Shown here piece by piece: positions 1-64,000 of a stretch of DNA of 64,000 bases (the first letter of the stretch is position 1; each line of letters opens with the position of its first letter). Both the position numbers and the translations under genes were made by a program. The stretch spans positions 21,634 to 85,633 of the forward strand of contig NZ_CAHP01000026.1 in the NCBI RefSeq assembly GCF_000294655.1, in the 5' to 3' direction. The notes below the pieces were generated by a model, which was not told the DNA's origin, made no database searches, and was given only the letters and a program-made list of their open reading frames with translations. The stretch comes from Magnetospirillum molischianum DSM 120 (GTDB lineage Bacteria > Pseudomonadota > Alphaproteobacteria > Rhodospirillales > Magnetospirillaceae).

Positions 1-180
1 GACCTCTACGGCCGTCACCTGCGGGTGGCGCTGATCGATCATCTCCGCCCCGAGCGCAAGTTTTCGGGCGTGGACGAATTGCGGGACCAGATCGCCCGTG
101 ACGCCGAAACCGCCCGGAACCGTCTGGGCGGCCTTCATTTCCCCGCGACACCCGGCCCAATGGTGCCTGTCGCTCCCTAG
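1..180 (+). CDS. ribF: RibF (bifunctional riboflavin kinase/FMN adenylyltransferase), C-terminal end only
   Basis: The window opens inside a reading frame that ends at the TAG at 178-180. The 59 visible residues begin DLYGRHLRVALIDHLRPE, which matches the end of the riboflavin kinase domain of RibF (the YGR-x-L-x-V segment followed by a basic helix). RibF converts riboflavin to FMN and then FAD in the cytoplasm. The gene ends 18 bases before ileS, and ribF-ileS-lspA is a common proteobacterial order, which supports the call. The N-terminal adenylyltransferase part lies outside the window, so completeness cannot be judged. Confidence 0.85.
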   Translation, partial: DLYGRHLRVALIDHLRPERKFSGVDELRDQIARDAETARNRLGGLHFPATPGPMVPVAP

Positions 181-198
181 TTCCCCCGGATTGCAGCC

Positions 199-3066
199 AT
201 GACCGTCGACCCCAAGACCACCGTTTTCCTGCCCAGGACCGATTTCCCGATGAAGGCCGGCCTGCCCGCGCTGGAGCCCCGGCTGTTGGAGCGGTGGAAG
301 ACCATCGGCTTGTTCGATCGGCTGCGCGAGGCGGGTGAGGGACGCGACCCGTTCATTCTTCATGACGGCCCGCCCTATGCCAACGGCCACCTGCATATCG
401 GTCACGCGCTGAACAAGATCCTGAAGGACATTATCGTCCGCACTCAGCAGATGCAGGGCAAGAACGCCGAGTATATTCCCGGCTGGGATTGCCACGGCCT
501 GCCGATCGAGTGGAAGATCGAAGAGAAGTACCGCGCCGCCGGTCTGGATAAGGACGAGGTCGATATCGTCGATTTCCGCGAGGAATGCCGTGTCTTCGCC
601 CGTGGCTGGATCGATATCCAGCGTGAAGAGTTCAAGCGACTGGGCGTTACCGGCGATTGGGACCATCCCTACACCACGATGACCAACCGTGCCGAATCGG
701 TGATCGTCGCGGAATTGGGCAAGTTCCTGCTCGACGGCTCGCTGTACAAGGGCGCCAAGCCGGTGCTGTGGTCGGTGGTCGAAAAGACGGCGCTGGCTGA
801 AGCCGAGGTCGAGTATCACGATCACACCAGCATCACGATCTGGGTCAAATTCCCGGTGGTGACCGCTTCCGTTCCCGAGCTTGAGGGGGCGAAGGTGGTG
901 ATCTGGACCACCACGCCCTGGACGATGCCGGGGAACCGCGCCATCGCCTTCGGGGCCGGGTTCGATTACGCGCTGGTCGAAGTCGAGACCGCCTCCGCCT
1001 CCGGGCTGGCCACCGTCGGCGAGCGGCTGGTGGTGCTGGCCGATCTGGTCGAGCAGGTGGCGAAGGATGCCGGTTGCACCTTCCGCGTGGTCGCCCGGAT
1101 CAAGGGCGAGGCTCTGGCCGGGACGGTCTGCCATCACCCGCTGAAGCATCATCCCGAGGCCAATGGCGGGTATGATTTCGCTGTGCCGTTGCTGGCGGGT
1201 GAGTTCGTGACCACCGACACCGGCACCGGCTTTGTCCACATCGCGCCGGGTCATGGCGAGGACGATTGGCATCTGGGCAAGGCGAACGGAATCGTTATTC
1301 CCGATACGGTCCAGGCCGACGGCACCTATTACCCCCACGTCGCGATTTTCGCCGGTCAGAGCGTGCTGGCCCAGGGTAAGAACGGTAAGTATTACAGTCC
1401 GGTCGCCAAGGGGGTGATCGCGGCGATGACCGAGTGCGGCACCTTGCTGGCGCACGGTAAGATCGAGCATTCCTACCCCCATTCCTGGCGGTCGAAAGCG
1501 CCGCTGATCTTCCGCAACACGCCGCAATGGTTCATCTCGATGGAGACGAACGGCTTGCGGTCCAAGGCTCTGGCCGCGATTGCCGAAACCCGCTTCATTC
1601 CGGCCCAGGGCCGGAATCGGATCGGGGCAATGATCGAGAACCGTCCCGATTGGTGCGTCTCGCGTCAGCGCGCCTGGGGCGTGCCGATTGCCGTGTTTGT
1701 CGAGAAGAAGAGCGGGGAGCCGTTGCGCGATCCCGAGGTGGTTCGCCGCATTGTCGAAGCCTTTGCCGCTGAAGGGTCGGACGCCTGGTTTACCAGCCCG
1801 CCATCCCGCTTCCTGGGCAATGAACGCGATGCCGACGCCTACGAGCAGGTATTCGACATCCTCGACGTCTGGTTCGATTCCGGCTGCACCCACGCCTTCG
1901 TGCTGGAAGGCGACGAATGGCCGCGCCAGTCTTCGCCCGCCTCGCTTTATCTGGAAGGCTCGGACCAGCATCGTGGCTGGTTCCATTCCTCGCTGCTGGA
2001 ATCGTGCGGCACGCGCGGCCGCGCGCCTTATGAGGCGGTTCTGACTCACGGCTTCGTTCTCGACGAAGCCGGACGCAAGATGTCGAAATCGCTCGGCAAC
2101 GTCGTCGCCCCTCAAGAAGTGGTCGATGCCCAGGGAGCCGATATACTGCGCCTGTGGGTGGCGGGGTCGGATTCGTCGGACGATCTGCGTATCGGGCCGG
2201 AGATTCTGAAAACCCAGGTCGATATCTATCGTCGCTTGCGCAACACGCTGCGTTATCTGCTGGGGGCGCTCGACGGTTTCGCGGTCTCCGAGCGCTTGCC
2301 TCTGGCCGAACTGCCGGAACTGGAACGCTCGGTTCTGCATCGACTGAGCGAACTGGACCAGAGCCTGCGCGCGGCGTGCGACGGCTTCACCTTCCATGGC
2401 TGGTTCGCCGAACTGCACACCTTCTGCGCCATCGATCTGTCGGCGTTCTATTTCGATATCCGCAAGGATGCGCTGTATTGCGACCGGCCGGATTCGCTTC
2501 GTCGCCGTGCCGCGCGGACGGTGTTCGACATCCTGCTCGACACTCTGTGCAAGTGGTTGGCCCCGTTCCTGTGCTTCACCGCCGAGGAAGCGTGGCTGGC
2601 CCGTCATCCGTCCGAGACCGGATCGGTTCATCTGGAGCAATTCCCGACCCTGCCCGCCGATTGGCGTGACGAATCCCTGGCCGTGCGCTGGGCGAAGATT
2701 CGTGACGTCCGTCGCGTCGTTACCGGCGCACTGGAGGTCGAGCGCGCCGCCAAGCGGATCGGATCGTCCTTACAGGCCAATCCGATCCTGACGGTATCGG
2801 AAGAGGTCCGCGACCTGCTTGCCGGTCTCGATCTCGCCGAGATCTTCATCACCTCGGGTGTCGAATTGGCGGTCGGATCGCCGGTGGAGGGGGCGTTCGC
2901 CCTGTCCGATGTTCCCGGCATTTCGGTTCATCCCCGTGTCGCTGAGGGCGTCAAGTGCGCTCGCTGCTGGAAGGTCTTGCCCGAGGTCGGCGATGCCGCC
3001 CATGACGGCGTTTGCCACCGCTGCGCCGATGCGATGGATGTCGCCGCGACGGCTGGGGGCGAGTGA
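199..3066 (+). CDS. ileS: Isoleucyl-tRNA synthetase
   Basis: A 955-residue class I aminoacyl-tRNA synthetase that charges tRNA-Ile in the cytoplasm. The HIGH signature is at residues 66-69, the KMSKS loop at 627-631, and the large editing (CP1) insertion lies between them. A C-terminal zinc finger is visible with cysteines at about 920, 923, 939 and 942, as in the bacterial zinc-containing IleRS form. Length is normal for the family. The start follows the ribF stop by 18 bases, and the stop overlaps the lspA start (TGATG), so the genes are probably co-transcribed and translationally coupled. No unusual features were seen. Confidence 0.98.
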   Translation: MTVDPKTTVFLPRTDFPMKAGLPALEPRLLERWKTIGLFDRLREAGEGRDPFILHDGPPYANGHLHIGHALNKILKDIIVRTQQMQGKNAEYIPGWDCHGLPIEWKIEEKYRAAGLDKDEVDIVDFREECRVFARGWIDIQREEFKRLGVTGDWDHPYTTMTNRAESVIVAELGKFLLDGSLYKGAKPVLWSVVEKTALAEAEVEYHDHTSITIWVKFPVVTASVPELEGAKVVIWTTTPWTMPGNRAIAFGAGFDYALVEVETASASGLATVGERLVVLADLVEQVAKDAGCTFRVVARIKGEALAGTVCHHPLKHHPEANGGYDFAVPLLAGEFVTTDTGTGFVHIAPGHGEDDWHLGKANGIVIPDTVQADGTYYPHVAIFAGQSVLAQGKNGKYYSPVAKGVIAAMTECGTLLAHGKIEHSYPHSWRSKAPLIFRNTPQWFISMETNGLRSKALAAIAETRFIPAQGRNRIGAMIENRPDWCVSRQRAWGVPIAVFVEKKSGEPLRDPEVVRRIVEAFAAEGSDAWFTSPPSRFLGNERDADAYEQVFDILDVWFDSGCTHAFVLEGDEWPRQSSPASLYLEGSDQHRGWFHSSLLESCGTRGRAPYEAVLTHGFVLDEAGRKMSKSLGNVVAPQEVVDAQGADILRLWVAGSDSSDDLRIGPEILKTQVDIYRRLRNTLRYLLGALDGFAVSERLPLAELPELERSVLHRLSELDQSLRAACDGFTFHGWFAELHTFCAIDLSAFYFDIRKDALYCDRPDSLRRRAARTVFDILLDTLCKWLAPFLCFTAEEAWLARHPSETGSVHLEQFPTLPADWRDESLAVRWAKIRDVRRVVTGALEVERAAKRIGSSLQANPILTVSEEVRDLLAGLDLAEIFITSGVELAVGSPVEGAFALSDVPGISVHPRVAEGVKCARCWKVLPEVGDAAHDGVCHRCADAMDVAATAGGE

Positions 3067-3578
3067 TGCGCTTCGGATTTGGTGCCGGTCTCGGCCTTTC
3101 CGCTCTGGTGATCGCGCTCGATCAGGCCAGCAAGTGGGCGATTGTCGAAAAAGTGATGCGGCCCGAGGGTGTCGAGGGCACTCCCTTTTACACCTTTCTC
3201 CGAATTGAGCTGACGCCGTTCCTCGATCTGGTGATGACCTGGAACCGAGGAGTCAGTTTCGGGATCGGTAACGGCGCGGCCTCGCTCGACCCGCTGATTC
3301 TGTCGGCCCTGTCGGGCGTGATCGTGCTTGCCTTGGTCGGCTGGCTGTATCGCGCCGGGTCGTCGGTGGTTCGGCTGGCGGTCGCGCTGATCGTCGGCGG
3401 TGCGGTTGGAAATATCATCGATCGTTTGCGCTATGGTGCGGTGGCCGACTTTATTGACGCTCATATTGCGGGCCATCATTGGCCTGCCTTTAATTTGGCG
3501 GATTCGGCAATTACCGTTGGTGCGGTGATTTTGGTTGTCGACTCCTTGTTTGGCGGCCGCGATTCGACTAAGACATAG
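3066..3578 (+). CDS. lspA: Lipoprotein signal peptidase (signal peptidase II)
   Basis: A 170-residue inner-membrane aspartyl protease that removes the signal peptide from diacylated prolipoproteins. Four hydrophobic segments are visible. The family motifs are the N-terminal DQ-x-SK (near residue 19), the GN-x-ID-R region near 116-120, and the two catalytic aspartates, D128 in VADFID and D146 in FNLADSA. The chosen ATG at 3066 overlaps the ileS stop; a longer in-frame reading upstream would add residues inside ileS and is not needed. It is followed 4 bases later by a predicted lipoprotein, a likely substrate. Confidence 0.96.
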   Translation: MRFGFGAGLGLSALVIALDQASKWAIVEKVMRPEGVEGTPFYTFLRIELTPFLDLVMTWNRGVSFGIGNGAASLDPLILSALSGVIVLALVGWLYRAGSSVVRLAVALIVGGAVGNIIDRLRYGAVADFIDAHIAGHHWPAFNLADSAITVGAVILVVDSLFGGRDSTKT

Positions 3579-3582
3579 AGTC

Positions 3583-4164
3583 ATGAGACAGAGCGAAGCC
3601 TCCGCGCGCATTCAGCACCGTCTGGCACCCCTTGTGGTGATACTGGCGGTTCTCTCCTTGTCCGCTTGCTCCGACGTGAAGCGGTCGCTTGGATATGAGA
3701 AGGCTCCCCCTGACGAATTCCAGGTCGTGCAGCGGGCGCCTCTCAGTATGCCGCCTGACTTCTCTCTGCGTCCGCCCCAGCCGGGCGCGACCCGGCCGCA
3801 GGAAGGCACGACCCGCGATCAGGCCCGCCGGGTTCTGACCGGGCAGCGTCTCAGCACGCCGGTCTCCACGGCGGGTCGGACCCAGGGCGATGTGATCCTG
3901 GTCAAGCGCTTTGGCGCTGAATCGATCCAGTCCGACATCCGCGTCCTGGTCAACAAAGAGTCTCAGTCCCTGGCCGAGGCGGAAAAAAGCTTCACCGATC
4001 AGCTGGTGTTCTGGCGCAAGTCCGAGCAGCCCGGCGTTGTGGTCGATCCGGTCAAGGAAAGCCAGCGTCTGCGTGAAAATCAGGCGCTCGGCAAGTCGAT
4101 GTCCGAGGGGCAGACCCCCCATATCGAACGGCGCAAGAAGGCGATCCTCGAAGGCATCTTCTAG
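3583..4164 (+). CDS. DUF3035-family outer-membrane lipoprotein
   Basis: A 193-residue protein with an N-terminal signal sequence ending in the lipobox LSAC, so it should be processed by the LspA encoded just upstream. The mature part is rich in Pro, Gln and Arg and contains the segment SMPPDFSLRPPQPG, typical of the DUF3035 family found beside lspA and M16 peptidases in alphaproteobacteria. That neighbourhood is conserved in many relatives (established knowledge). The molecular role is not known to me; a part in outer-membrane assembly or protein quality control is inference from the lspA/M16 context. The start at 3583 places the signal peptide at the N-terminus. Confidence 0.8.
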   Translation: MRQSEASARIQHRLAPLVVILAVLSLSACSDVKRSLGYEKAPPDEFQVVQRAPLSMPPDFSLRPPQPGATRPQEGTTRDQARRVLTGQRLSTPVSTAGRTQGDVILVKRFGAESIQSDIRVLVNKESQSLAEAEKSFTDQLVFWRKSEQPGVVVDPVKESQRLRENQALGKSMSEGQTPHIERRKKAILEGIF

Positions 4165-4291
4165 CGAGAGGAGAGGGGGGGCTTGCATCGCGCGGGTTCT
4201 CCCCTAGATCTCAACTGCCTTCGCCGGTTCATGCCTCTGGATGTTCGCACGGGCTGCCGATGCCGGAATTCTCGAATGGAGAAGACGCGGA

Positions 4292-5683
4292 ATGAAAATT
4301 CTTGCTCGGTCGGCGCTGCTGCTGGCGGCGCTGTTGGTTGTCTCGCGTCCGGCCGAGGCGCGGCTGTTCGATCCTCAAACCTTTACTCTGTCGAATGGGA
4401 TGGTCGTTGTGGTGGTGCCCAACCACCGCATTCCGATCGTCTCGCACATGGTGTGGTACAAGGTCGGTGCCGCCGATGAGGTCGAGGGTAAAAGCGGGCT
4501 TGCCCACATGCTCGAACATCTGATGTTCAAGGGTACGCCGTCGGTTCCCCCCGGTGATTTCTCGAAAATCGTGTCGCGCAATGGCGGCCGCGACAACGCC
4601 TTCACCAGTTCCGACTATACCGGCTATTTCCAGAATGTCGCCGCCGACCGGCTGGAACTGGTGATGCGGATGGAAGCCGACCGCATGGCCAATCTGACGC
4701 TGGATGAGGATAATTTCCGTACCGAGCGGGCGGTGGTGCTGGAAGAGCGACGTTCGCGCGTCGGCAACAATCCGGCGGCACGACTGGCCGAGCAAATGGA
4801 AGCATCGTTGTTCCTCAACAGCCCCTATCGCCGCCCGGTGATCGGGTGGGAATCCGAAATCGCCGGGTTATCGCGCGAGGATGCACTGGCGTTCTATCGC
4901 CGCTGGTACGCTCCGAACAATGCTGTTCTGGTGGTGGCCGGAGACGTCGATGCCGAGACCGTCCGCCCCCTGGCTGAGAAATATTACGGTGGTCTGGCTC
5001 GCGCCGACACCCCGCCCCGCCTTCGTACCGAGGAACCGCCCCCGGAAGCGGCCCGACGCGTTACCGTCGCCGACCCTCGTGTCAGCCAGCCGAGTTGGAG
5101 CCGTCTCTATCTTGCCCCCAGCCAGCGGACGGGCGAGTCGAGGCTGGCCCAGCCGTTGGAGGTTCTGGCGGAAATCATTGGGGGCGGCACGACCTCGATT
5201 CTGTACCGCTCCCTGGTGGTCGATCAGGGATTGGCGGCCCATGCCGACGCGGCCTATGACCCGGTTGCCGTCGGTCTGACCAGTTTCCGTATCGGCGTGG
5301 TGCCGCGCCCCGGTATAGGCCTGGACAAGTTGGAAGCGGCGATCGAGCGCGAGATTGCCCGCATCGCACGAGGCGAAATCCCGGCCGAAGAGGTTGAACG
5401 GGCCAAGACCCGCCTGCGCGCCAGCGTCGTTTATGCCCGCGATTCGCTGCATACCGGAGCCCAGGTGCTGGGCGAAGCGTTGGCGGTGGGGATGGCGGTT
5501 GAAGACGTCGAATCCTGGCCAGACCGGGTTGGCGCCGTGACTCCGGCCCAGGTGGCCGAGGCTGCCGCCAAGGTTCTCGATGCCCGTGCTTCGGTTACTG
5601 GCATGCTGTTGCCGATGTCCGGGGCCGCGCCTGTGCCCGCCGCCTTGCCTGCCGCTCTTCCCGTCACTCGGGGGATTCGCTGA
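4292..5683 (+). CDS. M16-family zinc metallopeptidase, catalytic partner
   Basis: A 463-residue exported peptidase of the pitrilysin/processing-peptidase (M16) family. The signal peptide covers about residues 1-23 (hydrophobic core, then AEA). The inverted zinc motif HMLEH is at residues 72-76, and a downstream glutamate in the ERAVVLEER segment can provide the third ligand. A second M16 domain follows in the C-terminal half. The ATG at 4292 is preceded by a GGAGAAG ribosome site and begins the signal peptide, so it is preferred over upstream in-frame codons. Its stop overlaps the start of the second M16 gene (ATGA). The two probably form a heterodimer in the periplasm or at the outer membrane. 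Confidence 0.92.
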   Translation: MKILARSALLLAALLVVSRPAEARLFDPQTFTLSNGMVVVVVPNHRIPIVSHMVWYKVGAADEVEGKSGLAHMLEHLMFKGTPSVPPGDFSKIVSRNGGRDNAFTSSDYTGYFQNVAADRLELVMRMEADRMANLTLDEDNFRTERAVVLEERRSRVGNNPAARLAEQMEASLFLNSPYRRPVIGWESEIAGLSREDALAFYRRWYAPNNAVLVVAGDVDAETVRPLAEKYYGGLARADTPPRLRTEEPPPEAARRVTVADPRVSQPSWSRLYLAPSQRTGESRLAQPLEVLAEIIGGGTTSILYRSLVVDQGLAAHADAAYDPVAVGLTSFRIGVVPRPGIGLDKLEAAIEREIARIARGEIPAEEVERAKTRLRASVVYARDSLHTGAQVLGEALAVGMAVEDVESWPDRVGAVTPAQVAEAAAKVLDARASVTGMLLPMSGAAPVPAALPAALPVTRGIR

Positions 5684-6996
5684 TGTCGCGTCTGATCGCC
5701 GTTTTCGCTCTGATGCTGGGGGTGGTCCTGACCGGGCTATCCGCTCCCGCCGCCGCCGTCACCGTCGAACGGGTGGTTAGCCCCGGCGGGATCGAGGCAT
5801 GGCTGGTACGCGACCATTCCAATCCGATTCTGGCGATGGAGCTGTCCTTTCGCGGCGGCGCGTCGCTCGATCCCGACGATAAATCCGGTCTGGCGATGAT
5901 GACCGCCGCCCTGCTCGACGAGGGCGCCGGGCCATATGAGTCGCAGGCGTTCCAGCGGATGCTGGAAGACCGGGTGATCGGCCTGTCGTTCGATGCTGGC
6001 CGCGATAGCTTCCGTGGCCATCTGAAGACCCTGACCGAGCATCGAGACACCGCCTTCGACCTGTTCCGGCTGGCTCTGACCCAACCGCGTTTCGATGCGC
6101 CTGCGGTCGAGCGGATTCGTGGCCAGATCGTCGCCGGGCTGATGCGCGAATCCGAGAGTCCCGAGGTTACCGCATCCAAGGCGTGGTTCCAGGCGGTGTT
6201 CGCCGGTCATCCCTATGCCCGTTCGCCGCGTGGCGAAATCGCCTCGATCAAGGCGGTGCGGGTCGCCGATCTGCGTGGTGAGGTTCGCCGTCTTCTGGCC
6301 CGCGACCGGCTGACGATCGGCGTGGTTGGCGATATCGACCCGCCCGAACTGGGGCGGTTGCTCGATGCCACTTTCGGCGGTCTTCCGGCGACCTCGCCGC
6401 CGCTGGCGGTGCCGGAGATCCGTCCCGGCGCGGCTGGTCTGGTGCGGATGATCGAGCGTGATATTTCTCAAACGGTCGCGACCTTCGGCCTTGCCGGGAT
6501 CAAGCGCGACGATCCCGATTGGTACGCCGCGACGGTGATGAACCACATTCTGGGGGGGGGCGGCTTCGCATCGCGTCTGACCGAGCAGGTCCGCGAAAAG
6601 CGCGGTCTGGCCTATTCGGTGTGGACCGGGCTGGTTCCACTCGACCATGCCGGGGTGATCCTGGGCGGTGTCGCCACCGAGACCAGCCGGTTCGACGAGT
6701 CGGTTGCTCTGATCCGCGAGGAGTTCCGCAAGCTGCGTGACGAGGGGCCGAGCGAGGCCGAACTGGCCGATGCCAAGACCTATCTCAACGGCTCGTTTCC
6801 GCTTCAGCTCGATTCGACCGTCGCGATCGCTCAGGTTCTGGTCCAGCTTCAGAACGATCGGTTGGGGCCGGACTTTCTCGACCGCCGCCCGGCGCTGATC
6901 GCGGCGGTGAGCGCCGACGATATCCGCCGCGTTGCCGCTCGTCTGCTCGATCCCGCTGCCCTGACCCTGGTTTCGGTTGGCCGCGTCACGAAGTAA
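5683..6996 (+). CDS. M16-family peptidase homologue lacking the zinc motif
   Basis: A 437-residue exported M16-type protein with an N-terminal signal peptide (hydrophobic stretch ending near APAAA). Where the active partner has HxxEH, this protein reads GLAMMTAALLDEG, with neither histidine present, so it should not bind the catalytic zinc. The C-terminal R/Y-containing substrate-binding segment (VREKRGLAYSVWTG) is kept. This active/inactive pairing is known for heterodimeric M16 enzymes such as mitochondrial processing peptidase and several bacterial pairs. It overlaps the upstream gene by 4 bases and is followed directly by a palindromic repeat. Confidence 0.92.
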   Translation: MSRLIAVFALMLGVVLTGLSAPAAAVTVERVVSPGGIEAWLVRDHSNPILAMELSFRGGASLDPDDKSGLAMMTAALLDEGAGPYESQAFQRMLEDRVIGLSFDAGRDSFRGHLKTLTEHRDTAFDLFRLALTQPRFDAPAVERIRGQIVAGLMRESESPEVTASKAWFQAVFAGHPYARSPRGEIASIKAVRVADLRGEVRRLLARDRLTIGVVGDIDPPELGRLLDATFGGLPATSPPLAVPEIRPGAAGLVRMIERDISQTVATFGLAGIKRDDPDWYAATVMNHILGGGGFASRLTEQVREKRGLAYSVWTGLVPLDHAGVILGGVATETSRFDESVALIREEFRKLRDEGPSEAELADAKTYLNGSFPLQLDSTVAIAQVLVQLQNDRLGPDFLDRRPALIAAVSADDIRRVAARLLDPAALTLVSVGRVTK

Positions 6997-6997
6997 C

Positions 6998-7039
6998 ACC
7001 AACTGGCCAACGCCTCAAATCGAGGGTTGGCCAGTATAA
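6998..7039. repeat. Dispersed palindromic intergenic repeat, copy A
   Basis: An imperfect palindrome lies directly after the M16 stop codon, between convergent genes. The left arm ACTGGCCAAC (7002-7011) pairs with the right arm GTTGGCCAGT (7026-7035). The loop contains TCAAATCGAGG. A second copy at 28770-28810 has the same outer ACCAAC and GTATAA ends, the same loop and a stem with compensating changes. It may act as a bidirectional terminator or be a REP/MITE-like element. Only two copies were seen in this window. Confidence 0.7.
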
Positions 7040-7061
7040 GTCTTGTGCGTGCGGGTCAGAT

Positions 7062-8903
7062 TTATCTCCGCCCGAACAGCTTTTCGATGTCGTTGAGGCC
7101 GAGGATGACGTGAGTAGGGCGGCCATGATTGCACTGGCCGGACAGGGGGGTTGTCTCCATCCGGCGCAACAGTGCGTTCATTTCAGGTAGACTGAGCCGC
7201 CGTCCCGCTCGCACCGAGCCATGGCAGGCCAGGGTGGCGCAAACGTCAAGCAGGCGATCTGACAGGGCCGTCGTCGCTCCCCATTCCGCCAGTTCATCGG
7301 CGAGATCCCGCACCAGCCCGGCGACATCGCTCATTTCGCCCAACAGGGCGGGCACCTCGCGCACCACGACCGCTCCGGCTCCGAACCCCTCGATCACCAG
7401 CCCCAGCGCGGCCAATTCCTCGATCCGTTCGACCAGCCGCGCCACCGCCGGTTCGCCCAGTTCGACCACTTCGGGCAACAGCAAACCCTGGCGGGCGACA
7501 CCACCTTCGGCCAAGGCCTGCTTCATCCGTTCGAACACCAGCCGCTCGTGTGCGGCGTGCTGATCGACGATGACCAACCCGGTCTGGGTTTCGGCGACGA
7601 TATAGGTGTCGTGCAGCTGCGCCCGTGCCGCTCCCAACGGATAGTCGGTGGCGGCATGAGCGGAATCCGCTATTCCGGCGTCTCCCGACGGGGCGGCGGG
7701 GGGAAGAAACAGGCCGGGAATCGACTCGGCCAGACCGGGAAAGGCTCCACCTAGTGGAGCCTGAGCGGCTTGTCCCGCCGACAGGGCCGCTGACGGCGGA
7801 CGCGGCGGCGGCGACCAGGACGAGACCGGCCGATATGGTGCCGCGGTGGGTGAGGGGGGGCGGCCCAGCGCCCCTAAGGCATCGTTGGTCAGGGTCGAAG
7901 TCGCCCGGTGTCCGGCGGCGGTCAGGGCGTGACGGATTGCGCCGACGATCAGTCCGCGCACCAGCCCGGCATCACGAAAGCGAACCTCGGCCTTGGCGGG
8001 GTGGACGTTGACGTCAACCTGATCGGGGTCGAGGTCGAGGAACAGCGCCACCACCGGGTGACGGTCGCGGGCCAGAACGTCCTGATAAGCGCCGCGCACC
8101 GCACCGATTACCAGCCGGTCGCGGACTGGGCGTCCGTTGACGAACAGGTATTGTTGGGCGGCGGTGGCGCGGTTGTAGGTCGGCAGTCCAGCCCAGCCGG
8201 TCAGGCGGACGCCTTCGCGCTCGGCGTCCAGCGCCAGGGCGTTGGCCTCGAACTCGCGTCCGACTACCTGGGCCAGCCGCGCCAATCGTGCCGTCTCGCC
8301 TCCCCGCGCCGGGAGGTCGAGCGACCGCCGCCCGCCATCGCTCAGTGAAAAGGAAATGTCGGGATGGGCCATCGCCAGCCGTTCGATTACCTCGATCGCA
8401 TGGCTGGTTTCGGTGCGCGGTGCTTTTAGGAATTTCAGTCGGGCCGGGGTGGCGAAGAACAGGTCGCGGACTTCAACTCGGGTGCCGGGAGGATGTGCCG
8501 CCGGTTGCGGCTCGCCCTTCTCGCCGCCTTCGACCGTCAGGCTCCAGCCTGAATCCGCCCCGCGCTTGCGGCTGGTCAGGGTCAGTCGTGCCACCGAGCC
8601 GATCGAAGGAAGTGCCTCGCCGCGAAAGCCCAGAAAGCGAATGCGGACCAGATCGTCGTCGGGCAGTTTCGAGGTGGCATGGCGTTCGACCGCCAGCGCC
8701 AGTTCGTCCGGAGCCATGCCAGCACCATCGTCGCTGACCGAGATCAGCGACTGGCCCCCTTCGGCGAGGACGACATCAATCCGTTTGGCCCCGGCATCCA
8801 GGGCGTTTTCGACCAGTTCCTTGACCGCCGAAGCGGGGCGTTCGACCACTTCGCCAGCGGCGATGCGGTTGACCAGCGTGGGGGGGAGAAGACGTATCGG
8901 CAT
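7062..8903 (-). CDS. mutL: DNA mismatch repair protein MutL, endonuclease type
   Basis: A 613-residue mismatch-repair protein that couples MutS recognition to strand removal. The N-terminal GHKL ATPase is clear: [11 protein letters not shown], the DDGAGM box and the FRGEALPSI motif. After a variable Pro/Ala-rich linker, the C-terminal dimerisation domain carries [12 protein letters not shown] near residue 445, which fits the DQHA-x2-E-x4-E metal-site motif of MutL proteins that nick DNA themselves, as expected where MutH is absent. The ATG at 8901-8903 begins MPIRLLPP, the usual MutL start. It is the last gene of the minus-strand run, 44 bases after a glycosyltransferase. Confidence 0.97.
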
Positions 8904-8947
8904 CGCGACACTGTAACGCGGCCCGTGTCGTGGATGCCAGTAAACCC

Positions 8948-9988
8948 TTATCCCAGGCCGCCGATCCGCTCGAACGTCGTTGCCGCATCGTCCCAGCCCC
9001 AGCCGCGTTGCTGGGCCAGGGCGGCGCGGTGTTGACGCCACCATAGATCGTCGTCGGCCAGAACCTGGATCGCCGCCGTGGCGAAGGCGGTCTCGCCCTT
9101 GACGCAAAATCCGGTTTCGTTGGCGATCACCCGCTCGGACATGCAGGCGATGTCTTCCAGGACGACCGGCAGCCCCATCGCCTGGGCCTCGGCCACCGCC
9201 GAACAAAATGTCTCGCCGATATCGCCACGATAGAGCAGGGCGCGGGCGGCGCTCAATTCTTCTACCAATTGCGCCTTGGGTACCGGACCGCGCAGCACTA
9301 CCCCCCGGTCAGCCAAAGCCGCGGCACGGTCGAGCACGACGCTCATCCGATCGGCCTTGGCGGCTCCGGCCGCGCCATAGGTGGCGGCTCCGGCGAAGAT
9401 GTGCAGTTCCGCTCCCGGCACCGCCGGGCGGATGCGTGACGCCCACAGCTCCAGCAGCCAGTCGAGCGACCGCAGCGGGTTCGAGGTAAAGATTGCTCGT
9501 GGCGGCGGCACCTGCTCGCGGGCGGTGGCGTGGCGGAACAGATCGGTGACGCCATAGGGCACGATCTCACGCCCACCGGCAAAGGCCCAGCCGGGATAGG
9601 TTCCGGCCTGGCTGGCTCCCGAAAAGACGATCACCGGGCGGCGGAGCGCCAGTTTCCACTGATAGCGCGCCTTCAGCAGATATCCGGCCGGGTTGTGAAT
9701 CCAAAAGATCGAGCGGCGCGCCTTGGGGCACAGCCGGATCAGCTTGTCGCCGCGATTGGCGATGTAGAGATCGGCCGACTCAGGCACGCCCTGGTCGATT
9801 GGACGCCACCGCACGCCGCGATGCGTGCGCTCGGTCGGGCATTTGTTGCAAACGACGACTTCGTGGCCGCGTGCGGCCAGGGCGTTGGCCATTTCGATGA
9901 ACGAGGTTTCGGCCCCGCCCATCGGCCTTTCCTCCAGGCTGGCACCGTCGAAGACGATGCCGTCATCGGTCATGACGATGCGGGCCAT
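8948..9988 (-). CDS. Glycosyltransferase (GT4-like, GT-B fold)
   Basis: A 346-residue predicted glycosyltransferase. The N-terminal part has the donor/acceptor loop typical of GT4 enzymes ([19 protein letters not shown], a GGAE motif before the first long helix). The C-terminal half carries the E-x7-E-like nucleotide-sugar segment ([17 protein letters not shown]). No signal peptide is visible, so it should act at the inner face of the membrane. It starts 3 bases after the stop of the adjacent GT2 gene, so it belongs to the same operon as the other glycan genes. Donor and acceptor cannot be read from sequence; LPS core or exopolysaccharide assembly is inference. Confidence 0.85.
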
Positions 9989-9991
9989 GGG

Positions 9992-10756
9992 TCAGTCCTT
10001 TTCGAGCTTGGCCTTGAGATGCGACAGCATCGGATAGAGCGCGGCACAGGTGGCGATGATGAAGCCATGGCCACCCTCGCGCCAGCCGCCGCGCCGGATG
10101 TAGCATTTGAAGAAACGGCTGACCATCCGCCGCAGATTGCTGGCGGTCGATCCCCAGGTCTCGCCGCGTTCGCGCAGGTCACGGGCGCGTGCGGTGGAAT
10201 AGGCGTCCAGCCGCCGGATCATGTCCGAGATATTGCGGTCAACGTAATGGAGCAGCCGGTTTTTCAGCATCGGCCCCTTGGTCCCTCGCCACGTCAGGGA
10301 GGGATGCACCCGGTCGTCGCCCCAGGTTTTCGCGGTGCGGCGGAACAGGCCGGGATAGGCGGCCTTGCCATAGCTGGCCCCCCAACCGCGTCGAACCAGA
10401 CGGTCGCCGATGAAATTATCGACCGGAATTTCGTGCCAGTCGAAGCGAGATGCGGCGATCACCTCGCGGATCTCGGCGGCCAAGGCGGGGGAAACATGCT
10501 CGTCGGCATCGACTTCCAACACCCAATCGCCAGTGCAGGCGGCGATGCCCGCGTTACGGCGGCCGCCTTCGCGTTCCCAGCCGCCTTCGACCAGCTTTGC
10601 CCCGAAACCGCGCGCGATCTCGCCCGAGCGGTCGGTGCAGCGGTCGAGCACCACCACCAGTTCATCGACGAAGCCCAGCTTCTCCAGGCAGGCAGTCAGC
10701 CGCGATTCCTCGTCATGGATCACCACCAGGGCCGACAGACGCGGCGCGGCGCTCAT
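9992..10756 (-). CDS. Family 2 glycosyltransferase (WaaE/KdtX-like)
   Basis: A 254-residue GT-A fold enzyme. It begins with the GT2 strand SALVVIHDEE, has the CTDRSGEIA nucleotide-binding segment, and carries the metal-binding DxD as EVDADEHV near residue 85. The layout resembles the lipopolysaccharide core beta-1,4-glucosyltransferase group (WaaE/KdtX). A hydrophobic C-terminal segment (HGFIIATCAALYPML) may hold it at the membrane. Its start overlaps the stop of the upstream GT4 gene by 4 bases (ATGA), so the two are translationally coupled. The LPS core role is inferred from family resemblance; the sugar transferred is unknown. Confidence 0.85.
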   Translation of the reverse strand: MSAAPRLSALVVIHDEESRLTACLEKLGFVDELVVVLDRCTDRSGEIARGFGAKLVEGGWEREGGRRNAGIAACTGDWVLEVDADEHVSPALAAEIREVIAASRFDWHEIPVDNFIGDRLVRRGWGASYGKAAYPGLFRRTAKTWGDDRVHPSLTWRGTKGPMLKNRLLHYVDRNISDMIRRLDAYSTARARDLRERGETWGSTASNLRRMVSRFFKCYIRRGGWREGGHGFIIATCAALYPMLSHLKAKLEKD

Positions 10757-11901
10757 CGTCCGTTTCCCCGCCAGCGCGGAAAAGGACGTTGGTGCGCGTG
10801 AGCCAAAGCCGCGCGATAGGTCGCCAGGGTTTGTTCCATCCGGTGGTCGAACCGCATCGTCGTCTCGGCCAGACAGCGCGCTCGCGATGCAATCGACTCG
10901 GCGCGGGGGCGGTCGGTCATGACCGCCTCCATCGCCTGCGCCAGTGCCGCCGGGTCCGCGGCGGGCACCAGCCAGCCGGTTTCTCCGTCCGACACGATTT
11001 CGGGAACGCCGCCGACTTCGCTGGCGACCACCGGACGGCCGACGGCAAAAGCCTGCACCGCCACGCGCGGCTGCGCTTCGGTCAGCGACGGAATCACCAC
11101 GGCGTCGGCGGTTCGCATCAGCACGGCGACATCGTTGCGGTAGCCGGTGAAGACGACCCGGCCACCGAACGAGCGGGCGCGGTCGTGCAATGCCTGATCA
11201 TAGGCGGCGGATTCGGCGGTGGCCGAACCGACGATCACCAGCGTCGGGGTCCGTCCGTTGGCCTCCAGCCGGGCCAGCGCTTCCAGTAGATGGTCCTGCC
11301 CCTTGTCGGGGCGGATCATGCCGACGCACAGCCAGACAAAGGCGTCGGCGGCTAGTCCCAGCCCGGCGCGCATTGTCGTGCGCTCCAGCGGCGCGGCAGG
11401 GGAAAAGAACGAATCGTCGGCCCAACCGCCGATCGCGGTGGCGCGGCGAGGGTCCGCCAGCCCATCGGCGACCAGATCGGCACGGGTACAATCGGCGACG
11501 GTGATGATGTGATCGGCCCCCAGTCGCCACTGCATCCGGCGGATCGGCGACGGCTTGAGCGGCTGGTTGACATGGCGTGACCGCACCACGGCGCAGAGGT
11601 CGAGACAGGTCGCGGCGACCTTGGCGTCACGGGTGACATGGGTGTCGATCAGCTCGATTCCACGTCCGATCACCATCCGGCGGAATTCCCGTACCGATGA
11701 GGGCCGCCATGGCCGGTCGAAATCGAAATCGAGCAGCGGCAATCCCTCGGCTTCGGCTCGCGCCCAGGTCTGGCCATCGGCAGGGGTCGCCAGCCAAACC
11801 GCATGGCCGTTCGCCTTCAGCCAGCGCACCTGTTCAACGGTGCGATGCTCCATGCCGCCCCAATTGCGTCCGGGAATGGTATGCAGGATGTGCAAGGACA
11901 A
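10753..11901 (-). CDS. Glycosyltransferase (GT4 family)
   Basis: A 382-residue GT-B enzyme. The N-terminal acceptor loop reads HTIPGRNWGGMEHRTVEQ, with the glycine-rich loop of GT4 proteins. The C-terminal Rossmann domain shows VGMIRPDKGQDHLLEA and later PSLTEAQPRVAVQAFAVGRP, the E-x7-E-type donor site in a slightly changed form. No membrane segment or signal peptide is evident. It begins 9 bases downstream of the NodB-type deacetylase stop and overlaps the GT2 start, so it is inside the glycan operon. Substrate is unknown; a surface-polysaccharide or LPS role is inference from neighbours. Confidence 0.86.
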   Translation of the reverse strand: MSLHILHTIPGRNWGGMEHRTVEQVRWLKANGHAVWLATPADGQTWARAEAEGLPLLDFDFDRPWRPSSVREFRRMVIGRGIELIDTHVTRDAKVAATCLDLCAVVRSRHVNQPLKPSPIRRMQWRLGADHIITVADCTRADLVADGLADPRRATAIGGWADDSFFSPAAPLERTTMRAGLGLAADAFVWLCVGMIRPDKGQDHLLEALARLEANGRTPTLVIVGSATAESAAYDQALHDRARSFGGRVVFTGYRNDVAVLMRTADAVVIPSLTEAQPRVAVQAFAVGRPVVASEVGGVPEIVSDGETGWLVPAADPAALAQAMEAVMTDRPRAESIASRARCLAETTMRFDHRMEQTLATYRAALAHAHQRPFPRWRGNGR

Positions 11902-11910
11902 GACTCCGTG

Positions 11911-12675
11911 TCAGGACAGGATAAAGCGGCGCCAGGGTGCCTGCGGTGGCGGCGGCGGCAGGGTCACCGCTTTTAATCCTCGCTCTGTCACCCCTTCCAG
12001 CAGCAACCGCATCAGGGTCACGGTGACCTGCGGTTTAAACTCGGCGCCGGGTCGTTCGTTGATCGGCTGGTCGTGCATCAGCAGGATGCCGCCGGGCAGG
12101 CGCGGGTCGGCCAGCAGGCGGTCGGTCTCGCGGCGGCATTCGGTTTCGACGTCGGCGGAAGAGTGGCAGCGGGTCGGGATCATGTGATCCTCGGTCGATG
12201 GCCCCCAATGCACCACCGCGCAGCCGGGCCGCCAGTGCGCCAGGGTGCGGTGAACGCGAGGATTGCGCCAGCCGCCGTTATAGGGCAGCCGGACCAGATA
12301 CGGATCGGGCGTCGGGCGGAACTGGGCCAGCAGCGCTTCGCACCTGTCCATGTCGGCGATCAGCCGCTCGGGACTTTCGCGGTCGAGCCGAACATGGTCC
12401 CAGCCATGGGCATAGATCGCGTGCCCGCGTGCCACCGTCTCGGCGATCAGTTCGGGGGCCAGCACAGCGCGACAGCCGCTCATGAAGAAGGTGGCCCGTG
12501 CCCCGAAGCGGTCGAGCAGGTCGAGCATTGCGGGCATGGTGTCGGGCATCGGGGAATCGTCAACGGTGATCGCGACCGTTGACGGATCGGACAACTGGCG
12601 CAGAACCGGCCGCCACTGTCCCAAGGACCAGGAAATCCGCACGTTTTCCCCCACGAGAACCACAGGCGGCGGCAT
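11911..12675 (-). CDS. NodB-type polysaccharide deacetylase
   Basis: A 254-residue predicted carbohydrate esterase family 4 protein. The first catalytic motif reads TVAITVDDSP, corresponding to the TFDDGP block with the base aspartate and the metal aspartate. The metal histidines are visible in AHGWDH, corresponding to H-x3-H. The ATG at 12673-12675 is chosen because the NodB fold begins shortly after it; an upstream in-frame extension would run into the end of proA and is Arg-rich with no family resemblance. There is no signal peptide, so it may act on a cytoplasmic or lipid-linked precursor. It sits between proA and three glycosyltransferases, suggesting modification of the glycan they build. 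Confidence 0.85.
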   Translation of the reverse strand: MPPPVVLVGENVRISWSLGQWRPVLRQLSDPSTVAITVDDSPMPDTMPAMLDLLDRFGARATFFMSGCRAVLAPELIAETVARGHAIYAHGWDHVRLDRESPERLIADMDRCEALLAQFRPTPDPYLVRLPYNGGWRNPRVHRTLAHWRPGCAVVHWGPSTEDHMIPTRCHSSADVETECRRETDRLLADPRLPGGILLMHDQPINERPGAEFKPQVTVTLMRLLLEGVTERGLKAVTLPPPPPQAPWRRFILS

Positions 12676-12734
12676 CCTGCCATGCCCGGCGGGGTGCGGC
12701 AACCGACGATGAAATGCCGGGCAAGCGGAAGCGG

Positions 12735-14000
12735 TCAGCCCGGACGGGTCTGACCGCTTCCGCGCACGACATATTTGAAGGTGCACAATTGCTCGACGCC
12801 GACCGGACCGCGCGCATGCATCTTGCCGGTCGAGATCCCGATCTCGGCCCCCATGCCGAACTCGCCGCCATCGGCGAACTGGGTCGAGGCATTCCACAGC
12901 ACGATGGCCGAATCGCAGCAATTGAGGAAAGTCTCGGCCGTTGCCGTGTTCTCGGTGATGATTGCCTCGGTATGGTGCGAGCCGTGGGTGTTGATGTGGT
13001 CGATGGCACCATCGACGCCATCGACGACTTTCACCGAGATGATCGCGTCAAGATATTCAGTCCGCCAATCGTTCTCGTCCGCCGGGGCGACACGGGGATC
13101 GACCGCCTGCGCGGCCGCATCGCCACGCACCTCGCATCCCGCCGCCAGCAAATCCAGCACCAGCGGGGCCAGATGAGTCGGGGCGACCGCGCGGTCGATC
13201 AGCAAGGTTTCGGTCGCGCCACAGATGCCGGTCCGCCGCATCTTGGCGTTCAGCACCACCTTACGCGCCATCTCCAGATCGGCGGCGGCATCGACATAGG
13301 TGTGACACAGCCCTTCGAGGTGATGGAACAGTGGAATCCGGCTTTCCTCGACGACGCGGGCCACCAGAGACTTGCCGCCGCGCGGCACGATCACATCGAT
13401 ATAGTCGGACAGCCGCAACATGGCCCCTACGGCGGCGCGGTCGGTGGTCGGCACCATCTGCACCGCGTCGGGGGACAGACCGGCGCTTGCAAATCCCTTG
13501 GTCAGCGCCGCCATGATCGCGCGGGCGGAGCGAAAGCTTTCCGAGCCACCTCGCAGGATGCAGGCATTGCCCGATTTCAGGCACAACCCGGCGGCGTCGG
13601 CGGTGACGTTGGGGCGGCTTTCATAGATGATCCCGATCACGCCCAGCGGCACCGCGACCCGGCTGATATTCAAGCCGTTGGGGCGGGTCCAGTCGGCCAG
13701 AACACGGCCCAGCGGATCGGACAGCGTTGCGATCACTTCCAGCCCCGACGCCATCGATTCAATTCGCGCCGGGGTCAGGGTCAGACGATCGATCATCGCT
13801 GCCGACAGGCCCTTGGCGGTGGCGGCGGTGACGTCCTCGCGGTTGGCTTCGGCGATCGCGGCGGCATCGGTGCGGATCGCGGCGGCGGCCAGACTGAGCG
13901 CCCGGTTGCGCCGGTCGGTCGGTGTCTGAGCCAAAGTGCGCCCGGCGGCGCGGGCGCGACGTCCCATTTCGTTCAGCGTGGCTTGGATTTCGTCGGACAT
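12735..14000 (-). CDS. proA: Gamma-glutamyl phosphate reductase
   Basis: A 421-residue NADPH-dependent enzyme that reduces gamma-glutamyl phosphate to glutamate-5-semialdehyde, the second step of proline synthesis. The aldehyde-dehydrogenase-type catalytic cysteine lies in [13 protein letters not shown], and the cofactor segment [16 protein letters not shown] and the C-terminal signature [12 protein letters not shown] are present. The ATG at 13998-14000 gives the usual N-terminus ([13 protein letters not shown]), two bases after the proB stop. Pairing with proB in one operon is the standard arrangement. Length and motifs are complete. Confidence 0.97.
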
Positions 14001-14002
14001 CT

Positions 14003-16695
<2,693 letters not shown>

Positions 16696-16725
16696 GGTCC
16701 AAACTCCTGCTGACGGCCGGGCTTA

Positions 16726-17028
16726 TCAGCCAGCCGTGATGTCGGTGATGCGCAGGATCGTCAGGTCCTGGCGGTGGCCGTTCTTGCGGCGGGAATTCTG
16801 CCGACGGCGCTTCTTGAAGATGATGATCTTTTCGCCACGTGCCTGAGCCACCACAGTGGCAGTCACAGCGGCACCGGACACCAGCGGAGCGCCGATCTTG
16901 TCGCCGACCATCAGGACCTGATCGAGAACGATCTCGCCCCCGGCCTCGCCAGCCAGCTTCTCGACGCGGATCACGTCGTCCTTGGCCACCTTGTACTGCT
17001 TACCGCCGGTCTGGATGACTGCGAACAT
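16726..17028 (-). CDS. rplU: 50S ribosomal protein L21
   Basis: A 100-residue ribosomal protein starting [18 protein letters not shown], the standard L21 N-terminus, and ending with the basic segment [20 protein letters not shown] that binds 23S rRNA. The ATG at 17026-17028 is chosen over a longer in-frame reading because family members start exactly here. It is the first gene of the rplU-rpmA-obgE-proB-proA run, and a sigma-70-type promoter can be recognised 60-100 bases upstream on the same strand. Confidence 0.98.
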
Positions 17029-17097
17029 GACGATTCTACCTGAGCATAAGGAATGACGCCGCGCAAGACACATAGCACCCCGCGCGAGAGGGCCGCA

Positions 17098-17125
17098 CTA
17101 TTACCGGGGCGGGATCAAGAGTCAA
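17098..17125 (-). promoter_or_regulatory. Predicted sigma-70-type promoter for rplU-rpmA
   Basis: Reading the minus strand, TTGACT (17125-17120) is followed after 16 bases by TAATAG (17103-17098). Both hexamers are close to consensus, and the predicted start lies about 60 bases upstream of the rplU ATG. The -35 element overlaps the stop codon of the DUF1289 gene, so that gene can also run into the operon. Confidence 0.55.
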
Positions 17126-17310
17126 CGTCTTTGTGGTGGGGCGGTCAGACGACGAGCGGAGCGAGCGAGGATTTCCCTGCGAAATTGGTCGTCAGCCTCG
17201 GGCCAGGCGGCGATCTCGTCGGTGGTGCGTCCGCAGCCGGCGCAGCAGCCGCGATCGAAGTCGAGGTGGCAGCGGGAGATGCAGGGCGATTCGGGGGGGA
17301 GCTTCGACAT
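17122..17310 (-). CDS. DUF1289-family small cysteine protein
   Basis: A 62-residue protein with the DUF1289 pattern: SPCISRCHLD, then CCAGCGRTTDEIAAW. The spacing C-x3-C ... C-x2-C suggests a small metal or Fe-S site, and the C-x-GC-x-RT-x-EI-x-W block is the family hallmark. It is transcribed away from pfp and toward rplU. Function is unknown; the family is widespread in proteobacteria. Its stop codon overlaps the predicted rplU promoter. The cysteine-based metal site is inference. Confidence 0.85.
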   Translation of the reverse strand: MSKLPPESPCISRCHLDFDRGCCAGCGRTTDEIAAWPEADDQFRREILARSARRLTAPPQRR

Positions 17311-17456
17311 CGGGGGCCTGTGGCTTTGACGCTGATGGACCCTGTACAGATGGGAAGGCCGGTCTGCGGAGAAAAGAGAGGCGGCAGCGCAAAGACGGAG
17401 TTACGCTTCGTTTTCCCGGCGCGGAAGACGAAGGCGGGACAAATAAGGGGGATGCG

Positions 17457-18680
17457 ATGCTGCAAGGTAAGGTTCTGGTTGCCCAAGGTGGCGGCCCGAC
17501 GGCGGTTATTAACCAATCTTTGGTTGGCGCGGTGCTGGAATCGCGCAAATTCCGCAATGTCGATCTCGTTTACGGCGCGCATCATGGCGTGCGCGGCATC
17601 GTCGATGAAGAGTTCTTCGACCTGACCCAGGAAACCAGCCACAATCTTGAGATGGTGGCGCAGACGCCATCCTCGGCGTTGGGCTCGACCCGCGACAAGC
17701 CCGACCTGAAATATTGCCAGGAGATCTTCAAGGTTCTGAAGGCTCATGGCATCGCCTATTTCTTCTATACCGGCGGCAACGATTCCTCGGACACGGTGCG
17801 GATCGTCAGCGAGCAGGCGCGGCAGGCTGAGTATCCACTTCGCTGTATCCATATCCCGAAAACAATCGACAACGATCTGGTCCATAACGACCACACGCCG
17901 GGCTTTCCTTCGGCGGCGCGCTTCGTCGCCCAGGCGTTCATGGGGGTCAATCTCGACAATACCGCGTTGAAGGGGGTCTATGTCGCGGTGGTGATGGGAC
18001 GCCATGCCGGGTTCCTGACCGCGGCTTCGGCTTTGGGCAAGAAATTCCCCGATGACGGTCCCCACCTGATCTATATCCCCGAACGGACCTTCTCGGTCGA
18101 TCGCTTCCTCGCCGATGTGCGCGAGACCTACGACCGCCATGGTCGCTGCGTGGTGGCGGTGTCCGAAGGCATTCATGACGAGAACGGCGCGCCGATCATC
18201 ACCAAGTTGGCCAAGGAGGTCGAACACGACCAGCACGGCAACATCCAATTGTCGGGAACCGGGGCGCTGGCCGATTTGCTCTGCCACGAGATCAAGGAAA
18301 AGCTGGGGATCAAGCGGGTCCGTGGTGACACCTTCGGCTATTTGCAGCGTTCGTTCATCGGTTGTGTTTCCGATGTCGATCAGCGCGAGGCCCGTGAGGT
18401 CGGCGAGAAGGCGGTCCAATATGGGATGTGGGGGGATCGCGACGGATCGGTGACGATCCAGCGCACCGGCTTTTATTCTGTCGATTACGCCCTGATGCCG
18501 CTTGACGCCGTTGCGGGCAAGACCCGCGTGATGGAGGACCATTTCATCGCGCCCTCGGGGACCGATGTTACCGACGCCTTTCGGATGTATCTGCGTCCGT
18601 TGCTGGGGTCGGGAATGCCCGACGCCTTCCGCCTGCGTCACAATTCGGTGCCGAAGATCCTTGGGCGCGCGGCGGACTGA
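17457..18680 (+). CDS. pfp: 6-phosphofructokinase, PPi-type (pyrophosphate-dependent)
   Basis: A 407-residue phosphofructokinase that interconverts fructose-6-phosphate and fructose-1,6-bisphosphate in central carbon metabolism. The catalytic block reads PKTIDND (134-140), with lysine where ATP enzymes usually have glycine (PGTIDND), and the phosphoryl-donor loop reads GGNDS (106-110), with Asp where ATP enzymes have Gly. Both favour PPi as donor. The Asn at the position usually Asp (GGDD) is a variant. The ATG at 17457 follows GGGG at about the right spacing. It is divergent from the DUF1289 gene. PPi use is inferred from motifs, not shown. Confidence 0.88.
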   Translation: MLQGKVLVAQGGGPTAVINQSLVGAVLESRKFRNVDLVYGAHHGVRGIVDEEFFDLTQETSHNLEMVAQTPSSALGSTRDKPDLKYCQEIFKVLKAHGIAYFFYTGGNDSSDTVRIVSEQARQAEYPLRCIHIPKTIDNDLVHNDHTPGFPSAARFVAQAFMGVNLDNTALKGVYVAVVMGRHAGFLTAASALGKKFPDDGPHLIYIPERTFSVDRFLADVRETYDRHGRCVVAVSEGIHDENGAPIITKLAKEVEHDQHGNIQLSGTGALADLLCHEIKEKLGIKRVRGDTFGYLQRSFIGCVSDVDQREAREVGEKAVQYGMWGDRDGSVTIQRTGFYSVDYALMPLDAVAGKTRVMEDHFIAPSGTDVTDAFRMYLRPLLGSGMPDAFRLRHNSVPKILGRAAD

Positions 18681-18687
18681 ACGAGGT

Positions 18688-18719
18688 CCGATCGGGGGGG
18701 ATGTCCTCCCCCCGATCGG
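18688..18719. terminator. Strong palindromic hairpin between convergent genes
   Basis: Perfect 12-bp arms CCGATCGGGGGG (18688-18699) and CCCCCCGATCGG (18708-18719) enclose an 8-base loop, 7 bases after the pfp stop and before the stop of the convergent gene. No T run follows on either strand, so it may work as a bidirectional terminator with help or as an RNA-stabilising structure. Confidence 0.6.
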
Positions 18720-18744
18720 CACATGAGGGCACCGGGATAGGGGA

Positions 18745-19923
18745 TTAGCTGCGGCGGAACGAAGAGAAAATGCGGCGGCAGAACGCGGCGATTTCGGTCG
18801 GCGGGGTGCCCTGGTTGATTCCGTCCGCCTTGGCCCGTTCGATGAACTTATCGACGTAATCGAGGTTGCTGCTCAGCCCGAACGAGCGGCGGAAGACCTC
18901 TGGTCCGAGTATTTCATGAATGACCAGCATCATCACGACCAACTGTTCCGCGCGCAGGCCCAGTTCGCCGATCAGCCGCTTTGCGGGCAAGCCGCCGACC
19001 TCGGCTAATTGTCCCGTCAGCCGCACCGTCTGTTCGGGATGAGGCAGCGCGGCCCGCACCTCTGGAGTCAGCAGGATCAGAGTGAATGCCTCGGGCCGCA
19101 GCCGCTTTTGATCGGCGGTCAGGATGTCGGCAATCCGGGCGCGGTTGTCGCCACCGAGCGCGGCGGGCGCGGCAATGGGGGGCGGCGGGAAAGACGACGG
19201 GACAGGGGCCGGCGATATGGTCGGAAGCGGAACCGCGCCGGTCAGGATATCGAGATCTGGTTCGGGCAGGGTTGAGGGCGGTGGCGGATTAGATGGGTTC
19301 TCGCGCAGTTTCTGGATGTCCTCGGGGATACGGTAATCGAGGATGCGCGCTCCCATGCGTCGCACCAGTTGCGGCGATAGGGTCGAATAGTCCGACACCA
19401 GCGCGACTTGCCAATCGTGGCGCAAATGCTCTTTGAAAGAATCGTAGAGGATCTCGCCCCGGCTGCGGCGCGGCGGCGGCGGCGGCGAGATCAGGTGGCT
19501 TAACCGCTCGAACAGGCCGTTTTTGGCTTTGTCCTGCGTCCGATCGGTCTTGCGTAGCGGCCGCGATACCCCATCCAGCCGCTTACGGAATTGTCGCTTG
19601 GCGCAGGTCCGCACCACCATTGCCACCACTTCGTCGAGCGTCCGGCCACAGGCTAGAGTTGCGTCGGCCTGCTCGATCGGGGTGTTGCGGCGGTCAACCA
19701 ACAAGTCGCTAAAGCGTTGAGGGTCGGCTCGGAACGCCTTGAGACAGCGATCGAGGAGCGCCGGGTCATCCAGAACCCGTTCGAGTACGCCCCGGCGCGG
19801 CAGCTTCTTTAACTCCGGCACCATCTGCGCCAGCACTTCCGCCACAGGCCCTTCAAGCGTCAGGTTGATCCGTCGGATCGCCTGGGATCGGGGCGAGGAA
19901 GGAGAGCGTGGCATGGGGGGCAT
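18745..19923 (-). CDS. Unrecognised protein, paralogue of the neighbouring 19984-21042 gene
   Basis: A 392-residue protein I do not recognise. It has no signal peptide or clear membrane segment. Three blocks match the adjacent upstream gene: an N-terminal block (residues about 16-115, with EGPVAEVLAQMVPELKKLP and LACGRTLDEVVAMVVRT), a central block (YDSFKEHLRHDWQVALV and LVRRMGARIL), and a C-terminal block (KRLRPEAFTLILLTPEVRA and LGLRAEQLVVMMLVIHE). Between them are Pro-rich linkers. Helical, soluble and probably cytoplasmic. It ends facing pfp and begins 60 bases after its paralogue, so the two are probably co-transcribed. The start (ATG 19921-19923) has only a weak ribosome site; an ATG 9 bases later is possible. 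Confidence 0.75.
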   Translation of the reverse strand: MPPMPRSPSSPRSQAIRRINLTLEGPVAEVLAQMVPELKKLPRRGVLERVLDDPALLDRCLKAFRADPQRFSDLLVDRRNTPIEQADATLACGRTLDEVVAMVVRTCAKRQFRKRLDGVSRPLRKTDRTQDKAKNGLFERLSHLISPPPPPRRSRGEILYDSFKEHLRHDWQVALVSDYSTLSPQLVRRMGARILDYRIPEDIQKLRENPSNPPPPSTLPEPDLDILTGAVPLPTISPAPVPSSFPPPPIAAPAALGGDNRARIADILTADQKRLRPEAFTLILLTPEVRAALPHPEQTVRLTGQLAEVGGLPAKRLIGELGLRAEQLVVMMLVIHEILGPEVFRRSFGLSSNLDYVDKFIERAKADGINQGTPPTEIAAFCRRIFSSFRRS

Positions 19924-19983
19924 CCATCGCTGGTCGATGATGAGTGGAATAAGAGAAGGGTACGGGGATTGACCCGTCCGAGT

Positions 19984-21042
19984 CTAGGGGTCGCGACGGG
20001 AGCGGTGTCCGAAGCGAGCGAAAACACTGCGCATGAAGATCGCGCACTCAATAACCCCGGAGTTCGGTCCGATGCCGTGGAGACGGGCGCGGGCCAGGAT
20101 GCGGTCCAGCAGTTCGGGATCGGCGCGGGGGCCGAACAAGCGACCGAAAACGATGGTTCCGATGCAATCGTGCGCCACCACCAGCATCACCGCCAGTTGG
20201 TCCTTGCGCAGTCCCAATCCTTCGACCAGGGCAAGCGCCGAGACGCTGCCGACTCCGCGTAGGATATCGGCGATGGCGCGGACATTATCGGGATTGGGCA
20301 CTGTCGCCCGGACCTCGGGGTCAAAAAACACCGGGGTGAACGCTTCGGGCCGCAGCCGTTCCTGATTCTCGCACAGGATTTCGGCCGGGTGGGCGGTCAT
20401 CGGGTGCCTGCGTTTTGGATGCAGGGTCGTGCCCGAGATCGCGTTGAATTCGGTTCGATCGGTCTGTGGGGGGAGAGGCTCAGTGAGTCTCGCGTCAGGA
20501 TCGGCGATCAGCCGGGCCAGACTGGCTGCCTCGCGAGCTTCGAGCAATCTGGCACCGATCCGGCGGACGAGCGACGGCTCCATCCCGGCATAGGTCGGGA
20601 CCAGTGGAACCTGCCAGTCGTGCAGCAAATAGGCCTTGATGGAATCGTATAATTCGTCGGCGCGGTTGGGAATCTCGGAGACACGCGGGGTTGGGGGCAG
20701 GGTGCGGCGAAAGAAGCGCTTGGCGGCGGTACGGACCACCATCGCAATGACTTCACCTAAGCTGCGACCGCAGGATAGCTTGACCGATTCGTCGGTGACG
20801 GGGCGTTTGCGTTCGTCAACCAGGATGGTTCGGAAGCGTTCCGGCTCGCGCCGGAACACATCGAAGCAGCGCGTGAGCAGCCCCAGGTTGTCCATGATGT
20901 GATCGTAAGCCCGATCACGGGGGAGGACGTTCAGCTCTGGCAGGAACTGCCCCAAAATATCGACCACCGGACCTTGCAGGGCAAGATTGACCCGAAAAAC
21001 TGCCATTGCGGTGTCGGGTGTGGCGGTCATTGTGTCTCCCAT
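19984..21042 (-). CDS. Unrecognised protein, tandem paralogue of 18745-19923
   Basis: A 352-residue protein with the same three conserved blocks as its neighbour: FRVNLALQGPVVDILGQFLPEL, LSCGRSLGEVIAMVVRTAAKR, YDSIKAYLLHDWQVPLV with LVRRIGARLL, and RLRPEAFTPVFFDPEVRA with LGLRKDQLAVMLVVAHD. The linkers are shorter and less Pro-rich. No catalytic motif, signal peptide or transmembrane helix was recognised. The ATG at 21040-21042 has GGAAGGAG upstream at good spacing; an ATG 12 bases downstream is an alternative. It lies between map and its paralogue, same strand, and a 139-base gap separates it from map. Confidence 0.78.
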   Translation of the reverse strand: MGDTMTATPDTAMAVFRVNLALQGPVVDILGQFLPELNVLPRDRAYDHIMDNLGLLTRCFDVFRREPERFRTILVDERKRPVTDESVKLSCGRSLGEVIAMVVRTAAKRFFRRTLPPTPRVSEIPNRADELYDSIKAYLLHDWQVPLVPTYAGMEPSLVRRIGARLLEAREAASLARLIADPDARLTEPLPPQTDRTEFNAISGTTLHPKRRHPMTAHPAEILCENQERLRPEAFTPVFFDPEVRATVPNPDNVRAIADILRGVGSVSALALVEGLGLRKDQLAVMLVVAHDCIGTIVFGRLFGPRADPELLDRILARARLHGIGPNSGVIECAIFMRSVFARFGHRSRRDP

Positions 21043-21181
21043 GGTCGGCTCCTTCCGGCCGGGAGTACCGTGTGACGGACGTCGTGTCTTCGTCTTTGCG
21101 GACTGAAATCGGCTCTCAAAAAGAGAGTTACACGCCAGACGTAGACATTATCTGTTAAGCCGATCACACTTCTTCGTTTCG

Positions 21182-21985
21182 TCACGGGGCGATTGGGTAG
21201 TGGTGTCCGGCTGGCGACAGGGTGAAGATCTCGCAGCCAGTGGCGGTGACGCCGATCGAATGTTCGAACTGCGCCGACAGCGATCGGTCCTTGGTCACGG
21301 CGGTCCAGCCATCGGCCAGGATCTTGGTTCCGGGGCGACCGGCATTGATCATCGGCTCGATGGTGAAGATCATTCCTTCGACCAGTTCGATGCCTTCACC
21401 GGGGCGACCGTAATGCATAATGTTCGGCGGTTCATGGAACACGCGGCCCAGTCCGTGCCCGCAGAAATCGCGCACCACGGAAAAGCGGTGCTTTTCGACG
21501 AAGCTCTGGATCACATGGCCGATATCGCCCAGCGTTGCTCCGGGCCGCACCACGTCGATGGCGCGCATCAGCGATTCGTAGGTGATCTCGACCAGCTTGC
21601 GCGCCTTTACGCCGACCTTGCCGACATAGTACATCCGGCTCGAATCGCCGTGCCAGCCATCCAGGATCGGCGTGACGTCGATATTGACGATATCGCCTTC
21701 CTCCAGCCGCTTGTCGCAGGGAATGCCGTGGCAGACGACATGGTTGACCGAGGTGCACAGCGACTTCGGATAGCCGCGATAGCCCAGCGGCGCGTTGACG
21801 CCGCCGCGTTCGGTGATGAACGTCGAACCCAGTCGGTCCAGTTCTTCGGTCGTGACACCGGGCACGACGTAGGGGCCGATGAAATCGAGAGCTTCGGCGG
21901 CCAATTGTCCGGCCCGGCGCATCGATTCGAAATCGGCGGGGCCATAGATTTGGATGCGGGAGGAATCCCTGTCTTTGCGTTCCAT
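21182..21985 (-). CDS. map: Methionine aminopeptidase, type I
   Basis: A 267-residue enzyme that removes the initiator methionine from new proteins. The pita-bread metal ligands are visible in order: D in NIDVTPILDGWHGD (two aspartates), H in FCGHGLGRVFHE, E in FTIEPM and E in AQFEHSIGV. No type II insertion is present. The N-terminus (MERKDRDSSRIQIYGPADF) is slightly longer than in E. coli. The two upstream-side genes on this strand are the methyltransferase and carboxypeptidase; the gap to the next is 130 bases and may hold its promoter. Confidence 0.97.
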   Translation of the reverse strand: MERKDRDSSRIQIYGPADFESMRRAGQLAAEALDFIGPYVVPGVTTEELDRLGSTFITERGGVNAPLGYRGYPKSLCTSVNHVVCHGIPCDKRLEEGDIVNIDVTPILDGWHGDSSRMYYVGKVGVKARKLVEITYESLMRAIDVVRPGATLGDIGHVIQSFVEKHRFSVVRDFCGHGLGRVFHEPPNIMHYGRPGEGIELVEGMIFTIEPMINAGRPGTKILADGWTAVTKDRSLSAQFEHSIGVTATGCEIFTLSPAGHHYPIAP

Positions 21986-22115
21986 CGTTCGTTCGCGTCC
22001 GTCCGTGCCGGGGAAATAAAAAAGTACCGCACCCCGCCCTAGGGTAGAATCAGCATATATCAGATCGTAACGGTGTCGTCGCCTTTCATCCCGGCGTCTC
22101 TGTGTCGCGATATTG

Positions 22116-22922
22116 TCACGGATCGGGGGCCCACCCGGTCAGGGTGATCAGCTCCAGCGTTGCCGGGACACGGCCATCGTCTCCGGCGAAGGTGCGGCGA
22201 TAGCCCTCGACCGCACCGAACAAGGTGGCGCGGCGGGAAAGACCGCGACGGCGCTCGGTTTGAGCGTTGGCCTCGCCCATTCCCCGCAGGTCGGCAAGCA
22301 GGCGGATCGGGTCGGCGTAGCGAACCGAGATGGTTTCCGCATCGGCCACCGGCTGGATGAATCCGGCGCGGGGCAGCAGCGCCCCCAGGGTCTTGATATC
22401 GGCGAAGGGGGCGACGCGTGGGCTGGCTCCGCCCTCGGCGGCAAGTTCGGCTTCGATCAACGACTGACGCAGCTCGGCCAGGGTCCCCGCGCCGGGCAGT
22501 GCGGCCAGCAGGAGTCCCCCCGGTTTGAGAATTCGGCGAATCTGGAGCAGGGTTCCTGGCAGATCGTTGACCAGATGCAGCGACAGACAGGACAGAACCA
22601 GATCGAAACTCGCGGGGGCAAAGGGCAGCCATTCTTCGTCCACCGCCAATGTGGGGTGTCCGTTGGCAGCGGCGCGAGACGCCATCTTCGGCGACAGATC
22701 GCATTGGATCAGATGCTCGATCCCGCCCCGTCCCTGAAGAGCGGCGGCGATTTCACCGCCATGGCAGCCAAGATCGAGGGCGACCGGAAAGCGGCGCGTC
22801 ACGTCGTCCAGCCGGTCGGCCAGCCGGTCCGCGACCTCGGACACCATGAAATCGTGATTGGAGAAGATGGCGGCGGCCCGATCACGGTTACGCCGCACCG
22901 ACAGGCGATCAAATATCTGCAT
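22116..22922 (-). CDS. NDUFAF5/BioC-like SAM-dependent methyltransferase
   Basis: A 268-residue class I methyltransferase-fold protein. It begins MQIFDRLSVRRNRDRAA, followed by VADRLADRLDDVTRRFPVAL and the SAM motif I DLGCHGGEIAAAL, an N-terminal pattern shared with mitochondrial NDUFAF5 and its alphaproteobacterial homologues. Later blocks LSCLSLHLVNDLP and ILKPGGLLLAALPG fit motifs II-III. NDUFAF5 acts in respiratory complex I assembly by hydroxylating an arginine of the NuoG-side subunit NDUFS7; whether this homologue does so is inference. It is not BioC by context: no biotin genes are near. It lies between map and the carboxypeptidase. Confidence 0.82.
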   Translation of the reverse strand: MQIFDRLSVRRNRDRAAAIFSNHDFMVSEVADRLADRLDDVTRRFPVALDLGCHGGEIAAALQGRGGIEHLIQCDLSPKMASRAAANGHPTLAVDEEWLPFAPASFDLVLSCLSLHLVNDLPGTLLQIRRILKPGGLLLAALPGAGTLAELRQSLIEAELAAEGGASPRVAPFADIKTLGALLPRAGFIQPVADAETISVRYADPIRLLADLRGMGEANAQTERRRGLSRRATLFGAVEGYRRTFAGDDGRVPATLELITLTGWAPDP

Positions 22923-22995
22923 CGGCGGGTTATCGCATGACCCGGCGGCAGAGAAAAGAGGCGGGTTACGTGTGTCGGTGGGGATGTCCCCGGCC

Positions 22996-24327
22996 TCAGG
23001 CGTCGGGGGCGATCAGCTTGCAGCTTTGACCGGATTTGCCGAGGCGCTTGCACGCGGCGCGGGCCTGACTTTCATTGAGGCCAGCCAGGCGGGCGCGATA
23101 GACCGGCTTGTTTCCCTTAAGCTTGTTGATGTCGATCGACCCTTTTGCCGCCAGCTGTCCAAGGGTGCGAGCGGCCTGGGCGGCAGCCTGCTGGGCGGGG
23201 CGGTAATCCTTGAACGCGCCAACCTGGATGGTCCAGGCGGGGGCGTTGTCTGCGGCGCTGTTGCGCCCCTTGTGCCCCTTGGCCTGAGAGGAGGTCTTGG
23301 CCGACGCGACCTTGAAATTGGCGGTCTTGGTGACTTTGGCGTGGGCGGTTTTGACCGCCTTGGCCTTTGCCTTGGCTTGGGCCGGTTTGGCGGCGGCCTT
23401 GGCCGCGGCGACCGCCCCGGTTGCCTGGGCGGCGGCAACCAGACTGTCGATGTCCGATGTGTCGTCGGCGGATGGGGCGGCGGCAACCTCGATCGACTCG
23501 CCGGTTTTCATCCGAGCAAAGCCCTTGTCGAGCAGTTCCTTCATATGATTGTCGCGCGAGGTTCCCGATGCGCCGCCGAACACGACGCCGATGATGCGTT
23601 GGTCGTCGCGCCGGGCCGAGGAAATCAGGTTGAAGCCCGACGCCTGGATATAGCCGGTCTTGATTCCATCGGCACCCGGATACCGCAGCATAAGCCGGTT
23701 GTGGGTGTTGATAGTCTGGCCTTTCCAGACGAACTGGCGAGTCGAGAAATAGCGATAGGAACCGGCATGGCGGTTGATCATGGCGCGGGCCAGGATCGCC
23801 TGATCGCGCACGGTGGACATCTGGCCCGGATTGGGCAGGCCCGACGCGTTGCGATAGACGGTGCGGGTCATCCCCAAGGACGCCGCCTTGCGGGTCATCA
23901 TCTGGGCGAATTCGGCCTCGGTGCCGCCAATTCCCTCGGCGGCGACGACGGCGGCGTCGTTAGCCGATTTGGTCACCAGGGCAAGGATGACGTCGCGCAC
24001 CGCGATCGTCTCGCCGGGGCGAAGTCCCAGCTTTGACGGGGCCTGGCCTGCCGCATGGGCCGAGACCGACAGCCGGGTGTCGAGATTCATCCGGCCGGAT
24101 TCCAGTTCGTCGAACAACAGGAACAGCGTCATGACTTTGGTTAGCGAGGCCGGGTAGCTGCGAATATCGGGGTTGGCCGCATGCAGCACCTTGCCATTGC
24201 TGGCATCAATCACGATCGAGGCGTAGCGCGCCGCCCAGGCTGGAGTAGCCACGAGCAGGAAAATGGCGACGAGTCCCAATAGAGCGGGGCGAAGAAAAGG
24301 GAAAGCCCCTTGGCGTCTCGATTGCAA
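22996..24327 (-). CDS. D-alanyl-D-alanine carboxypeptidase (S11 family) with SPOR domain
   Basis: A 443-residue exported low-molecular-mass penicillin-binding protein. Signal peptide: about residues 1-32 (ending in AWA). Active-site motifs: SLTK at 61-64, SAN at 121-123, KTG at 223-225, in the usual order. An Ala/Lys-rich linker (about 290-360) leads to a C-terminal SPOR domain (about 365-440, WTIQVGAFKDYRPAQQAA) that should bind denuded peptidoglycan at the septum. The enzyme trims terminal D-Ala from pentapeptides in the periplasm. The lysine-rich linker is long and low-complexity. The PBP5/6-type role is established for the family; septal targeting is inference. Confidence 0.93.
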   Translation of the reverse strand: MQSRRQGAFPFLRPALLGLVAIFLLVATPAWAARYASIVIDASNGKVLHAANPDIRSYPASLTKVMTLFLLFDELESGRMNLDTRLSVSAHAAGQAPSKLGLRPGETIAVRDVILALVTKSANDAAVVAAEGIGGTEAEFAQMMTRKAASLGMTRTVYRNASGLPNPGQMSTVRDQAILARAMINRHAGSYRYFSTRQFVWKGQTINTHNRLMLRYPGADGIKTGYIQASGFNLISSARRDDQRIIGVVFGGASGTSRDNHMKELLDKGFARMKTGESIEVAAAPSADDTSDIDSLVAAAQATGAVAAAKAAAKPAQAKAKAKAVKTAHAKVTKTANFKVASAKTSSQAKGHKGRNSAADNAPAWTIQVGAFKDYRPAQQAAAQAARTLGQLAAKGSIDINKLKGNKPVYRARLAGLNESQARAACKRLGKSGQSCKLIAPDA

Positions 24328-24481
24328 GGTCTCGACCTGTCATTCAGCGTGACGAAATTGGCGCAATGGCGGAAAACCTTAAAGAATTTAGCAATACGTG
24401 TCTAGCTTGGCGGCCGGTTATTTTTCTGTCAGGGTTGCTTGCGTCGGTCGAACGGTGAATTCCCGATGTGGAGGAAACAGC

Positions 24482-25147
24482 ATGACGGGACGTTCCGGCC
24501 TTTGCCTCGCCTTGGTTTTATCGCTTTGCGCCTGCACATATGATGGCGGTGACATCGGCAATCCTTTCACGAGAAAGGTACAGTGGTATTCCTTTATCGG
24601 AGGTGACGACATCCAGGCGTCTTGCGCCGCCGGATCTGCCGAGCAAGTGCGGCTGGTCTATAATGCGGTGTGGGGCGAGCAGGTTCGCATCTATGAATGG
24701 GATGGGGGTACTCGCGATCTGCGTATCCGGGTGATCGGCCCCGGTAACCTGACCGGCCTGACCTCGGATGATATCCTGGCTCCCTGGCGTGCCGTTGAAA
24801 CCCGCGTGCCGCTGTCGGCCGAGGCGCGAACCGGGTTAGATACCGCCCTGGCCGAGGCCGGTGGATTTGGTCCCCCGGCGGTCGGGCTTGATCTGCCCTC
24901 GCACGGCTATTACTGGGCGGCGGCGACCTGCCGCGACGGACGCTTTACTTTCACCGGCTGGCGTTGGCCGTCGGATTCCTTTGCTGCCGCGCGGTTCCCG
25001 GCCTTGCTGTTCGCGCTCGATCCCAGTCGTGCCGAGGTGCGGCCCCCCGCCGACCAGACTCTCGATCTGCAATGGGAGGACGATGTTCGCCGCGGCGTTG
25101 CCGCACCGTTCCTGTTAAGCGTCGGCCGGAACGGGCGTGTGCGCTGA
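24482..25147 (+). CDS. Putative lipoprotein, unrecognised
   Basis: A 221-residue protein with a short N-terminal signal sequence ending in the lipobox LCAC. The ATG at 24482 has GGAGGAAACAGC just upstream and places the signal peptide correctly; a longer in-frame reading would bury it. The mature part begins TYDGGDIGNPFTRKV and contains two further cysteines (SCAAGS and TCRDG), which could form a disulfide, and many Trp/Tyr residues. No family was recognised. It is divergent from the carboxypeptidase gene and ends about 130 bases before the phasin start. Location in the outer or inner membrane is inference. Confidence 0.8.
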   Translation: MTGRSGLCLALVLSLCACTYDGGDIGNPFTRKVQWYSFIGGDDIQASCAAGSAEQVRLVYNAVWGEQVRIYEWDGGTRDLRIRVIGPGNLTGLTSDDILAPWRAVETRVPLSAEARTGLDTALAEAGGFGPPAVGLDLPSHGYYWAAATCRDGRFTFTGWRWPSDSFAAARFPALLFALDPSRAEVRPPADQTLDLQWEDDVRRGVAAPFLLSVGRNGRVR

Positions 25148-25175
25148 ACGCGATGCTGCACCTGCGAATGAATCA

Positions 25176-25228
25176 TTGACTTTTCCGCCACTATTGCGCG
25201 ATAGTTCTGGATGCTGCGTTGCAGCATC
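25176..25228 (+). promoter_or_regulatory. Phasin promoter with PhaR-like operator
   Basis: TTGACT (25176-25181) and GATAGT (25200-25205) with an 18-base spacer form a plausible promoter. Just downstream lies the perfect palindrome GATGCTGC-GTT-GCAGCATC (25210-25228), which contains CTGC-N3-GCAG. A TGC-rich site of this form is the reported binding sequence of the PHB repressor PhaR in Paracoccus denitrificans (from memory). The position, over the transcription start and before a phasin gene, fits repression relieved by PHB. Confidence 0.6.
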
Positions 25229-25276
25229 ACGCCGCTCCGTAACGGCGGCGTCACGTTCGTTCGAGGGAGGGGAGAC

Positions 25277-25936
25277 ATGACCACTGTGAAAGCCAAGTCG
25301 GCTAATGACGAGGACCCCGTGAGCAGTCCCGCCGCATCCGCCCCCAAGGTCGCGAAATCACCCGCCGCCGCATCCCAGGCCGTGCCCGCCGTCGCGCCGG
25401 TGGCGGAGGCGATCTCCGCCGTTCAGGCCGAAGCGGTCAAAAGCCTGGGAGAGGCGGTCGTCGTCGGCAAGGAAACGATCGAATCGGTGGTGAAGGTTTC
25501 GACCGACGTTGCCACCAAGGGCTATGACAAAGCACTCGACCTTGGCCGCGATCAGGTCGCCGCCGCCGTCAAGGCTCACGGTGCCGCCTATCAGGGCTAC
25601 GAGGACGCGGTTGCCTTCAACCGCGATACCGTCGAGGCTTTCGTCAAGGCCAGCACTATCCTGACCAAGGGGTTGCACGATCTCAGCCGCTCGCTGCTGG
25701 GGTTGACCCAGGTGGTGATCGAGGAAAACGTTGCCGCGTCCAAGGCTCTGCTGGGAGCCCGGACTGTCCAGGATCTGATCGAGGCCCAGGCCGGGCTGAC
25801 CCGTCTCGGTTTTGATCGGGTTGCCGAGGAAAGCGTCCGCCTGTCCGGCGATTCGGTGCGGTTGATCGAGGACGCGATCGCTCCGATCAACGAACGGGTC
25901 AATGCCGCGCTCGACCATCTGCTCCACGCGGCCTGA
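25277..25936 (+). CDS. Phasin family protein (polyhydroxyalkanoate granule-associated)
   Basis: A 219-residue alpha-helical protein without signal peptide. An Ala/Pro-rich N-terminal tail (about 1-45) leads into the phasin helices: VKSLGEAVVVGKETIESVVK, then AFNRDTVEAFVKAS, then ARTVQDLIEAQAGLTRLGFDR, close to the phasin_2 pattern (F-x2-A-x2-V-D-L-x4 and LQ-x2-F-like). Phasins coat PHB granules and control their size. The ATG at 25277 has GGGAGGGGAGAC upstream. It has its own promoter with a PhaR-type operator and is closed by a strong terminator, so it is a single-gene unit. Confidence 0.87.
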   Translation: MTTVKAKSANDEDPVSSPAASAPKVAKSPAAASQAVPAVAPVAEAISAVQAEAVKSLGEAVVVGKETIESVVKVSTDVATKGYDKALDLGRDQVAAAVKAHGAAYQGYEDAVAFNRDTVEAFVKASTILTKGLHDLSRSLLGLTQVVIEENVAASKALLGARTVQDLIEAQAGLTRLGFDRVAEESVRLSGDSVRLIEDAIAPINERVNAALDHLLHAA

Positions 25937-25962
25937 ATTTCTGTCGCCGGGGGACAAATCGC

Positions 25963-25999
25963 ACGGCCCGGTGGGGGAAACCCCCGCCGGGCCGTTCTT
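25963..25999 (+). terminator. Rho-independent terminator after the phasin gene
   Basis: Arms ACGGCCCGGTGGGGG (25963-25977) and CCCCCGCCGGGCCGT (25981-25995) pair over 15 bases with one G-U wobble and a 3-base AAA loop, followed by TCTTCATT. The stem is very stable, and its position 26 bases after the stop fits termination. Confidence 0.85.
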
Positions 26000-26094
26000 C
26001 ATTCGACCCTTTCCGCACAAGGGGGCTTTTCGTTCGACGATCCGACCCAATATGATAGGAGTACGGAATTCGTGACTACCGCACCGGGGAGGCT

Positions 26095-26427
26095 ATGAGC
26101 GAGGACGGCAACGACAGGCGCAACGGAGACGGCGGGCAGACCGGCGTGGTCATCAAGACCCGCCCGAGAACCCGCAAGCCGTCGATGTACAAAGTGCTGA
26201 TGCTGAATGACGATTACACTCCGATGGAGTTCGTCATTCAGGTCTTGGAGCAGTTCTTTTCGAAGAACCGCGAAGAGGCTACGCGCATCATGCTTAGCGT
26301 CCATACCCGAGGTGTCGGTATCTGCGGTGTGTACACATATGAGGTGGCGGAGACCAAGGTAACCCAGGTCATGGATCTGGCTCGCCAAAATCAGCATCCG
26401 CTGCAATGTACGATCGAGAAGGAGTAG
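26095..26427 (+). CDS. clpS: ATP-dependent Clp protease adaptor ClpS
   Basis: A 110-residue adaptor that delivers N-degron substrates to ClpAP. The core reads [20 protein letters not shown], with the acidic N-degron-binding residues ND-D and the M used for size selection, followed by [17 protein letters not shown] and the [16 protein letters not shown] strand that contacts ClpA. The long charged N-terminal tail is usual. It lies 40 bases upstream of clpA, the standard pairing. The start ATG at 26095 has GGGGAGGCT just before it. Confidence 0.97.
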
Positions 26428-26467
26428 TCCGGCCCGCCGGCCACTCCCTGCCAGGAAGGATCGGCCC

Positions 26468-28768
26468 ATGCTGTCGCGCAACCTTGAGCAAAGCCTGCAC
26501 CGCGCTCTGTCTCACGCCTCCGAGCGTCGTCACGAATACGCCACTCTGGAACATCTGCTGCTGTCTCTGACCGAGGATCTGGACGCCGTTGCGGTGTTGC
26601 GGGCCTGTAACGTCTCCGTCGAGAAGTTGCGCAGCGACCTTACCGATTTCCTCGACACCAGCTTGTCCGAGTTGGTCGGTCCACGCGGCAGCGACCCCAA
26701 GCCCACCGCCGGGTTCCAGCGGGTGGTCCAGCGCGCCGCGATTCACGTTCAATCTTCCGGGCGCGAGGAAGTGACCGGAGCCAACGTTCTGGTTGCTCTG
26801 TTCTCCGAGCGAGAGAGCCATGCCGTCTATTTCCTCCAGATTCAGGAAATGACCCGGCTCGATGCCGTTAACTACATCAGCCATGGCGTTGCCAAGGCTG
26901 CGGGTCGCACCCAAAGCCGCCCGATCCAGGGTGCCGACGAGGATGCCGCCGCCGAGAAGGTGGTAAAAAAGGGAATCGAGGCTCTGACCGCTTATTGCGT
27001 CAACCTCAATCAGAAGGCCACCGATGGCAAGATCGATCCGTTGATCGGCCGCGAGGCGGAAATCGAGCGGACGATCCAGATTCTGTGCCGCCGTTCGAAA
27101 AACAACCCGCTTTATGTCGGCGATCCCGGCGTCGGCAAAACCGCGATCGCCGAAGGTCTGGCGCGCCGCATCGTCGATGGCGAGGTGCCCGAAGTTTTGC
27201 GCACGGCCACTATCTTCTCCCTCGATATGGGGGCGTTGCTGGCCGGAACCCGTTATCGCGGCGATTTCGAGGAACGGTTGAAGGCGGTCGTCACCGAACT
27301 GGAGAATTACGACGGCGCGATCATGTTCATCGACGAGATTCACACCGTGATCGGTGCTGGTGCGACCTCGGGCGGATCGATGGATGCGTCGAACCTGCTG
27401 AAGCCGGCGCTGGCCTCGGGTTCGCTCCGCTGCATCGGTTCGACCACGTATAAGGAATACCGCACCCATTTCGAGAAGGACCGCGCCCTGGTCCGCCGCT
27501 TTCAAAAGATCGACGTTAACGAACCCAGTGTCGCCGACGCGATCAAGATCCTGAACGGCATCAAGACCTATTACGAGAGCCATCACAAAGTCCGCTATGC
27601 CCCCGATGCGATCAAGGCGGCGGTCGAGTTGTCGGCGAAATACATCACCGATCGCAAGCTGCCCGACAAGGCGATTGACGTCATTGATGAGGTTGGTGCG
27701 TCGCGGATGCTTCTGCCCGAATCGAAGCGGCGTAAGACCGTTACCGTCCGCGATATCGAGGAGATCGTCGCCAAGATCGCTCGCATCCCACCGAAATCAG
27801 TGTCGCTTGACGACATGGAGGCGCTGAAATCGCTGGATCGCGATCTCAAAACCCTGGTGTTCGGTCAGGATCAGGCGATCGACTCGCTTGCGTCGGCAAT
27901 CAAGCTGGCCCGCGCTGGTCTGCGCGAGCCGGAAAAGCCGATCGGCTGCTATCTGTTCAGTGGCCCGACCGGCGTCGGTAAGACCGAAGTCGCCCGTCAG
28001 CTGGCTCGGATCATGGGAATCGAGCTGACCCGCTTCGACATGTCCGAATATATGGAGCGTCATTCCGTCTCGCGGCTGATCGGCGCACCGCCGGGCTATG
28101 TCGGTTTCGACCAGGGCGGTCTGCTGACCGATGCCATCGACCAGCATCCTCACTGCGTGCTGCTGCTCGACGAAATCGAAAAGGCCCATCCCGACCTGTT
28201 CAACATCTTGTTGCAGGTGATGGATCATGGCCGCCTGACCGACCATAACGGCAAGATCATCGACTTCCGCAACGTCATCCTGATCATGACCACCAATGCC
28301 GGGGCGGCCGATCTGGCCAAGGCGGCGCTGGGGTTCGGTCGCGAAAGCCGCCAGGGCGACGACAGCGAGGCGATCAACCGGATGTTCACCCCGGAATTCC
28401 GCAATCGTCTCGATGCGATTATTCCCTTCGCCAATCTGTCGCCCGCGATCGTCAGTCAGGTCGTGGACAAGTTCATCATGCAGTTGGAAACCCAACTCGG
28501 CGACCGCGATGTGCTGATCGAACTGTCCAACGAAGCCCGCGCTTGGTTGTCTCGCAAGGGATACGATCAGAATTACGGTGCCCGGCCGCTGGCTCGCGTT
28601 ATTCAGGAGCACATCAAGAAACCCCTGGCCGAGGAATTGCTGTTCGGTCGGTTAGCCAAAGGCGGGACCGTTCGCATTACCATCGGCCCCGATGGCGCGC
28701 TTTCCTTTGACATCGTTCCGGGCTCGTCGCGGCCTGAAAAGGCGACGGAACCCGAACTGGTCGAATAA
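26468..28768 (+). CDS. clpA: ATP-dependent Clp protease ATP-binding subunit ClpA
   Basis: A 766-residue AAA+ unfoldase with two ATPase modules. The Clp_N repeat domain covers about residues 1-145. D1 Walker A is GDPGVGKTA, with Walker [16 protein letters not shown]2 Walker A is GPTGVGKTE, with Walker [14 protein letters not shown]. The middle region lacks the long coiled coil of ClpB, so it is ClpA rather than ClpB. The D2 small domain ends with [24 protein letters not shown]. It is paired with clpS and ends at a palindromic repeat followed by a strong terminator. Confidence 0.98.
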
Positions 28769-28769
28769 T

Positions 28770-28810
28770 ACCAACCGGCCAATGGGTCAAATCGAGGGGC
28801 GGCCGGTATA
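28770..28810. repeat. Dispersed palindromic intergenic repeat, copy B
   Basis: Directly after the clpA stop, left arm ACCGGCC (28774-28780) pairs with right arm GGCCGGT (28801-28807) around a loop containing TCAAATCGAGG. It shares the outer ACCAAC and GTATAA ends and loop with copy A at 6998-7039; the stem pair T-A there is C-G here, a compensating change. It precedes the clpA terminator, so it is not needed for termination at this locus. Confidence 0.7.
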
Positions 28811-28833
28811 ATTCGCCCGGTTCCACAAAGACG

Positions 28834-28866
28834 AAGGCCACGGCGTCCGCGCCGTGGCCTTTTTGT
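28834..28866 (+). terminator. Rho-independent terminator after clpA
   Basis: Arms AAGGCCACGGCG (28834-28845) and CGCCGTGGCCTT (28850-28861) pair fully around a TCCG loop and run into TTTTTG. It is the classic intrinsic-terminator form and the best in the window. Confidence 0.93.
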
Positions 28867-28890
28867 TTGGAGTCCCGCCCCAGGGATGGA

Positions 28891-30021
28891 TCAGGGGGAC
28901 AAGATCGCCTTACGGGCCAGGATATCGTTGCAGACCGATGTGGTATCCCAGGTCGAGCCATGGCCCAAAGCGGGTTCGATCTCCGGCCAGGCCTTGTCGA
29001 AGGCCCGGCGGCCAAGGTTGCGCAGATAGACCAGGAATTCCCAGGCGGGAGCTTCCTTGGAATAGATGCCCAACGGGGCAATGTCGGCATCGGCCTCGAT
29101 CCGGTGCAGATTGATACGGCGGAACGGGTGCTGTCCCGGCGGCGGATCGACGATCATCTTGGCGTCGATCAATCGGTTGATCGTCTCGATGGTGTTGATT
29201 TCGTGGATCAGTGCGGTGTTGAAGGTTAGCTCGTTCAGGCGGTCGGCGACCTGACGGTGGCTGCGTGGTGGTGGGCCGTCGCGCCGCAACGGGTTGATCG
29301 TCACCACAAGCAGATCTTGCGCTTCGCTCTCCCGTAACCGCTCGACCAGACAAGTCAGCGGAGGATTGCCGAGATAGCCGCCGTCCCAGTAGAGATGCTT
29401 GTCGATCTCGATTGCCGAGAACGGCGCGGGCTTGCAGTTCGAAGCGCGCAGGGCGTCGGGCGAGACCGCACCATCGACGAACAATTTGCGGCGACCCTCG
29501 CCGATGTCGGTGGCGGCAATCACCAGACTGGGGGTTCCGGCCTGGGGCAGAGCGAAGATCGCCGGAATTTCCGGCATCACCTCGCGCAGCACGGTGGAGA
29601 GCGATCCGCCCAGACCCGTTTCGGCGACCGGAGAGGTCGCCCCCGCGACGTCGGCCCAGCGGGCGGCGGCGCTATCGTCGATATTCCAGCCGGAACCGAG
29701 AGTCGCGGCAGCGACGAAGGGATTGCCGCTCCAGAAGGCAACGCGGGCGATCGTCTCCCACAATTCGCGTACCTTGTCCCGTCCGGCCTCGGCGATCCGG
29801 CGGGTTCGGGCCGTAGCGGGGCCGGGTTGTCCGGCTCCCTGGTGACAGCCATAGACAAAAGCGGTTGCCGTTAAGGCTCCTGACGATGCGCCGCTCAGTC
29901 CAACGATATCGACGTTTCCGGCGACGACCTGATCGAGCAGACCGTCAAGTACGCCCCAGGCAAACGCGCCATGGACGCCGCCGCCCTGTAAAGCCAGGGC
30001 GATTTTGTGTGGTTTTTCCAT
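28891..30021 (-). CDS. Patatin-like phospholipase/hydrolase
   Basis: A 376-residue serine hydrolase of the patatin family. The oxyanion loop ALQGGGVHGAF is at about 10-20, the nucleophile elbow GASSG is at 44-48 (Ser46), and the second dyad residue lies in DGG at 213-215. The family hydrolyses acyl esters of lipids in the cytoplasm or at membranes. The ATG at 30019-30021 has GGGAGG about 8 bases upstream and begins just before the oxyanion loop; an Arg-rich in-frame extension upstream is less likely. It is convergent with clpA and divergent from fabI. Physiological substrate is unknown; PHB or membrane-lipid turnover is speculation. Confidence 0.9.
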   Translation of the reverse strand: MEKPHKIALALQGGGVHGAFAWGVLDGLLDQVVAGNVDIVGLSGASSGALTATAFVYGCHQGAGQPGPATARTRRIAEAGRDKVRELWETIARVAFWSGNPFVAAATLGSGWNIDDSAAARWADVAGATSPVAETGLGGSLSTVLREVMPEIPAIFALPQAGTPSLVIAATDIGEGRRKLFVDGAVSPDALRASNCKPAPFSAIEIDKHLYWDGGYLGNPPLTCLVERLRESEAQDLLVVTINPLRRDGPPPRSHRQVADRLNELTFNTALIHEINTIETINRLIDAKMIVDPPPGQHPFRRINLHRIEADADIAPLGIYSKEAPAWEFLVYLRNLGRRAFDKAWPEIEPALGHGSTWDTTSVCNDILARKAILSP

Positions 30022-30289
30022 AATTCGCGCCTCCCGCAACCTGTTCAGCCGCCGCGCTCTTTTTTTCATGAGGGTACGCTGAACTGTCGATCTGAGCAAC
30101 CAATGGTGTTGAGACTTTGTTGTCTGGATCGTTTTTCGGTCGGGTTCCCCCTGGCCGCTATGCATGTGGATCGGGGGAGGGGGGCGTCAACCGCCTTTGC
30201 CGTCTGCGGGGTTTCGTGTATGTAGAAACCTCCGTCGCCGCCGCCAGTATCGCGTCCGGCTTCTCCCCCCTTCCTCGGAAAGGACCCGC

Positions 30290-31108
30290 ATGACCGCTCC
30301 TGCACCCCTGATGGCCGGAAAGAGAGGCCTCGTCATGGGCGTCGCTAACGACCGCTCCATCGCCTGGGGCATTGCCCAGGCTGCGCGTGCCCAAGGGGCG
30401 GAGCTCGCCTTTACCTACCAGGGCGAAGCTCTGGAAAAGCGGGTTCGCCCTCTGGCGGAAACCGTTGGCTCGTCGCTGGTGATGCCCTGTGATGTCTCTG
30501 ATGAGGCGTCGATCGATTCTGTGTTCGAGACCCTGAAGCAGACCTGGGGGAAGATCGATTTCCTGGTCCACGCCATCGGCTTCTCGGACAAGGAAGAGCT
30601 GCGCGGTCGTTATGCCGACACGTCGCTTCAGAACTTCCAGAACACGATGCACATCTCGGTCTTCTCCTTCACCTCGGTCGCCCGGCGGGCGGCTGCGTTG
30701 ATGCCCGATGGCGGCTCGCTGCTGACCCTGACCTATTACGGTGCCGAGCGGGTGATGCCGCATTACAACGTGATGGGCGTGGCCAAGGCCGCTTTGGAAG
30801 CCAGCGTGCGCTATCTCGCCGTCGATCTCGGCCGCGACAATATCCGCGTCAACGCGCTGTCGGCTGGTCCGATGAAGACCCTGGCCGCTTCGGGTATCGG
30901 CGATTTCCGCTATATTCTGAAGTGGAACCAGTACAATAGCCCGCTGAAGCGCAACGTCACCCTGGAAGACATCGGCGGTGCTGGTCTGTACCTGCTGTCC
31001 GATCTGTCGAGCGGCGTGTCGGGCGAAACCCATCATGTCGATGCTGGCTATCACGTTGTCGGCATGAAGGCGGTTGACGCCCCCGACATCAATGTTGTGA
31101 AGGACTAA
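30290..31108 (+). CDS. fabI: Enoyl-[acyl-carrier-protein] reductase (NADH), FabI
   Basis: A 272-residue short-chain dehydrogenase-type enzyme that performs the last reduction of each fatty-acid elongation cycle. The FabI cofactor segment [19 protein letters not shown] and the catalytic Y-x6-K as YNVMGVAK are present, with the FabI-specific [13 protein letters not shown] block before it. The ATG at 30290 follows GGAAAGGA; longer in-frame readings upstream cross a non-coding region. A possible promoter (TTGCCG, 16 bases, TATGTA at 30197-30224) lies upstream. aroC starts 5 bases downstream, suggesting co-transcription. Confidence 0.96.
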
Positions 31109-31113
31109 GACCC

Positions 31114-32199
31114 GTGTCCGGAAACGCCTTCGGTCATCTGTTCCGCTTCACCACCTTTGGCGAGAGCCACGGTCCGGCGATCGGATGTGTGGTCGATGGC
31201 GTTCCGGCGCGCATTCCGCTGGCCGAGTCAGACCTTCAGGTCTGGCTTGACCGCCGCCGCCCCGGTCAGAACCGCTTCATGACCCAGCGGCGCGAACCCG
31301 ATACGGTCAAGATTCTCTCCGGCGTGTTCGAGGGGCAGACCACCGGCACTCCGATCGGCCTCCTGATCGAGAATACCGACCAGCGTTCGAAAGATTACGG
31401 CGAGATCGCCGACCGCTTCCGCCCCGGCCATGCCGATTGGGTTTATCAGCAGAAATACGGTATCCGCGATCCCCGTGGCGGCGGACGTTCCAGCGCCCGC
31501 GAGACCGCGATGCGGGTTGCTGCCGGTGGCGTCGCCCGCAAGGTTCTCGATGCGCTGGTGCCGGGCGGACTGGTCATTCGCGGCGCGATGGTGCAGATGG
31601 GGCCGCATGCGATCGATCCCGCCGCGTGGGATTGGGCCGCGATTGAAGCCAACCCGTTCTGGTGTCCCGATGTGGCCGCCGCGCAGGGGTGGGAGACCTA
31701 TCTCGATACGATCCGCAAGTCCGGCTCTTCGATTGGCGGCATCGTCCAGGTGGTGGCCGAAGGCGTTCCGGTCGGCCTGGGCGCGCCGGTCTATGACAAG
31801 CTCGATGCCGATCTCGCCAAGGCGATGATGAGTATCAATGCGGTCAAGGGCGTCGAAATCGGCGCTGGATTCGAAGCCGCCGCTCTGTCTGGCGAGGACA
31901 ATGCCGACGAAATGCGGATCGGTGCGGATGGCAAGGCTTGCTTCCTGTCCAATCGGGCCGGTGGGATTCTCGGCGGCATCTCGACCGGGCAGGATATTGT
32001 TGTCCGCCTTGCGGTCAAGCCGACCAGTTCGATTCTGACGCCCCGGCGCAGCATCGACATCAACGGGGCCGAGGTCGATGTCTCGACCAAGGGCCGTCAC
32101 GACCCTTGCGTCGCCATCCGCGCCGTTCCGGTGGCCGAGGCAATGATGGCCTGCACGCTTGCCGACCATCTGCTCCGCGCTCGGGCCGTCGCCCGCTGA
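31114..32199 (+). CDS. aroC: Chorismate synthase
   Basis: A 361-residue FMN-dependent enzyme that converts 5-enolpyruvylshikimate-3-phosphate to chorismate, the end of the shikimate pathway. The three family signatures are visible: [14 protein letters not shown] near the N-terminus, [29 protein letters not shown] in two shorter blocks, and [19 protein letters not shown] at the C-terminus. The start is GTG at 31114, since the protein begins [19 protein letters not shown]. It follows fabI by 5 bases and converges on the AMP-binding gene with only 14 bases between stops. Confidence 0.97.
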
Positions 32200-32213
32200 T
32201 CCGGCTTTTCGCT

Positions 32214-33965
32214 CTATTTCCGCAGCAGCCAGCGGTCTTCGGCTGTCGGGGTGTCGATTCGCAACGGCTGCGCCCGTAGCTCGTCGTACAGGATGCTGCC
32301 ATCGACCGCGAGCGGCAGCGAGTCGACCACTTCGATCCGACGGGGCGCCTCGGCGTCGCTCCGCCGTAGCCGCACCCAGGCGCGCAACTCGGCCGGATCG
32401 GGAGCGTGTCCGGGGCGGGGGACGACGAACGCCCGTAATCCGCCGCCTTCGAGATCGATCAGACCGGCGGCGGCGATTGCGGGATGGTCGGCCAACACGG
32501 CCTCGACTTCATTCAGCCGCACCCGGCTGCCTGCGATCAGCACCACGCCTTCCTCGCGCGCCAGAGGCTCGGGCCACAGGTAATTGTCGAGGTCGCGCAT
32601 TCCCAGGCGGCCGGTCAGCAGCCATTTCCTGATCCGCCGTGCCGGTCCGGGAGCATCGCCCCAATAACCGAGAAATCCGCCGGGTGCGTCGGCCGAGACC
32701 GCCAGGATGCCGCGTTCTCCGGCGCGGACAGGGCGGCCATGCTCGTCCACCGCTTCGACGGTCAGCCCCGGTGCCGCCCGTCCCGGCGAGGGGGGGCGCA
32801 GCTCCATCATTCCTGCCAGATTGGCGGCGACTGCGCCGGTTTCGGTCACGCCCCAGGCTTCATTGATATGGATGCCGAACGCTCGCAGCACCGTTTCGTG
32901 CAGATCGGACGACAGCGGATCGGGACCGCTGGCCAGGGCGCGGGGGCGGGCGAACGGGCGAGATGCCGCCTCGGCCAGCGGAGCCACCAACAGCGGTGGC
33001 AGCCATAGCGCCCGGACCCCGTGGCGGCCGATCATATCGAGGCCCCGGCCCGGATCGAACGGTCCCGGTGTTGCCAGCACCGCAACGCCATGATGCCAGG
33101 CGGGCAGAACCAGCCGGAACAGAGCCTCGGCGTTCATCCAGTCGGCGGGGGTCCAGGCGATGTCGCCGAACTGGGGGAACAACCCCATCGCCATCTCGAC
33201 CGCCGGAAGACCTCCCGCCATCGCCCGGTGCGCCTGGACAATTCCGGCTGGCCGCCCGGCGCCATCGGTAGGATAGAACACAAAAGCCGGGGTGTCGGGC
33301 GAGGTCACGAGCGGGGCGAAGCTGTCCGAAGCGGTTTCTAGCTCGGGCCACAGCGCCGGAGCGTCGGGACCGGAGGATTCGGCGGCGACGAGGATGGTCT
33401 GCAAATCGGGCAATAGCGGTCGTACCACGTCCAGCGCGGGCAACATCGCCGGGTCGGCGATCAGGGCCGCCGCGCCGGAATTGCCCAGTCGCCAGACCAG
33501 CGGTTCGGCTCCCAGCCCCAGCGGCACCGGCACCGCTAGCGCTCCCATCCGGGGGATTGCCAGCAGGGCGATGGCGGCTGCCAATCCTGGCGGCAGGGCC
33601 AGCGCGACCCGGTCGCCCGCACGGATTCCTCGGGCGGTTAGGACGTTGGCCAGCCGGTTGGCGAGCAGGCGCAGGACGTGAAAGGTATAGCGTTCGACCG
33701 TGCCATCTTGCTGTTCGACGATCAGCGCGGTGCGGTGCCCATCGGCACCCCCCAGCGTCTGGCGGTCGCAGACGTCGAAAGAGAGGTTGTAAAGCTCGGG
33801 GATTCGCCAGCGGAAAGTCCGGCAAGCTTCCTCGTAACTGCGGGGATTGTTCAGCACGGCACGTCGATCCGGGGGTGATGGCGTTCCACCGGAAAAGACA
33901 ATGCGGTTTTCCCGGTTCGAGTCAACATCCTCTCCCTCCTGTCGCCCGCGCTCTTTTGGCCTCAA
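32214..33965 (-). CDS. AMP-binding (acyl-CoA synthetase-like) protein with degenerate active site
   Basis: Up to 583 residues, of the adenylate-forming superfamily and closest in pattern to medium-chain acyl-CoA synthetases (FRWRIPELYNLSFDVCDR near the N-terminus). Several catalytic motifs are altered: the P-loop reads YPTDGAGRPAG with no lysine, the TGD motif reads TGR, and the C-terminal catalytic lysine (usually GKI) is replaced in VDGSILYDELR. The WGVTETG block is intact. It may be catalytically inactive or have another role. No ATG precedes the domain; the longest reading uses TTG at 33963-33965, and GTG at 33855-33857 is an alternative. The family's usual start favours the latter. Confidence 0.8.
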   Translation of the reverse strand: MRPKERGRQEGEDVDSNRENRIVFSGGTPSPPDRRAVLNNPRSYEEACRTFRWRIPELYNLSFDVCDRQTLGGADGHRTALIVEQQDGTVERYTFHVLRLLANRLANVLTARGIRAGDRVALALPPGLAAAIALLAIPRMGALAVPVPLGLGAEPLVWRLGNSGAAALIADPAMLPALDVVRPLLPDLQTILVAAESSGPDAPALWPELETASDSFAPLVTSPDTPAFVFYPTDGAGRPAGIVQAHRAMAGGLPAVEMAMGLFPQFGDIAWTPADWMNAEALFRLVLPAWHHGVAVLATPGPFDPGRGLDMIGRHGVRALWLPPLLVAPLAEAASRPFARPRALASGPDPLSSDLHETVLRAFGIHINEAWGVTETGAVAANLAGMMELRPPSPGRAAPGLTVEAVDEHGRPVRAGERGILAVSADAPGGFLGYWGDAPGPARRIRKWLLTGRLGMRDLDNYLWPEPLAREEGVVLIAGSRVRLNEVEAVLADHPAIAAAGLIDLEGGGLRAFVVPRPGHAPDPAELRAWVRLRRSDAEAPRRIEVVDSLPLAVDGSILYDELRAQPLRIDTPTAEDRWLLRK

Positions 33966-33969
33966 TGGC

Positions 33970-35193
33970 CTACCGATCGATCGGCATCAACTCCTCAAGC
34001 CACAGATAGGTATCGACGTCATCGAACATCACGCCGTCGAAGCCCAGATCCATCACGCCGGAAATGTATTTGCCCAGCATGGTTTTCCACTCGGAATTAC
34101 CGACATCGGCGATGAAGGTTCCCGGCTTGTCGTCATGGGCGAACAGGAACGGCGGTGCGCCGATGTCCCAGCCTTTTTGCCAGTACCAGCGCCAGTCATA
34201 GGCCCGCCCGATCGGCATGGCCGCCAGCACCAGGCGACGCGGCCCCAGCTTCTTGAACTTCATCCGGGCGATGTCGGTCTTGACCAGGAAATCGACGCCG
34301 CGATGGGCGACATCGATCACCACCATGTCGTAATTGCTGTCGGCGATCGCATCGACGAAGCTGTTTTTGCTGCCGAACCCGTCCGAGCGCAGCAGGGGCA
34401 GCCAATTGTGGATCGCGTTCACTGACAGAACTTCGCCCGCGTTCTCGCCCGGAGGGTGGGGACGGGGCGGCTGGTCCAACCGTGCTCCCACGGCGGCAAA
34501 GCTGGTAACGCGGTCGCGACCGGCTCCACGCAGGGCCGCCTCGACCTGACCGGAGCCTGCGCAGGCATCGACCGACAATAGCGCGCGCCCCTCGGACCGG
34601 ATCGTATCGGCGGCATAGACAATGCGTCGAATCCGTTCCTCCCTGTCCTGCTTCTCTTTGATCTCGGCGGCGCGGCGCAACTCGACAGCCGGATCGTTGC
34701 TGAACGGCCCCATTTCCACCGGCACCGGCGGGCGTTGAATGCCGAGCTTCTTTTCGGTGTCGATCTGGGCGTCATTGGCCTTGCGCTCCTTGATCGCGTC
34801 GGCCAGCGGTTTGTTGAGGGCGTTCCCACCGCAATACAGTCCGTCGAGGACGAGGCCATCGAGCACCTTGACCAGCGGACGGAATACCGACCGCTCCGGC
34901 AGGCGGCGATAAAACCCGGTGCTGGAGGGATCGTGCAGCGCTTCCCACTGGACTTCCCAATCGCCCTTGATCAGCAATTCGACCCCGCCGCGCATCAGCA
35001 CCTGGAAGTTGGGATCGCGTTTCTTGGCATAGCTCGCCAGCTCGATCATGACTGATCGGGTCTGCTCGCGGACGTTGGGCACCTGATCCGGTGGCGGTGG
35101 GACGAAATCCCGCGGCTTGTCGAGCGCCTGGGCGGGAGGAGCCAGCAGAGCCAGCACCAAGAAGACGATTCCCGTGAATCCGATCCGGCTCAT
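33970..35193 (-). CDS. Exported protein, TM1410/GH114-like (endo-alpha-1,4-polygalactosaminidase type)
   Basis: A 407-residue protein with a signal peptide (MSRIGFTGIVFLVLALLAPP, cleavage near AQA). The C-terminal half resembles the TM1410 hypothetical-protein/GH114 TIM-barrel group: VVIDVAHRGVDFLVK, AMPIGRAYDWRWYW, and the end block GVMDLGFDGVMFDDVDTYLWLEE, where the aspartates of FDGVMFDDVD probably form the active site. The N-terminal part is a charged helical region with SYAKKRDPNFQVLMRG. The start at 35191-35193 overlaps the stop of the upstream flavoprotein gene by 4 bases. Substrate is unknown; polysaccharide hydrolysis is inference from the fold. Confidence 0.72.
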   Translation of the reverse strand: MSRIGFTGIVFLVLALLAPPAQALDKPRDFVPPPPDQVPNVREQTRSVMIELASYAKKRDPNFQVLMRGGVELLIKGDWEVQWEALHDPSSTGFYRRLPERSVFRPLVKVLDGLVLDGLYCGGNALNKPLADAIKERKANDAQIDTEKKLGIQRPPVPVEMGPFSNDPAVELRRAAEIKEKQDREERIRRIVYAADTIRSEGRALLSVDACAGSGQVEAALRGAGRDRVTSFAAVGARLDQPPRPHPPGENAGEVLSVNAIHNWLPLLRSDGFGSKNSFVDAIADSNYDMVVIDVAHRGVDFLVKTDIARMKFKKLGPRRLVLAAMPIGRAYDWRWYWQKGWDIGAPPFLFAHDDKPGTFIADVGNSEWKTMLGKYISGVMDLGFDGVMFDDVDTYLWLEELMPIDR

Positions 35194-36299
35194 GACAGCA
35201 TCTCCACGACGTGATCGGCGATAGCAAGGCTGGCGGTCAGGCCGGGGCTTTCGATCCCGTACAGCGCCACCACTCCCGGAGCGCCGGTCTCGGTCGGGCC
35301 GTGGATCAGGAAATCGCGTTCCGGCTCGCCCGGAGCCTGAATTTTGGGACGGATGCCGCAATAGGCTGGAGCCAATGCTCCATCGGGCAAACCCGGCCAA
35401 TAACGGCGGATCGCGTCGTAGAACACGTCGCCTCGGGTGGGATCGACGTTGTACTCCTCACGCTCGATCCATTCGACGTCGGGACCGAACCGACCGGCCC
35501 CGCCGAGATCGAGGGTGAAGTGCACCCCCAGCCCCGCCGAGACCGGCACGGGATAGACCAGCCGGGAGAATGGCACCCGTCCGATCAGGCTGAAATAATT
35601 CCCCCGGCACAGAGACGCGGGCGGCACGTCGCGCAGCCCCAGCGCCGCCCCGATCCGGGGGGCGGCCAGACCGGCCGAGACAACCACAGACCGGGCGCGC
35701 AGCCGCATCGGCTCGACTCCGCCGGTTTCGATCAGCATCGAGTCACCATCGGCGCGGCCACCCGTGACCGGAGCGTGAAACGCAATCATCGCCCCGGCTG
35801 CCTCGGCCTCGCCTTGGAGCGATAGCATGAAGGCGTGGCTGTCGATGATGCCGGTGAACGGCGACAACAAGGCGGCAGTACAAACCAGATCGGGTTCCAG
35901 CGCACGGGCCTCGGTCGCCGACAGCATCCGCAGCCCCTCGGCTCCGTTGGTACGAGCGCGTTCGAACACGGTCGCCAAGGTTTCTTCTTCGTTTGTATCG
36001 GTGGCGACGACCAACTTGCCGGGCAGGGCATGGGGAATCCCGCAACGGGTCGCGTGGGCGCGCATCGCCCGGCTGCCTTCGACGCACAGCCGCGCCTTCA
36101 GCGATCCCGGCGTGTAATATAGCCCGGCGTGGATCACCTCGCTGTTGCGTGACGAGATTCCGGTGCCGATCGCGCCTTCTGCTTCCAGCACGATGACATC
36201 GCGCCCGGCCAGGGCCAGTCCACGGGCGGCGGCCAGCCCAACCACTCCGGCACCGATAACGACGCAATCGACCGGCTCGGCTCCCTGTTCCGCCAACAC
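35190..36299 (-). CDS. L-2-hydroxyglutarate oxidase/dehydrogenase-like flavoprotein
   Basis: A 369-residue FAD-dependent oxidoreductase of the DAO family. The dinucleotide-binding loop is VIGAGVVGLAAARGLA and the characteristic L2HGDH block is SSRNSEVIHAGLYY. The later PAYCGIRPKIQAPGE and IHGPTETGAPGVVALYGIESPGLT segments also match that group. It probably oxidises a 2-hydroxy-acid to a keto acid. The start is GTG at 36297-36299, preceded by a GGGAG ribosome site. It overlaps the downstream GH114-like gene, and the pairing of an exported glycosidase-type protein with this cytoplasmic flavoprotein has no obvious explanation. Confidence 0.85.
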   Translation of the reverse strand: MLAEQGAEPVDCVVIGAGVVGLAAARGLALAGRDVIVLEAEGAIGTGISSRNSEVIHAGLYYTPGSLKARLCVEGSRAMRAHATRCGIPHALPGKLVVATDTNEEETLATVFERARTNGAEGLRMLSATEARALEPDLVCTAALLSPFTGIIDSHAFMLSLQGEAEAAGAMIAFHAPVTGGRADGDSMLIETGGVEPMRLRARSVVVSAGLAAPRIGAALGLRDVPPASLCRGNYFSLIGRVPFSRLVYPVPVSAGLGVHFTLDLGGAGRFGPDVEWIEREEYNVDPTRGDVFYDAIRRYWPGLPDGALAPAYCGIRPKIQAPGEPERDFLIHGPTETGAPGVVALYGIESPGLTASLAIADHVVEMLS

Positions 36300-36482
36300 T
36301 TTGTCTTTCTCCCGGAAGTAACCCTCAATATTTGGTGAAGCATACCACCAGCGTCACACCTGCGGAAGACGGATGGTCATTGCACACAAGAGCGGCCAAA
36401 GGTAGAGTTTTACGCCCGTCCACACGCGATTAGACCGTTTTGACCCACCCGACGCAAGCCCCCGCTTCTTCGCGAGGTTTTC

Positions 36483-37283
36483 ATGACAAAGCGCGCTCAT
36501 GTCATCGTCGTCGGTAATGAAAAGGGCGGTACCGGGAAATCAACCATTTCAATGCATCTGATTATGAGTCTTCTCGACCGGGGATTGTCGGTCGGCAGCA
36601 TTGATCTCGATGCGCGTCAGGCGACCCTGACCCGTTATATCCACAATCGCGCGGCTCGCGGCGATTGTGCGCTGCCTCTGCCTGACCATATCTCGGTGCC
36701 GTCGACCGACGATCGCAAGGCGGACGAGGCGCGGCTGCTCGATATCGTCAATCATTTCGCCAACACCCACGATGTCGTTGTGATCGATACGCCGGGCAGC
36801 GATCATTTCCTGTCGAGAATGGGACACTCCTTCGCCGATACGCTGGTGACGCCGCTGAACGACAGCCTGGTTGATCTCGATGTCCTTGGTCGAGTCGATC
36901 CCGCGACGATGAAAATTCTCCGCCCCAGCCATTACGCCGAAATGGTATGGGAGACCAAGAAAGCGCGGGCGATACGCGGCGAACGGTCGATGGTCGATTG
37001 GATCGTGCTGCGCAACCGCCTGTCCAACCTTGACGCCCGCAACAAGCGCGATGTGGAAAAGCTGTTGGCCGATCTGGCTCGCCGAGTCGGCTTTCGTGTC
37101 ATTCCCGGCCTGGGCGAGCGGGTGATTTACCGCTCGATGTTTCTCGAAGGGCTGACCCTGCTTGACCTGCGGCGCAAGATTACCGGGTTCGATCTGTCGA
37201 TGAGCCACGTCGCGGCTCGTCAGGAATTGCGCACCCTGGTCGATGCCATCGCCTTGCCGGTAGGGTCGGGAAGTGAGGTTTGA
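36483..37283 (+). CDS. mipZ: MipZ-like ParA-family ATPase (division-site positioning)
   Basis: A 266-residue P-loop ATPase with the deviant Walker A GNEKGGTGKST at residues 11-21, and the conserved DTPGSDH switch near 101. The N-terminal AHVIVVGNEKGG and the overall length match alphaproteobacterial MipZ, which forms a gradient from the cell poles and inhibits FtsZ to place the septum. No ParB gene is next to it, as is usual for mipZ loci. The gene has its own 183-base upstream region divergent from the flavoprotein. The function is inferred from family resemblance, since ParA and MinD relatives share the motif. Confidence 0.88.
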   Translation: MTKRAHVIVVGNEKGGTGKSTISMHLIMSLLDRGLSVGSIDLDARQATLTRYIHNRAARGDCALPLPDHISVPSTDDRKADEARLLDIVNHFANTHDVVVIDTPGSDHFLSRMGHSFADTLVTPLNDSLVDLDVLGRVDPATMKILRPSHYAEMVWETKKARAIRGERSMVDWIVLRNRLSNLDARNKRDVEKLLADLARRVGFRVIPGLGERVIYRSMFLEGLTLLDLRRKITGFDLSMSHVAARQELRTLVDAIALPVGSGSEV

Positions 37284-37385
37284 GGGAGGGGACGCGCTTT
37301 TCCGATTGCCTCTTCCCCCCGATGTAACCATATGGTGGAGGGTCCAGCGCGAAGTTTGATCTGACGCGCTAATCTTGGAGAACAT

Positions 37386-37790
37386 ATGCAAAACATCGAT
37401 AAACAGGCCAAGTCCAGGGTCGTTGCCGGCTTTGGCGAGCGCCTGAACACGGCCGCCGCCGCTAAGAAGGCGTTGGTAGAGAAGTGGCGCGCCAACAAGG
37501 TCGATACCACCGATCCGGTCTATCTGGAGAAGCAGGCCGCCCTTCAGGTCGCCGCCGCTGCTCGCGCCGAGCGCGACGCCCAGCGTAAGGCAGAGAAAGA
37601 AGCCGCCAAACTCCAGGCCATCGCCGACCGCAAGGCGGAGAAAGAGGCTGCCGCCGCGCAGATCATCGCCGCCGAGGTCGCCCGCGAGACGGCCCGGATC
37701 GAGGCGATCGCCGCCGAGGCCGCGTTGGAAGAACAGCGCAAGGCTGCCCGCGACGCTCGTTACGCCGCCCGCAAGGCGCGGGGAAAATAA
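37386..37790 (+). CDS. Small charged coiled-coil protein (DUF6481-like)
   Basis: A 134-residue protein, almost entirely Ala/Lys/Glu/Arg-rich and predicted helical. It opens MQNIDKQAKSRVVAGFGERL, then AAAAKKALVEKWRANK, and ends RKAARDARYAARKARGK, which resembles the DUF6481 family of alphaproteobacteria (recognised from memory). There is no signal peptide or cysteine. The repeated E-x-x-K/R pattern suggests a coiled coil or a nucleic-acid-binding tail. It has GGAG about 6 bases upstream (37377-37380). Function is unknown. Confidence 0.72.
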   Translation: MQNIDKQAKSRVVAGFGERLNTAAAAKKALVEKWRANKVDTTDPVYLEKQAALQVAAAARAERDAQRKAEKEAAKLQAIADRKAEKEAAAAQIIAAEVARETARIEAIAAEAALEEQRKAARDARYAARKARGK

Positions 37791-37974
37791 GTCACGGGCC
37801 TCCCCGCTCTTGCCGGTCGAACGACGGGTGAGAGTGGGGGAGACTCTTGTCGGCCCCCCCATTCTTCGTGATAAACTCCTGAGAAGGACCGGGAACTGAC
37901 CGGCCGTCCGGGAGCGCCTTCTTGACTTCTCATCCGTCGTTCTGCCGTCCTGGCCTGTCCGGGCTGCATTTCCC

Positions 37975-39990
37975 ATGCTGATCGTCGCTTCTTTGTCGGT
38001 CCTGGTGCTGCTGTCGGCTCTTGCCGTGGTGGCCGGTAGCCGCGAGATCACCCATCGGCTGGTCCATGCCGGTTGTGCCGCCGCAAGTCTGGGGCTGTTG
38101 GTCGCCGGGTTGACCCATCTGGGCATTGGTCCGGGCGGCAGTCCGTCGATTGTCTTGCCGCTGGGCCTGCCTTGGATGGCGGCGCATTTCCGTCTCGACA
38201 ATCTGTCGGCGCTGTTCATGGTGGTGGTCGATCTGGCCGCCGTCGCCGCTTCGATTTATGGCATCGGCTATTGCCGCCATCTGCCCGAGGTGCGGCGGGT
38301 GACGCCGTTCTTCCCGCTATTTCTGTTCGGGATGAACGCGGTTCTGCTGGCCGACGACGCCTTCATGTTTCTGGTGGCGTGGGAATTCATGTCGCTGGCG
38401 TCGTGGCTGATGGTGCTGTCCGATCATAAATCGGCGGAAAATCGGCATGCCGCCGTGATTTATCTGATCATGGCCGCGTTCGGCACCTTTTGCCTGTTGA
38501 CCAGTTTCGGTCTGATGGCCGGAGCGGGTGGAACCTATACCTTCGCGGCGATGCGTCAGGCCGAACTGGCGACGATTCCGGCCTTTCTGGTCGTATTGAC
38601 GGCGGTGCTGGGTGCCGGGTCGAAAGCCGGTCTGGTCCCGCTTCATGTCTGGTTGCCGCTGGCTCATCCGGCGGCCCCCAGCCATGTTTCCGCGCTGATG
38701 AGCGGAGTGATGACCAAGGTCGCGCTGTACGGCCTGATTCGCATTCTGTTCGACCTCCATGGCGACGTTCCGTGGGAGTGGGGCGCGGCATTGATGGTGA
38801 TCGGCGGAGCCAGCGCGGTGCTTGGCGTGCTTTACGCGCTGTTCCAGGACGATCTGAAGCGGCTGCTGGCCTATTCCACTGTCGAAAATGTCGGCGTCGC
38901 GGTGATCGGACTCGGGCTTGGCATTGCCTTCAAGGATGCAGGCGAACCGGCGCTGGCGGCGTTGGCCCTGGTCGGCGGGCTGTATCACATCGTTAATCAC
39001 TCGGTCTTCAAGACCCTGCTGTTCCTCGCCGCCGGGGCGGTGATCAGTGCCACCGGAGAACGCCGTCTGAGCGGGTTGGGCGGGCTGCTCAATCGGATGC
39101 CGTGGACTGGCACCGCCGCTTTGATCGGCGCGGCGGCGATCTCGGCTTTGCCGCCGTTGAATGGTTTCGTCTCGGAATGGCTGATCCTTCAAGCGCTGTT
39201 CAAAGGTCCGGGTCTGCCGCACTGGGCGATGAAATTCGGCGTGCCAGTGGTCGGCGCGATGCTGGCCCTGGCGGGGGCGCTGGCCGCCACTTGCTTTGTC
39301 CGCGCCTACGGGATCGCCTTCCTCGGGCGTCCGCGCTCGTTGGCCGCCGCGCGCGCCGATTTGCATCCGACCCCGGCCAGCATGCGTTGGACCATGGCGG
39401 CGCTGGCCCTGCTGTGCATCCTGCTCGGCGCGATTCCGGTGACGGTGACCGATGCATTGTCGGCGGTGGTCCAGCCGATGACCGGGCTTCATTTCGCGGT
39501 GTCGGCCGATCTGGGCTGGCCCTGGCTGTCGCCGGTCAGTTCGACCCGTGGGTCTTATTCGGGTACGATGTTGGTGATGGTGGGCACGGCGCTGTTCGCG
39601 ATTGCGGTGGTGCTGGCGCACGGGTTGGGCACCCGGCGGGTTCGCCGCGCCGACGCCTGGGATTGTGGTCACCGCGAGGACATTCCCGAAACCCAATATA
39701 CCGGCCAGAGCTTTTCGCAGCCGCTGCGCCGGGTGTTCGGCACGTCGGTCTTTCTGGCGCGTGAGACGGTCGAGATGCCCGAACCGGGAGAACGCAGTCC
39801 AGCGCGGCTTTCGGTGCGGATGATCGACCCGGTGTGGGTCTGGCTGTATGACCCGATCGCCCGTGCGGTCAATTTCATCGCCGACCGGGTGAACCGGATG
39901 CAGTTCCTGACGGTGCGGGGCTATCTGCTGATGATGTTCTCCACCCTGGTCTTCATGCTTCTGGTGGTGGCGTGGAGGCAGCAGCCATGA
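37975..39990 (+). CDS. hyfB: HyfB-like antiporter-type membrane subunit of an Ehr complex
   Basis: A 671-residue polytopic membrane protein of the NuoL/Mrp-antiporter family, closest to hydrogenase-4 subunit B. Visible family blocks are the transmembrane segments around LFMVVVDLAAVAASIYGIGYC, the conserved H/K-containing block LHVWLPLAHPAAPSHVSALMSG, and FQDDLKRLLAYSTVENVG. The C-terminal tail holds a cytoplasmic segment and a last helix. It should move ions or protons across the inner membrane, driven by the soluble arm. No ribosome site is evident at the ATG at 37975. The next gene overlaps its stop (ATGA). First gene of a six-gene operon. Confidence 0.9.
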   Translation: MLIVASLSVLVLLSALAVVAGSREITHRLVHAGCAAASLGLLVAGLTHLGIGPGGSPSIVLPLGLPWMAAHFRLDNLSALFMVVVDLAAVAASIYGIGYCRHLPEVRRVTPFFPLFLFGMNAVLLADDAFMFLVAWEFMSLASWLMVLSDHKSAENRHAAVIYLIMAAFGTFCLLTSFGLMAGAGGTYTFAAMRQAELATIPAFLVVLTAVLGAGSKAGLVPLHVWLPLAHPAAPSHVSALMSGVMTKVALYGLIRILFDLHGDVPWEWGAALMVIGGASAVLGVLYALFQDDLKRLLAYSTVENVGVAVIGLGLGIAFKDAGEPALAALALVGGLYHIVNHSVFKTLLFLAAGAVISATGERRLSGLGGLLNRMPWTGTAALIGAAAISALPPLNGFVSEWLILQALFKGPGLPHWAMKFGVPVVGAMLALAGALAATCFVRAYGIAFLGRPRSLAAARADLHPTPASMRWTMAALALLCILLGAIPVTVTDALSAVVQPMTGLHFAVSADLGWPWLSPVSSTRGSYSGTMLVMVGTALFAIAVVLAHGLGTRRVRRADAWDCGHREDIPETQYTGQSFSQPLRRVFGTSVFLARETVEMPEPGERSPARLSVRMIDPVWVWLYDPIARAVNFIADRVNRMQFLTVRGYLLMMFSTLVFMLLVVAWRQQP

Positions 39991-40934
39991 TCGAGATTTT
40001 GATCCAGGCGGCGCAGATCTTCCTGGTGGTGGCGCTGGCGCCACTCGTCACCGGCTGGGTGCGGCTGGTCAAGGCGCGGTTACAGGGGCGGATCGGAGCA
40101 TCGCCGTTCCAGCCCTATCGTGACCTCTACCGCCTTCTCCAACAGGAAGCGGTGGTGGCTCATTCGGCATCGCAGCTGTTCCGCGCCGCACCCTATGTCA
40201 CGTTTAGCGCGGTGTGGCTGGCCGCCGTCCTGATCCCGACCTTTACCACCGATCTGGTGCTGGCTCCGGCCGCCGATCTGATCGCCCTGGTGGCGCTGTT
40301 GGGAGTGGCGCGGTTCTGGACCGCGCTGGCCGGGATGGATGTCGGTACCGCCTTCGGCGGTCTGGGCGCATCACGCGAGATGCTGATCGCCTCGTTGGCC
40401 GAACCGGCAATGCTGATGGTGACCTTCTCGCTGTCGCTGCTATCGGGCAGCACCGCGCCGTCGCAGATCATCGCTTTCGTGCTGTCGGGCAGTGTCGGTA
40501 TCGAGGTGTCGATGGGGCTGGCCCTGGCGGCGCTGGTGATGGTGGCGGTGGCCGAGAACGGACGGATACCGATCGATAATCCCTCGACCCATCTGGAACT
40601 GACGATGGTGCACGAAGCGATGGTGCTGGAATATTCCGGTCGCCACCTCGCTTTGATGGAAGCGGCGGGGATGGTGCGTCTTACCCTGTTTCTGGCTCTG
40701 ATCGGCGGCTTGTTCGCCCCGTGGGGCATCGCCCAGGCTGGGGCGGGCGTGACGGCGATGGCGGTGGGGCTGGGGGCGTTCCTGGCCAAAAGCTTTGCCC
40801 TGGCCTCGGCATTGGCAGTGTTCGAGACCGGAATCGCCAAAATGCGGGTGTTCCGCTATGCCGATTTCCTGGGGGGCGCGTTGTTGCTGGGGCTGCTGGC
40901 GACGATCTTTCTGTATGTGTCGGAGGCGGTGTGA
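39987..40934 (+). CDS. hyfC: HyfC/NuoH-like membrane subunit of an Ehr complex
   Basis: A 315-residue membrane protein of the complex I subunit 1 (NuoH)/HyfC family, which connects the soluble arm to the antiporter modules. It begins MIEILIQAAQIFLVVALAPL and carries the charged loop ARLQGRIGASPFQPYRDLYRLLQ and the conserved NGRIPIDNPSTHLELTMVHEAMVLE block with the glutamates of the NuoH quinone/proton path. About eight hydrophobic segments. Starts at ATG 39987 overlapping hyfB, and its TGA overlaps the hyfE start. A GTG 15 bases upstream is less likely. Confidence 0.9.
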   Translation: MIEILIQAAQIFLVVALAPLVTGWVRLVKARLQGRIGASPFQPYRDLYRLLQQEAVVAHSASQLFRAAPYVTFSAVWLAAVLIPTFTTDLVLAPAADLIALVALLGVARFWTALAGMDVGTAFGGLGASREMLIASLAEPAMLMVTFSLSLLSGSTAPSQIIAFVLSGSVGIEVSMGLALAALVMVAVAENGRIPIDNPSTHLELTMVHEAMVLEYSGRHLALMEAAGMVRLTLFLALIGGLFAPWGIAQAGAGVTAMAVGLGAFLAKSFALASALAVFETGIAKMRVFRYADFLGGALLLGLLATIFLYVSEAV

Positions 40935-41602
40935 TGGGAGCAGGTCAGATCTCCTATGACGTCGCTCATCTGATCGGCGCCACCGTATTGATGGCCGGGC
41001 TGCAATTGCTGTATCAGCGTCGGCTGTTCGCGGTGATCAATACCTTTGCCTTTCAGGCGCTGGCGCTGGCGGCGGCGGCGGGGTGGCAGGCCCATGTCCA
41101 GAACGCGCCGCATCTGTACGTCACCGCCGGAATCTCTCTGGTGTTCAAGGCGATGATCGTGCCCGTCGCCTTGCACTGGCTGATCGAGAAGCTGGGCATT
41201 CACCGCAGTGTCGAGACCGCGATGTCGATCGGCTGGACGATGATGGCCGGGGTAGCGCTGGTGGCTCTGTCGATTCTGTTGGTGTTGCCGGTCACCGCCA
41301 ATGCGGCGGCGTTGACGCGCGAGAGTCTGGCTCTGGCAATGAGCGTGGTTCTGATCGGACTGCTGATGATGATCACGCGGCGTAACGCGGTGACTCAGGT
41401 GGTGGGCTTCATGGCTCTGGAGAACGGCCTGATCCTGGCGGCGGTGTCGGCCAAGGGGATGCCGCTGGTGGTGGAAATTTCAGTGGCGTTTTCGGTTCTG
41501 GTGGCAATGACCCTGTTCGGCATCTTCTTTTTCCGTATCCGCGAGCGCTTTGACACTCTGGATATCAACGATGTCGAAACCTATCGCGGGGACCGGCAAT
41601 GA
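40934..41602 (+). CDS. hyfE: HyfE-like membrane subunit of an Ehr complex
   Basis: A 222-residue polytopic membrane protein resembling hydrogenase-4 subunit E (related to NuoK in its core). It has six or more hydrophobic segments; the C-terminal part VVLIGLLMMITRRNAVTQVV and GFMALENGLILAAVSAKG fits the NuoK-like conserved block with a glutamate in the middle of a helix (MALENG). The ATG at 40934 overlaps the hyfC stop; a longer in-frame reading inside hyfC would be Gly/Arg-rich and not membrane-like. It ends overlapping the hyfF start by 4 bases. Confidence 0.88.
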   Translation: MGAGQISYDVAHLIGATVLMAGLQLLYQRRLFAVINTFAFQALALAAAAGWQAHVQNAPHLYVTAGISLVFKAMIVPVALHWLIEKLGIHRSVETAMSIGWTMMAGVALVALSILLVLPVTANAAALTRESLALAMSVVLIGLLMMITRRNAVTQVVGFMALENGLILAAVSAKGMPLVVEISVAFSVLVAMTLFGIFFFRIRERFDTLDINDVETYRGDRQ

Positions 41603-43089
41603 TCGACCGGCTGGCGGGCTTGCCCGGACTCGATAACCCGCTTTTGTGGATTCTGGCGCTGCCGCTGGGTGCCGCCGGATTCCTGGCGGTGATCCGCGAC
41701 TGGCGGGTGGCGTCGTGGGTCAACGTCGCGGTGTCGGGAACGACCTTTGTCGCCTCCCTGGTCTTGCTGCGGGTCCGCCCGGCACCGACCAAGCTGTTCT
41801 TTATCGATGACTTCAATGTCTATCTGGTGGTGCTGACCGCGTTCGTCGGTCTGACCACATCGATATTCTCGGCGGCCTATATCGCCCGTGAGAGCGAGGG
41901 CAACCGCCTGTCCGATCTGCATCTGCGCTTTTACCACGCGATGTATCAGGCGTTTCTGTTCACGATGCTGCTGGCGTTGTCGGCCAACAATACCGGGGTG
42001 ATGTGGGTGGCGGTCGAGGCGGCGACCTTGACCACGGTGCTGATGGTCAGCCTGTACCGCACCCGCGAGGCGATTGAGGCGGCGTGGAAGTATTTCATCC
42101 TCTGCTCGGTCGGAATCGGATTGGCTCTGTTCGGCACGATCCTGGTCTATCTGGCGGCACAGCCGGTGATGGGCGACGGGGCGGATTCGATGGCCTGGAC
42201 CGAAATGATGCGCCGGGCGGCGGAATTCCAACCCGATTTGCTGAATCTTGCCTTTGTGTTCGTGTTGGTCGGTTATGGCACCAAGGTTGGACTCGCCCCC
42301 TTGCATGCCTGGTTGCCCGATGCCCACGCCGAGGGGCCGACGCCGATTTCGGCGGTGCTGTCGGGTCTGTTGCTCAATGTCGCGCTTTACGCCCTGTTGC
42401 GCTTCAAGATGCTGCTTTCGGCCAACGGTCACACCCTGTCGCCCGGCCCGCTGCTGGTGGTGATGGGGCTATCGTCGCTGTTCCTGTCGGCCTTCATGCT
42501 GTACCGACGCGGCGACATCAAGCGGCTGTTCGCCTATTCCTCGATCGAGCATATGGGGCTGATCACCTTTGCCTTCGGGATGGGGGGGCCGCTGGCTAAT
42601 TTTGCCGGTCTTTTGCATATGATGATGCACTCGCTGACCAAATCGGCGATCTTTTTCGCGGTCGGCATCATTTCGCAGAACGAGGGCACCAAGCGCATTG
42701 CCGATATCCGGGGATTGACCGTTTCCCATCCAGTGCTGGGCTGGGGCTTTGTTCTGGCGGTGTTGGCGATAGCCGGTCTGCCGCCGATGGGCGTGTTCAT
42801 GAGCGAGTTCCTGGTGCTGGGCTCGACCTTCGCCCGCGAGCCGCTGCTGGCGCTGCCGCTGGCAATCGCGCTGCTGCTAGCATTCGGGGCTTTGATCAGC
42901 CGGTTGCAGATGATGGCATTCGGCGAGCCGCCGCCGCGATCGCCGGTCCAGAGCAGCGCTGGTCGAGTGTCGGGTATCCTGGCGCTGACGCCGCTGTGGC
43001 TGCACATGGCGCTGGTCCTGGTGGCCGGGCTGTATCTGCCCGCGCCGCTGGTGGCGTGGTTCCACACCGTCGCGAGGATGCTGGGATGA
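41599..43089 (+). CDS. hyfF: HyfF-like antiporter-type membrane subunit of an Ehr complex
   Basis: A 496-residue NuoN/NuoM/MrpD-type antiporter protein, closest to hydrogenase-4 subunit F. The conserved lysine region is GTKVGLAPLHAWLPDAHAEG, followed by TPISAVLSGLLLNVALY, and the HyfF signature FAYSSIEHMGLITFAFGMGG. The conserved glutamate in MWVAVEAATLTT is present, so the ion channel residues appear intact. Thirteen or so hydrophobic segments. Overlaps hyfE and hyfG by 4 bases each. The second antiporter-like module of the operon. Confidence 0.92.
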   Translation: MIDRLAGLPGLDNPLLWILALPLGAAGFLAVIRDWRVASWVNVAVSGTTFVASLVLLRVRPAPTKLFFIDDFNVYLVVLTAFVGLTTSIFSAAYIARESEGNRLSDLHLRFYHAMYQAFLFTMLLALSANNTGVMWVAVEAATLTTVLMVSLYRTREAIEAAWKYFILCSVGIGLALFGTILVYLAAQPVMGDGADSMAWTEMMRRAAEFQPDLLNLAFVFVLVGYGTKVGLAPLHAWLPDAHAEGPTPISAVLSGLLLNVALYALLRFKMLLSANGHTLSPGPLLVVMGLSSLFLSAFMLYRRGDIKRLFAYSSIEHMGLITFAFGMGGPLANFAGLLHMMMHSLTKSAIFFAVGIISQNEGTKRIADIRGLTVSHPVLGWGFVLAVLAIAGLPPMGVFMSEFLVLGSTFAREPLLALPLAIALLLAFGALISRLQMMAFGEPPPRSPVQSSAGRVSGILALTPLWLHMALVLVAGLYLPAPLVAWFHTVARMLG

Positions 43090-44606
43090 TCGGGCAAGAC
43101 TCGCTGGTGGCGTTTTTGGCGGAAGCCGAAACGGTGGAGGGCAGCCACCCCTATCCCCGCGTGCGTCTGGACCGTGTGGGCTGGCAGTCCCTGGTGGCCC
43201 GGCTGGCGGGGTCCGAGTGGTGCCTGATGGCGGAGTGGGGCGAGCAGGACGAGGTGCACGTCGCCCTGCGTGACGAACGCGAGGGCGATATCCGCATCGT
43301 CTCGCATCGCTGCGTTGACCGGCGCTTTGTCGCGATCGGGACGGTAAGGCCGGCGGCGATTCGGCTGGAGCGGGCGATCCGGGATCTGTGGGGGCTGGAG
43401 CCGGAGGGGCTGGATGATCGCCGCCCCTGGTTCGATCACGGTCGCTGGCCGTCGCGCCAGCCGCTGGCGGCGCGGCCCCGCGATCCGTCGCCCACGCCGT
43501 TTGCCTATCCGTTTCTGCCAGCGGAAGGTGAGGGGCTGCACCAGATTCCAGTCGGGCCGGTCCATGCCGGGGTGATCGAGCCGGGTCATTTCCGCTTTCA
43601 CGCCCAGGGCGAGACGGTGGTGCGGCTGGAAGCACGACTGGGCTATACCCACAAAGGGATCTCGGGGCTGGCGGCGGGGCGGACGGTCGAGGCGGTGGCA
43701 CGGCTGGCCGGGCGGATTTCTGGCGATTCCACCGTTGCCTATGCCCTGGCCTTTGCCCGTGCGGTCGAGGCCGCCACTGGGGCCGAGGTGCCGCGCCGGG
43801 CCGACTGGCTGCGCGCTCTGATGGCCGAAATGGAGCGGCTGTCTAATCATCTCATCGATATTGGCGGCATCTGCAACGATGCTGCGTTCGCGGTGATGCT
43901 GGCCCATATGTCGGTGTTGCGTGAACGCATCCTGGGGGTCAATCGGGCGCTGTTCGGCCATCGTCTCTTGATGGATCAGGTGGTTCCGGGCGGCGTTGTC
44001 GCCGACCTCCCGCCCGAAGGCTCCGAGACGATCAAGCAATTGCTGTACGAGTTGCACAAGGAAATCGAGCGCGCCCGCCAACTCTACGAGAACACGCCGT
44101 CGCTGTCCGACCGGACCCAGGGCACGGGCATTTTGCCTTCCGCCCTGGCCAATCGGTTCGGTGCGGGCGGAGTGGTCGGCCGCGCCTCGGGGCGTGGGCA
44201 TGATGCGCGGCGCGTGCCGGGCTATCCGCCCTACGAGATGCTCGACCTTGCGGTGCCGATGCTGCTGGAGGGCGACGTCAACGCCCGCGTGATGATCCGT
44301 TTCGCCGAGGCCGCCGAAAGCCTGCGCCTGATCAACCGCATTCTACTCGAATTGCCCGACGGTCCGGTGCGGGCCGACCTGCCGCGACGGGCAGGCGAGG
44401 GGATGGCGCTTGTCGAGAGCTTTCGCGGCGAGGTTCTGGTGTGGGGCCGGGTCGATGCCGAAGGGCGTGTTGTCCGCCTGCATGCCCATGATCCGTCCTG
44501 GTTCCAATGGCCGTTGTTGGAAGTGGCGATCAAGGGCAACATCGTTGCCGACTTCCCGCTGTGCAACAAATCGTTCAATTGTTCTTATTCGGGGCATGAC
44601 CAATGA
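43086..44606 (+). CDS. hyfG: HyfG/NuoCD-like large subunit lacking the [NiFe]-site cysteines
   Basis: A 506-residue fusion of a NuoC-like N-terminal domain (about 1-120) and a NuoD/hydrogenase large-subunit-like domain. In [NiFe] hydrogenases the first site is R-x-C-G-x-C; here it reads R206-L-A-G-R-I, so both cysteines are replaced (A208, I211). The second site (DPCxxC) is absent: the C-terminus reads FPLCNKSFNCSYSGHDQ, with cysteines at 493 and 499 spaced differently. It therefore should not bind a Ni-Fe cluster. The fold motifs GYTHKGISGLAAGRTVE and EMERLSNHLIDIGGI are kept. ATG at 43086 overlaps the hyfF stop. The redox partner is unknown. Confidence 0.9.
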   Translation: MIGQDSLVAFLAEAETVEGSHPYPRVRLDRVGWQSLVARLAGSEWCLMAEWGEQDEVHVALRDEREGDIRIVSHRCVDRRFVAIGTVRPAAIRLERAIRDLWGLEPEGLDDRRPWFDHGRWPSRQPLAARPRDPSPTPFAYPFLPAEGEGLHQIPVGPVHAGVIEPGHFRFHAQGETVVRLEARLGYTHKGISGLAAGRTVEAVARLAGRISGDSTVAYALAFARAVEAATGAEVPRRADWLRALMAEMERLSNHLIDIGGICNDAAFAVMLAHMSVLRERILGVNRALFGHRLLMDQVVPGGVVADLPPEGSETIKQLLYELHKEIERARQLYENTPSLSDRTQGTGILPSALANRFGAGGVVGRASGRGHDARRVPGYPPYEMLDLAVPMLLEGDVNARVMIRFAEAAESLRLINRILLELPDGPVRADLPRRAGEGMALVESFRGEVLVWGRVDAEGRVVRLHAHDPSWFQWPLLEVAIKGNIVADFPLCNKSFNCSYSGHDQ

Positions 44607-45139
44607 TTCCCCCGATCTCAAAGCTGTTGTTTCGTGCCCTGACCCGAGGACCGTACACCCGGCGCGGCGCGGTCTCTCCCGATCCCGATGGTGCGGCCGA
44701 GCTGGCGCGGGCGGTGGGCGACCGGGCGCGGCAAAAGCTGGGCCGCTCCCTGGCGATCCGCGAGGTCGATGCCGGATCGTGTAATGGCTGCGAATTGGAA
44801 ATTCACGCCGTCAACGGTCCGGTCTATGACCTGGAACGCTTTGGCATTCGCTTCGTCGCCAGCCCGCGCCATGCCGATGTGCTGCTGGTCACCGGGCCGG
44901 TCACGGCCAACATGGTTGAAGCTTTGCAACGGACGCACGAAGCGGTTCCGTCGCCGAAATGGGTGGTGGCCTTGGGCGATTGCGCTCGCGATGGCGGCTG
45001 CTTCGCCGGGTCGTATGCCGTGCTGGGTGGGGTGGCAGCGGTGCTGCCGGTCGATCTGCACATCCCCGGTTGCCCGCCCGAGCCGACGCGGATTCTATCC
45101 GGTCTGCTGGAACTGCTGGAGCGGGCGGCAAAAGGGTGA
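44603..45139 (+). CDS. hyfI: HyfI/NuoB-like small Fe-S subunit of an Ehr complex
   Basis: A 178-residue NuoB/HyfI-type protein. The proximal [4Fe-4S] ligands are intact: C60 and C63 in SCNGCE, C127 in GDC, and C157 in PGCPPEP; C133 is an additional cysteine. The N-terminal 45 residues are an Arg-rich extension. It overlaps the hyfG stop by 4 bases and ends the operon. So the cluster next to the large subunit is kept, whereas the [NiFe] site of the large subunit is lost. No ferredoxin-like subunit (HyfA/HyfH) or hydrogenase maturation genes were seen in this window. Confidence 0.92.
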   Translation: MIPPISKLLFRALTRGPYTRRGAVSPDPDGAAELARAVGDRARQKLGRSLAIREVDAGSCNGCELEIHAVNGPVYDLERFGIRFVASPRHADVLLVTGPVTANMVEALQRTHEAVPSPKWVVALGDCARDGGCFAGSYAVLGGVAAVLPVDLHIPGCPPEPTRILSGLLELLERAAKG

Positions 45140-45189
45140 TCTTTTCGTCCTTCTTATAACAAGAGCCGTGCACCCGCGCTCCCCCTCGG

Positions 45190-45229
45190 CTAAGACAAGA
45201 GTAGAGAGACGGGATGAGCGTTGTCTTAG
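45190..45229. promoter_or_regulatory. 9-bp inverted repeat upstream of creA
   Basis: CTAAGACAA (45190-45198) and TTGTCTTAG (45221-45229) form a perfect inverted repeat, with centres 31 bases apart, close to three helical turns. It sits 38 bases before the creA ATG. It could be an operator for a dimeric regulator or a weak RNA hairpin. A TATAAC sequence at 45155-45160 may be a -10 element, but no good -35 was seen. Confidence 0.4.
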
Positions 45230-45266
45230 TCCCGGTGGAGGCGATGGAGGTTAAGAAAGGGGTACG

Positions 45267-45740
45267 ATGACAATGCGCATGAAATCTTTGGTTCCTGCGG
45301 TGCTTCTGGCGGCGACCGTTGCGGCTCCGACGATGGCCGAGGAAATCGGCAGTGTCTCGACAGTGTTCAAGGCGCTTGGTCCCAACGACAAGATCGTGAT
45401 CGAGGCGTTTGACGATCCTCAGGTTATCGGCGTCACCTGCTATCTGTCGCGGGCCAAGACCGGCGGCATCAAGGGCGGGATCGGCATTGCCGAGGATACC
45501 TCCGATTCCGCGATCTCTTGCCGTCAGGTCGGACCGATCCAGTTCCTTGAGCCGATCAAGGACGGCGACACCGTGTTCAAGAAGGACACGTCGCTGTTGT
45601 TCAAGACGATGCAGGTGGTCCGATTCCACGACCGCAAGCGCAACGTCCTGGTCTATCTGGTCTATAGCGACCGGATCATCGAGGGATCGCCGCAGAATTC
45701 GGTCGCGGCGGTGCCGATCGAGAAGAACTGGGTTCCGTGA
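45267..45740 (+). CDS. creA: CreA-family periplasmic protein
   Basis: A 157-residue exported protein with a signal peptide (cleavage near TMA-EEIG). The mature part begins [18 protein letters not shown] and carries [37 protein letters not shown] and [20 protein letters not shown], which match the CreA family (COG3045); two cysteines may form a disulfide. The function of CreA is not known. In E. coli it lies with creBCD; no such two-component genes are here. It opens an operon with an unknown protein, a GT9 enzyme and a TonB-like protein. Confidence 0.92.
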
Positions 45741-45741
45741 G

Positions 45742-47355
45742 GTGAGTGCGGAACTCCCCGCCGACCAGCGGTTGTTGCTCGAAGGGCTGCTGTCCCGACT
45801 CGACCTTCTCCCCGATTCGGCGGCGCTGGCTCATTTCATGTCCGAGGTCTTGCGCAGTCTTCTGCGCCGTCAGGGCGATGCCGAGTTCCGCGAGATGATC
45901 CAGACGGCTTTTGCCGACGGTCTGGTCGCTCATACCTGGGAGGAGCAGAAAGCCCTCGCCGCCGAAGTGATTCGGGTCGTGATCGTCAAACGACCCGAGA
46001 TCGCCCTGGCTTGGCAACGGGCCAGTGCCGCACCGCCTCCGTCCGCGCCGCGCCGCGCCGCCGATGTGGCTGTTGCGTCTCCGCCCGCGTCTCCTCCCAC
46101 CGCGCCGCCGCCCGAGAATTATATTTATGCCGAGGCCGAGACTGGTTTAGGCCTCTACATCGCCGATATCGCCTTGCGGCGGCTGGCCCAGATACAGGTG
46201 CCACCAGCGGCATTGCCTTCGGCCGCCTATCATTCCGCTCGGCCGTTCTTTCTGTTCGATCCGGCCCTGGCCGAGGTGCTGCGCGCCTTTATCGCCGGGC
46301 CGCTGTTGCGCTATTGCCGCGACGGGATGGACCGGCGGGTCTACCGTCCGTGCGAGGGGGCTGTTCCCGTCGGGGACGAGGCTTGGACCGCCTATATGGC
46401 CGACAAGCGCGATGTGGTGTGGGCAAGCCTGCTTGAGCGGTTGACCCGGCTGGCCGCCGCCCATAAATCGGCCGAGACCAAGCAGGCTGCCGTTCAAGAT
46501 GGTGACGATCCGGGCTACCGCGTCGTCGAGGTGCCGGTCACCAAGCCCCGCCATTACACGATTTTGGGTGTCGAATTCACCCTGGGGCACGTCACCACCA
46601 CCCGTAAGGTCAAGGTCAGGACGCCTTCAGCCAATGCGCTGGAGCCGAATGAGCAGGAGGCGCTGGACCTGCTTGCGGAGTTGCGGACTCTAGCCGAGCA
46701 GGCACGGCTCGACCTGCCGGACAGTGTGGATTTCCAGTTCCTGCGCACCTTGCTCGATTATAACGTCCGCCAATTCGTTGCCGCCCGTGACGAATTGATG
46801 AGCCTGATCGGGCAGGGGACCAGCGGCCCGTTCTTGCTGGAGCGGCTTCGCGCCATCGACGACGTTCTGAGCAACGTCATGGCCGACATTCTGGGTCTGA
46901 TGCTGTTCACCCGCTACGGTGACAGGCGGTTTGGCCTATCCGATTTCTATTATTTCTGCCAGGGAGCCGCTCGCGATTTCAGCGCGGTTGGTAATACCCG
47001 CCCGTTCAGTGTGATCGAGATTGCCTCGCGGCCGCGTGAACTAGTGCTTCAATTGCGTGAAGCGCTGCGGCGGCGGGTTCATCCCGACAAATTTCTGTCG
47101 GTGGTCGAAAAGTTGCTGGAATGCTGGACAGTGGTCGGGCGCGCTCGTTTCGGCGAAGAGCTTGATCAGGGGCTGGCGATGTTCGAGTCTTTTGCCCCGT
47201 TGTTTGCCGACGATCCCGACCGCGAGGTTATCGCCGAAATCGCCCGGATGGTCCGGGGGCAATTGGTGACCAGCGGAACCAGCCGCGAGTCGCTACTCTT
47301 GGCGGTTGGGCGGGCCTATGAACCGATTGGACGGCGGTCGCCGGGACGACATTGA
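45742..47355 (+). CDS. Unrecognised 537-residue protein in the creA operon
   Basis: A 537-residue protein of no family I recognise. The start is taken as GTG at 45742, one base after the creA stop, because the reading frame continues upstream only across creA; the next ATG is about 32 codons later. N-terminal helical region (about 1-90), a Pro/Ala-rich linker (about 93-128), then a long mostly helical region with YIYAEAETGLGLYIADIALR, FLFDPALAEVLRAFIAGPLL and FDPALAEV-like blocks. No signal peptide, membrane helix or catalytic motif was found. The stop overlaps the GT9 start (ATGA). Confidence 0.72.
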   Translation: MSAELPADQRLLLEGLLSRLDLLPDSAALAHFMSEVLRSLLRRQGDAEFREMIQTAFADGLVAHTWEEQKALAAEVIRVVIVKRPEIALAWQRASAAPPPSAPRRAADVAVASPPASPPTAPPPENYIYAEAETGLGLYIADIALRRLAQIQVPPAALPSAAYHSARPFFLFDPALAEVLRAFIAGPLLRYCRDGMDRRVYRPCEGAVPVGDEAWTAYMADKRDVVWASLLERLTRLAAAHKSAETKQAAVQDGDDPGYRVVEVPVTKPRHYTILGVEFTLGHVTTTRKVKVRTPSANALEPNEQEALDLLAELRTLAEQARLDLPDSVDFQFLRTLLDYNVRQFVAARDELMSLIGQGTSGPFLLERLRAIDDVLSNVMADILGLMLFTRYGDRRFGLSDFYYFCQGAARDFSAVGNTRPFSVIEIASRPRELVLQLREALRRRVHPDKFLSVVEKLLECWTVVGRARFGEELDQGLAMFESFAPLFADDPDREVIAEIARMVRGQLVTSGTSRESLLLAVGRAYEPIGRRSPGRH

Positions 47356-48305
47356 TGCGGATTCTTTTCATCACCGCCAGCCGGATCGGCGATGCCGTGC
47401 TTTCGACCGGCCTGTTGAACTATCTGGCCGAGCGCTATCCAGACGCCCGTTTTACTGTCGCGTGTGGTGCTCCGGCGGCGGCTTTGTTCGCTGCGGCTCC
47501 GTTCGTTGACGAAGTGATCCCGCTGGTGAAGCGGCGTCGGGCCGGGCATTGGATCGAGTTGTGGCGACGCACCGTTACCCGACGCTGGAGCTTGGTGGTC
47601 GATCTGCGTGGTTCCGCGATCAGCTGGTTGCTGCCGTCGTGGCGGCGGCGGGTGCTGAGATCTTCGTGGGAACCGCGTCACCGGCTGGCTCATCTGGCCA
47701 CGGTGCTGCGGCTCGATACTGTGCCGCAGCCTCGTTTGTGGGCCGGAGCGGACCAGCGCGCGGCGGCTGAACGCCTGATCTCGCCGGGTGGGCCGGTGCT
47801 GGCGGTTGGCCCGACTGCCAATTGGGGAGCCAAGCAATGGCCGGCCGAACGCTTTGTCGAGGTTGTCGAGCGTCTGACCGCGCCGGGAGGGATTCTTCCC
47901 GGTGCCCGCGTGGCAGTGATCGCTTCGCCTGCCGAGCGCGCCGCTGCCGCCCCGGTATTGGCGGCGGTGCCGTCCGAGCGGCGGATCGATCTGACCGATG
48001 GAGCCGGGGATCTGGCAACGATTTATGCGTGCCTGGAGCGGTGTTCTTTTTATCTCGGCAACGATTCCGGGCTGATGCACATGGCTGCGGCGGCGGGTGT
48101 GCCGACACTGGGACTGTTCGGGCCGTCGTCCGAACTGTTCTATGGACCGGCGGGGAGGCGGTCCGCCAGCGTGCGCGGACCACGCTCGTTTGAGGACATT
48201 TGCCATGCCGCCGATTTCGATCACCGGCGCCAGGAATGCTTGATGCTCGATCTCGACACCGAGGCGGTGGTTGCGGCGGCTGAACGGTTGTGGACCAGCC
48301 TGTGA
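47355..48305 (+). CDS. Family 9 glycosyltransferase (LPS heptosyltransferase-like)
   Basis: A 316-residue GT9 enzyme. It opens MRILFITASRIGDAVLSTG, the GT9 acceptor-side signature, and the C-terminal donor site reads YLGNDSGLMHMAAAAGVPTLGLFGPSS, the heptosyltransferase G-N-D-SG-x-MH motif. GT9 enzymes add heptose or related sugars to the LPS inner core at the cytoplasmic face. The ATG at 47355 overlaps the upstream stop; an in-frame TTG 3 bases earlier is possible. The stop overlaps the next start (GTGA). The sugar donor is unknown. Confidence 0.9.
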   Translation: MRILFITASRIGDAVLSTGLLNYLAERYPDARFTVACGAPAAALFAAAPFVDEVIPLVKRRRAGHWIELWRRTVTRRWSLVVDLRGSAISWLLPSWRRRVLRSSWEPRHRLAHLATVLRLDTVPQPRLWAGADQRAAAERLISPGGPVLAVGPTANWGAKQWPAERFVEVVERLTAPGGILPGARVAVIASPAERAAAAPVLAAVPSERRIDLTDGAGDLATIYACLERCSFYLGNDSGLMHMAAAAGVPTLGLFGPSSELFYGPAGRRSASVRGPRSFEDICHAADFDHRRQECLMLDLDTEAVVAAAERLWTSL

Positions 48306-49054
48306 TCCGCAGGCGCCTGCGCCTGTCCACGACGGCCTGGGCTTTGCTGATTTCATTGGTGCTGCATCTGGCCGCGATTCTGGCGGTGAGGCAGATCGAG
48401 GTCTACATCCCCTTCGATCCAGCGCAGGAGCGGGTGACAAACGTCGAGCTGGTGCCCCAGCTTCCTCCTTCGCCTCCACCGCCTCCACCTTTGCCATCTC
48501 CTCCGCCGCCCCCGCCGCCTCCCCCGGAACCAAAGCCGGAGCCGAAGGCGAAGGAACCTCCGCCTCCACCGCCGCAACTGAACCGTGCGCCGATCGCCAA
48601 GCAATCATCGGGGGCGAAATCTGGCGAGACCGCGCCCCGGCCCGCCCAGACGACGGCAGCGGTGGTCAGCGTCGAAACGGGAGGAAGTCGTAAGCCGACA
48701 GCTCCGGTGCGGGGTGGCCTCAGCCAAAGCGCTCAAGACTTTATCTTGGCCCAGATCCTGAAAATGTGGCGGTTCGATTCCGCATCGATGAAGGGAAAGG
48801 GGGTGGTGATCTCCGCTGTGATCGAGATCAATGCGGATGGCACTCTGGGCGGAATGATGAACCGCTCTGTCCCGTGGAATCCCGAGGCGGTGATTTCCGG
48901 CTATGACAGGCTGCCTCCCAACAGCGCGCTGCGGCGGGCATTGGAATCTTACCTGCTGGCGTTACGGCTGTCCCAGCCGTTGACCTTGCCGCCCGACGAC
49001 GGCAAAGGGTGGCCGCGCCGGATGGTTCTGCGTTTCGCCATCGACGATCTGTAG
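48302..49054 (+). CDS. TonB/TolA-like envelope-spanning protein
   Basis: A 250-residue protein with a single N-terminal membrane helix (about residues 11-31), a Pro-rich periplasmic spacer (runs of Pro with EPKPEPKAKEPPPP) and a C-terminal domain (about 145-250) resembling TonB/TolA C-terminal domains: FILAQILKMWRF, GVVISAVIEINADGTLGG, LPPNSALRRALESYLLALRL. GTG at 48302 overlaps the GT9 stop (GTGA). It may couple inner-membrane energy to an outer-membrane partner; no ExbB/ExbD pair is near. It converges on chrR, with 17 bases between stops. Confidence 0.8.
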   Translation: MIRRRLRLSTTAWALLISLVLHLAAILAVRQIEVYIPFDPAQERVTNVELVPQLPPSPPPPPPLPSPPPPPPPPPEPKPEPKAKEPPPPPPQLNRAPIAKQSSGAKSGETAPRPAQTTAAVVSVETGGSRKPTAPVRGGLSQSAQDFILAQILKMWRFDSASMKGKGVVISAVIEINADGTLGGMMNRSVPWNPEAVISGYDRLPPNSALRRALESYLLALRLSQPLTLPPDDGKGWPRRMVLRFAIDDL

Positions 49055-49071
49055 CACGCGGCAACGAAAGG

Positions 49072-49713
49072 TCACCCCATGAACGGGGCCATCAATCGGT
49101 TGAACAGGCCGGTTGGCCGGATTGGGTCGTCGCCGACGCAGAGGCACAGGCAGGCAGTATCGGAATCGGCGATAGGACGATAGAGGCGGTTGGCGTCCTC
49201 GACGGCAAAATCACCCGGTCGGTAATGGGTGGCCTCGTTGCGATATGCTCCCTGCAACACGACATTGACCTCGGTGACGGCATGGCGATGGCGCGGCGAT
49301 ACCACTCCGGCCTCCATCCGAATCAGTCTGGCCTGGGCGTGGCCGCAACTGACCAGGATCGCCTGGTCAATGCCGGGAGACATGCGCCGCCAGGGCAGGC
49401 TGGACGTATCGCCACCGCAATAGGCACCGATCGGGCCGGGCAGGGTGGAGGTCGCGCCACGAGCGGGTGCGCGGGGTATGGGGGGCGTGCGGTCGAGTCG
49501 GGCGAGTACGCTGGCCAGGGACTCTTCGGCCATCGGAGCCGCGGGCAAGGACTCAAGACGTGTGCCGCCCAGGGCTTCAAGCCGGGCAACCTCGGCCCGG
49601 CAGCGCGGGCAGAAGGCAAGGTGGGTGGCGACGGCCAGCGCCGTCGGCTCGTCCATCGCTCCGGCGGCATAGGCCGCCAGCAGCGCGTCGGAAGGGTGGA
49701 AGGAGGCGCTCAT
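49072..49713 (-). CDS. chrR: ChrR-type zinc anti-sigma factor with cupin domain
   Basis: A 213-residue protein of the ChrR family, which binds and inhibits the ECF sigma factor and releases it under singlet oxygen. The N-terminal zinc anti-sigma domain has THLAFCPRC (H-x3-C-x2-C) with an N-terminal histidine (FHPSD). The C-terminal cupin has H-R-H-x3-E (RHRHAVTEVN). In Rhodobacter ChrR a further His completes the cupin zinc site (from memory, just before the PVAD segment); here that region reads NRLYRPIAD, with no His. The stop of the sigma gene overlaps its start (ATGA). Confidence 0.9.
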   Translation of the reverse strand: MSASFHPSDALLAAYAAGAMDEPTALAVATHLAFCPRCRAEVARLEALGGTRLESLPAAPMAEESLASVLARLDRTPPIPRAPARGATSTLPGPIGAYCGGDTSSLPWRRMSPGIDQAILVSCGHAQARLIRMEAGVVSPRHRHAVTEVNVVLQGAYRNEATHYRPGDFAVEDANRLYRPIADSDTACLCLCVGDDPIRPTGLFNRLMAPFMG

Positions 49714-50294
49714 CGGCTTTCTCCCAATAGGGCCTTGATCCGCCCCATCGCCAATCTCATGCGGGATTTAACGGTTCCTAACGGCACATCCAGCCGGGTT
49801 GCGATCTCGGCATGCGGCACGTCCTCGAAAAAGGACAGAGCCACCACCCGCGCCTGATCCGGTGGCAAATGGGTCAGAGCGTCGCGGACCCTCTGTTCGC
49901 GTCGTCCGGTCTCTAATGCATCGTCGGCCGGTGGGGCCGGATCGACGATCAGTTCGGGGTCGTCCAGGTCGATCTCGGGCCGCCGTTCGTGGCGTAGGCG
50001 ATCGATCCTTAGATTGCGGGCAATGGAGAAAATCCAGGTTGCCGCCTTGGCCCGTTCGGGATCGAAATGCGTGGCCTTGCTCCATACCGCCAGCATCGCG
50101 TCTTGCGCCAGTTCCTCGGCCACCGAATCCTCGGTGCCCAGGCGGCGCAGATAGGATTTGATCCGGGGCGCGTAATAACGAAACAACTCGGCAAAGGCGT
50201 CCCGGTCGCGATTCCGTGCCACCGCCTGCAACCGGGCGGCCATGACCTGGGCTTGCGAGTCCGCTTCGGTCGAGACCTGTTCGCGCGAGTCCAT
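49710..50294 (-). CDS. rpoE: ECF RNA polymerase sigma factor, RpoE/ECF11-type
   Basis: A 194-residue extracytoplasmic-function sigma factor. Region 2 has RDRDAFAELFRYYAPRIKSYLRRLG and LAQDAMLAVWSKATHFDPERAKAATWIFSIARNLRID, and region 4 has VRDALTHLPPDQARVVALSFFEDVPHAEIATRLDVPLGTVKSRMRLAMGRIK in shorter pieces. Paired with chrR by a 4-base overlap, which is the ECF11 arrangement controlling singlet-oxygen responses in Rhodobacter. A GGGAGGATC ribosome site precedes the ATG. I looked for its own promoter (TGATCC-type) upstream and found none convincing. Confidence 0.94.
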   Translation of the reverse strand: MDSREQVSTEADSQAQVMAARLQAVARNRDRDAFAELFRYYAPRIKSYLRRLGTEDSVAEELAQDAMLAVWSKATHFDPERAKAATWIFSIARNLRIDRLRHERRPEIDLDDPELIVDPAPPADDALETGRREQRVRDALTHLPPDQARVVALSFFEDVPHAEIATRLDVPLGTVKSRMRLAMGRIKALLGESR

Positions 50295-50387
50295 GATCCT
50301 CCCGTCGGCTGGTGAGCCAGTCCACCGGATCGATTACCGGCGGAACCTGACCCAGATCATCGGCGCGACGGGAGGAAAAAGCCAGCA

Positions 50388-50543
50388 TCAGCCCGCACCG
50401 GCGGCCATCCGTTCATAGCTGACCGCCAGCGAGCGGAGCACCGGCCCGGCATCATTGTGGCCGTGGGCGATGTCGCGGAGCGCCCGCGCCAGGGCGATCA
50501 GGGTGGTCTTGTCGGTGGTGCGCAGGGTGGTCGAAGCCATCAT
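50388..50543 (-). CDS. Small 51-residue protein upstream of the sigma factor gene
   Basis: A short reading frame (MMASTTLRTTDKTTLIALAR ... ERMAAGAG) with AAGGAGACCG just before its start, a better ribosome site than most in the window. The peptide is helical, ends in a Gly/Ala tail and has no signal peptide. It lies on the same strand as, and 93 bases upstream of, the sigma gene. I do not recognise it. Support is the strong ribosome site and the continuous frame; expression would need to be shown. Confidence 0.5.
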   Translation of the reverse strand: MMASTTLRTTDKTTLIALARALRDIAHGHNDAGPVLRSLAVSYERMAAGAG

Positions 50544-50623
50544 CGGTCTCCTTGCAGAGCGTCGGTTATGATGGTTCTACGTGGACCCGGCCGGATTGGA
50601 TCACCAGCCGGGTCAAAAAAATA

Positions 50624-51052
50624 TCAGGGGAAGCCGCCGCCCGTTACGTTGGACTGTTTGCCGTCGGTCAGGTGCAGGTCTATTTCGGTAACCGGACAGG
50701 CGGCAACTCCGGTGCTGCGTCCGCCCATCGGCCGAACCACCGTCTCGACCATGCATTGCTGCGAACAGACCTCGGAACAGACCTCGATGCGGTTTTCCCA
50801 CAATTCGGTAGCGGCCTGAACGACATAGCCGTGCATCGCCCGCGTGTCTTCGTCGGAATAGCGGCCGCCCAGCGCCTTGGTGTACTCGGCGACCATCCGG
50901 TCGGGCGAGATATCGGAACAGCCACAATTGGCGACCAGACCGAGGAATCGGCCCATCCGGCCGTACCAGGCCGGTTGATCCGAAGGGGGCAGACAGCCGG
51001 GCAGCAAGAGCGGCAGCGCCAGTGTCAGCACGAGACCTCGCCGCCCGATCAA
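50624..51052 (-). CDS. Cysteine-rich putative lipoprotein
   Basis: A 142-residue protein with a short signal sequence ending in the lipobox LLPGC. The mature part has further cysteines in NCGCSD, VCSEVCSQQC and AACPV, so it has eight Cys in all, which could form disulfides or a metal site. I recognise no family. It overlaps the upstream small gene by 4 bases (ATGA) and lies 81 bases before the 51-residue gene. Membrane attachment is inferred from the lipobox. Confidence 0.7.
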   Translation of the reverse strand: MIGRRGLVLTLALPLLLPGCLPPSDQPAWYGRMGRFLGLVANCGCSDISPDRMVAEYTKALGGRYSDEDTRAMHGYVVQAATELWENRIEVCSEVCSQQCMVETVVRPMGGRSTGVAACPVTEIDLHLTDGKQSNVTGGGFP

Positions 51053-51372
51053 GCTGTCCGCTCGATATGGTCGGCGAGCCGTCCCAGCGCGGCGGACAGC
51101 AAGCGGTGATCATTGGCATCAAGGACGGCGGCCATGATCGCGGCGGCTTCGTCGCCGATCAGATCGATGGCCTGGAGCGCGGGCAGGACTCCCTCCTCGG
51201 ATATCAGGTCGAGAGCGGCACTGAAGATTCGGTGTCGCCCGCCGCGCGATTCTTCCCCCAACATTTCAGCCAGAGCCTCGGGACAGGGCTGCTTGCGGTG
51301 GACACGAAACGCGAGACCTCGCAGTAAGCGAGCTTTTTCAACTGAATCGAGAGAATTATTGCGGGCCATCAT
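51049..51372 (-). CDS. Unrecognised small helical protein
   Basis: A 107-residue protein, mostly helical and acidic/basic-mixed, without signal peptide or cysteine-rich motif (one Cys at KQPCPEAL). It begins MMARNNSLDSVEKARLLRG and ends ALGRLADHIERTA. A GGAGCAGGAGCG ribosome site precedes the double ATG at 51367-51372. It overlaps the Cys-rich lipoprotein by 4 bases, so the two are coupled. It is divergent from the SH3 gene. No family was recognised. Confidence 0.65.
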   Translation of the reverse strand: MMARNNSLDSVEKARLLRGLAFRVHRKQPCPEALAEMLGEESRGGRHRIFSAALDLISEEGVLPALQAIDLIGDEAAAIMAAVLDANDHRLLSAALGRLADHIERTA

Positions 51373-51478
51373 GGACGCTCCTGCTCCGGCGAACTCCGGG
51401 CTCGCAACCTTCGCTCTCGGGCTGGGGGTGCGTCAACCTTTTCACGAGACAGATAGAGGAACGACGAAATCGGGTGCC

Positions 51479-51509
51479 TTGACCGTAGGGTCTGCCTCCC
51501 GCCTATAAT
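51479..51509 (+). promoter_or_regulatory. Predicted promoter of the SH3-domain gene
   Basis: TTGACC (51479-51484) and the perfect -10 TATAAT (51504-51509) with a 19-base spacer, slightly long. The predicted start lies near the GGAGG ribosome site, so the leader would be very short. The only perfect TATAAT I recognised in the window. Confidence 0.5.
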
Positions 51510-51524
51510 GCCGATGGAGGATTC

Positions 51525-52037
51525 ATGCTGGCCTGCGGACCTAGAGATCTGACGCGGATATTACTGCTTTCTGCTGCGCTGTTGCTGCTGCCGGTTCCGG
51601 CCTCGGCATCCGAGGGCAGCGGACTGCCGTTGCCGCGCTTTGTCTCGTTGCGCTCAGATGAAGTCAATCTGCGCACCGGCCCCGGCGTGCGCTATCCGAT
51701 CGACTGGATTTATGCCCGCAAGGATCTGCCGGTCGAGGTGGTGGCCGAATTCGAAGCCTGGCGCAAGATCCGCGATTGGCAGGGGTCCGAAGGTTGGGTC
51801 CATCAGAGCATGCTGTCCAGCCGGCGAATGATGGTGGTGATCGGAACGCCCCGTCCGTTGCGGGCGTCGGATTCCGATTCCGCCGATCCGGTCGCGATGT
51901 TGGAGCCGGGCGTGCTGGGCCGTCTGCTGCAATGTCCGCGCAATCGCGATTACTGTCGCGCCGAGATCGGCCGCAGCCAGGGTTGGCTGCGGCGTGACGA
52001 GATCTGGGGTGTCTATCGGGGCGAGTGGATCGAATAG
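51525..52037 (+). CDS. Exported SH3-domain protein
   Basis: A 170-residue exported protein with a signal peptide (about residues 1-28, ending ASA). The core EVNLRTGPGVRYPIDWIYARKDLPVEVV and KIRDWQGSEGWVHQSMLS fits the bacterial SH3 (DUF1058/SH3_3-like) domain, and a second half DYCRAEIGRSQGWLRRDEIWGV repeats the SH3 pattern. Such domains often bind peptidoglycan or partner proteins in the periplasm. GGAGGATTC precedes the ATG. Convergent with the lipid kinase gene; a short hairpin lies between them. Confidence 0.88.
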   Translation: MLACGPRDLTRILLLSAALLLLPVPASASEGSGLPLPRFVSLRSDEVNLRTGPGVRYPIDWIYARKDLPVEVVAEFEAWRKIRDWQGSEGWVHQSMLSSRRMMVVIGTPRPLRASDSDSADPVAMLEPGVLGRLLQCPRNRDYCRAEIGRSQGWLRRDEIWGVYRGEWIE

Positions 52038-52044
52038 GCCCTAG

Positions 52045-52061
52045 GCAAACCCGAGGTTTGC
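52045..52061. terminator. Short hairpin between convergent genes
   Basis: GCAAACC (52045-52051), CGA loop and GGTTTGC (52055-52061) form a 7-bp stem, 7 bases after the SH3 gene stop and 18 before the lipid kinase stop. No T run follows, so terminator strength is doubtful. Confidence 0.4.
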
Positions 52062-52078
52062 ATCAAGCGGCGATGGAC

Positions 52079-53026
52079 TCAATTGATCGCGGCGGCACTG
52101 ATTTCCGGGCAGATCAGATTGACGGTTTCGTCGGCGATGGCGATTTCCGCAGGCAGGCGGGCGATGATATCGCCATCGCCCTGAACCGGGGCGCCGCGTG
52201 GTCCAGTGACGATGATCGACTTGGCCGAGATCACCTGGACCTCGGGCAGCTCGGTCAGCTTCCCCAGCGGCAGGGCGATGCCATAACGCAGCATCCCGGC
52301 CACACCGGCGGCGGGCAGGACGCAAATCTCCAACATCGGGGCTTCCAGGTTGGCGTCGGGGGCGGCGACGAACGGCCCGCCGTAAAACCGGCCCTTGCAC
52401 GCCACCACCATCCGGCCTTCGTAGCTTATGCCATCGGCACGGATGGTCAGGATCGGGAAGTCGTAGCCGACCGCCTGCTTCAACCCTTCGACGACATAGG
52501 CCAGCTTACCAGCGTGGCGCTTTAGCGTGACGTTCAGCCCGGCGACGACTTCGGCGTCGAGACCGGCTCCGGCCATCAGCAGAAAACGGCGGCGGTTTGC
52601 GGTGCCGAGATGGACCCGGCGCGCCGGGCCAAAAGCGATGGCGCGGGCGACTTGTTCGCTGTCGCGGGGATCAAGCCCGATTTCGCAAGCCAGCACGTTG
52701 GCGGTGCCGAGGGGGAGAACCCCCAGAGCCAGTCCACCCCCGGCCAGAGCCAGCCCGTTCAGGACTTCGTTGACGGTCCCGTCGCCTCCGGCGGCGATCA
52801 CCGCGTCGAACAGCGCCGTATCAGCGCGCGCGGCGAAATCCTCGGCATCGCCGCGTTTGGCCGTTTCCTGGATGGTGACGGCACAGCCCAGCCGTTCCAG
52901 CCGCTCGGCAACGCCGATCAGACGGCGGCGTTTATGGCGGCCTGCCGTGGGGTTGTAGACGACCAGAACCCGGCGTGGCTGGGTCGGCGCGGCTTCGATC
53001 GACGGGATCATCGTGTTTGCCAACAT
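52079..53026 (-). CDS. Diacylglycerol/lipid kinase-family protein (YegS/BmrU-like)
   Basis: A 315-residue protein of the DAGK_cat family. The glycine-rich phosphate site NPTAGRHKRR is near the N-terminus, and the catalytic GGDGTVNEVLNGLA follows, with LPLGTANVLACEIGL next; the C-terminal beta-sandwich ends QGDGDIIARLPAEIAI. It probably phosphorylates diacylglycerol or a related lipid at the inner membrane. The start is uncertain: ATG at 53024-53026 is chosen; another ATG is at 53009-53011, and a longer reading to 53110 would include an AT-rich Asn/Asp tail. None has a clear ribosome site. Confidence 0.88.
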   Translation of the reverse strand: MLANTMIPSIEAAPTQPRRVLVVYNPTAGRHKRRRLIGVAERLERLGCAVTIQETAKRGDAEDFAARADTALFDAVIAAGGDGTVNEVLNGLALAGGGLALGVLPLGTANVLACEIGLDPRDSEQVARAIAFGPARRVHLGTANRRRFLLMAGAGLDAEVVAGLNVTLKRHAGKLAYVVEGLKQAVGYDFPILTIRADGISYEGRMVVACKGRFYGGPFVAAPDANLEAPMLEICVLPAAGVAGMLRYGIALPLGKLTELPEVQVISAKSIIVTGPRGAPVQGDGDIIARLPAEIAIADETVNLICPEISAAAIN

Positions 53027-53103
53027 GAGCGGTTCTATATCTCGGATTGCCAGCGAATCATCAGTGAAATAATTGTTACCGACATTATTCATTTTGATGA
53101 ATT

Positions 53104-53131
53104 TTGTCAAAACTAAGGCGATCTATATGTA
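53104..53131 (+). promoter_or_regulatory. Possible promoter for the LpxH-like gene in an AT-rich spacer
   Basis: TTGTCA (53104-53109), 16 bases, TATGTA (53126-53131). It lies in a distinctly AT-rich stretch between divergent genes. The hexamers are moderate matches, and the AT-rich background makes chance matches more likely. Confidence 0.35.
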
Positions 53132-53201
53132 CAAACCGCCATGTCAGCACTAGAACCGCAACACCAGAGGTGTCCGGAACTGAGATTTGATAGGTGGATG
53201 C

Positions 53202-54035
53202 ATGAACGCCAGTACCAATGTAAAGCGGCGTTACAGGACTATCTGGATTTCTGACATCCACCTTGGTACTCGCGGCAGCAAGGCAGACGATCTGCTCGAA
53301 TTTCTGAAAAGCACGGAATCCGACACGCTCTATCTGGTTGGCGATATCATTGACGGCTGGCGGCTGCGCAAATCGTGGTTCTGGCCGCAATCGCACAACG
53401 ACGTGGTGCAGAAGCTGCTGCGCAAGGCGCGCAAGGGAACAAGGGTTGTGTTTGTTCCCGGCAATCACGACGAATTCGCCCGCGATTATCACGGCATTCT
53501 GTTTGGCGACATCCGGGTCGCCACCAGCGCGATCCATCAGACCGCCGATGGCCGTCGTCTTCTGGTTGTCCATGGCGACGCCTTTGACGGCGTGGTGAAG
53601 CACGCCAAATGGCTGGCTCATCTGGGTGACGGAGCCTACACCCTGGCATTATCGCTCAATCATTGGCTGAACGTGGCTCGCCGCAGCCTGGGCTTCCCCT
53701 ATTGGTCGCTGTCGGCCTACCTGAAGCACAAGGTCAAGAATGCGGTTCAGTACATGGCCAATTTCGAGGAAGCGATGGCCGAGGAAGCGCGCCGCTGTCA
53801 GGCCGATGGCGTCGTCTGCGGCCATATTCACTACGCCCAGATGCGCGACATGAACGGCATTTTGTACTGCAACGACGGCGATTGGGTCGAAAGCTGCACG
53901 GCCTTGGTCGAGGATTTCGACGGCAGTCTTGAGATCGTTCACTGGCTTCAGGCTCCGGGGATGTACCTCGATTCTTCCCTTCCGGCCCCGAAAGACAGCG
54001 CCATCGAAGCCTCACTGTTGCTCAGTCGTCCGTGA
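53202..54035 (+). CDS. UDP-2,3-diacylglucosamine diphosphatase-like metallophosphatase
   Basis: A 277-residue calcineurin-like phosphoesterase. All metal blocks are present: ISDIHLG, GDIIDGW, PGNHDEF, VVHGDAFD and GHIHYAQ. The pattern is like LpxH, which cleaves UDP-diacylglucosamine to lipid X in lipid A synthesis, but the protein is longer and belongs to the group often paired with a glycosyltransferase. The ATG at 53202 has AGGTGG upstream; an in-frame TTG 15 bases earlier is less likely. The next gene starts 29 bases after its stop. Whether it serves lipid A or another glycolipid is open. Confidence 0.87.
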   Translation: MNASTNVKRRYRTIWISDIHLGTRGSKADDLLEFLKSTESDTLYLVGDIIDGWRLRKSWFWPQSHNDVVQKLLRKARKGTRVVFVPGNHDEFARDYHGILFGDIRVATSAIHQTADGRRLLVVHGDAFDGVVKHAKWLAHLGDGAYTLALSLNHWLNVARRSLGFPYWSLSAYLKHKVKNAVQYMANFEEAMAEEARRCQADGVVCGHIHYAQMRDMNGILYCNDGDWVESCTALVEDFDGSLEIVHWLQAPGMYLDSSLPAPKDSAIEASLLLSRP

Positions 54036-54064
54036 TGACGTCTGGACTGTCGCAAGGAGAAGGA

Positions 54065-55111
54065 ATGCGCATTCTTGTCGTCTCGGATGCCTGGCTTCCT
54101 CAGGTCAATGGTGTCGTCCGCACTCTCGATACACTGAGAAGCGAATTGCAAAGGGTCGGCCACGAGGTGGTTATGGTCACGCCCGAGCGCTTTCGCACCG
54201 TGCCTTGTCCGACCTATCCAGAGATCCGGCTGGCGGTTCGTCCCGGTCCTCGGGTGGCCCGGCTGATCGAGGAATCACAGCCCTGTGCGATCCATATCGC
54301 CACCGAGGGGCCGCTGGGCTGGGCGGCGCGGCGCTACTGCCTGCGACGGCGGTTGCCCTTCACCACCGCGTATCACACTCGCTTTCCCGAATACATCAAG
54401 GCGCGGTTTCGTGTGCCGTTGCCGCTGTCTTATGCGGTGATGCGGCGGTTCCATTCCCCGTCGTCGCGGGTGATGGTGGCGACCCAGGGGATCGAGACCG
54501 AATTGGAACGGCGCGGGTTTCACCGGATCGGCCGGTGGTCGCGCGGTGTCGATACCGAGATGTTCCGTCCCCGTCCCGAAGCAAAAGGCGAAGGCGGTCC
54601 CTTTGCCGGTTTGCCCCGGCCGATCTTTTTGTATGTCGGGCGGGTCGCGGTCGAAAAGAACGTCGCGGCGTTCCTGGCGCTGGACCTGCCCGGCACCAAG
54701 GTCGTGGTCGGCGACGGGCCGCAACTTGACGACCTGCGCCGTCGCCATCCCGAAGCCCACTTCGCCGGAGCCCAGTTCGGGGAAAAGCTCGCTTGGCATT
54801 ATGCCGCCGGGGACGTGTTCGTTTTTCCCAGCCGCACCGACACCTTCGGTTTGGTTCTGCTCGAAGCGCTGGCCTCGGGGCTGCCGGTGGCGGCCTATCC
54901 GGTGCCGGGACCGCTTGACGTGATCGGAACCAGTCCGGTGGGACGGCTGGACAATGATTTGGGGACGGCTGCGTTAGCCGTGCTCGGCACCGATCCGGTG
55001 CTGTGCCGTGCTCATGCCCTCGACTTCTCGTGGGCGGCATCGACTCGCCAGTTCATCGAGAATCTGGCTCCGTTCGAAATTATCTGCTGGAAAGAACCGG
55101 CCCCGCTCTGA
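54065..55111 (+). CDS. GT4-family glycosyltransferase, glycolipid-type
   Basis: A 348-residue GT-B enzyme. It opens MRILVVSDAWLPQVNGVVRT, which matches the mannosyl/glucosyl-diacylglycerol group (MgtA/SqdX type; DAW-P-x-NGV motif). The donor site is FPSRTDTFGLVLLEALASGLPV with the E-x7-E pattern. It follows the phosphatase by 29 bases, with a GGAGAAGG ribosome site, so both are in one operon. The pairing suggests a glycolipid or membrane-lipid pathway; the acceptor and sugar are not known. Convergent with the next gene, stops 5 bases apart. Confidence 0.88.
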   Translation: MRILVVSDAWLPQVNGVVRTLDTLRSELQRVGHEVVMVTPERFRTVPCPTYPEIRLAVRPGPRVARLIEESQPCAIHIATEGPLGWAARRYCLRRRLPFTTAYHTRFPEYIKARFRVPLPLSYAVMRRFHSPSSRVMVATQGIETELERRGFHRIGRWSRGVDTEMFRPRPEAKGEGGPFAGLPRPIFLYVGRVAVEKNVAAFLALDLPGTKVVVGDGPQLDDLRRRHPEAHFAGAQFGEKLAWHYAAGDVFVFPSRTDTFGLVLLEALASGLPVAAYPVPGPLDVIGTSPVGRLDNDLGTAALAVLGTDPVLCRAHALDFSWAASTRQFIENLAPFEIICWKEPAPL

Positions 55112-55116
55112 TGTCG

Positions 55117-56202
55117 TTACGGCGTTATGGTTTGGTCCGTTGCGGCGGCCCGTGCGTTTGAACGCTGGTATTTGTTCAGTCCCTCGGCCATGGCGGCCGT
55201 GAACCAATCGTTGCCGGCTGGGGCGGGATTAGCCGCTGCGGCAGTTGTCTTGGCCGCTTCGGTCGTCGTCGTTGCCGTGCTTTCGCTTTGGGCCGCGACG
55301 ACCGGGGCCGTGTTGGTCGGCGCGATCAATCCAGACTGAGGCCGTGATCCGGTGACGGGAAGCGGCGAACGTCCGCTATTGCCCGAGATCGACGTTGCCA
55401 CCGCCGGAGGCGTCCGGGTGGCGAGTTCCGTGGTGCGCGATGGCATGGTCAGCGTGCGTGGCGATTTGCCGCCCCACATCGGGCGGGTCGCAGCCACATC
55501 TCCGGTGTCAGCGATGGAAATTGCGGCGGGTGGAGTTTCGACCTTGGCGGCGGTCTGTTGGGCGGCGGCGACGGGAGCCGCACTGGCGCTGGCACTGACG
55601 GCCGGGCGCGGCATGGCGGCAGGCGGGGCGGGTTCCTCGCCGATCATGTCGGTGAGCACGATCGGTCGGGCGTCGGTTTTTGTGTCGGTCTTGGTGTCGT
55701 TCGCGGCGATGGTTTGTGGCTGGGCCTCTGCCGTTTTTTCGGTGGGCGGTTGGGCCTGGGCGGGTGGAGCTGCCTCAGCCAGGGCGGTGCCGCTGTCTCC
55801 CGTCGCCGGATCGTCGCGGAACAGGGCGAGCATGTGACCGCCAGCGGAGTCACCGGTGCTTTCTTCGATCACGCCGCTAACCGTCGCGCCGATCAGGCCG
55901 ATCACGCCGCCGAACAAAGCGCCGCCGGTCAGGCGAGCCGCAATACCGATCTTGTCGCCGGACAGTTCGCGATAGACTTCGTTAACCAGCGGGATGTGTT
56001 GCAGAGGGTTGATGACATCGACCAGATCCCAGAAAGAAGGGCTGTCATCGTCGGCACCGAACATGCCGATGTGGTGGCTTTTCGATGCGGTCGAGTCTGA
56101 CGATTTCGAAGACGCGGTTTCGGCGTTTTCCGACGGCAATTGTGGAATCAGGGAATCGATCGGATTCGAAGGCCGTACAGAAGACGTGGCGGACACCGAC
56201 AT
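55117..56202 (-). CDS. Unrecognised Ala/Pro/Thr-rich protein with a Gly-rich hydrophobic segment
   Basis: A 361-residue protein I do not recognise. Residues about 1-60 are Ser-rich; SFWDLVDVINPLQHIPLVNEVYREL follows, then a Gly-rich hydrophobic segment (ARLTGGALFGGVIGLIGATV, about 90-110) resembling a membrane helix or glycine zipper. The rest, about 130-361, is low-complexity Ala/Pro/Thr, with many Thr-Ala repeats and few charges. No signal peptide. The ATG at 56200-56202 is taken as start. The ordered N-terminal part looks like a domain; the C-terminal part is probably disordered. Function unknown. Confidence 0.68.
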   Translation of the reverse strand: MSVSATSSVRPSNPIDSLIPQLPSENAETASSKSSDSTASKSHHIGMFGADDDSPSFWDLVDVINPLQHIPLVNEVYRELSGDKIGIAARLTGGALFGGVIGLIGATVSGVIEESTGDSAGGHMLALFRDDPATGDSGTALAEAAPPAQAQPPTEKTAEAQPQTIAANDTKTDTKTDARPIVLTDMIGEEPAPPAAMPRPAVSASASAAPVAAAQQTAAKVETPPAAISIADTGDVAATRPMWGGKSPRTLTMPSRTTELATRTPPAVATSISGNSGRSPLPVTGSRPQSGLIAPTNTAPVVAAQSESTATTTTEAAKTTAAAANPAPAGNDWFTAAMAEGLNKYQRSNARAAATDQTITP

Positions 56203-56298
56203 TGCGTCACCTCGGGGACTGGGTCGTTCTCGTTTTTGCAAGAACAGTGCCAGAGCGAGGGTGGCGGAAAGTCTGGGGTTGCCGTCCGCGGCGGCACT

Positions 56299-56325
56299 CC
56301 CCCGACGGCCGGATGCCGTCGGGGG
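56299..56325 (-). terminator. Stable hairpin after ppa
   Basis: CCCCCGACGGC (56299-56309) and GCCGTCGGGGG (56315-56325) form an 11-bp stem with a 5-base loop, 19 bases after the ppa stop on the minus strand. No T run follows on that strand, so it could be a Rho-assisted or stabilising structure rather than a classical terminator. Confidence 0.5.
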
Positions 56326-56343
56326 GAAGATTTTGCCCGGTCG

Positions 56344-56889
56344 TTATTTCTTCTTCGGCTTGTTGGCCAGGGCGCGCTCGATGCCCTGCTGGATGATCTC
56401 GCCAGCCTTTTCCGGGCCACCCCAGCCCTTCAGCTGGACCCACTTGCCGACTTCCAGGTCCTTGTAGTGGACGAAGAAATGCTCGATCTGCTGGACCAGA
56501 ATCTTGGGCAGATCCTCATAGCTGTTCACGCCGTCATAGAACGGGTGCAGCTTGGAGTGAGGCACGGCAAGAATCTTTTCGTCCATGCCGCCCTCGTCTT
56601 CCATCAGCAGCACCCCGATCGGGCGCGAGCGCATCACCGCGCCGACCGCGACGGGGGTGCGTCCGACCACCATGATATCAACGGGGTCGCCGTCTTCTGA
56701 CAGGGTGTGTGGGACGAAGCCGTAATTGACCGGATAGTACATCGCGGTATTGAGGAAGCGGTCGACGTACATCGCGCCGGATTCCTTGTCGATCTCGTAT
56801 TTGACCGGATCGCCGTTCAACGGGATCTCAACGATCACGTTGACGTCGCGAGGCGGGTTTTTACCGATCGGAATCTTCTTGAGGTCCAT
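56344..56889 (-). CDS. ppa: Inorganic pyrophosphatase
   Basis: A 181-residue family I soluble pyrophosphatase that drives biosynthesis by hydrolysing PPi. The signature DGDPVDIMV (metal aspartates) is intact, with YPVNYGFVPHTLSEDGDP before it and the Lys/Tyr-bearing VEIPLNGDPVKYEIDK near the N-terminus. ppa sits far from pfp; if that phosphofructokinase uses PPi, the two compete for it. C-terminal KPKKK tail. Standard length and start. Confidence 0.97.
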   Translation of the reverse strand: MDLKKIPIGKNPPRDVNVIVEIPLNGDPVKYEIDKESGAMYVDRFLNTAMYYPVNYGFVPHTLSEDGDPVDIMVVGRTPVAVGAVMRSRPIGVLLMEDEGGMDEKILAVPHSKLHPFYDGVNSYEDLPKILVQQIEHFFVHYKDLEVGKWVQLKGWGGPEKAGEIIQQGIERALANKPKKK

Positions 56890-57068
56890 GGGATTGGTTA
56901 GTCCTGATCAGAGAAACGGTGAGGCTGCCGCATCAAAGCGGAGCCTCGGACAGCGCGCCGACCCGGCCCGTGATGGCCTTGGTCTGCGCGAAAGGAAAAA
57001 ACCGGAGGGCATCATTTTACCCCTCCCAATGGGGCATCCTCCGAGAATGAGCCTGCCGACGGCGTGAT

Positions 57069-58406
57069 TCAACCATGCTGGGGCGGCTCGGTCCGGTAGT
57101 GGCGGGCCAGCCAGGGCAAAAGCATCAAAGCAGGCAGAGTCACCACCGTGGTTATCAAAAAGAAATCGACCCAGCCAAACCGATCGGCCAGCCAGCCGCT
57201 GGTCGAGGCGAACAGGGTCCGCCCTACCGCCGTCAGGGACGAAAGCAGGGCGTATTGGGTGGCAGTATAAGCCACATTGCACAATCCTGACAGATAGGCG
57301 ACCAGTGCCGACCCAGCCATTCCGGCGGTCAGGTTTTCGGCGAAGACGCAGACGGCCAGGGCGGCGACATTGTGCCCGGCCATCGCCTGGACGACATAGA
57401 ACAGATTGCCAAGCGATTGCAGGACGCCAAAGAGCAACAGCGCCCGCATCACTCCCAGCCGCGCCACCAGGGCGCCGCCGATCAGGGTTCCGAGGATAGT
57501 CGCGCCAAAGCCGAAGATCTTGCTGACCCAGGCGATTTCTTCCAGCGCGAAACCGCTTTCGATATAGAGGGTGTTGGCCATGGCTCCGGCCATGGCCTCG
57601 CCGGTCTTGTAGCCGACGACAAAGAGCAGCACCGCCCACCAAGCAGGCCGCGCCATGAAATCGGCGAACGGGCACACCACCGCGCCGTATAGCCAGGCCG
57701 CGACGTTTCCTAAGCGGCCTTGCAGGTTGGGGCGGCTGGCCAGGAAGTCGGCGGCGCGGGCCTCGCGCTCACGGGTGGAGTCCGATACCGCGACGGCGGG
57801 TTCGGGGCCGAACAGAAACACGGCCATGCCCACCGCCACCAGGGCCGCCATCGTGGCATAGGCGGCAAACCAGCCCCAGGCCGAGGCGACGAACAGCGCC
57901 CCCGCGCCCGAGGCCAGCATCGCGAGGCGATAGCCGGTCTGGACCGCGCCGGCTCCGGGGCCTTGGGATTGGGGGTCAAGGATCTCGACGCGATACGCAT
58001 CGATCACGATGTCCTGGCTGGCCGACAGGAAGGCAACCCCCAATGCCAGCAGCGCCGTGGCCCACAGGTCGCGGGCTGGGTCCATGGCTCCCAGCGCCAG
58101 GATCGCGACGATCAGAAGAAGTTGAATCGACACGCCCCAACTGCGCCGTCGTCCCATCCGCCGGGTCAGCACCGGCAGGTTCAAGCGGTCGATCAGGGGC
58201 GACCAGAGGAACTTGAGGGCATACGGAGTCCCGACCAGGGCGAAGGCACCGATTGCGCTGCGGCTGATTCCTTCGCTTTTCAGCCAAGCCGACAAGGTGG
58301 AAAAAGTCAGCAGCAAAGGCAGGCCGCTGGAAAAGCCCAGCAGCAGCACCAGCATCACCCGCCTGTCGAGATAGGCGGTGAAGGCGGCGGACCAGCTTCG
58401 TTTCAT
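57069..58406 (-). CDS. AmpG-like muropeptide MFS transporter
   Basis: A 445-residue major facilitator with about twelve or more hydrophobic segments. The N-terminal block RRVMLVLLLGFSSGLPLLLTF, the loop LKSEGISRSAIGAFALVGTPYALKFLWSPLIDR, and SASQDIVIDAYRVEIL match the AmpG/AcoA-type permease group, which imports GlcNAc-anhydroMurNAc peptides for peptidoglycan recycling. The ATG at 58404-58406 starts the membrane domain; the upstream in-frame extension is not typical. No ribosome site is visible. Its substrate is inferred from resemblance to AmpG. Confidence 0.88.
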   Translation of the reverse strand: MKRSWSAAFTAYLDRRVMLVLLLGFSSGLPLLLTFSTLSAWLKSEGISRSAIGAFALVGTPYALKFLWSPLIDRLNLPVLTRRMGRRRSWGVSIQLLLIVAILALGAMDPARDLWATALLALGVAFLSASQDIVIDAYRVEILDPQSQGPGAGAVQTGYRLAMLASGAGALFVASAWGWFAAYATMAALVAVGMAVFLFGPEPAVAVSDSTREREARAADFLASRPNLQGRLGNVAAWLYGAVVCPFADFMARPAWWAVLLFVVGYKTGEAMAGAMANTLYIESGFALEEIAWVSKIFGFGATILGTLIGGALVARLGVMRALLLFGVLQSLGNLFYVVQAMAGHNVAALAVCVFAENLTAGMAGSALVAYLSGLCNVAYTATQYALLSSLTAVGRTLFASTSGWLADRFGWVDFFLITTVVTLPALMLLPWLARHYRTEPPQHG

Positions 58407-58550
58407 TGGGGGGAGGGGACCGGGAACAGTGGGGGAAAGAACAAGCTCTCTGTCATGCCAAAGCGGTCGGGCGGCTGGCAAGATAATTCGCCAGAGGGTC
58501 TTTATACCGCTCTCTTTAGCCCGGATACGCTTCGCCATCTTTTTGCCATG

Positions 58551-58581
58551 GTTGCACGCTCCGCCCCCCGACCTATATAAG
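58551..58581 (+). promoter_or_regulatory. RpoH-type heat-shock promoter for dnaK
   Basis: GTTG (58551-58554), 17 bases, CCTATATAAG (58572-58581). The alphaproteobacterial RpoH consensus is CTTG-N17-CYTATNTNNG (from memory); only the first base of the -35 part differs. It lies about 125 bases upstream of the dnaK ATG. The 300-base gap 58407-58706 holds this promoter and the dnaK leader; nothing else was recognised. Confidence 0.7.
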
Positions 58582-58706
58582 GCGCGGGGGATGGCCGATT
58601 GGGTCGATCCCCGGACAATTTCAGCGATTCAACCCGGAAGGGGGTCGCGGGGCGGCTGCGCAGACAGCAGAGCCCCGGGGATCTGCCGAGCAGGAATGAG
58701 GATGAC

Positions 58707-60617
<1,911 letters not shown>

Positions 60618-60634
60618 TTCGGCTCTATCGTCTC

Positions 60635-60662
60635 ACGGCCGACGGGCGATCCCGTCGGCCGT
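60635..60662 (+). terminator. Hairpin between dnaK and dnaJ
   Basis: ACGGCCGACGGG (60635-60646), loop CGAT, CCCGTCGGCCGT (60651-60662) form a perfect 12-bp stem, 17 bases after the dnaK stop. The following sequence TCGTTCG is only partly T-rich. It may reduce dnaJ expression relative to dnaK, or stabilise the dnaK message. Confidence 0.6.
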
Positions 60663-60746
60663 TCGTTCGCCCCGGCGCCGTCGCTTCCTGTCGATTAAAC
60701 AGGGAGCGCGGCCGTCTGGGCCTGTACCGGATAGCAAGCGAAGCGC

Positions 60747-61886
60747 ATGAGCAAGCAGGATTACTACGACCTTCTTGGTGTCGGGCGTGGTGCCTCGGCC
60801 GACGAGATCAAAAAGGCCTATCGCAAGATGGCCATGCAATTTCATCCCGACCGAAATCCAGGCGATGCTGCGGCCGAGCAGAAATTCAAGGAAATCAACG
60901 AGGCCTATGACGTCCTGAAGGACGATCAGAAGCGTTCGGCCTATGACCGTTTCGGCCATGCCGCCTTTGAACAGGGTGGCGGACGCGGCGGGTCCGGCGA
61001 TTTCGGCTTCGGCGGCGGTTTTGCCGATATCTTCGACGAAATGTTCGGCGAGATGATGGGCGGCGGACGGCGTGGCCAGGCCTCGGGCCGGGGTGCCGAC
61101 CTGCGTTACGACATGGAAATCTCGCTGGAAGACGCCTTTGCGGGCAAATCGGCGACGATCCGGGTTCCGACTTCGGCGGTCTGCGAGGAATGCAAGGGAA
61201 CTGGCGGTCGCGACGGTGCCCAGCCGGTGACCTGCTCCACCTGCCACGGTCATGGCAAGGTTCGCAGCCAGCAGGGGTTCTTCACCATCGAGCGCACTTG
61301 CCCGACCTGTCAGGGGATGGGCCGGATTATCAAGGATCCCTGCCGCGCGTGTAGCGGTACCGGCCGGGTCCGCAAGGAAAAGCAACTGTCGGTGACGATC
61401 CCCGCCGGTGTCGAAGATGGCACTCGTATCCGCTTGGCGGGAGAAGGCGAGGCCGGGATGCGCGGGGCTCCGGCGGGCGATTTGTATATCTTTCTGTCGC
61501 TGAAGGCGCACCGGCTGTTCCAGCGCGACGGTGCCAACATCTTCTGCCGGGTGCCGATCCCGATGGTGACGGCGACGCTGGGCGGTACCATCGAAGTGCC
61601 GACCATCGACGGCGGCAAGGCCAAGGTGGTGATCCCCGAGGGTACCCAGACCGGGCACCAGTTCCGTCTGCGTGGCAAGGGCATGAGCGTGCTGCGTAGC
61701 CCGTCGCGCGGCGACATGTTCATCCAGGCGACGGTCGAGACGCCGGTTAATCTGACTCCTCGCCAGATCGAACTGCTGCGTGAGTTCGAAACCGCTGGAG
61801 AAGAGAAAAAAGGCGGCAACTCGCCGGAAAGCCACGGCTTCTTCGCTCGGGTGAAGGAATTCTGGGAAGATCTTAAGGAGGGCTGA
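60747..61886 (+). CDS. dnaJ: Co-chaperone DnaJ (Hsp40)
   Basis: A 379-residue class A J-protein. The J domain has the HPD motif in [10 protein letters not shown] near residue 33; a Gly-rich region with [16 protein letters not shown] follows; and the zinc domain has four C-x2-C-x-G-x-G repeats ([32 protein letters not shown]). It stimulates DnaK ATPase activity and delivers substrates. The ribosome site is weak. The hairpin between dnaK and dnaJ may tune the ratio. The response regulator begins 11 bases downstream. Confidence 0.98.
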
Positions 61887-61897
61887 TTCTGACCCTG

Positions 61898-62542
61898 GTG
61901 CCCCGTCTGCTGCTGGTCATCGCCGATCCTCTGTTGGCCGAAACGGTCGCGGGGCATCTCGGCGCTTCCATGGCGGTGACCCGCGCCGACGATTTTGTCT
62001 CCGCGTTGGCGGCGGTCGGGGAGCAGGATCTCGTTTTATTGGACGAAGCTGCCTGGGGCGACGAGAACGAGCCGTGCCGGACTCTTCGCGCGGCCGGAGT
62101 TACCTTGCCGCTGGTCTTGCTTGCGGCCGGTGGAGCGGCCAATCCCGACGCCGATCTGGTGATCGCCAAGCCGCTCCGCCTGTCTACCTTGTCGGCCCGT
62201 CTGATCGACCTGTTGGCCCGCCGTTCGACCGTAACCGCGATTTGTATCGGGCCGTGGCGGTTCGATCCTGGTCGGCGGCTGCTGGCCGCTGCTGACGATC
62301 GGGTGGTGCGGTTGACCGACAAGGAGGCCGCGATTCTGTGCCGTCTTGCCGATGCGGCGGGTAGCGTGGTGATGCGCGAGGATTTGCTTGCCGACGTGTG
62401 GGGTTATTCCGCCGACATCGACACCCACACCTTGGAAACCCACATCTATCGTCTGCGCCGCAAGATGGGGGAGGGGGGAGACGAGGATTCTCCTGGCCCA
62501 CTCCGCACCGAATCCGGTGGCTATCGGCTTATCCTGGGGTAG
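61898..62542 (+). CDS. OmpR-type response regulator with a reduced receiver domain
   Basis: A 214-residue protein: receiver (about 1-105) and winged-helix DNA-binding domain (about 118-214, VRLTDKEAAILCRLADAAGSVV and ETHIYRLRRKMGEG). The receiver is unusually short and partly degenerate: it keeps the phosphorylatable Asp (LVLLDEA) and the Lys (AKPL), but the acidic pair is reduced to one Asp in IADP, and the usual Thr in the strand-4 region is Ala (VLLAAGG). The start is uncertain: GTG at 61898 lies 16 bases after the GGAGGG; CTG at 61889 or ATT at 61886 fit its spacing better. No histidine kinase is near. Confidence 0.82.
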   Translation: MPRLLLVIADPLLAETVAGHLGASMAVTRADDFVSALAAVGEQDLVLLDEAAWGDENEPCRTLRAAGVTLPLVLLAAGGAANPDADLVIAKPLRLSTLSARLIDLLARRSTVTAICIGPWRFDPGRRLLAAADDRVVRLTDKEAAILCRLADAAGSVVMREDLLADVWGYSADIDTHTLETHIYRLRRKMGEGGDEDSPGPLRTESGGYRLILG

Positions 62543-62553
62543 GGCGCGATTCT

Positions 62554-63570
62554 TTATTCGCCTGGTACACCGGCCGTGGTGGAATGGACGAAATGCAGCG
62601 CCGTGCCGGGGTGAACGACGTCATAGACGGAATGAGCGGCACGGGCCGCTTCGGCAAAGCCGGTAAGGATCAGGCGCAGCTTGCCCGGATAGGTGCAAAT
62701 GTCGCCGCAGGCGAAGATGCCGGCGCGGTTGGTGGCACCGCTGGCGGGATCGATGGTGACGGCGTGGCCGTCCATCGCGAGGTTCCATCCGGTGACCGGG
62801 CCAACATCGCCAGACAAGCCGAAGAAGGCCAACAGAGCGTCGGCGGGGAGTCGTCTCGTCTCGCCCTCCAACGTCGCGACGATCACGGCTTCCAGGTGGC
62901 CGTTTTCGCCTTCCAAGGACTGAAGCTGGGTCGGGATCACCAACTCGATGCGCCCTTGCTCAACCAGACGGAGCAATTCCGCTTCGGCACCAGGAGCGGC
63001 GCGGAAGCGGGCGCGGCGGTGGACCACACTGACCTTTGCCGCGATCTCGGACAGTGAGATGGCCCAGTCCACGGCCGAATCTCCGCCGCCCGCAATCACG
63101 ATTCGCTTGTCGCGGAACGCCTCGCGCCTGGGCACGCTATAGAACACGCTGCTGCCTTCGTATTGCTCCAGCCCCTCAAGCGGGGGCCGCTTGGGAGCGA
63201 ACGCGCCGCCGCCCGAGGCCAGGATCACCGCCCGAGCAACGATCTCCTCGTCATTGCCCAGCCCCATCCGCCAGCGTCCATCCGGCTCGGGGGTCAAGGT
63301 GGTGGCGGTGACGCCCAGATGGTACACCGGCTCGAACGGCGCGGCTTGGGCGGCCAATTGCTCAATCAAATGCGATGCCAGGATGCGTGGATGACCCGGA
63401 ATGTCGTAAATCGGCTTTTCTGGATACAGAGCGGAAAGCTGTCCTCCAGTGTGCCCCAGGGCGTCTACGACATGACAGCGGACCTTGACCATCCCGCACT
63501 GAAACACTGCGAACAGACCGACCGGTCCGGCTCCCACCACGACCGCATCGGTTTCATGAACGCGCATCAT
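62554..63570 (-). CDS. TrxR-like ferredoxin/flavodoxin-NADP reductase
   Basis: A 338-residue flavoprotein of the thioredoxin-reductase-like FNR group (YumC/CT1512 type). It has two dinucleotide folds: VVVGAGPVGLFAVFQCG for FAD and IVIAGGGDSAVDWAIS for NADPH. The redox CxxC of thioredoxin reductase is absent from the NADPH domain, which separates it from TrxR. C-terminal GIFACGDICTYPGKLRLILTGFAEAA is the family end block. It transfers electrons between NADPH and ferredoxin or flavodoxin. AGGA precedes the double ATG. It is convergent with the response regulator. Confidence 0.93.
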   Translation of the reverse strand: MMRVHETDAVVVGAGPVGLFAVFQCGMVKVRCHVVDALGHTGGQLSALYPEKPIYDIPGHPRILASHLIEQLAAQAAPFEPVYHLGVTATTLTPEPDGRWRMGLGNDEEIVARAVILASGGGAFAPKRPPLEGLEQYEGSSVFYSVPRREAFRDKRIVIAGGGDSAVDWAISLSEIAAKVSVVHRRARFRAAPGAEAELLRLVEQGRIELVIPTQLQSLEGENGHLEAVIVATLEGETRRLPADALLAFFGLSGDVGPVTGWNLAMDGHAVTIDPASGATNRAGIFACGDICTYPGKLRLILTGFAEAARAAHSVYDVVHPGTALHFVHSTTAGVPGE

Positions 63571-63657
63571 TTCGATTCCTTCGTCGTTTCCGTTCGTTTC
63601 AAATGGCCTCGCGACGACAAAGAAACAAGAGCAAAGGGCATCGTGTCATTTTGACCG

Positions 63658-63686
63658 TTGCATCCTGTCCAGCCCTGACATACATT
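63658..63686 (+). promoter_or_regulatory. Predicted promoter for tRNA-Arg
   Basis: TTGCAT (63658-63663), 17 bases, TACATT (63681-63686), 21 bases before the tRNA 5-prime end. The spacing and position fit a sigma-70 promoter for the tRNA; the -10 match is moderate. Confidence 0.45.
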
Positions 63687-63707
63687 GTCGCCCCTTGCTT
63701 CTGCGTA

Positions 63708-63784
63708 GCACCCGTAGCTCAGCTGGATAGAGTACCGCCCTCCGAAGGCGGGGGTCACAGGTTCGAATCCTGTCGGGTGCGCCA
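63708..63784 (+). tRNA. tRNA-Arg, anticodon CCG
   Basis: A 77-base tRNA with a full cloverleaf. The acceptor stem GCACCCG pairs with CGGGTGC, the D-loop has AGCTGGATAG, and the T-arm reads GGTTCGAATCC. The anticodon loop is CTCCGAA with anticodon CCG at 63742-63744, decoding CGG (arginine). CCA is encoded at the 3-prime end (63782-63784). tRNA-Arg genes are common integration sites, and the sequence after it is non-coding up to the window end. Confidence 0.97.
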
Positions 63785-63896
63785 AGCTTTCCAATGACTT
63801 AGCTTCCATCGTCGGTATCCAGTGTCCCGTCAGTGTCCAGTCTTCATCAGTGGATTGGCCTAGATACGGGTAGACGCTTGCAGACAGAAGCCCGTC

Positions 63897-63923
63897 AGGG
63901 GCGGCCCCGGTCGAGCCGCCCCT
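63897..63923. terminator. GC-rich hairpin downstream of tRNA-Arg
   Basis: AGGGGCGGC (63897-63905) pairs with GCCGCCCCT (63915-63923) around a 9-base loop. It is the only structure recognised in the last 216 bases (63785-64000). A minus-strand frame ending at 63974-63976 (visible end PRRRKLNA) could be the C-terminus of a gene that starts outside the window, in which case the hairpin would terminate it; the evidence is too short to call. Confidence 0.45.
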
Positions 63924-64000
63924 GTGGTGTCCGATTCACGATATACAACAGCAGCCGCTTAGAAGGCGGCAGTTCAGGCGTTCAGCTTCCGGCGGCGCGG

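Follow-up and report, generated by a model that had tools for sequence, protein, structure and literature searches.

The locus lies at 37,975 to 45,139 of the window, that is, of the 64,000-nucleotide stretch of Magnetospirillum molischianum DSM 120 DNA analysed here, and consists of six genes, all on the forward strand, which open reading frames place in the order B-C-E-F-G-I. The first, hyqB (37975..39990), encodes a HyfB-like, antiporter-like membrane subunit of 671 amino acids that scores 821.8 bits against NF005086 "hydrogenase 4 subunit B" (cut-off 667) and is 36% identical to E. coli HyfB. It is followed by hyqC (39987..40934), encoding a membrane anchor of 315 amino acids (NuoH family, PF00146; hyfC/hycD-like), by hyqE (40934..41602), encoding a HyfE-like membrane subunit of 222 amino acids, and by hyqF (41599..43089), encoding a second antiporter-like membrane subunit, HyfF-like and 496 amino acids long, with 824.2 bits against NF005043 "hydrogenase 4 subunit F" (cut-off 533). 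For HyqE both family matches stay under their cut-offs (NF008556, 83.4 bits against 136; PF00420, 22.8 against 26.1), and its identity to HyfE is 26%. The last two genes encode the large subunit HyqG (43086..44606; 506 amino acids; hyfG/hycE-like, NuoCD-like), whose [NiFe] site is vacated, and the small subunit HyqI (44603..45139; 178 amino acids; hyfI/hycG-like, NuoB family, PF01058), with one predicted [4Fe-4S] cluster. Consecutive genes overlap by 4 bases at B/C, E/F, F/G and G/I, and by 1 base at C/E provided that hyqE starts at the ATG at 40934. Gene order, overlaps and the Pfam and NCBIfam families (NuoL/M-type, NuoH, HyfE, NuoCD and NuoB) all agree with the six-gene operon proposed in the preliminary description of this DNA. 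All six genes are present in 43 of 52 rows (the window plus 51 loci).

None of the six operon genes encodes an electron-input subunit of the HyfA/HyfH, NuoI or NuoEFG type. The preliminary description had likewise seen neither a ferredoxin subunit nor a maturation gene, and as far as Fer4_7 and HypD go this is correct, with 0 matches to either on the window's contig. A search of the genome for hyp genes, which it had proposed, was run for HypD and found one at C1:112085, outside that contig; about 8 kb away, at C1:102719, lies a [NiFe] large subunit that is full-length and has its two CxxC motifs. The same genome also has a separate NuoD.

In the antiporter-like subunits the residues that matter for pumping are maintained. 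HyqB keeps E137, K217 and K248 in 64/64 rows and E401 in 63/64, and HyqF keeps E140, K229 and E403 in 70/70. We take these to match the pump positions of such subunits (TM5 Glu, TM7 Lys, TM12 Glu/Lys), a proton-pump signature which is hence found in 63-64 of 64 HyqB rows and in all 70 of HyqF. HyqC retains E190, R193, D197, E204 and E210 in 68/68 rows, where these membrane-subunit counts, like those for HyqI below, include near-copies and some genomes reached twice.

In the large subunit, the four [NiFe] ligand positions are occupied by S212, S215, S500 and G503, none of them a cysteine, as assigned by phmmer against HycE and MbhL and by MAFFT with E. coli HycE and HyfG. The earlier claims that the ligand cysteines are missing and that this is not an ordinary [NiFe] hydrogenase are therefore upheld by an alignment of the kind suggested for checking them, but two details require correction. 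A208 and I211 are not the L1 ligand positions; the aligned residues, S212 and S215, lie four residues further downstream. Nor is the C-terminal DPCxxC simply missing: the L2 CxxC is replaced rather than absent, since S500 and G503 lie within a conserved C-terminus. Cysteines are found at the ligand positions in 0 of 81 distinct HyqG sequences, each position being covered by 79 of them. This set was taken from 101 sequences with previously dropped rows restored; an earlier alignment of 45 rows had done without loci L048, L049, L052, L055 and L056, which were cut, broken or nearly identical to another row, and had treated L051 and L053 separately. Eight wider relatives, from Rhizobium, Methylovirgula, Burkholderia, Paraburkholderia, Variovorax, Cupriavidus, Methylocalor and Rhodococcus, have no cysteine ligands either. 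HyqG ends three residues past the last ligand position, whereas HycE extends 32 more; in group-4 [NiFe] hydrogenases the C-terminal extension is removed after nickel insertion.

Three cysteines elsewhere in HyqG, C263, C493 and C499, are present in the window protein and vary across the set (75/81, 71/79 and 74/79). All three are absent from 4/4 betaproteobacterial proteins, to which the 2012 paper's description of them as "completely conserved" does not extend. An AlphaFold model of HyqG has an overall pLDDT of 83.6, which falls below 50 at 149-173 and 483-506, the stretches that line the old [NiFe] site. Its best PDB match is HycE of formate hydrogenlyase (FHL; 7z0s_E, Z 39.7 over 478 residues), a whole-length match, but HycE and complex I 49-kDa chains are tied at the top within about 1 Z unit, so that for this predicted fold the search confirms the superfamily only. 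Another significant relative (E 1.3e-28) is PDB chain 6u8y_L, listed as "NADH dehydrogenase subunit D", which we take to be MBS. A HyqG tree was built from 36 chosen rows, with HycE, HyfG and two NuoD-type proteins as the only outgroups.

The four cluster-binding cysteines that the preliminary description noted in the small subunit are indeed a family trait: C60, C63 and C127 occur in 65/65 HyqI sequences and C157 in 64/65. Together with the conserved pump residues, this indicates that selection maintains Hyq as a redox pump. In two sister lineages, Variovorax and Burkholderia/Caballeronia, a 2x[4Fe-4S] domain (its motif read by eye in the latter) is fused to a HyqI-type subunit, and these fusions suggest that a soluble ferredoxin may feed Hyq. 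The ferredoxin-fused paralog has crcB, an inorganic diphosphatase and DUF190 in its neighbourhood on plasmids of B. cenocepacia and B. multivorans, joined in B. cenocepacia by a voltage-gated chloride channel protein.

What is this operon? The preliminary description called it Ehr-type. In the loose sense of Ehr, as group-4 hydrogenase relatives without Ni,Fe ligands (in the available parts of PMC6349859 and PMC10284858), the name is justified, but Ehr is a loose heading that fits Hyq by definition, and a more specific known system exists. The operon is the known, poorly understood Hyq complex, which is a closer label. It was described as the "endo-hydrogenase" hyqRBCEFGI (hyqBCEFGI for its structural genes) of Azorhizobium caulinodans ORS571 (PMC2650096, PMC2930871, PMC3357923), and among the matches listed the hyq literature consists of Azorhizobium papers only. 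We compared the A. caulinodans complex by its published description. As far as the accessible text of these papers goes, the six structural genes, their order and the complex I-like membrane part are the same, HyqG has 504 amino acids (506 here) and likewise neither CxxC, and its cysteines 258, 491 and 497 occupy the places of C263, C493 and C499. HyqI there also has a CxxC and two more cysteines, at published positions 55, 58, 112 and 152 (spacings 54 and 40) against 60, 63, 127 and 157 (64 and 30) in the window; the published 112 is possibly a printing error, with 122 intended.

All six subunits are closer to hydrogenase-4 and formate hydrogenlyase (E. coli Hyf and Hyc) than to the complex I proteins of the same genome: HyqC, for example, matches HyfC with 142 bits against 49 for the genome's NuoH-like protein, and HyqI matches HycG with 129 bits against 104 for its NuoB-like protein. 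Hyq differs from Hyf and Hyc in lacking the [NiFe] ligands and the C-terminal extension, and its operon contains no counterparts of HyfA, HyfD, HyfH and HyfJ. Complex I (Nuo) is homologous in its membrane and NuoB/CD modules, but has an NADH module and NuoI, neither of which is in the hyq operon.

In A. caulinodans, according to its papers, the operon begins with hyqR and is under NifA/sigma-54 control. No hyqR was seen directly upstream of the window operon, and within 900 bases upstream of its hyqB there is neither TGT-N10-ACA nor a strict sigma-54 element, only one loose sigma-54-like match at -738. NifA control found no support across the 45 rows scanned either (L014, L034 and L044 with less than 900 bases; L027 invalid, its hyqB start being off the contig): neither element was seen and some rows, the window among them, have loose sigma-54-like matches. 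The scan recognised one or both elements at 3/3 nifH genes of the same genome, and being a consensus scan it leaves other or indirect control possible. The FnrN-type box is TTGAT-N4-ATCAA; scanned for without a positive control, it was found neither in the 400 bases upstream of the window operon (up to two mismatches) nor in 350 bases at the other loci (up to one). The words hyf, hyq and hydrogenase are all absent from a survey of NifA regulons (PMC4999443). The only widely common neighbour is a small, hyqR-like HTH gene (21/71 loci; Pfam HTH_3 in both of the two scanned), not seen in the window, and no other partner gene travels with hyq at the 71 loci, where neighbours are mostly unnamed ORFs called by length in GC-rich DNA, so that small genes may escape. 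In Methylovirgula, hyq adjoins an F-type ATPase operon on a plasmid.

Next, the distribution. An even sample of the window's class, 387 genomes in all, contains 32 with HyqG, and 21 of these 32 have no HypD (E <= 1e-60), 25 have no NifH (E <= 1e-105) and 21 have neither. In 11 of 50 Hyq genomes, a set that overlaps with the 32 and like it includes drafts and metagenome bins, there is neither HypD, by which alone maturation capacity is judged here, nor any [NiFe] large subunit apart from the partial match that HyqG itself gives. A group-4 [NiFe] hydrogenase is expected only where Hyp genes occur, and by the HypD counts Hyq is not so confined. Given these genomes, Hyq is independent of [NiFe] maturation and mostly unlinked to nitrogen fixation, contrary to the published view. 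The new observation is that Hyq occurs in many bacteria that seemingly neither fix nitrogen nor can build a [NiFe] enzyme, which casts doubt on the published hydrogenase role. At the same time, NifH (7/32 against 6/355 genomes; Fisher p = 1.7e-5, uncorrected for kinship) and HypD (11/32 against 16/355; p = 1.1e-6) are both enriched with Hyq. A link to RuBisCO (8/32 against 28/355; p = 0.005) was considered and dropped, being mild and explaining nothing. Many Hyq-bearing organisms are aerobes or microaerophiles, and the members include the acid-loving Methylacidiphilum and Acidocella.

In our opinion it is very likely that Hyq is not a [NiFe] enzyme. The reading we prefer, to which we would give an even chance, is that Hyq is a proton-pumping ferredoxin:quinone-type oxidoreductase without a [NiFe] centre, of hydrogenase-4/formate hydrogenlyase descent. 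A soluble 2[4Fe-4S] ferredoxin would dock at the place of HyfH/NuoI and exchange electrons with the HyqI cluster. The second half-reaction would occur at the HyqG/HyqI cavity, most likely with quinone, where a polar pocket (by alignment, E165, R210, S212-G213-D214 and D265) may stand in place of the [NiFe] centre, and electron transfer there would drive proton movement in HyqB and HyqF via HyqC and HyqE. Such a complex could be reversible: it would pass surplus low-potential electrons to the quinone pool and save energy, or, in reverse, use the proton gradient to reduce ferredoxin, of use for nitrogen fixation where nif is present. As far as sequence can tell, ferredoxin is the likely low-potential partner, while for quinone as the other substrate we would stay a little below even. 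Against quinone, HyqC is nearer the hydrogenase type than NuoH, and the quinone-site His and Tyr of complex I are replaced in HyqG by I164 and G213, which we take to correspond to His38 and Tyr87 of the 49-kDa subunit (T. thermophilus numbering); the substrate thus has no sequence support. The enrichment of NifH counts for the ferredoxin:quinone pump and that of HypD against it, and the pump leaves the A. caulinodans hydrogen phenotypes unexplained, since in the accessible parts of PMC3357923 and PMC2930871 both H2 uptake and H2 evolution depend on hyq even without hup/hyp.

Other readings deserve weighing. In the MBS/Mbx complexes of Pyrococcus, ferredoxin gives electrons to the cluster. By analogy, the Hyq cluster might reduce soluble sulfur or another small molecule in the pocket while ions are pumped. 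HyqC, HyqG and HyqI all resemble hydrogenase-type subunits more than those of complex I type, the presumed MBS chain 6u8y_L is a relative, and most alphaproteobacterial-type HyqG proteins have cysteines near the pocket. We consider this unlikely, because those cysteines are not family-wide, because so many members live with oxygen, and because seven annotated plasmid loci show a single sulfur gene, for a dimethylsulfone monooxygenase, which in Methylocalor lies about 5 kb downstream.

The published reading makes Hyq an H2:quinone oxidoreductase with a non-[NiFe] H2-activating site, which would oxidise the H2 that nitrogenase gives off when O2 is moderate, and evolve H2 when O2 is strictly limiting. 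In its favour, in typical single experiments at 20 uM O2, H2 release was 12 pmol per 1e9 cells per min in the wild type, 16 without hup, 175 without hyq and 540 without both, and a nifK hup double mutant gave 56,600 at <1 uM O2 (PMC3357923, as far as available, where the tabulated strains include no nif hup hyq triple mutant); strains lacking the entire hup/hyp operon still recycle H2 (PMC2930871, likewise), and the enrichment of both NifH and HypD agrees with it. We nevertheless regard it as improbable, given that every sequence examined is devoid of the Ni,Fe ligands, that the three remaining cysteines are variable and gone from the betaproteobacterial proteins, that most even-draw Hyq genomes have no NifH, and that the available parts of PMC2650096, PMC2930871 and PMC3357923 present no purified enzyme.

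Alternatively, Hyq might serve mainly ion and pH homeostasis, as a pump called on when acid, fluoride or low O2 stresses the cell, with redox secondary. The neighbours of the Burkholderia paralog (crcB, diphosphatase, DUF190, chloride channel), the Methylovirgula ATPase operon and the acid-loving members speak for this, but the fluoride linkage belongs to the paralog and not to the window's hyq, and the nearly invariant HyqI cysteines mean that the redox side matters, so we give it only a small chance. Finally, the idea that the ligands were misread and Hyq belongs with the ordinary group-4 [NiFe] hydrogenases, as some record names might suggest, is almost certainly wrong, since concordant alignments with HycE, HyfG and MbhL already contradict it and many Hyq genomes have no HypD.

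These results matter in several respects. Public records name HyqG "nickel-dependent hydrogenase large subunit", NADH-quinone oxidoreductase subunit C or even HypE, and because of such misnaming, surveys that count names can overstate hydrogen metabolism. It is highly improbable, in our view, that Hyq acts on H2, as the genetics of 2009-2012 have it, without nickel, Hyp maturation or a family-wide pocket cysteine; if true, this would be a fourth way for organisms to activate H2, in a complex I-like pump spread through aerobic bacteria. The papers on A. caulinodans, in the parts available, link Hyq to H2 recycling in nitrogen fixers (PMC2650096, PMC2930871, PMC3357923). Given how many Hyq genomes have no NifH or no HypD, Hyq probably serves chiefly some other purpose, and the distribution indicates hosts where it can be studied with neither nitrogenase nor [NiFe] enzymes present.

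Six genes stand head to tail on the + strand at 37975-45139 of the window: hyqB (37975-39990), hyqC (39987-40934), hyqE (40934-41602), hyqF (41599-43089), hyqG (43086-44606) and hyqI (44603-45139). Each gene overlaps the next by 1 or 4 bases, which resembles a translationally coupled operon. By Pfam and NCBIfam, the products are two antiporter-like proteins and one each of the NuoH-like, HyfE-like, NuoCD-like and NuoB-like types; coordinates and families thus bear out the six-gene membrane complex claimed for this interval in the preliminary description. For all six subunits, E. coli Hyf/Hyc proteins are a closer match than the complex I proteins of the same genome, which were read from a 19.9-kb stretch carrying the complex I genes: HyqC scores 142 bits against HyfC and 49 against its complex I counterpart, HyqG 197 (HycE) and 117, and HyqI 129 (HycG) and 104. 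The operon matches hyqRBCEFGI of Azorhizobium caulinodans in gene content, in gene order and sizes and in the cysteines of HyqG, while the published A. caulinodans HyqI cysteine number 112 is at odds with the spacing in the window HyqI. The earlier interpretation as a NiFe-less complex holds in broad terms; more exactly, the system is Hyq, which has been known since 2009. Public annotation divides its subunits among 'hydrogenase 4', 'NADH-quinone oxidoreductase' and 'formate hydrogenlyase' (L116:3593-11052, Rhizobium johnstonii 3841 pRL11, and other plasmid matches), and some records label HyqG 'hydrogenase expression protein HypE'.

A MipZ-type ATPase (36483-37283) lies directly 5' of DUF6481 and the operon; downstream come CreA and, further away, a glycosyltransferase 9. 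These flanking ORFs are common to at most 3 of 51 loci. At 49075-50294 a sigma-70-family (ECF-like) factor adjoins a zinc-finger/cupin (ChrR-like) protein, a pair which we take to be of the type responding to singlet oxygen in phototrophs.

The [NiFe] ligand positions of HyqG were set by phmmer against HycE (7z0s_E) and MbhL (6cfw_L) and by MAFFT with HycE and HyfG, and both agree. They are S212, S215, S500 and G503: RVCGICG of HycE (motif L1) becomes RISGDST, and the C-terminal SLDPCYSC becomes SFNCSYSG. Aligned with HycE, HyfG and MbhL, HyqG indeed has cysteine at none of the four, although A208 and I211, previously given as the L1 ligand positions, are both four residues upstream of the true pair (S212, S215). 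The protein ends in HDQ, 3 residues past the last ligand position, where HycE extends 32 residues. Each ligand position is covered by 79 of our 81 distinct HyqG sequences; in these, S is invariant at 212 and G at 503, with S, A or T found at 215 and S, T or A at 500. D214 is kept in 79/79 and D265 in 81/81. The 2012 paper (PMC3357923) already notes in its discussion that the CxxC motifs are missing and judges a Ni,Fe site 'uncertain, if not unlikely', and a passage of that paper terms three other HyqG cysteines completely conserved. In our set these are frequent, not invariant (C263 75/81, C493 71/79, C499 74/79), and all three are absent from the four betaproteobacterial relatives examined, so a family-wide metal site made of them is impossible. 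In the tree, a branch (96/95) sets 32 NiFe-less proteins apart from HycE/HyfG and NuoD; with a small, long-branched outgroup, this agrees with a single origin of the NiFe-less proteins, no more.

If Hyq were a [NiFe] enzyme, the maturation protein HypD would be expected in every genome that carries it. In a first set of 50 (the window's own genome and 49 reached via loci) it was found in 39. A search of the 11 others with PF00374, the [NiFe] large-subunit profile, gave in 8 a single partial match (inside profile positions 1-67) at the HyqG gene and in the other 3 no match. Members of the 11 in which all six hyq genes are present include the Mesorhizobium sp. L-8-3 chromosome (L037, whose record is titled complete genome), M. 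qingshengii Jales19 (L035) and Rhizobium mesoamericanum STM3625 (L054); among the rest are metagenome bins and two unusual cases, L051 and L053. At L053 only HyqG and HyqI are seen, B, C, E and F being absent from the available stretch; L034, L051 and L055 have no recognisable HyqI despite sequence further downstream.

The second set was an even draw of 387 genomes, at least 90% complete, from the window's class (taken as Alphaproteobacteria), with cut-offs of E <= 1e-100 for HyqG, 1e-60 for HypD and 1e-105 for NifH. The sets overlap: they share the window's own genome (G000) and apparently also the genomes of L034 and L036 (G341 and G078 in the draw). HyqG occurs in 32 genomes, HypD in 27 and both in 11, leaving 21 of the 32 Hyq genomes with no HypD at E <= 1e-60. 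Twelve of these 21 hyq loci were examined; 11 have six genes and one is truncated by a contig end. HypD is nevertheless commoner with Hyq (11/32 vs 16/355 others, p = 1.1e-6), which counts against independence from HypD. Two genomes, G094 and G121, carry two HyqG copies apiece. G000 itself has a full-length [NiFe] large subunit (contig C1:102719-104305), HypD about 8 kb off (C1:112085-113152) and between them a third, short PF00374 match of 27 bits (C1:108129-108365).

The four HyqI cluster cysteines, correctly described before as retained, are kept in 65, 65, 65 and 64 of 65 sequences, and pump residues are near-invariant in HyqB (63-64/64), HyqF (70/70) and HyqC (68/68 rows), near-copies being counted throughout. 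Such constancy argues for a maintained redox-coupled pump; Hyq looks like this and not like a hydrogenase in decay.

No electron-donor gene co-travelling with hyq was found among the neighbours of hyq loci. The sole widely common neighbour is a small HTH gene (21/71 loci), probably hyqR; in 20 of the 21 it lies on the same strand, no more than about 240 bases ahead of the hyqB match. Of the 15 Fer4_7 matches in the window's own genome, none falls on the contig of the window. In two sister lineages, however, an N-terminal 2x[4Fe-4S] ferredoxin domain is fused to the HyqI-type subunit: in Variovorax PBL-E5 (249 aa, Pfam Fer4 and Oxidored_q6) and in the Burkholderia type (266 and 270 aa, ferredoxin motif by eye); for the Burkholderia type, Caballeronia gives a tblastn match over the full length. 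The accompanying large subunits have cysteine at 0/4 ligand positions, by alignment in Variovorax and by eye in the two Burkholderia cases. These fusions point to a bacterial-type ferredoxin as the protein with which the HyqI cluster naturally pairs; in Hyq this ferredoxin would be a soluble protein.

Plasmid 3 of Variovorax PBL-E5 carries two neighbouring related NiFe-less six-gene operons (L124:7074-14358 and L121:6624-13808), one with the fused small subunit and one an ordinary hyq. Further NiFe-less complex I/hydrogenase-like operons with a ferredoxin-fused small subunit lie on plasmids of B. multivorans (L126:5333-12761), B. cenocepacia (L125:5333-12749) and Caballeronia (L127:5296-12653), and their surroundings resemble a fluoride-tolerance island. 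Both Burkholderia plasmids have crcB, inorganic diphosphatase and DUF190 nearby. That of B. cenocepacia additionally has a voltage-gated chloride channel protein, and that of B. multivorans carries an enolase gene at a greater distance; for Caballeronia, tblastn detected the operon, DUF190 and the channel.

Passages on A. caulinodans (PMC2650096, PMC3357923, PMC2930871) name the complex an endo-hydrogenase, report NifA-dependent hyq expression, and describe deletions that double 21% slower on N2, with no cure by added H2, and strongly alter H2 release. A passage of the 2010 paper (PMC2930871) has non-diazotrophs generally without hyq. This fails in the even draw, where 25 of 32 Hyq genomes, including all 21 HypD-less ones, have no NifH at E <= 1e-105. 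NifH occurs in 13 genomes, 7/32 with Hyq vs 6/355 others (Fisher p = 1.7e-5, kinship uncorrected); the association is real yet partial. Among 50 locus-derived genomes, a set skewed to mostly NifH-bearing Magnetospirillum relatives, NifH exceeds the cut-off in 28; another 5 give a near-miss or strong fragments, and the remaining 17 have nothing strong. G000 has three NifH genes above the cut-off (contigs C20 and C23), all three with at least one NifA box or sigma-54 element; upstream of hyqB, 0/45 rows from the window and relatives (one row invalid, three short) contain a NifA box or a strict sigma-54 promoter. If Hyq belongs to the nif response here, control would be indirect, or the site is invisible to the scan.

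HyqG relatives (40-51% identity) also occur on plasmids of Cupriavidus, Burkholderia, Paraburkholderia, Variovorax, Rhodococcus and Methylocalor. Five annotated plasmid loci all have the same six genes, ordered I-B-C-E-F-G in Rhodococcus and with a small additional ORF between F and G in Methylocalor. On Methylovirgula sp. HY1 plasmid pHY1 (L123:1-14007) an atpD-first F-type ATPase operon directly adjoins hyq.

In our opinion, Hyq may be a reversible, proton-pumping ferredoxin oxidoreductase, for which quinone would be the likeliest second substrate. Quinone would be the weakest step, because HyqG has I164 and G213 at what we take to be the His and Tyr positions of the complex I quinone site, and because the membrane anchor resembles that of hydrogenases. 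The proposal also leaves data in Table 2 of PMC3357923 unaccounted for: H2 release rises about 15-fold on hyq deletion and about 45-fold with hup also deleted, and a nifK hup mutant gives high H2 output at very low O2. These data fit a hydrogenase better; as that would demand a novel kind of H2 chemistry, we give it a low probability. What is new is the distribution and fusion evidence, which dissociates Hyq from nickel and HypD and, for the most part, from nitrogenase, and which turns an earlier claim about Hyq into a directly testable one.
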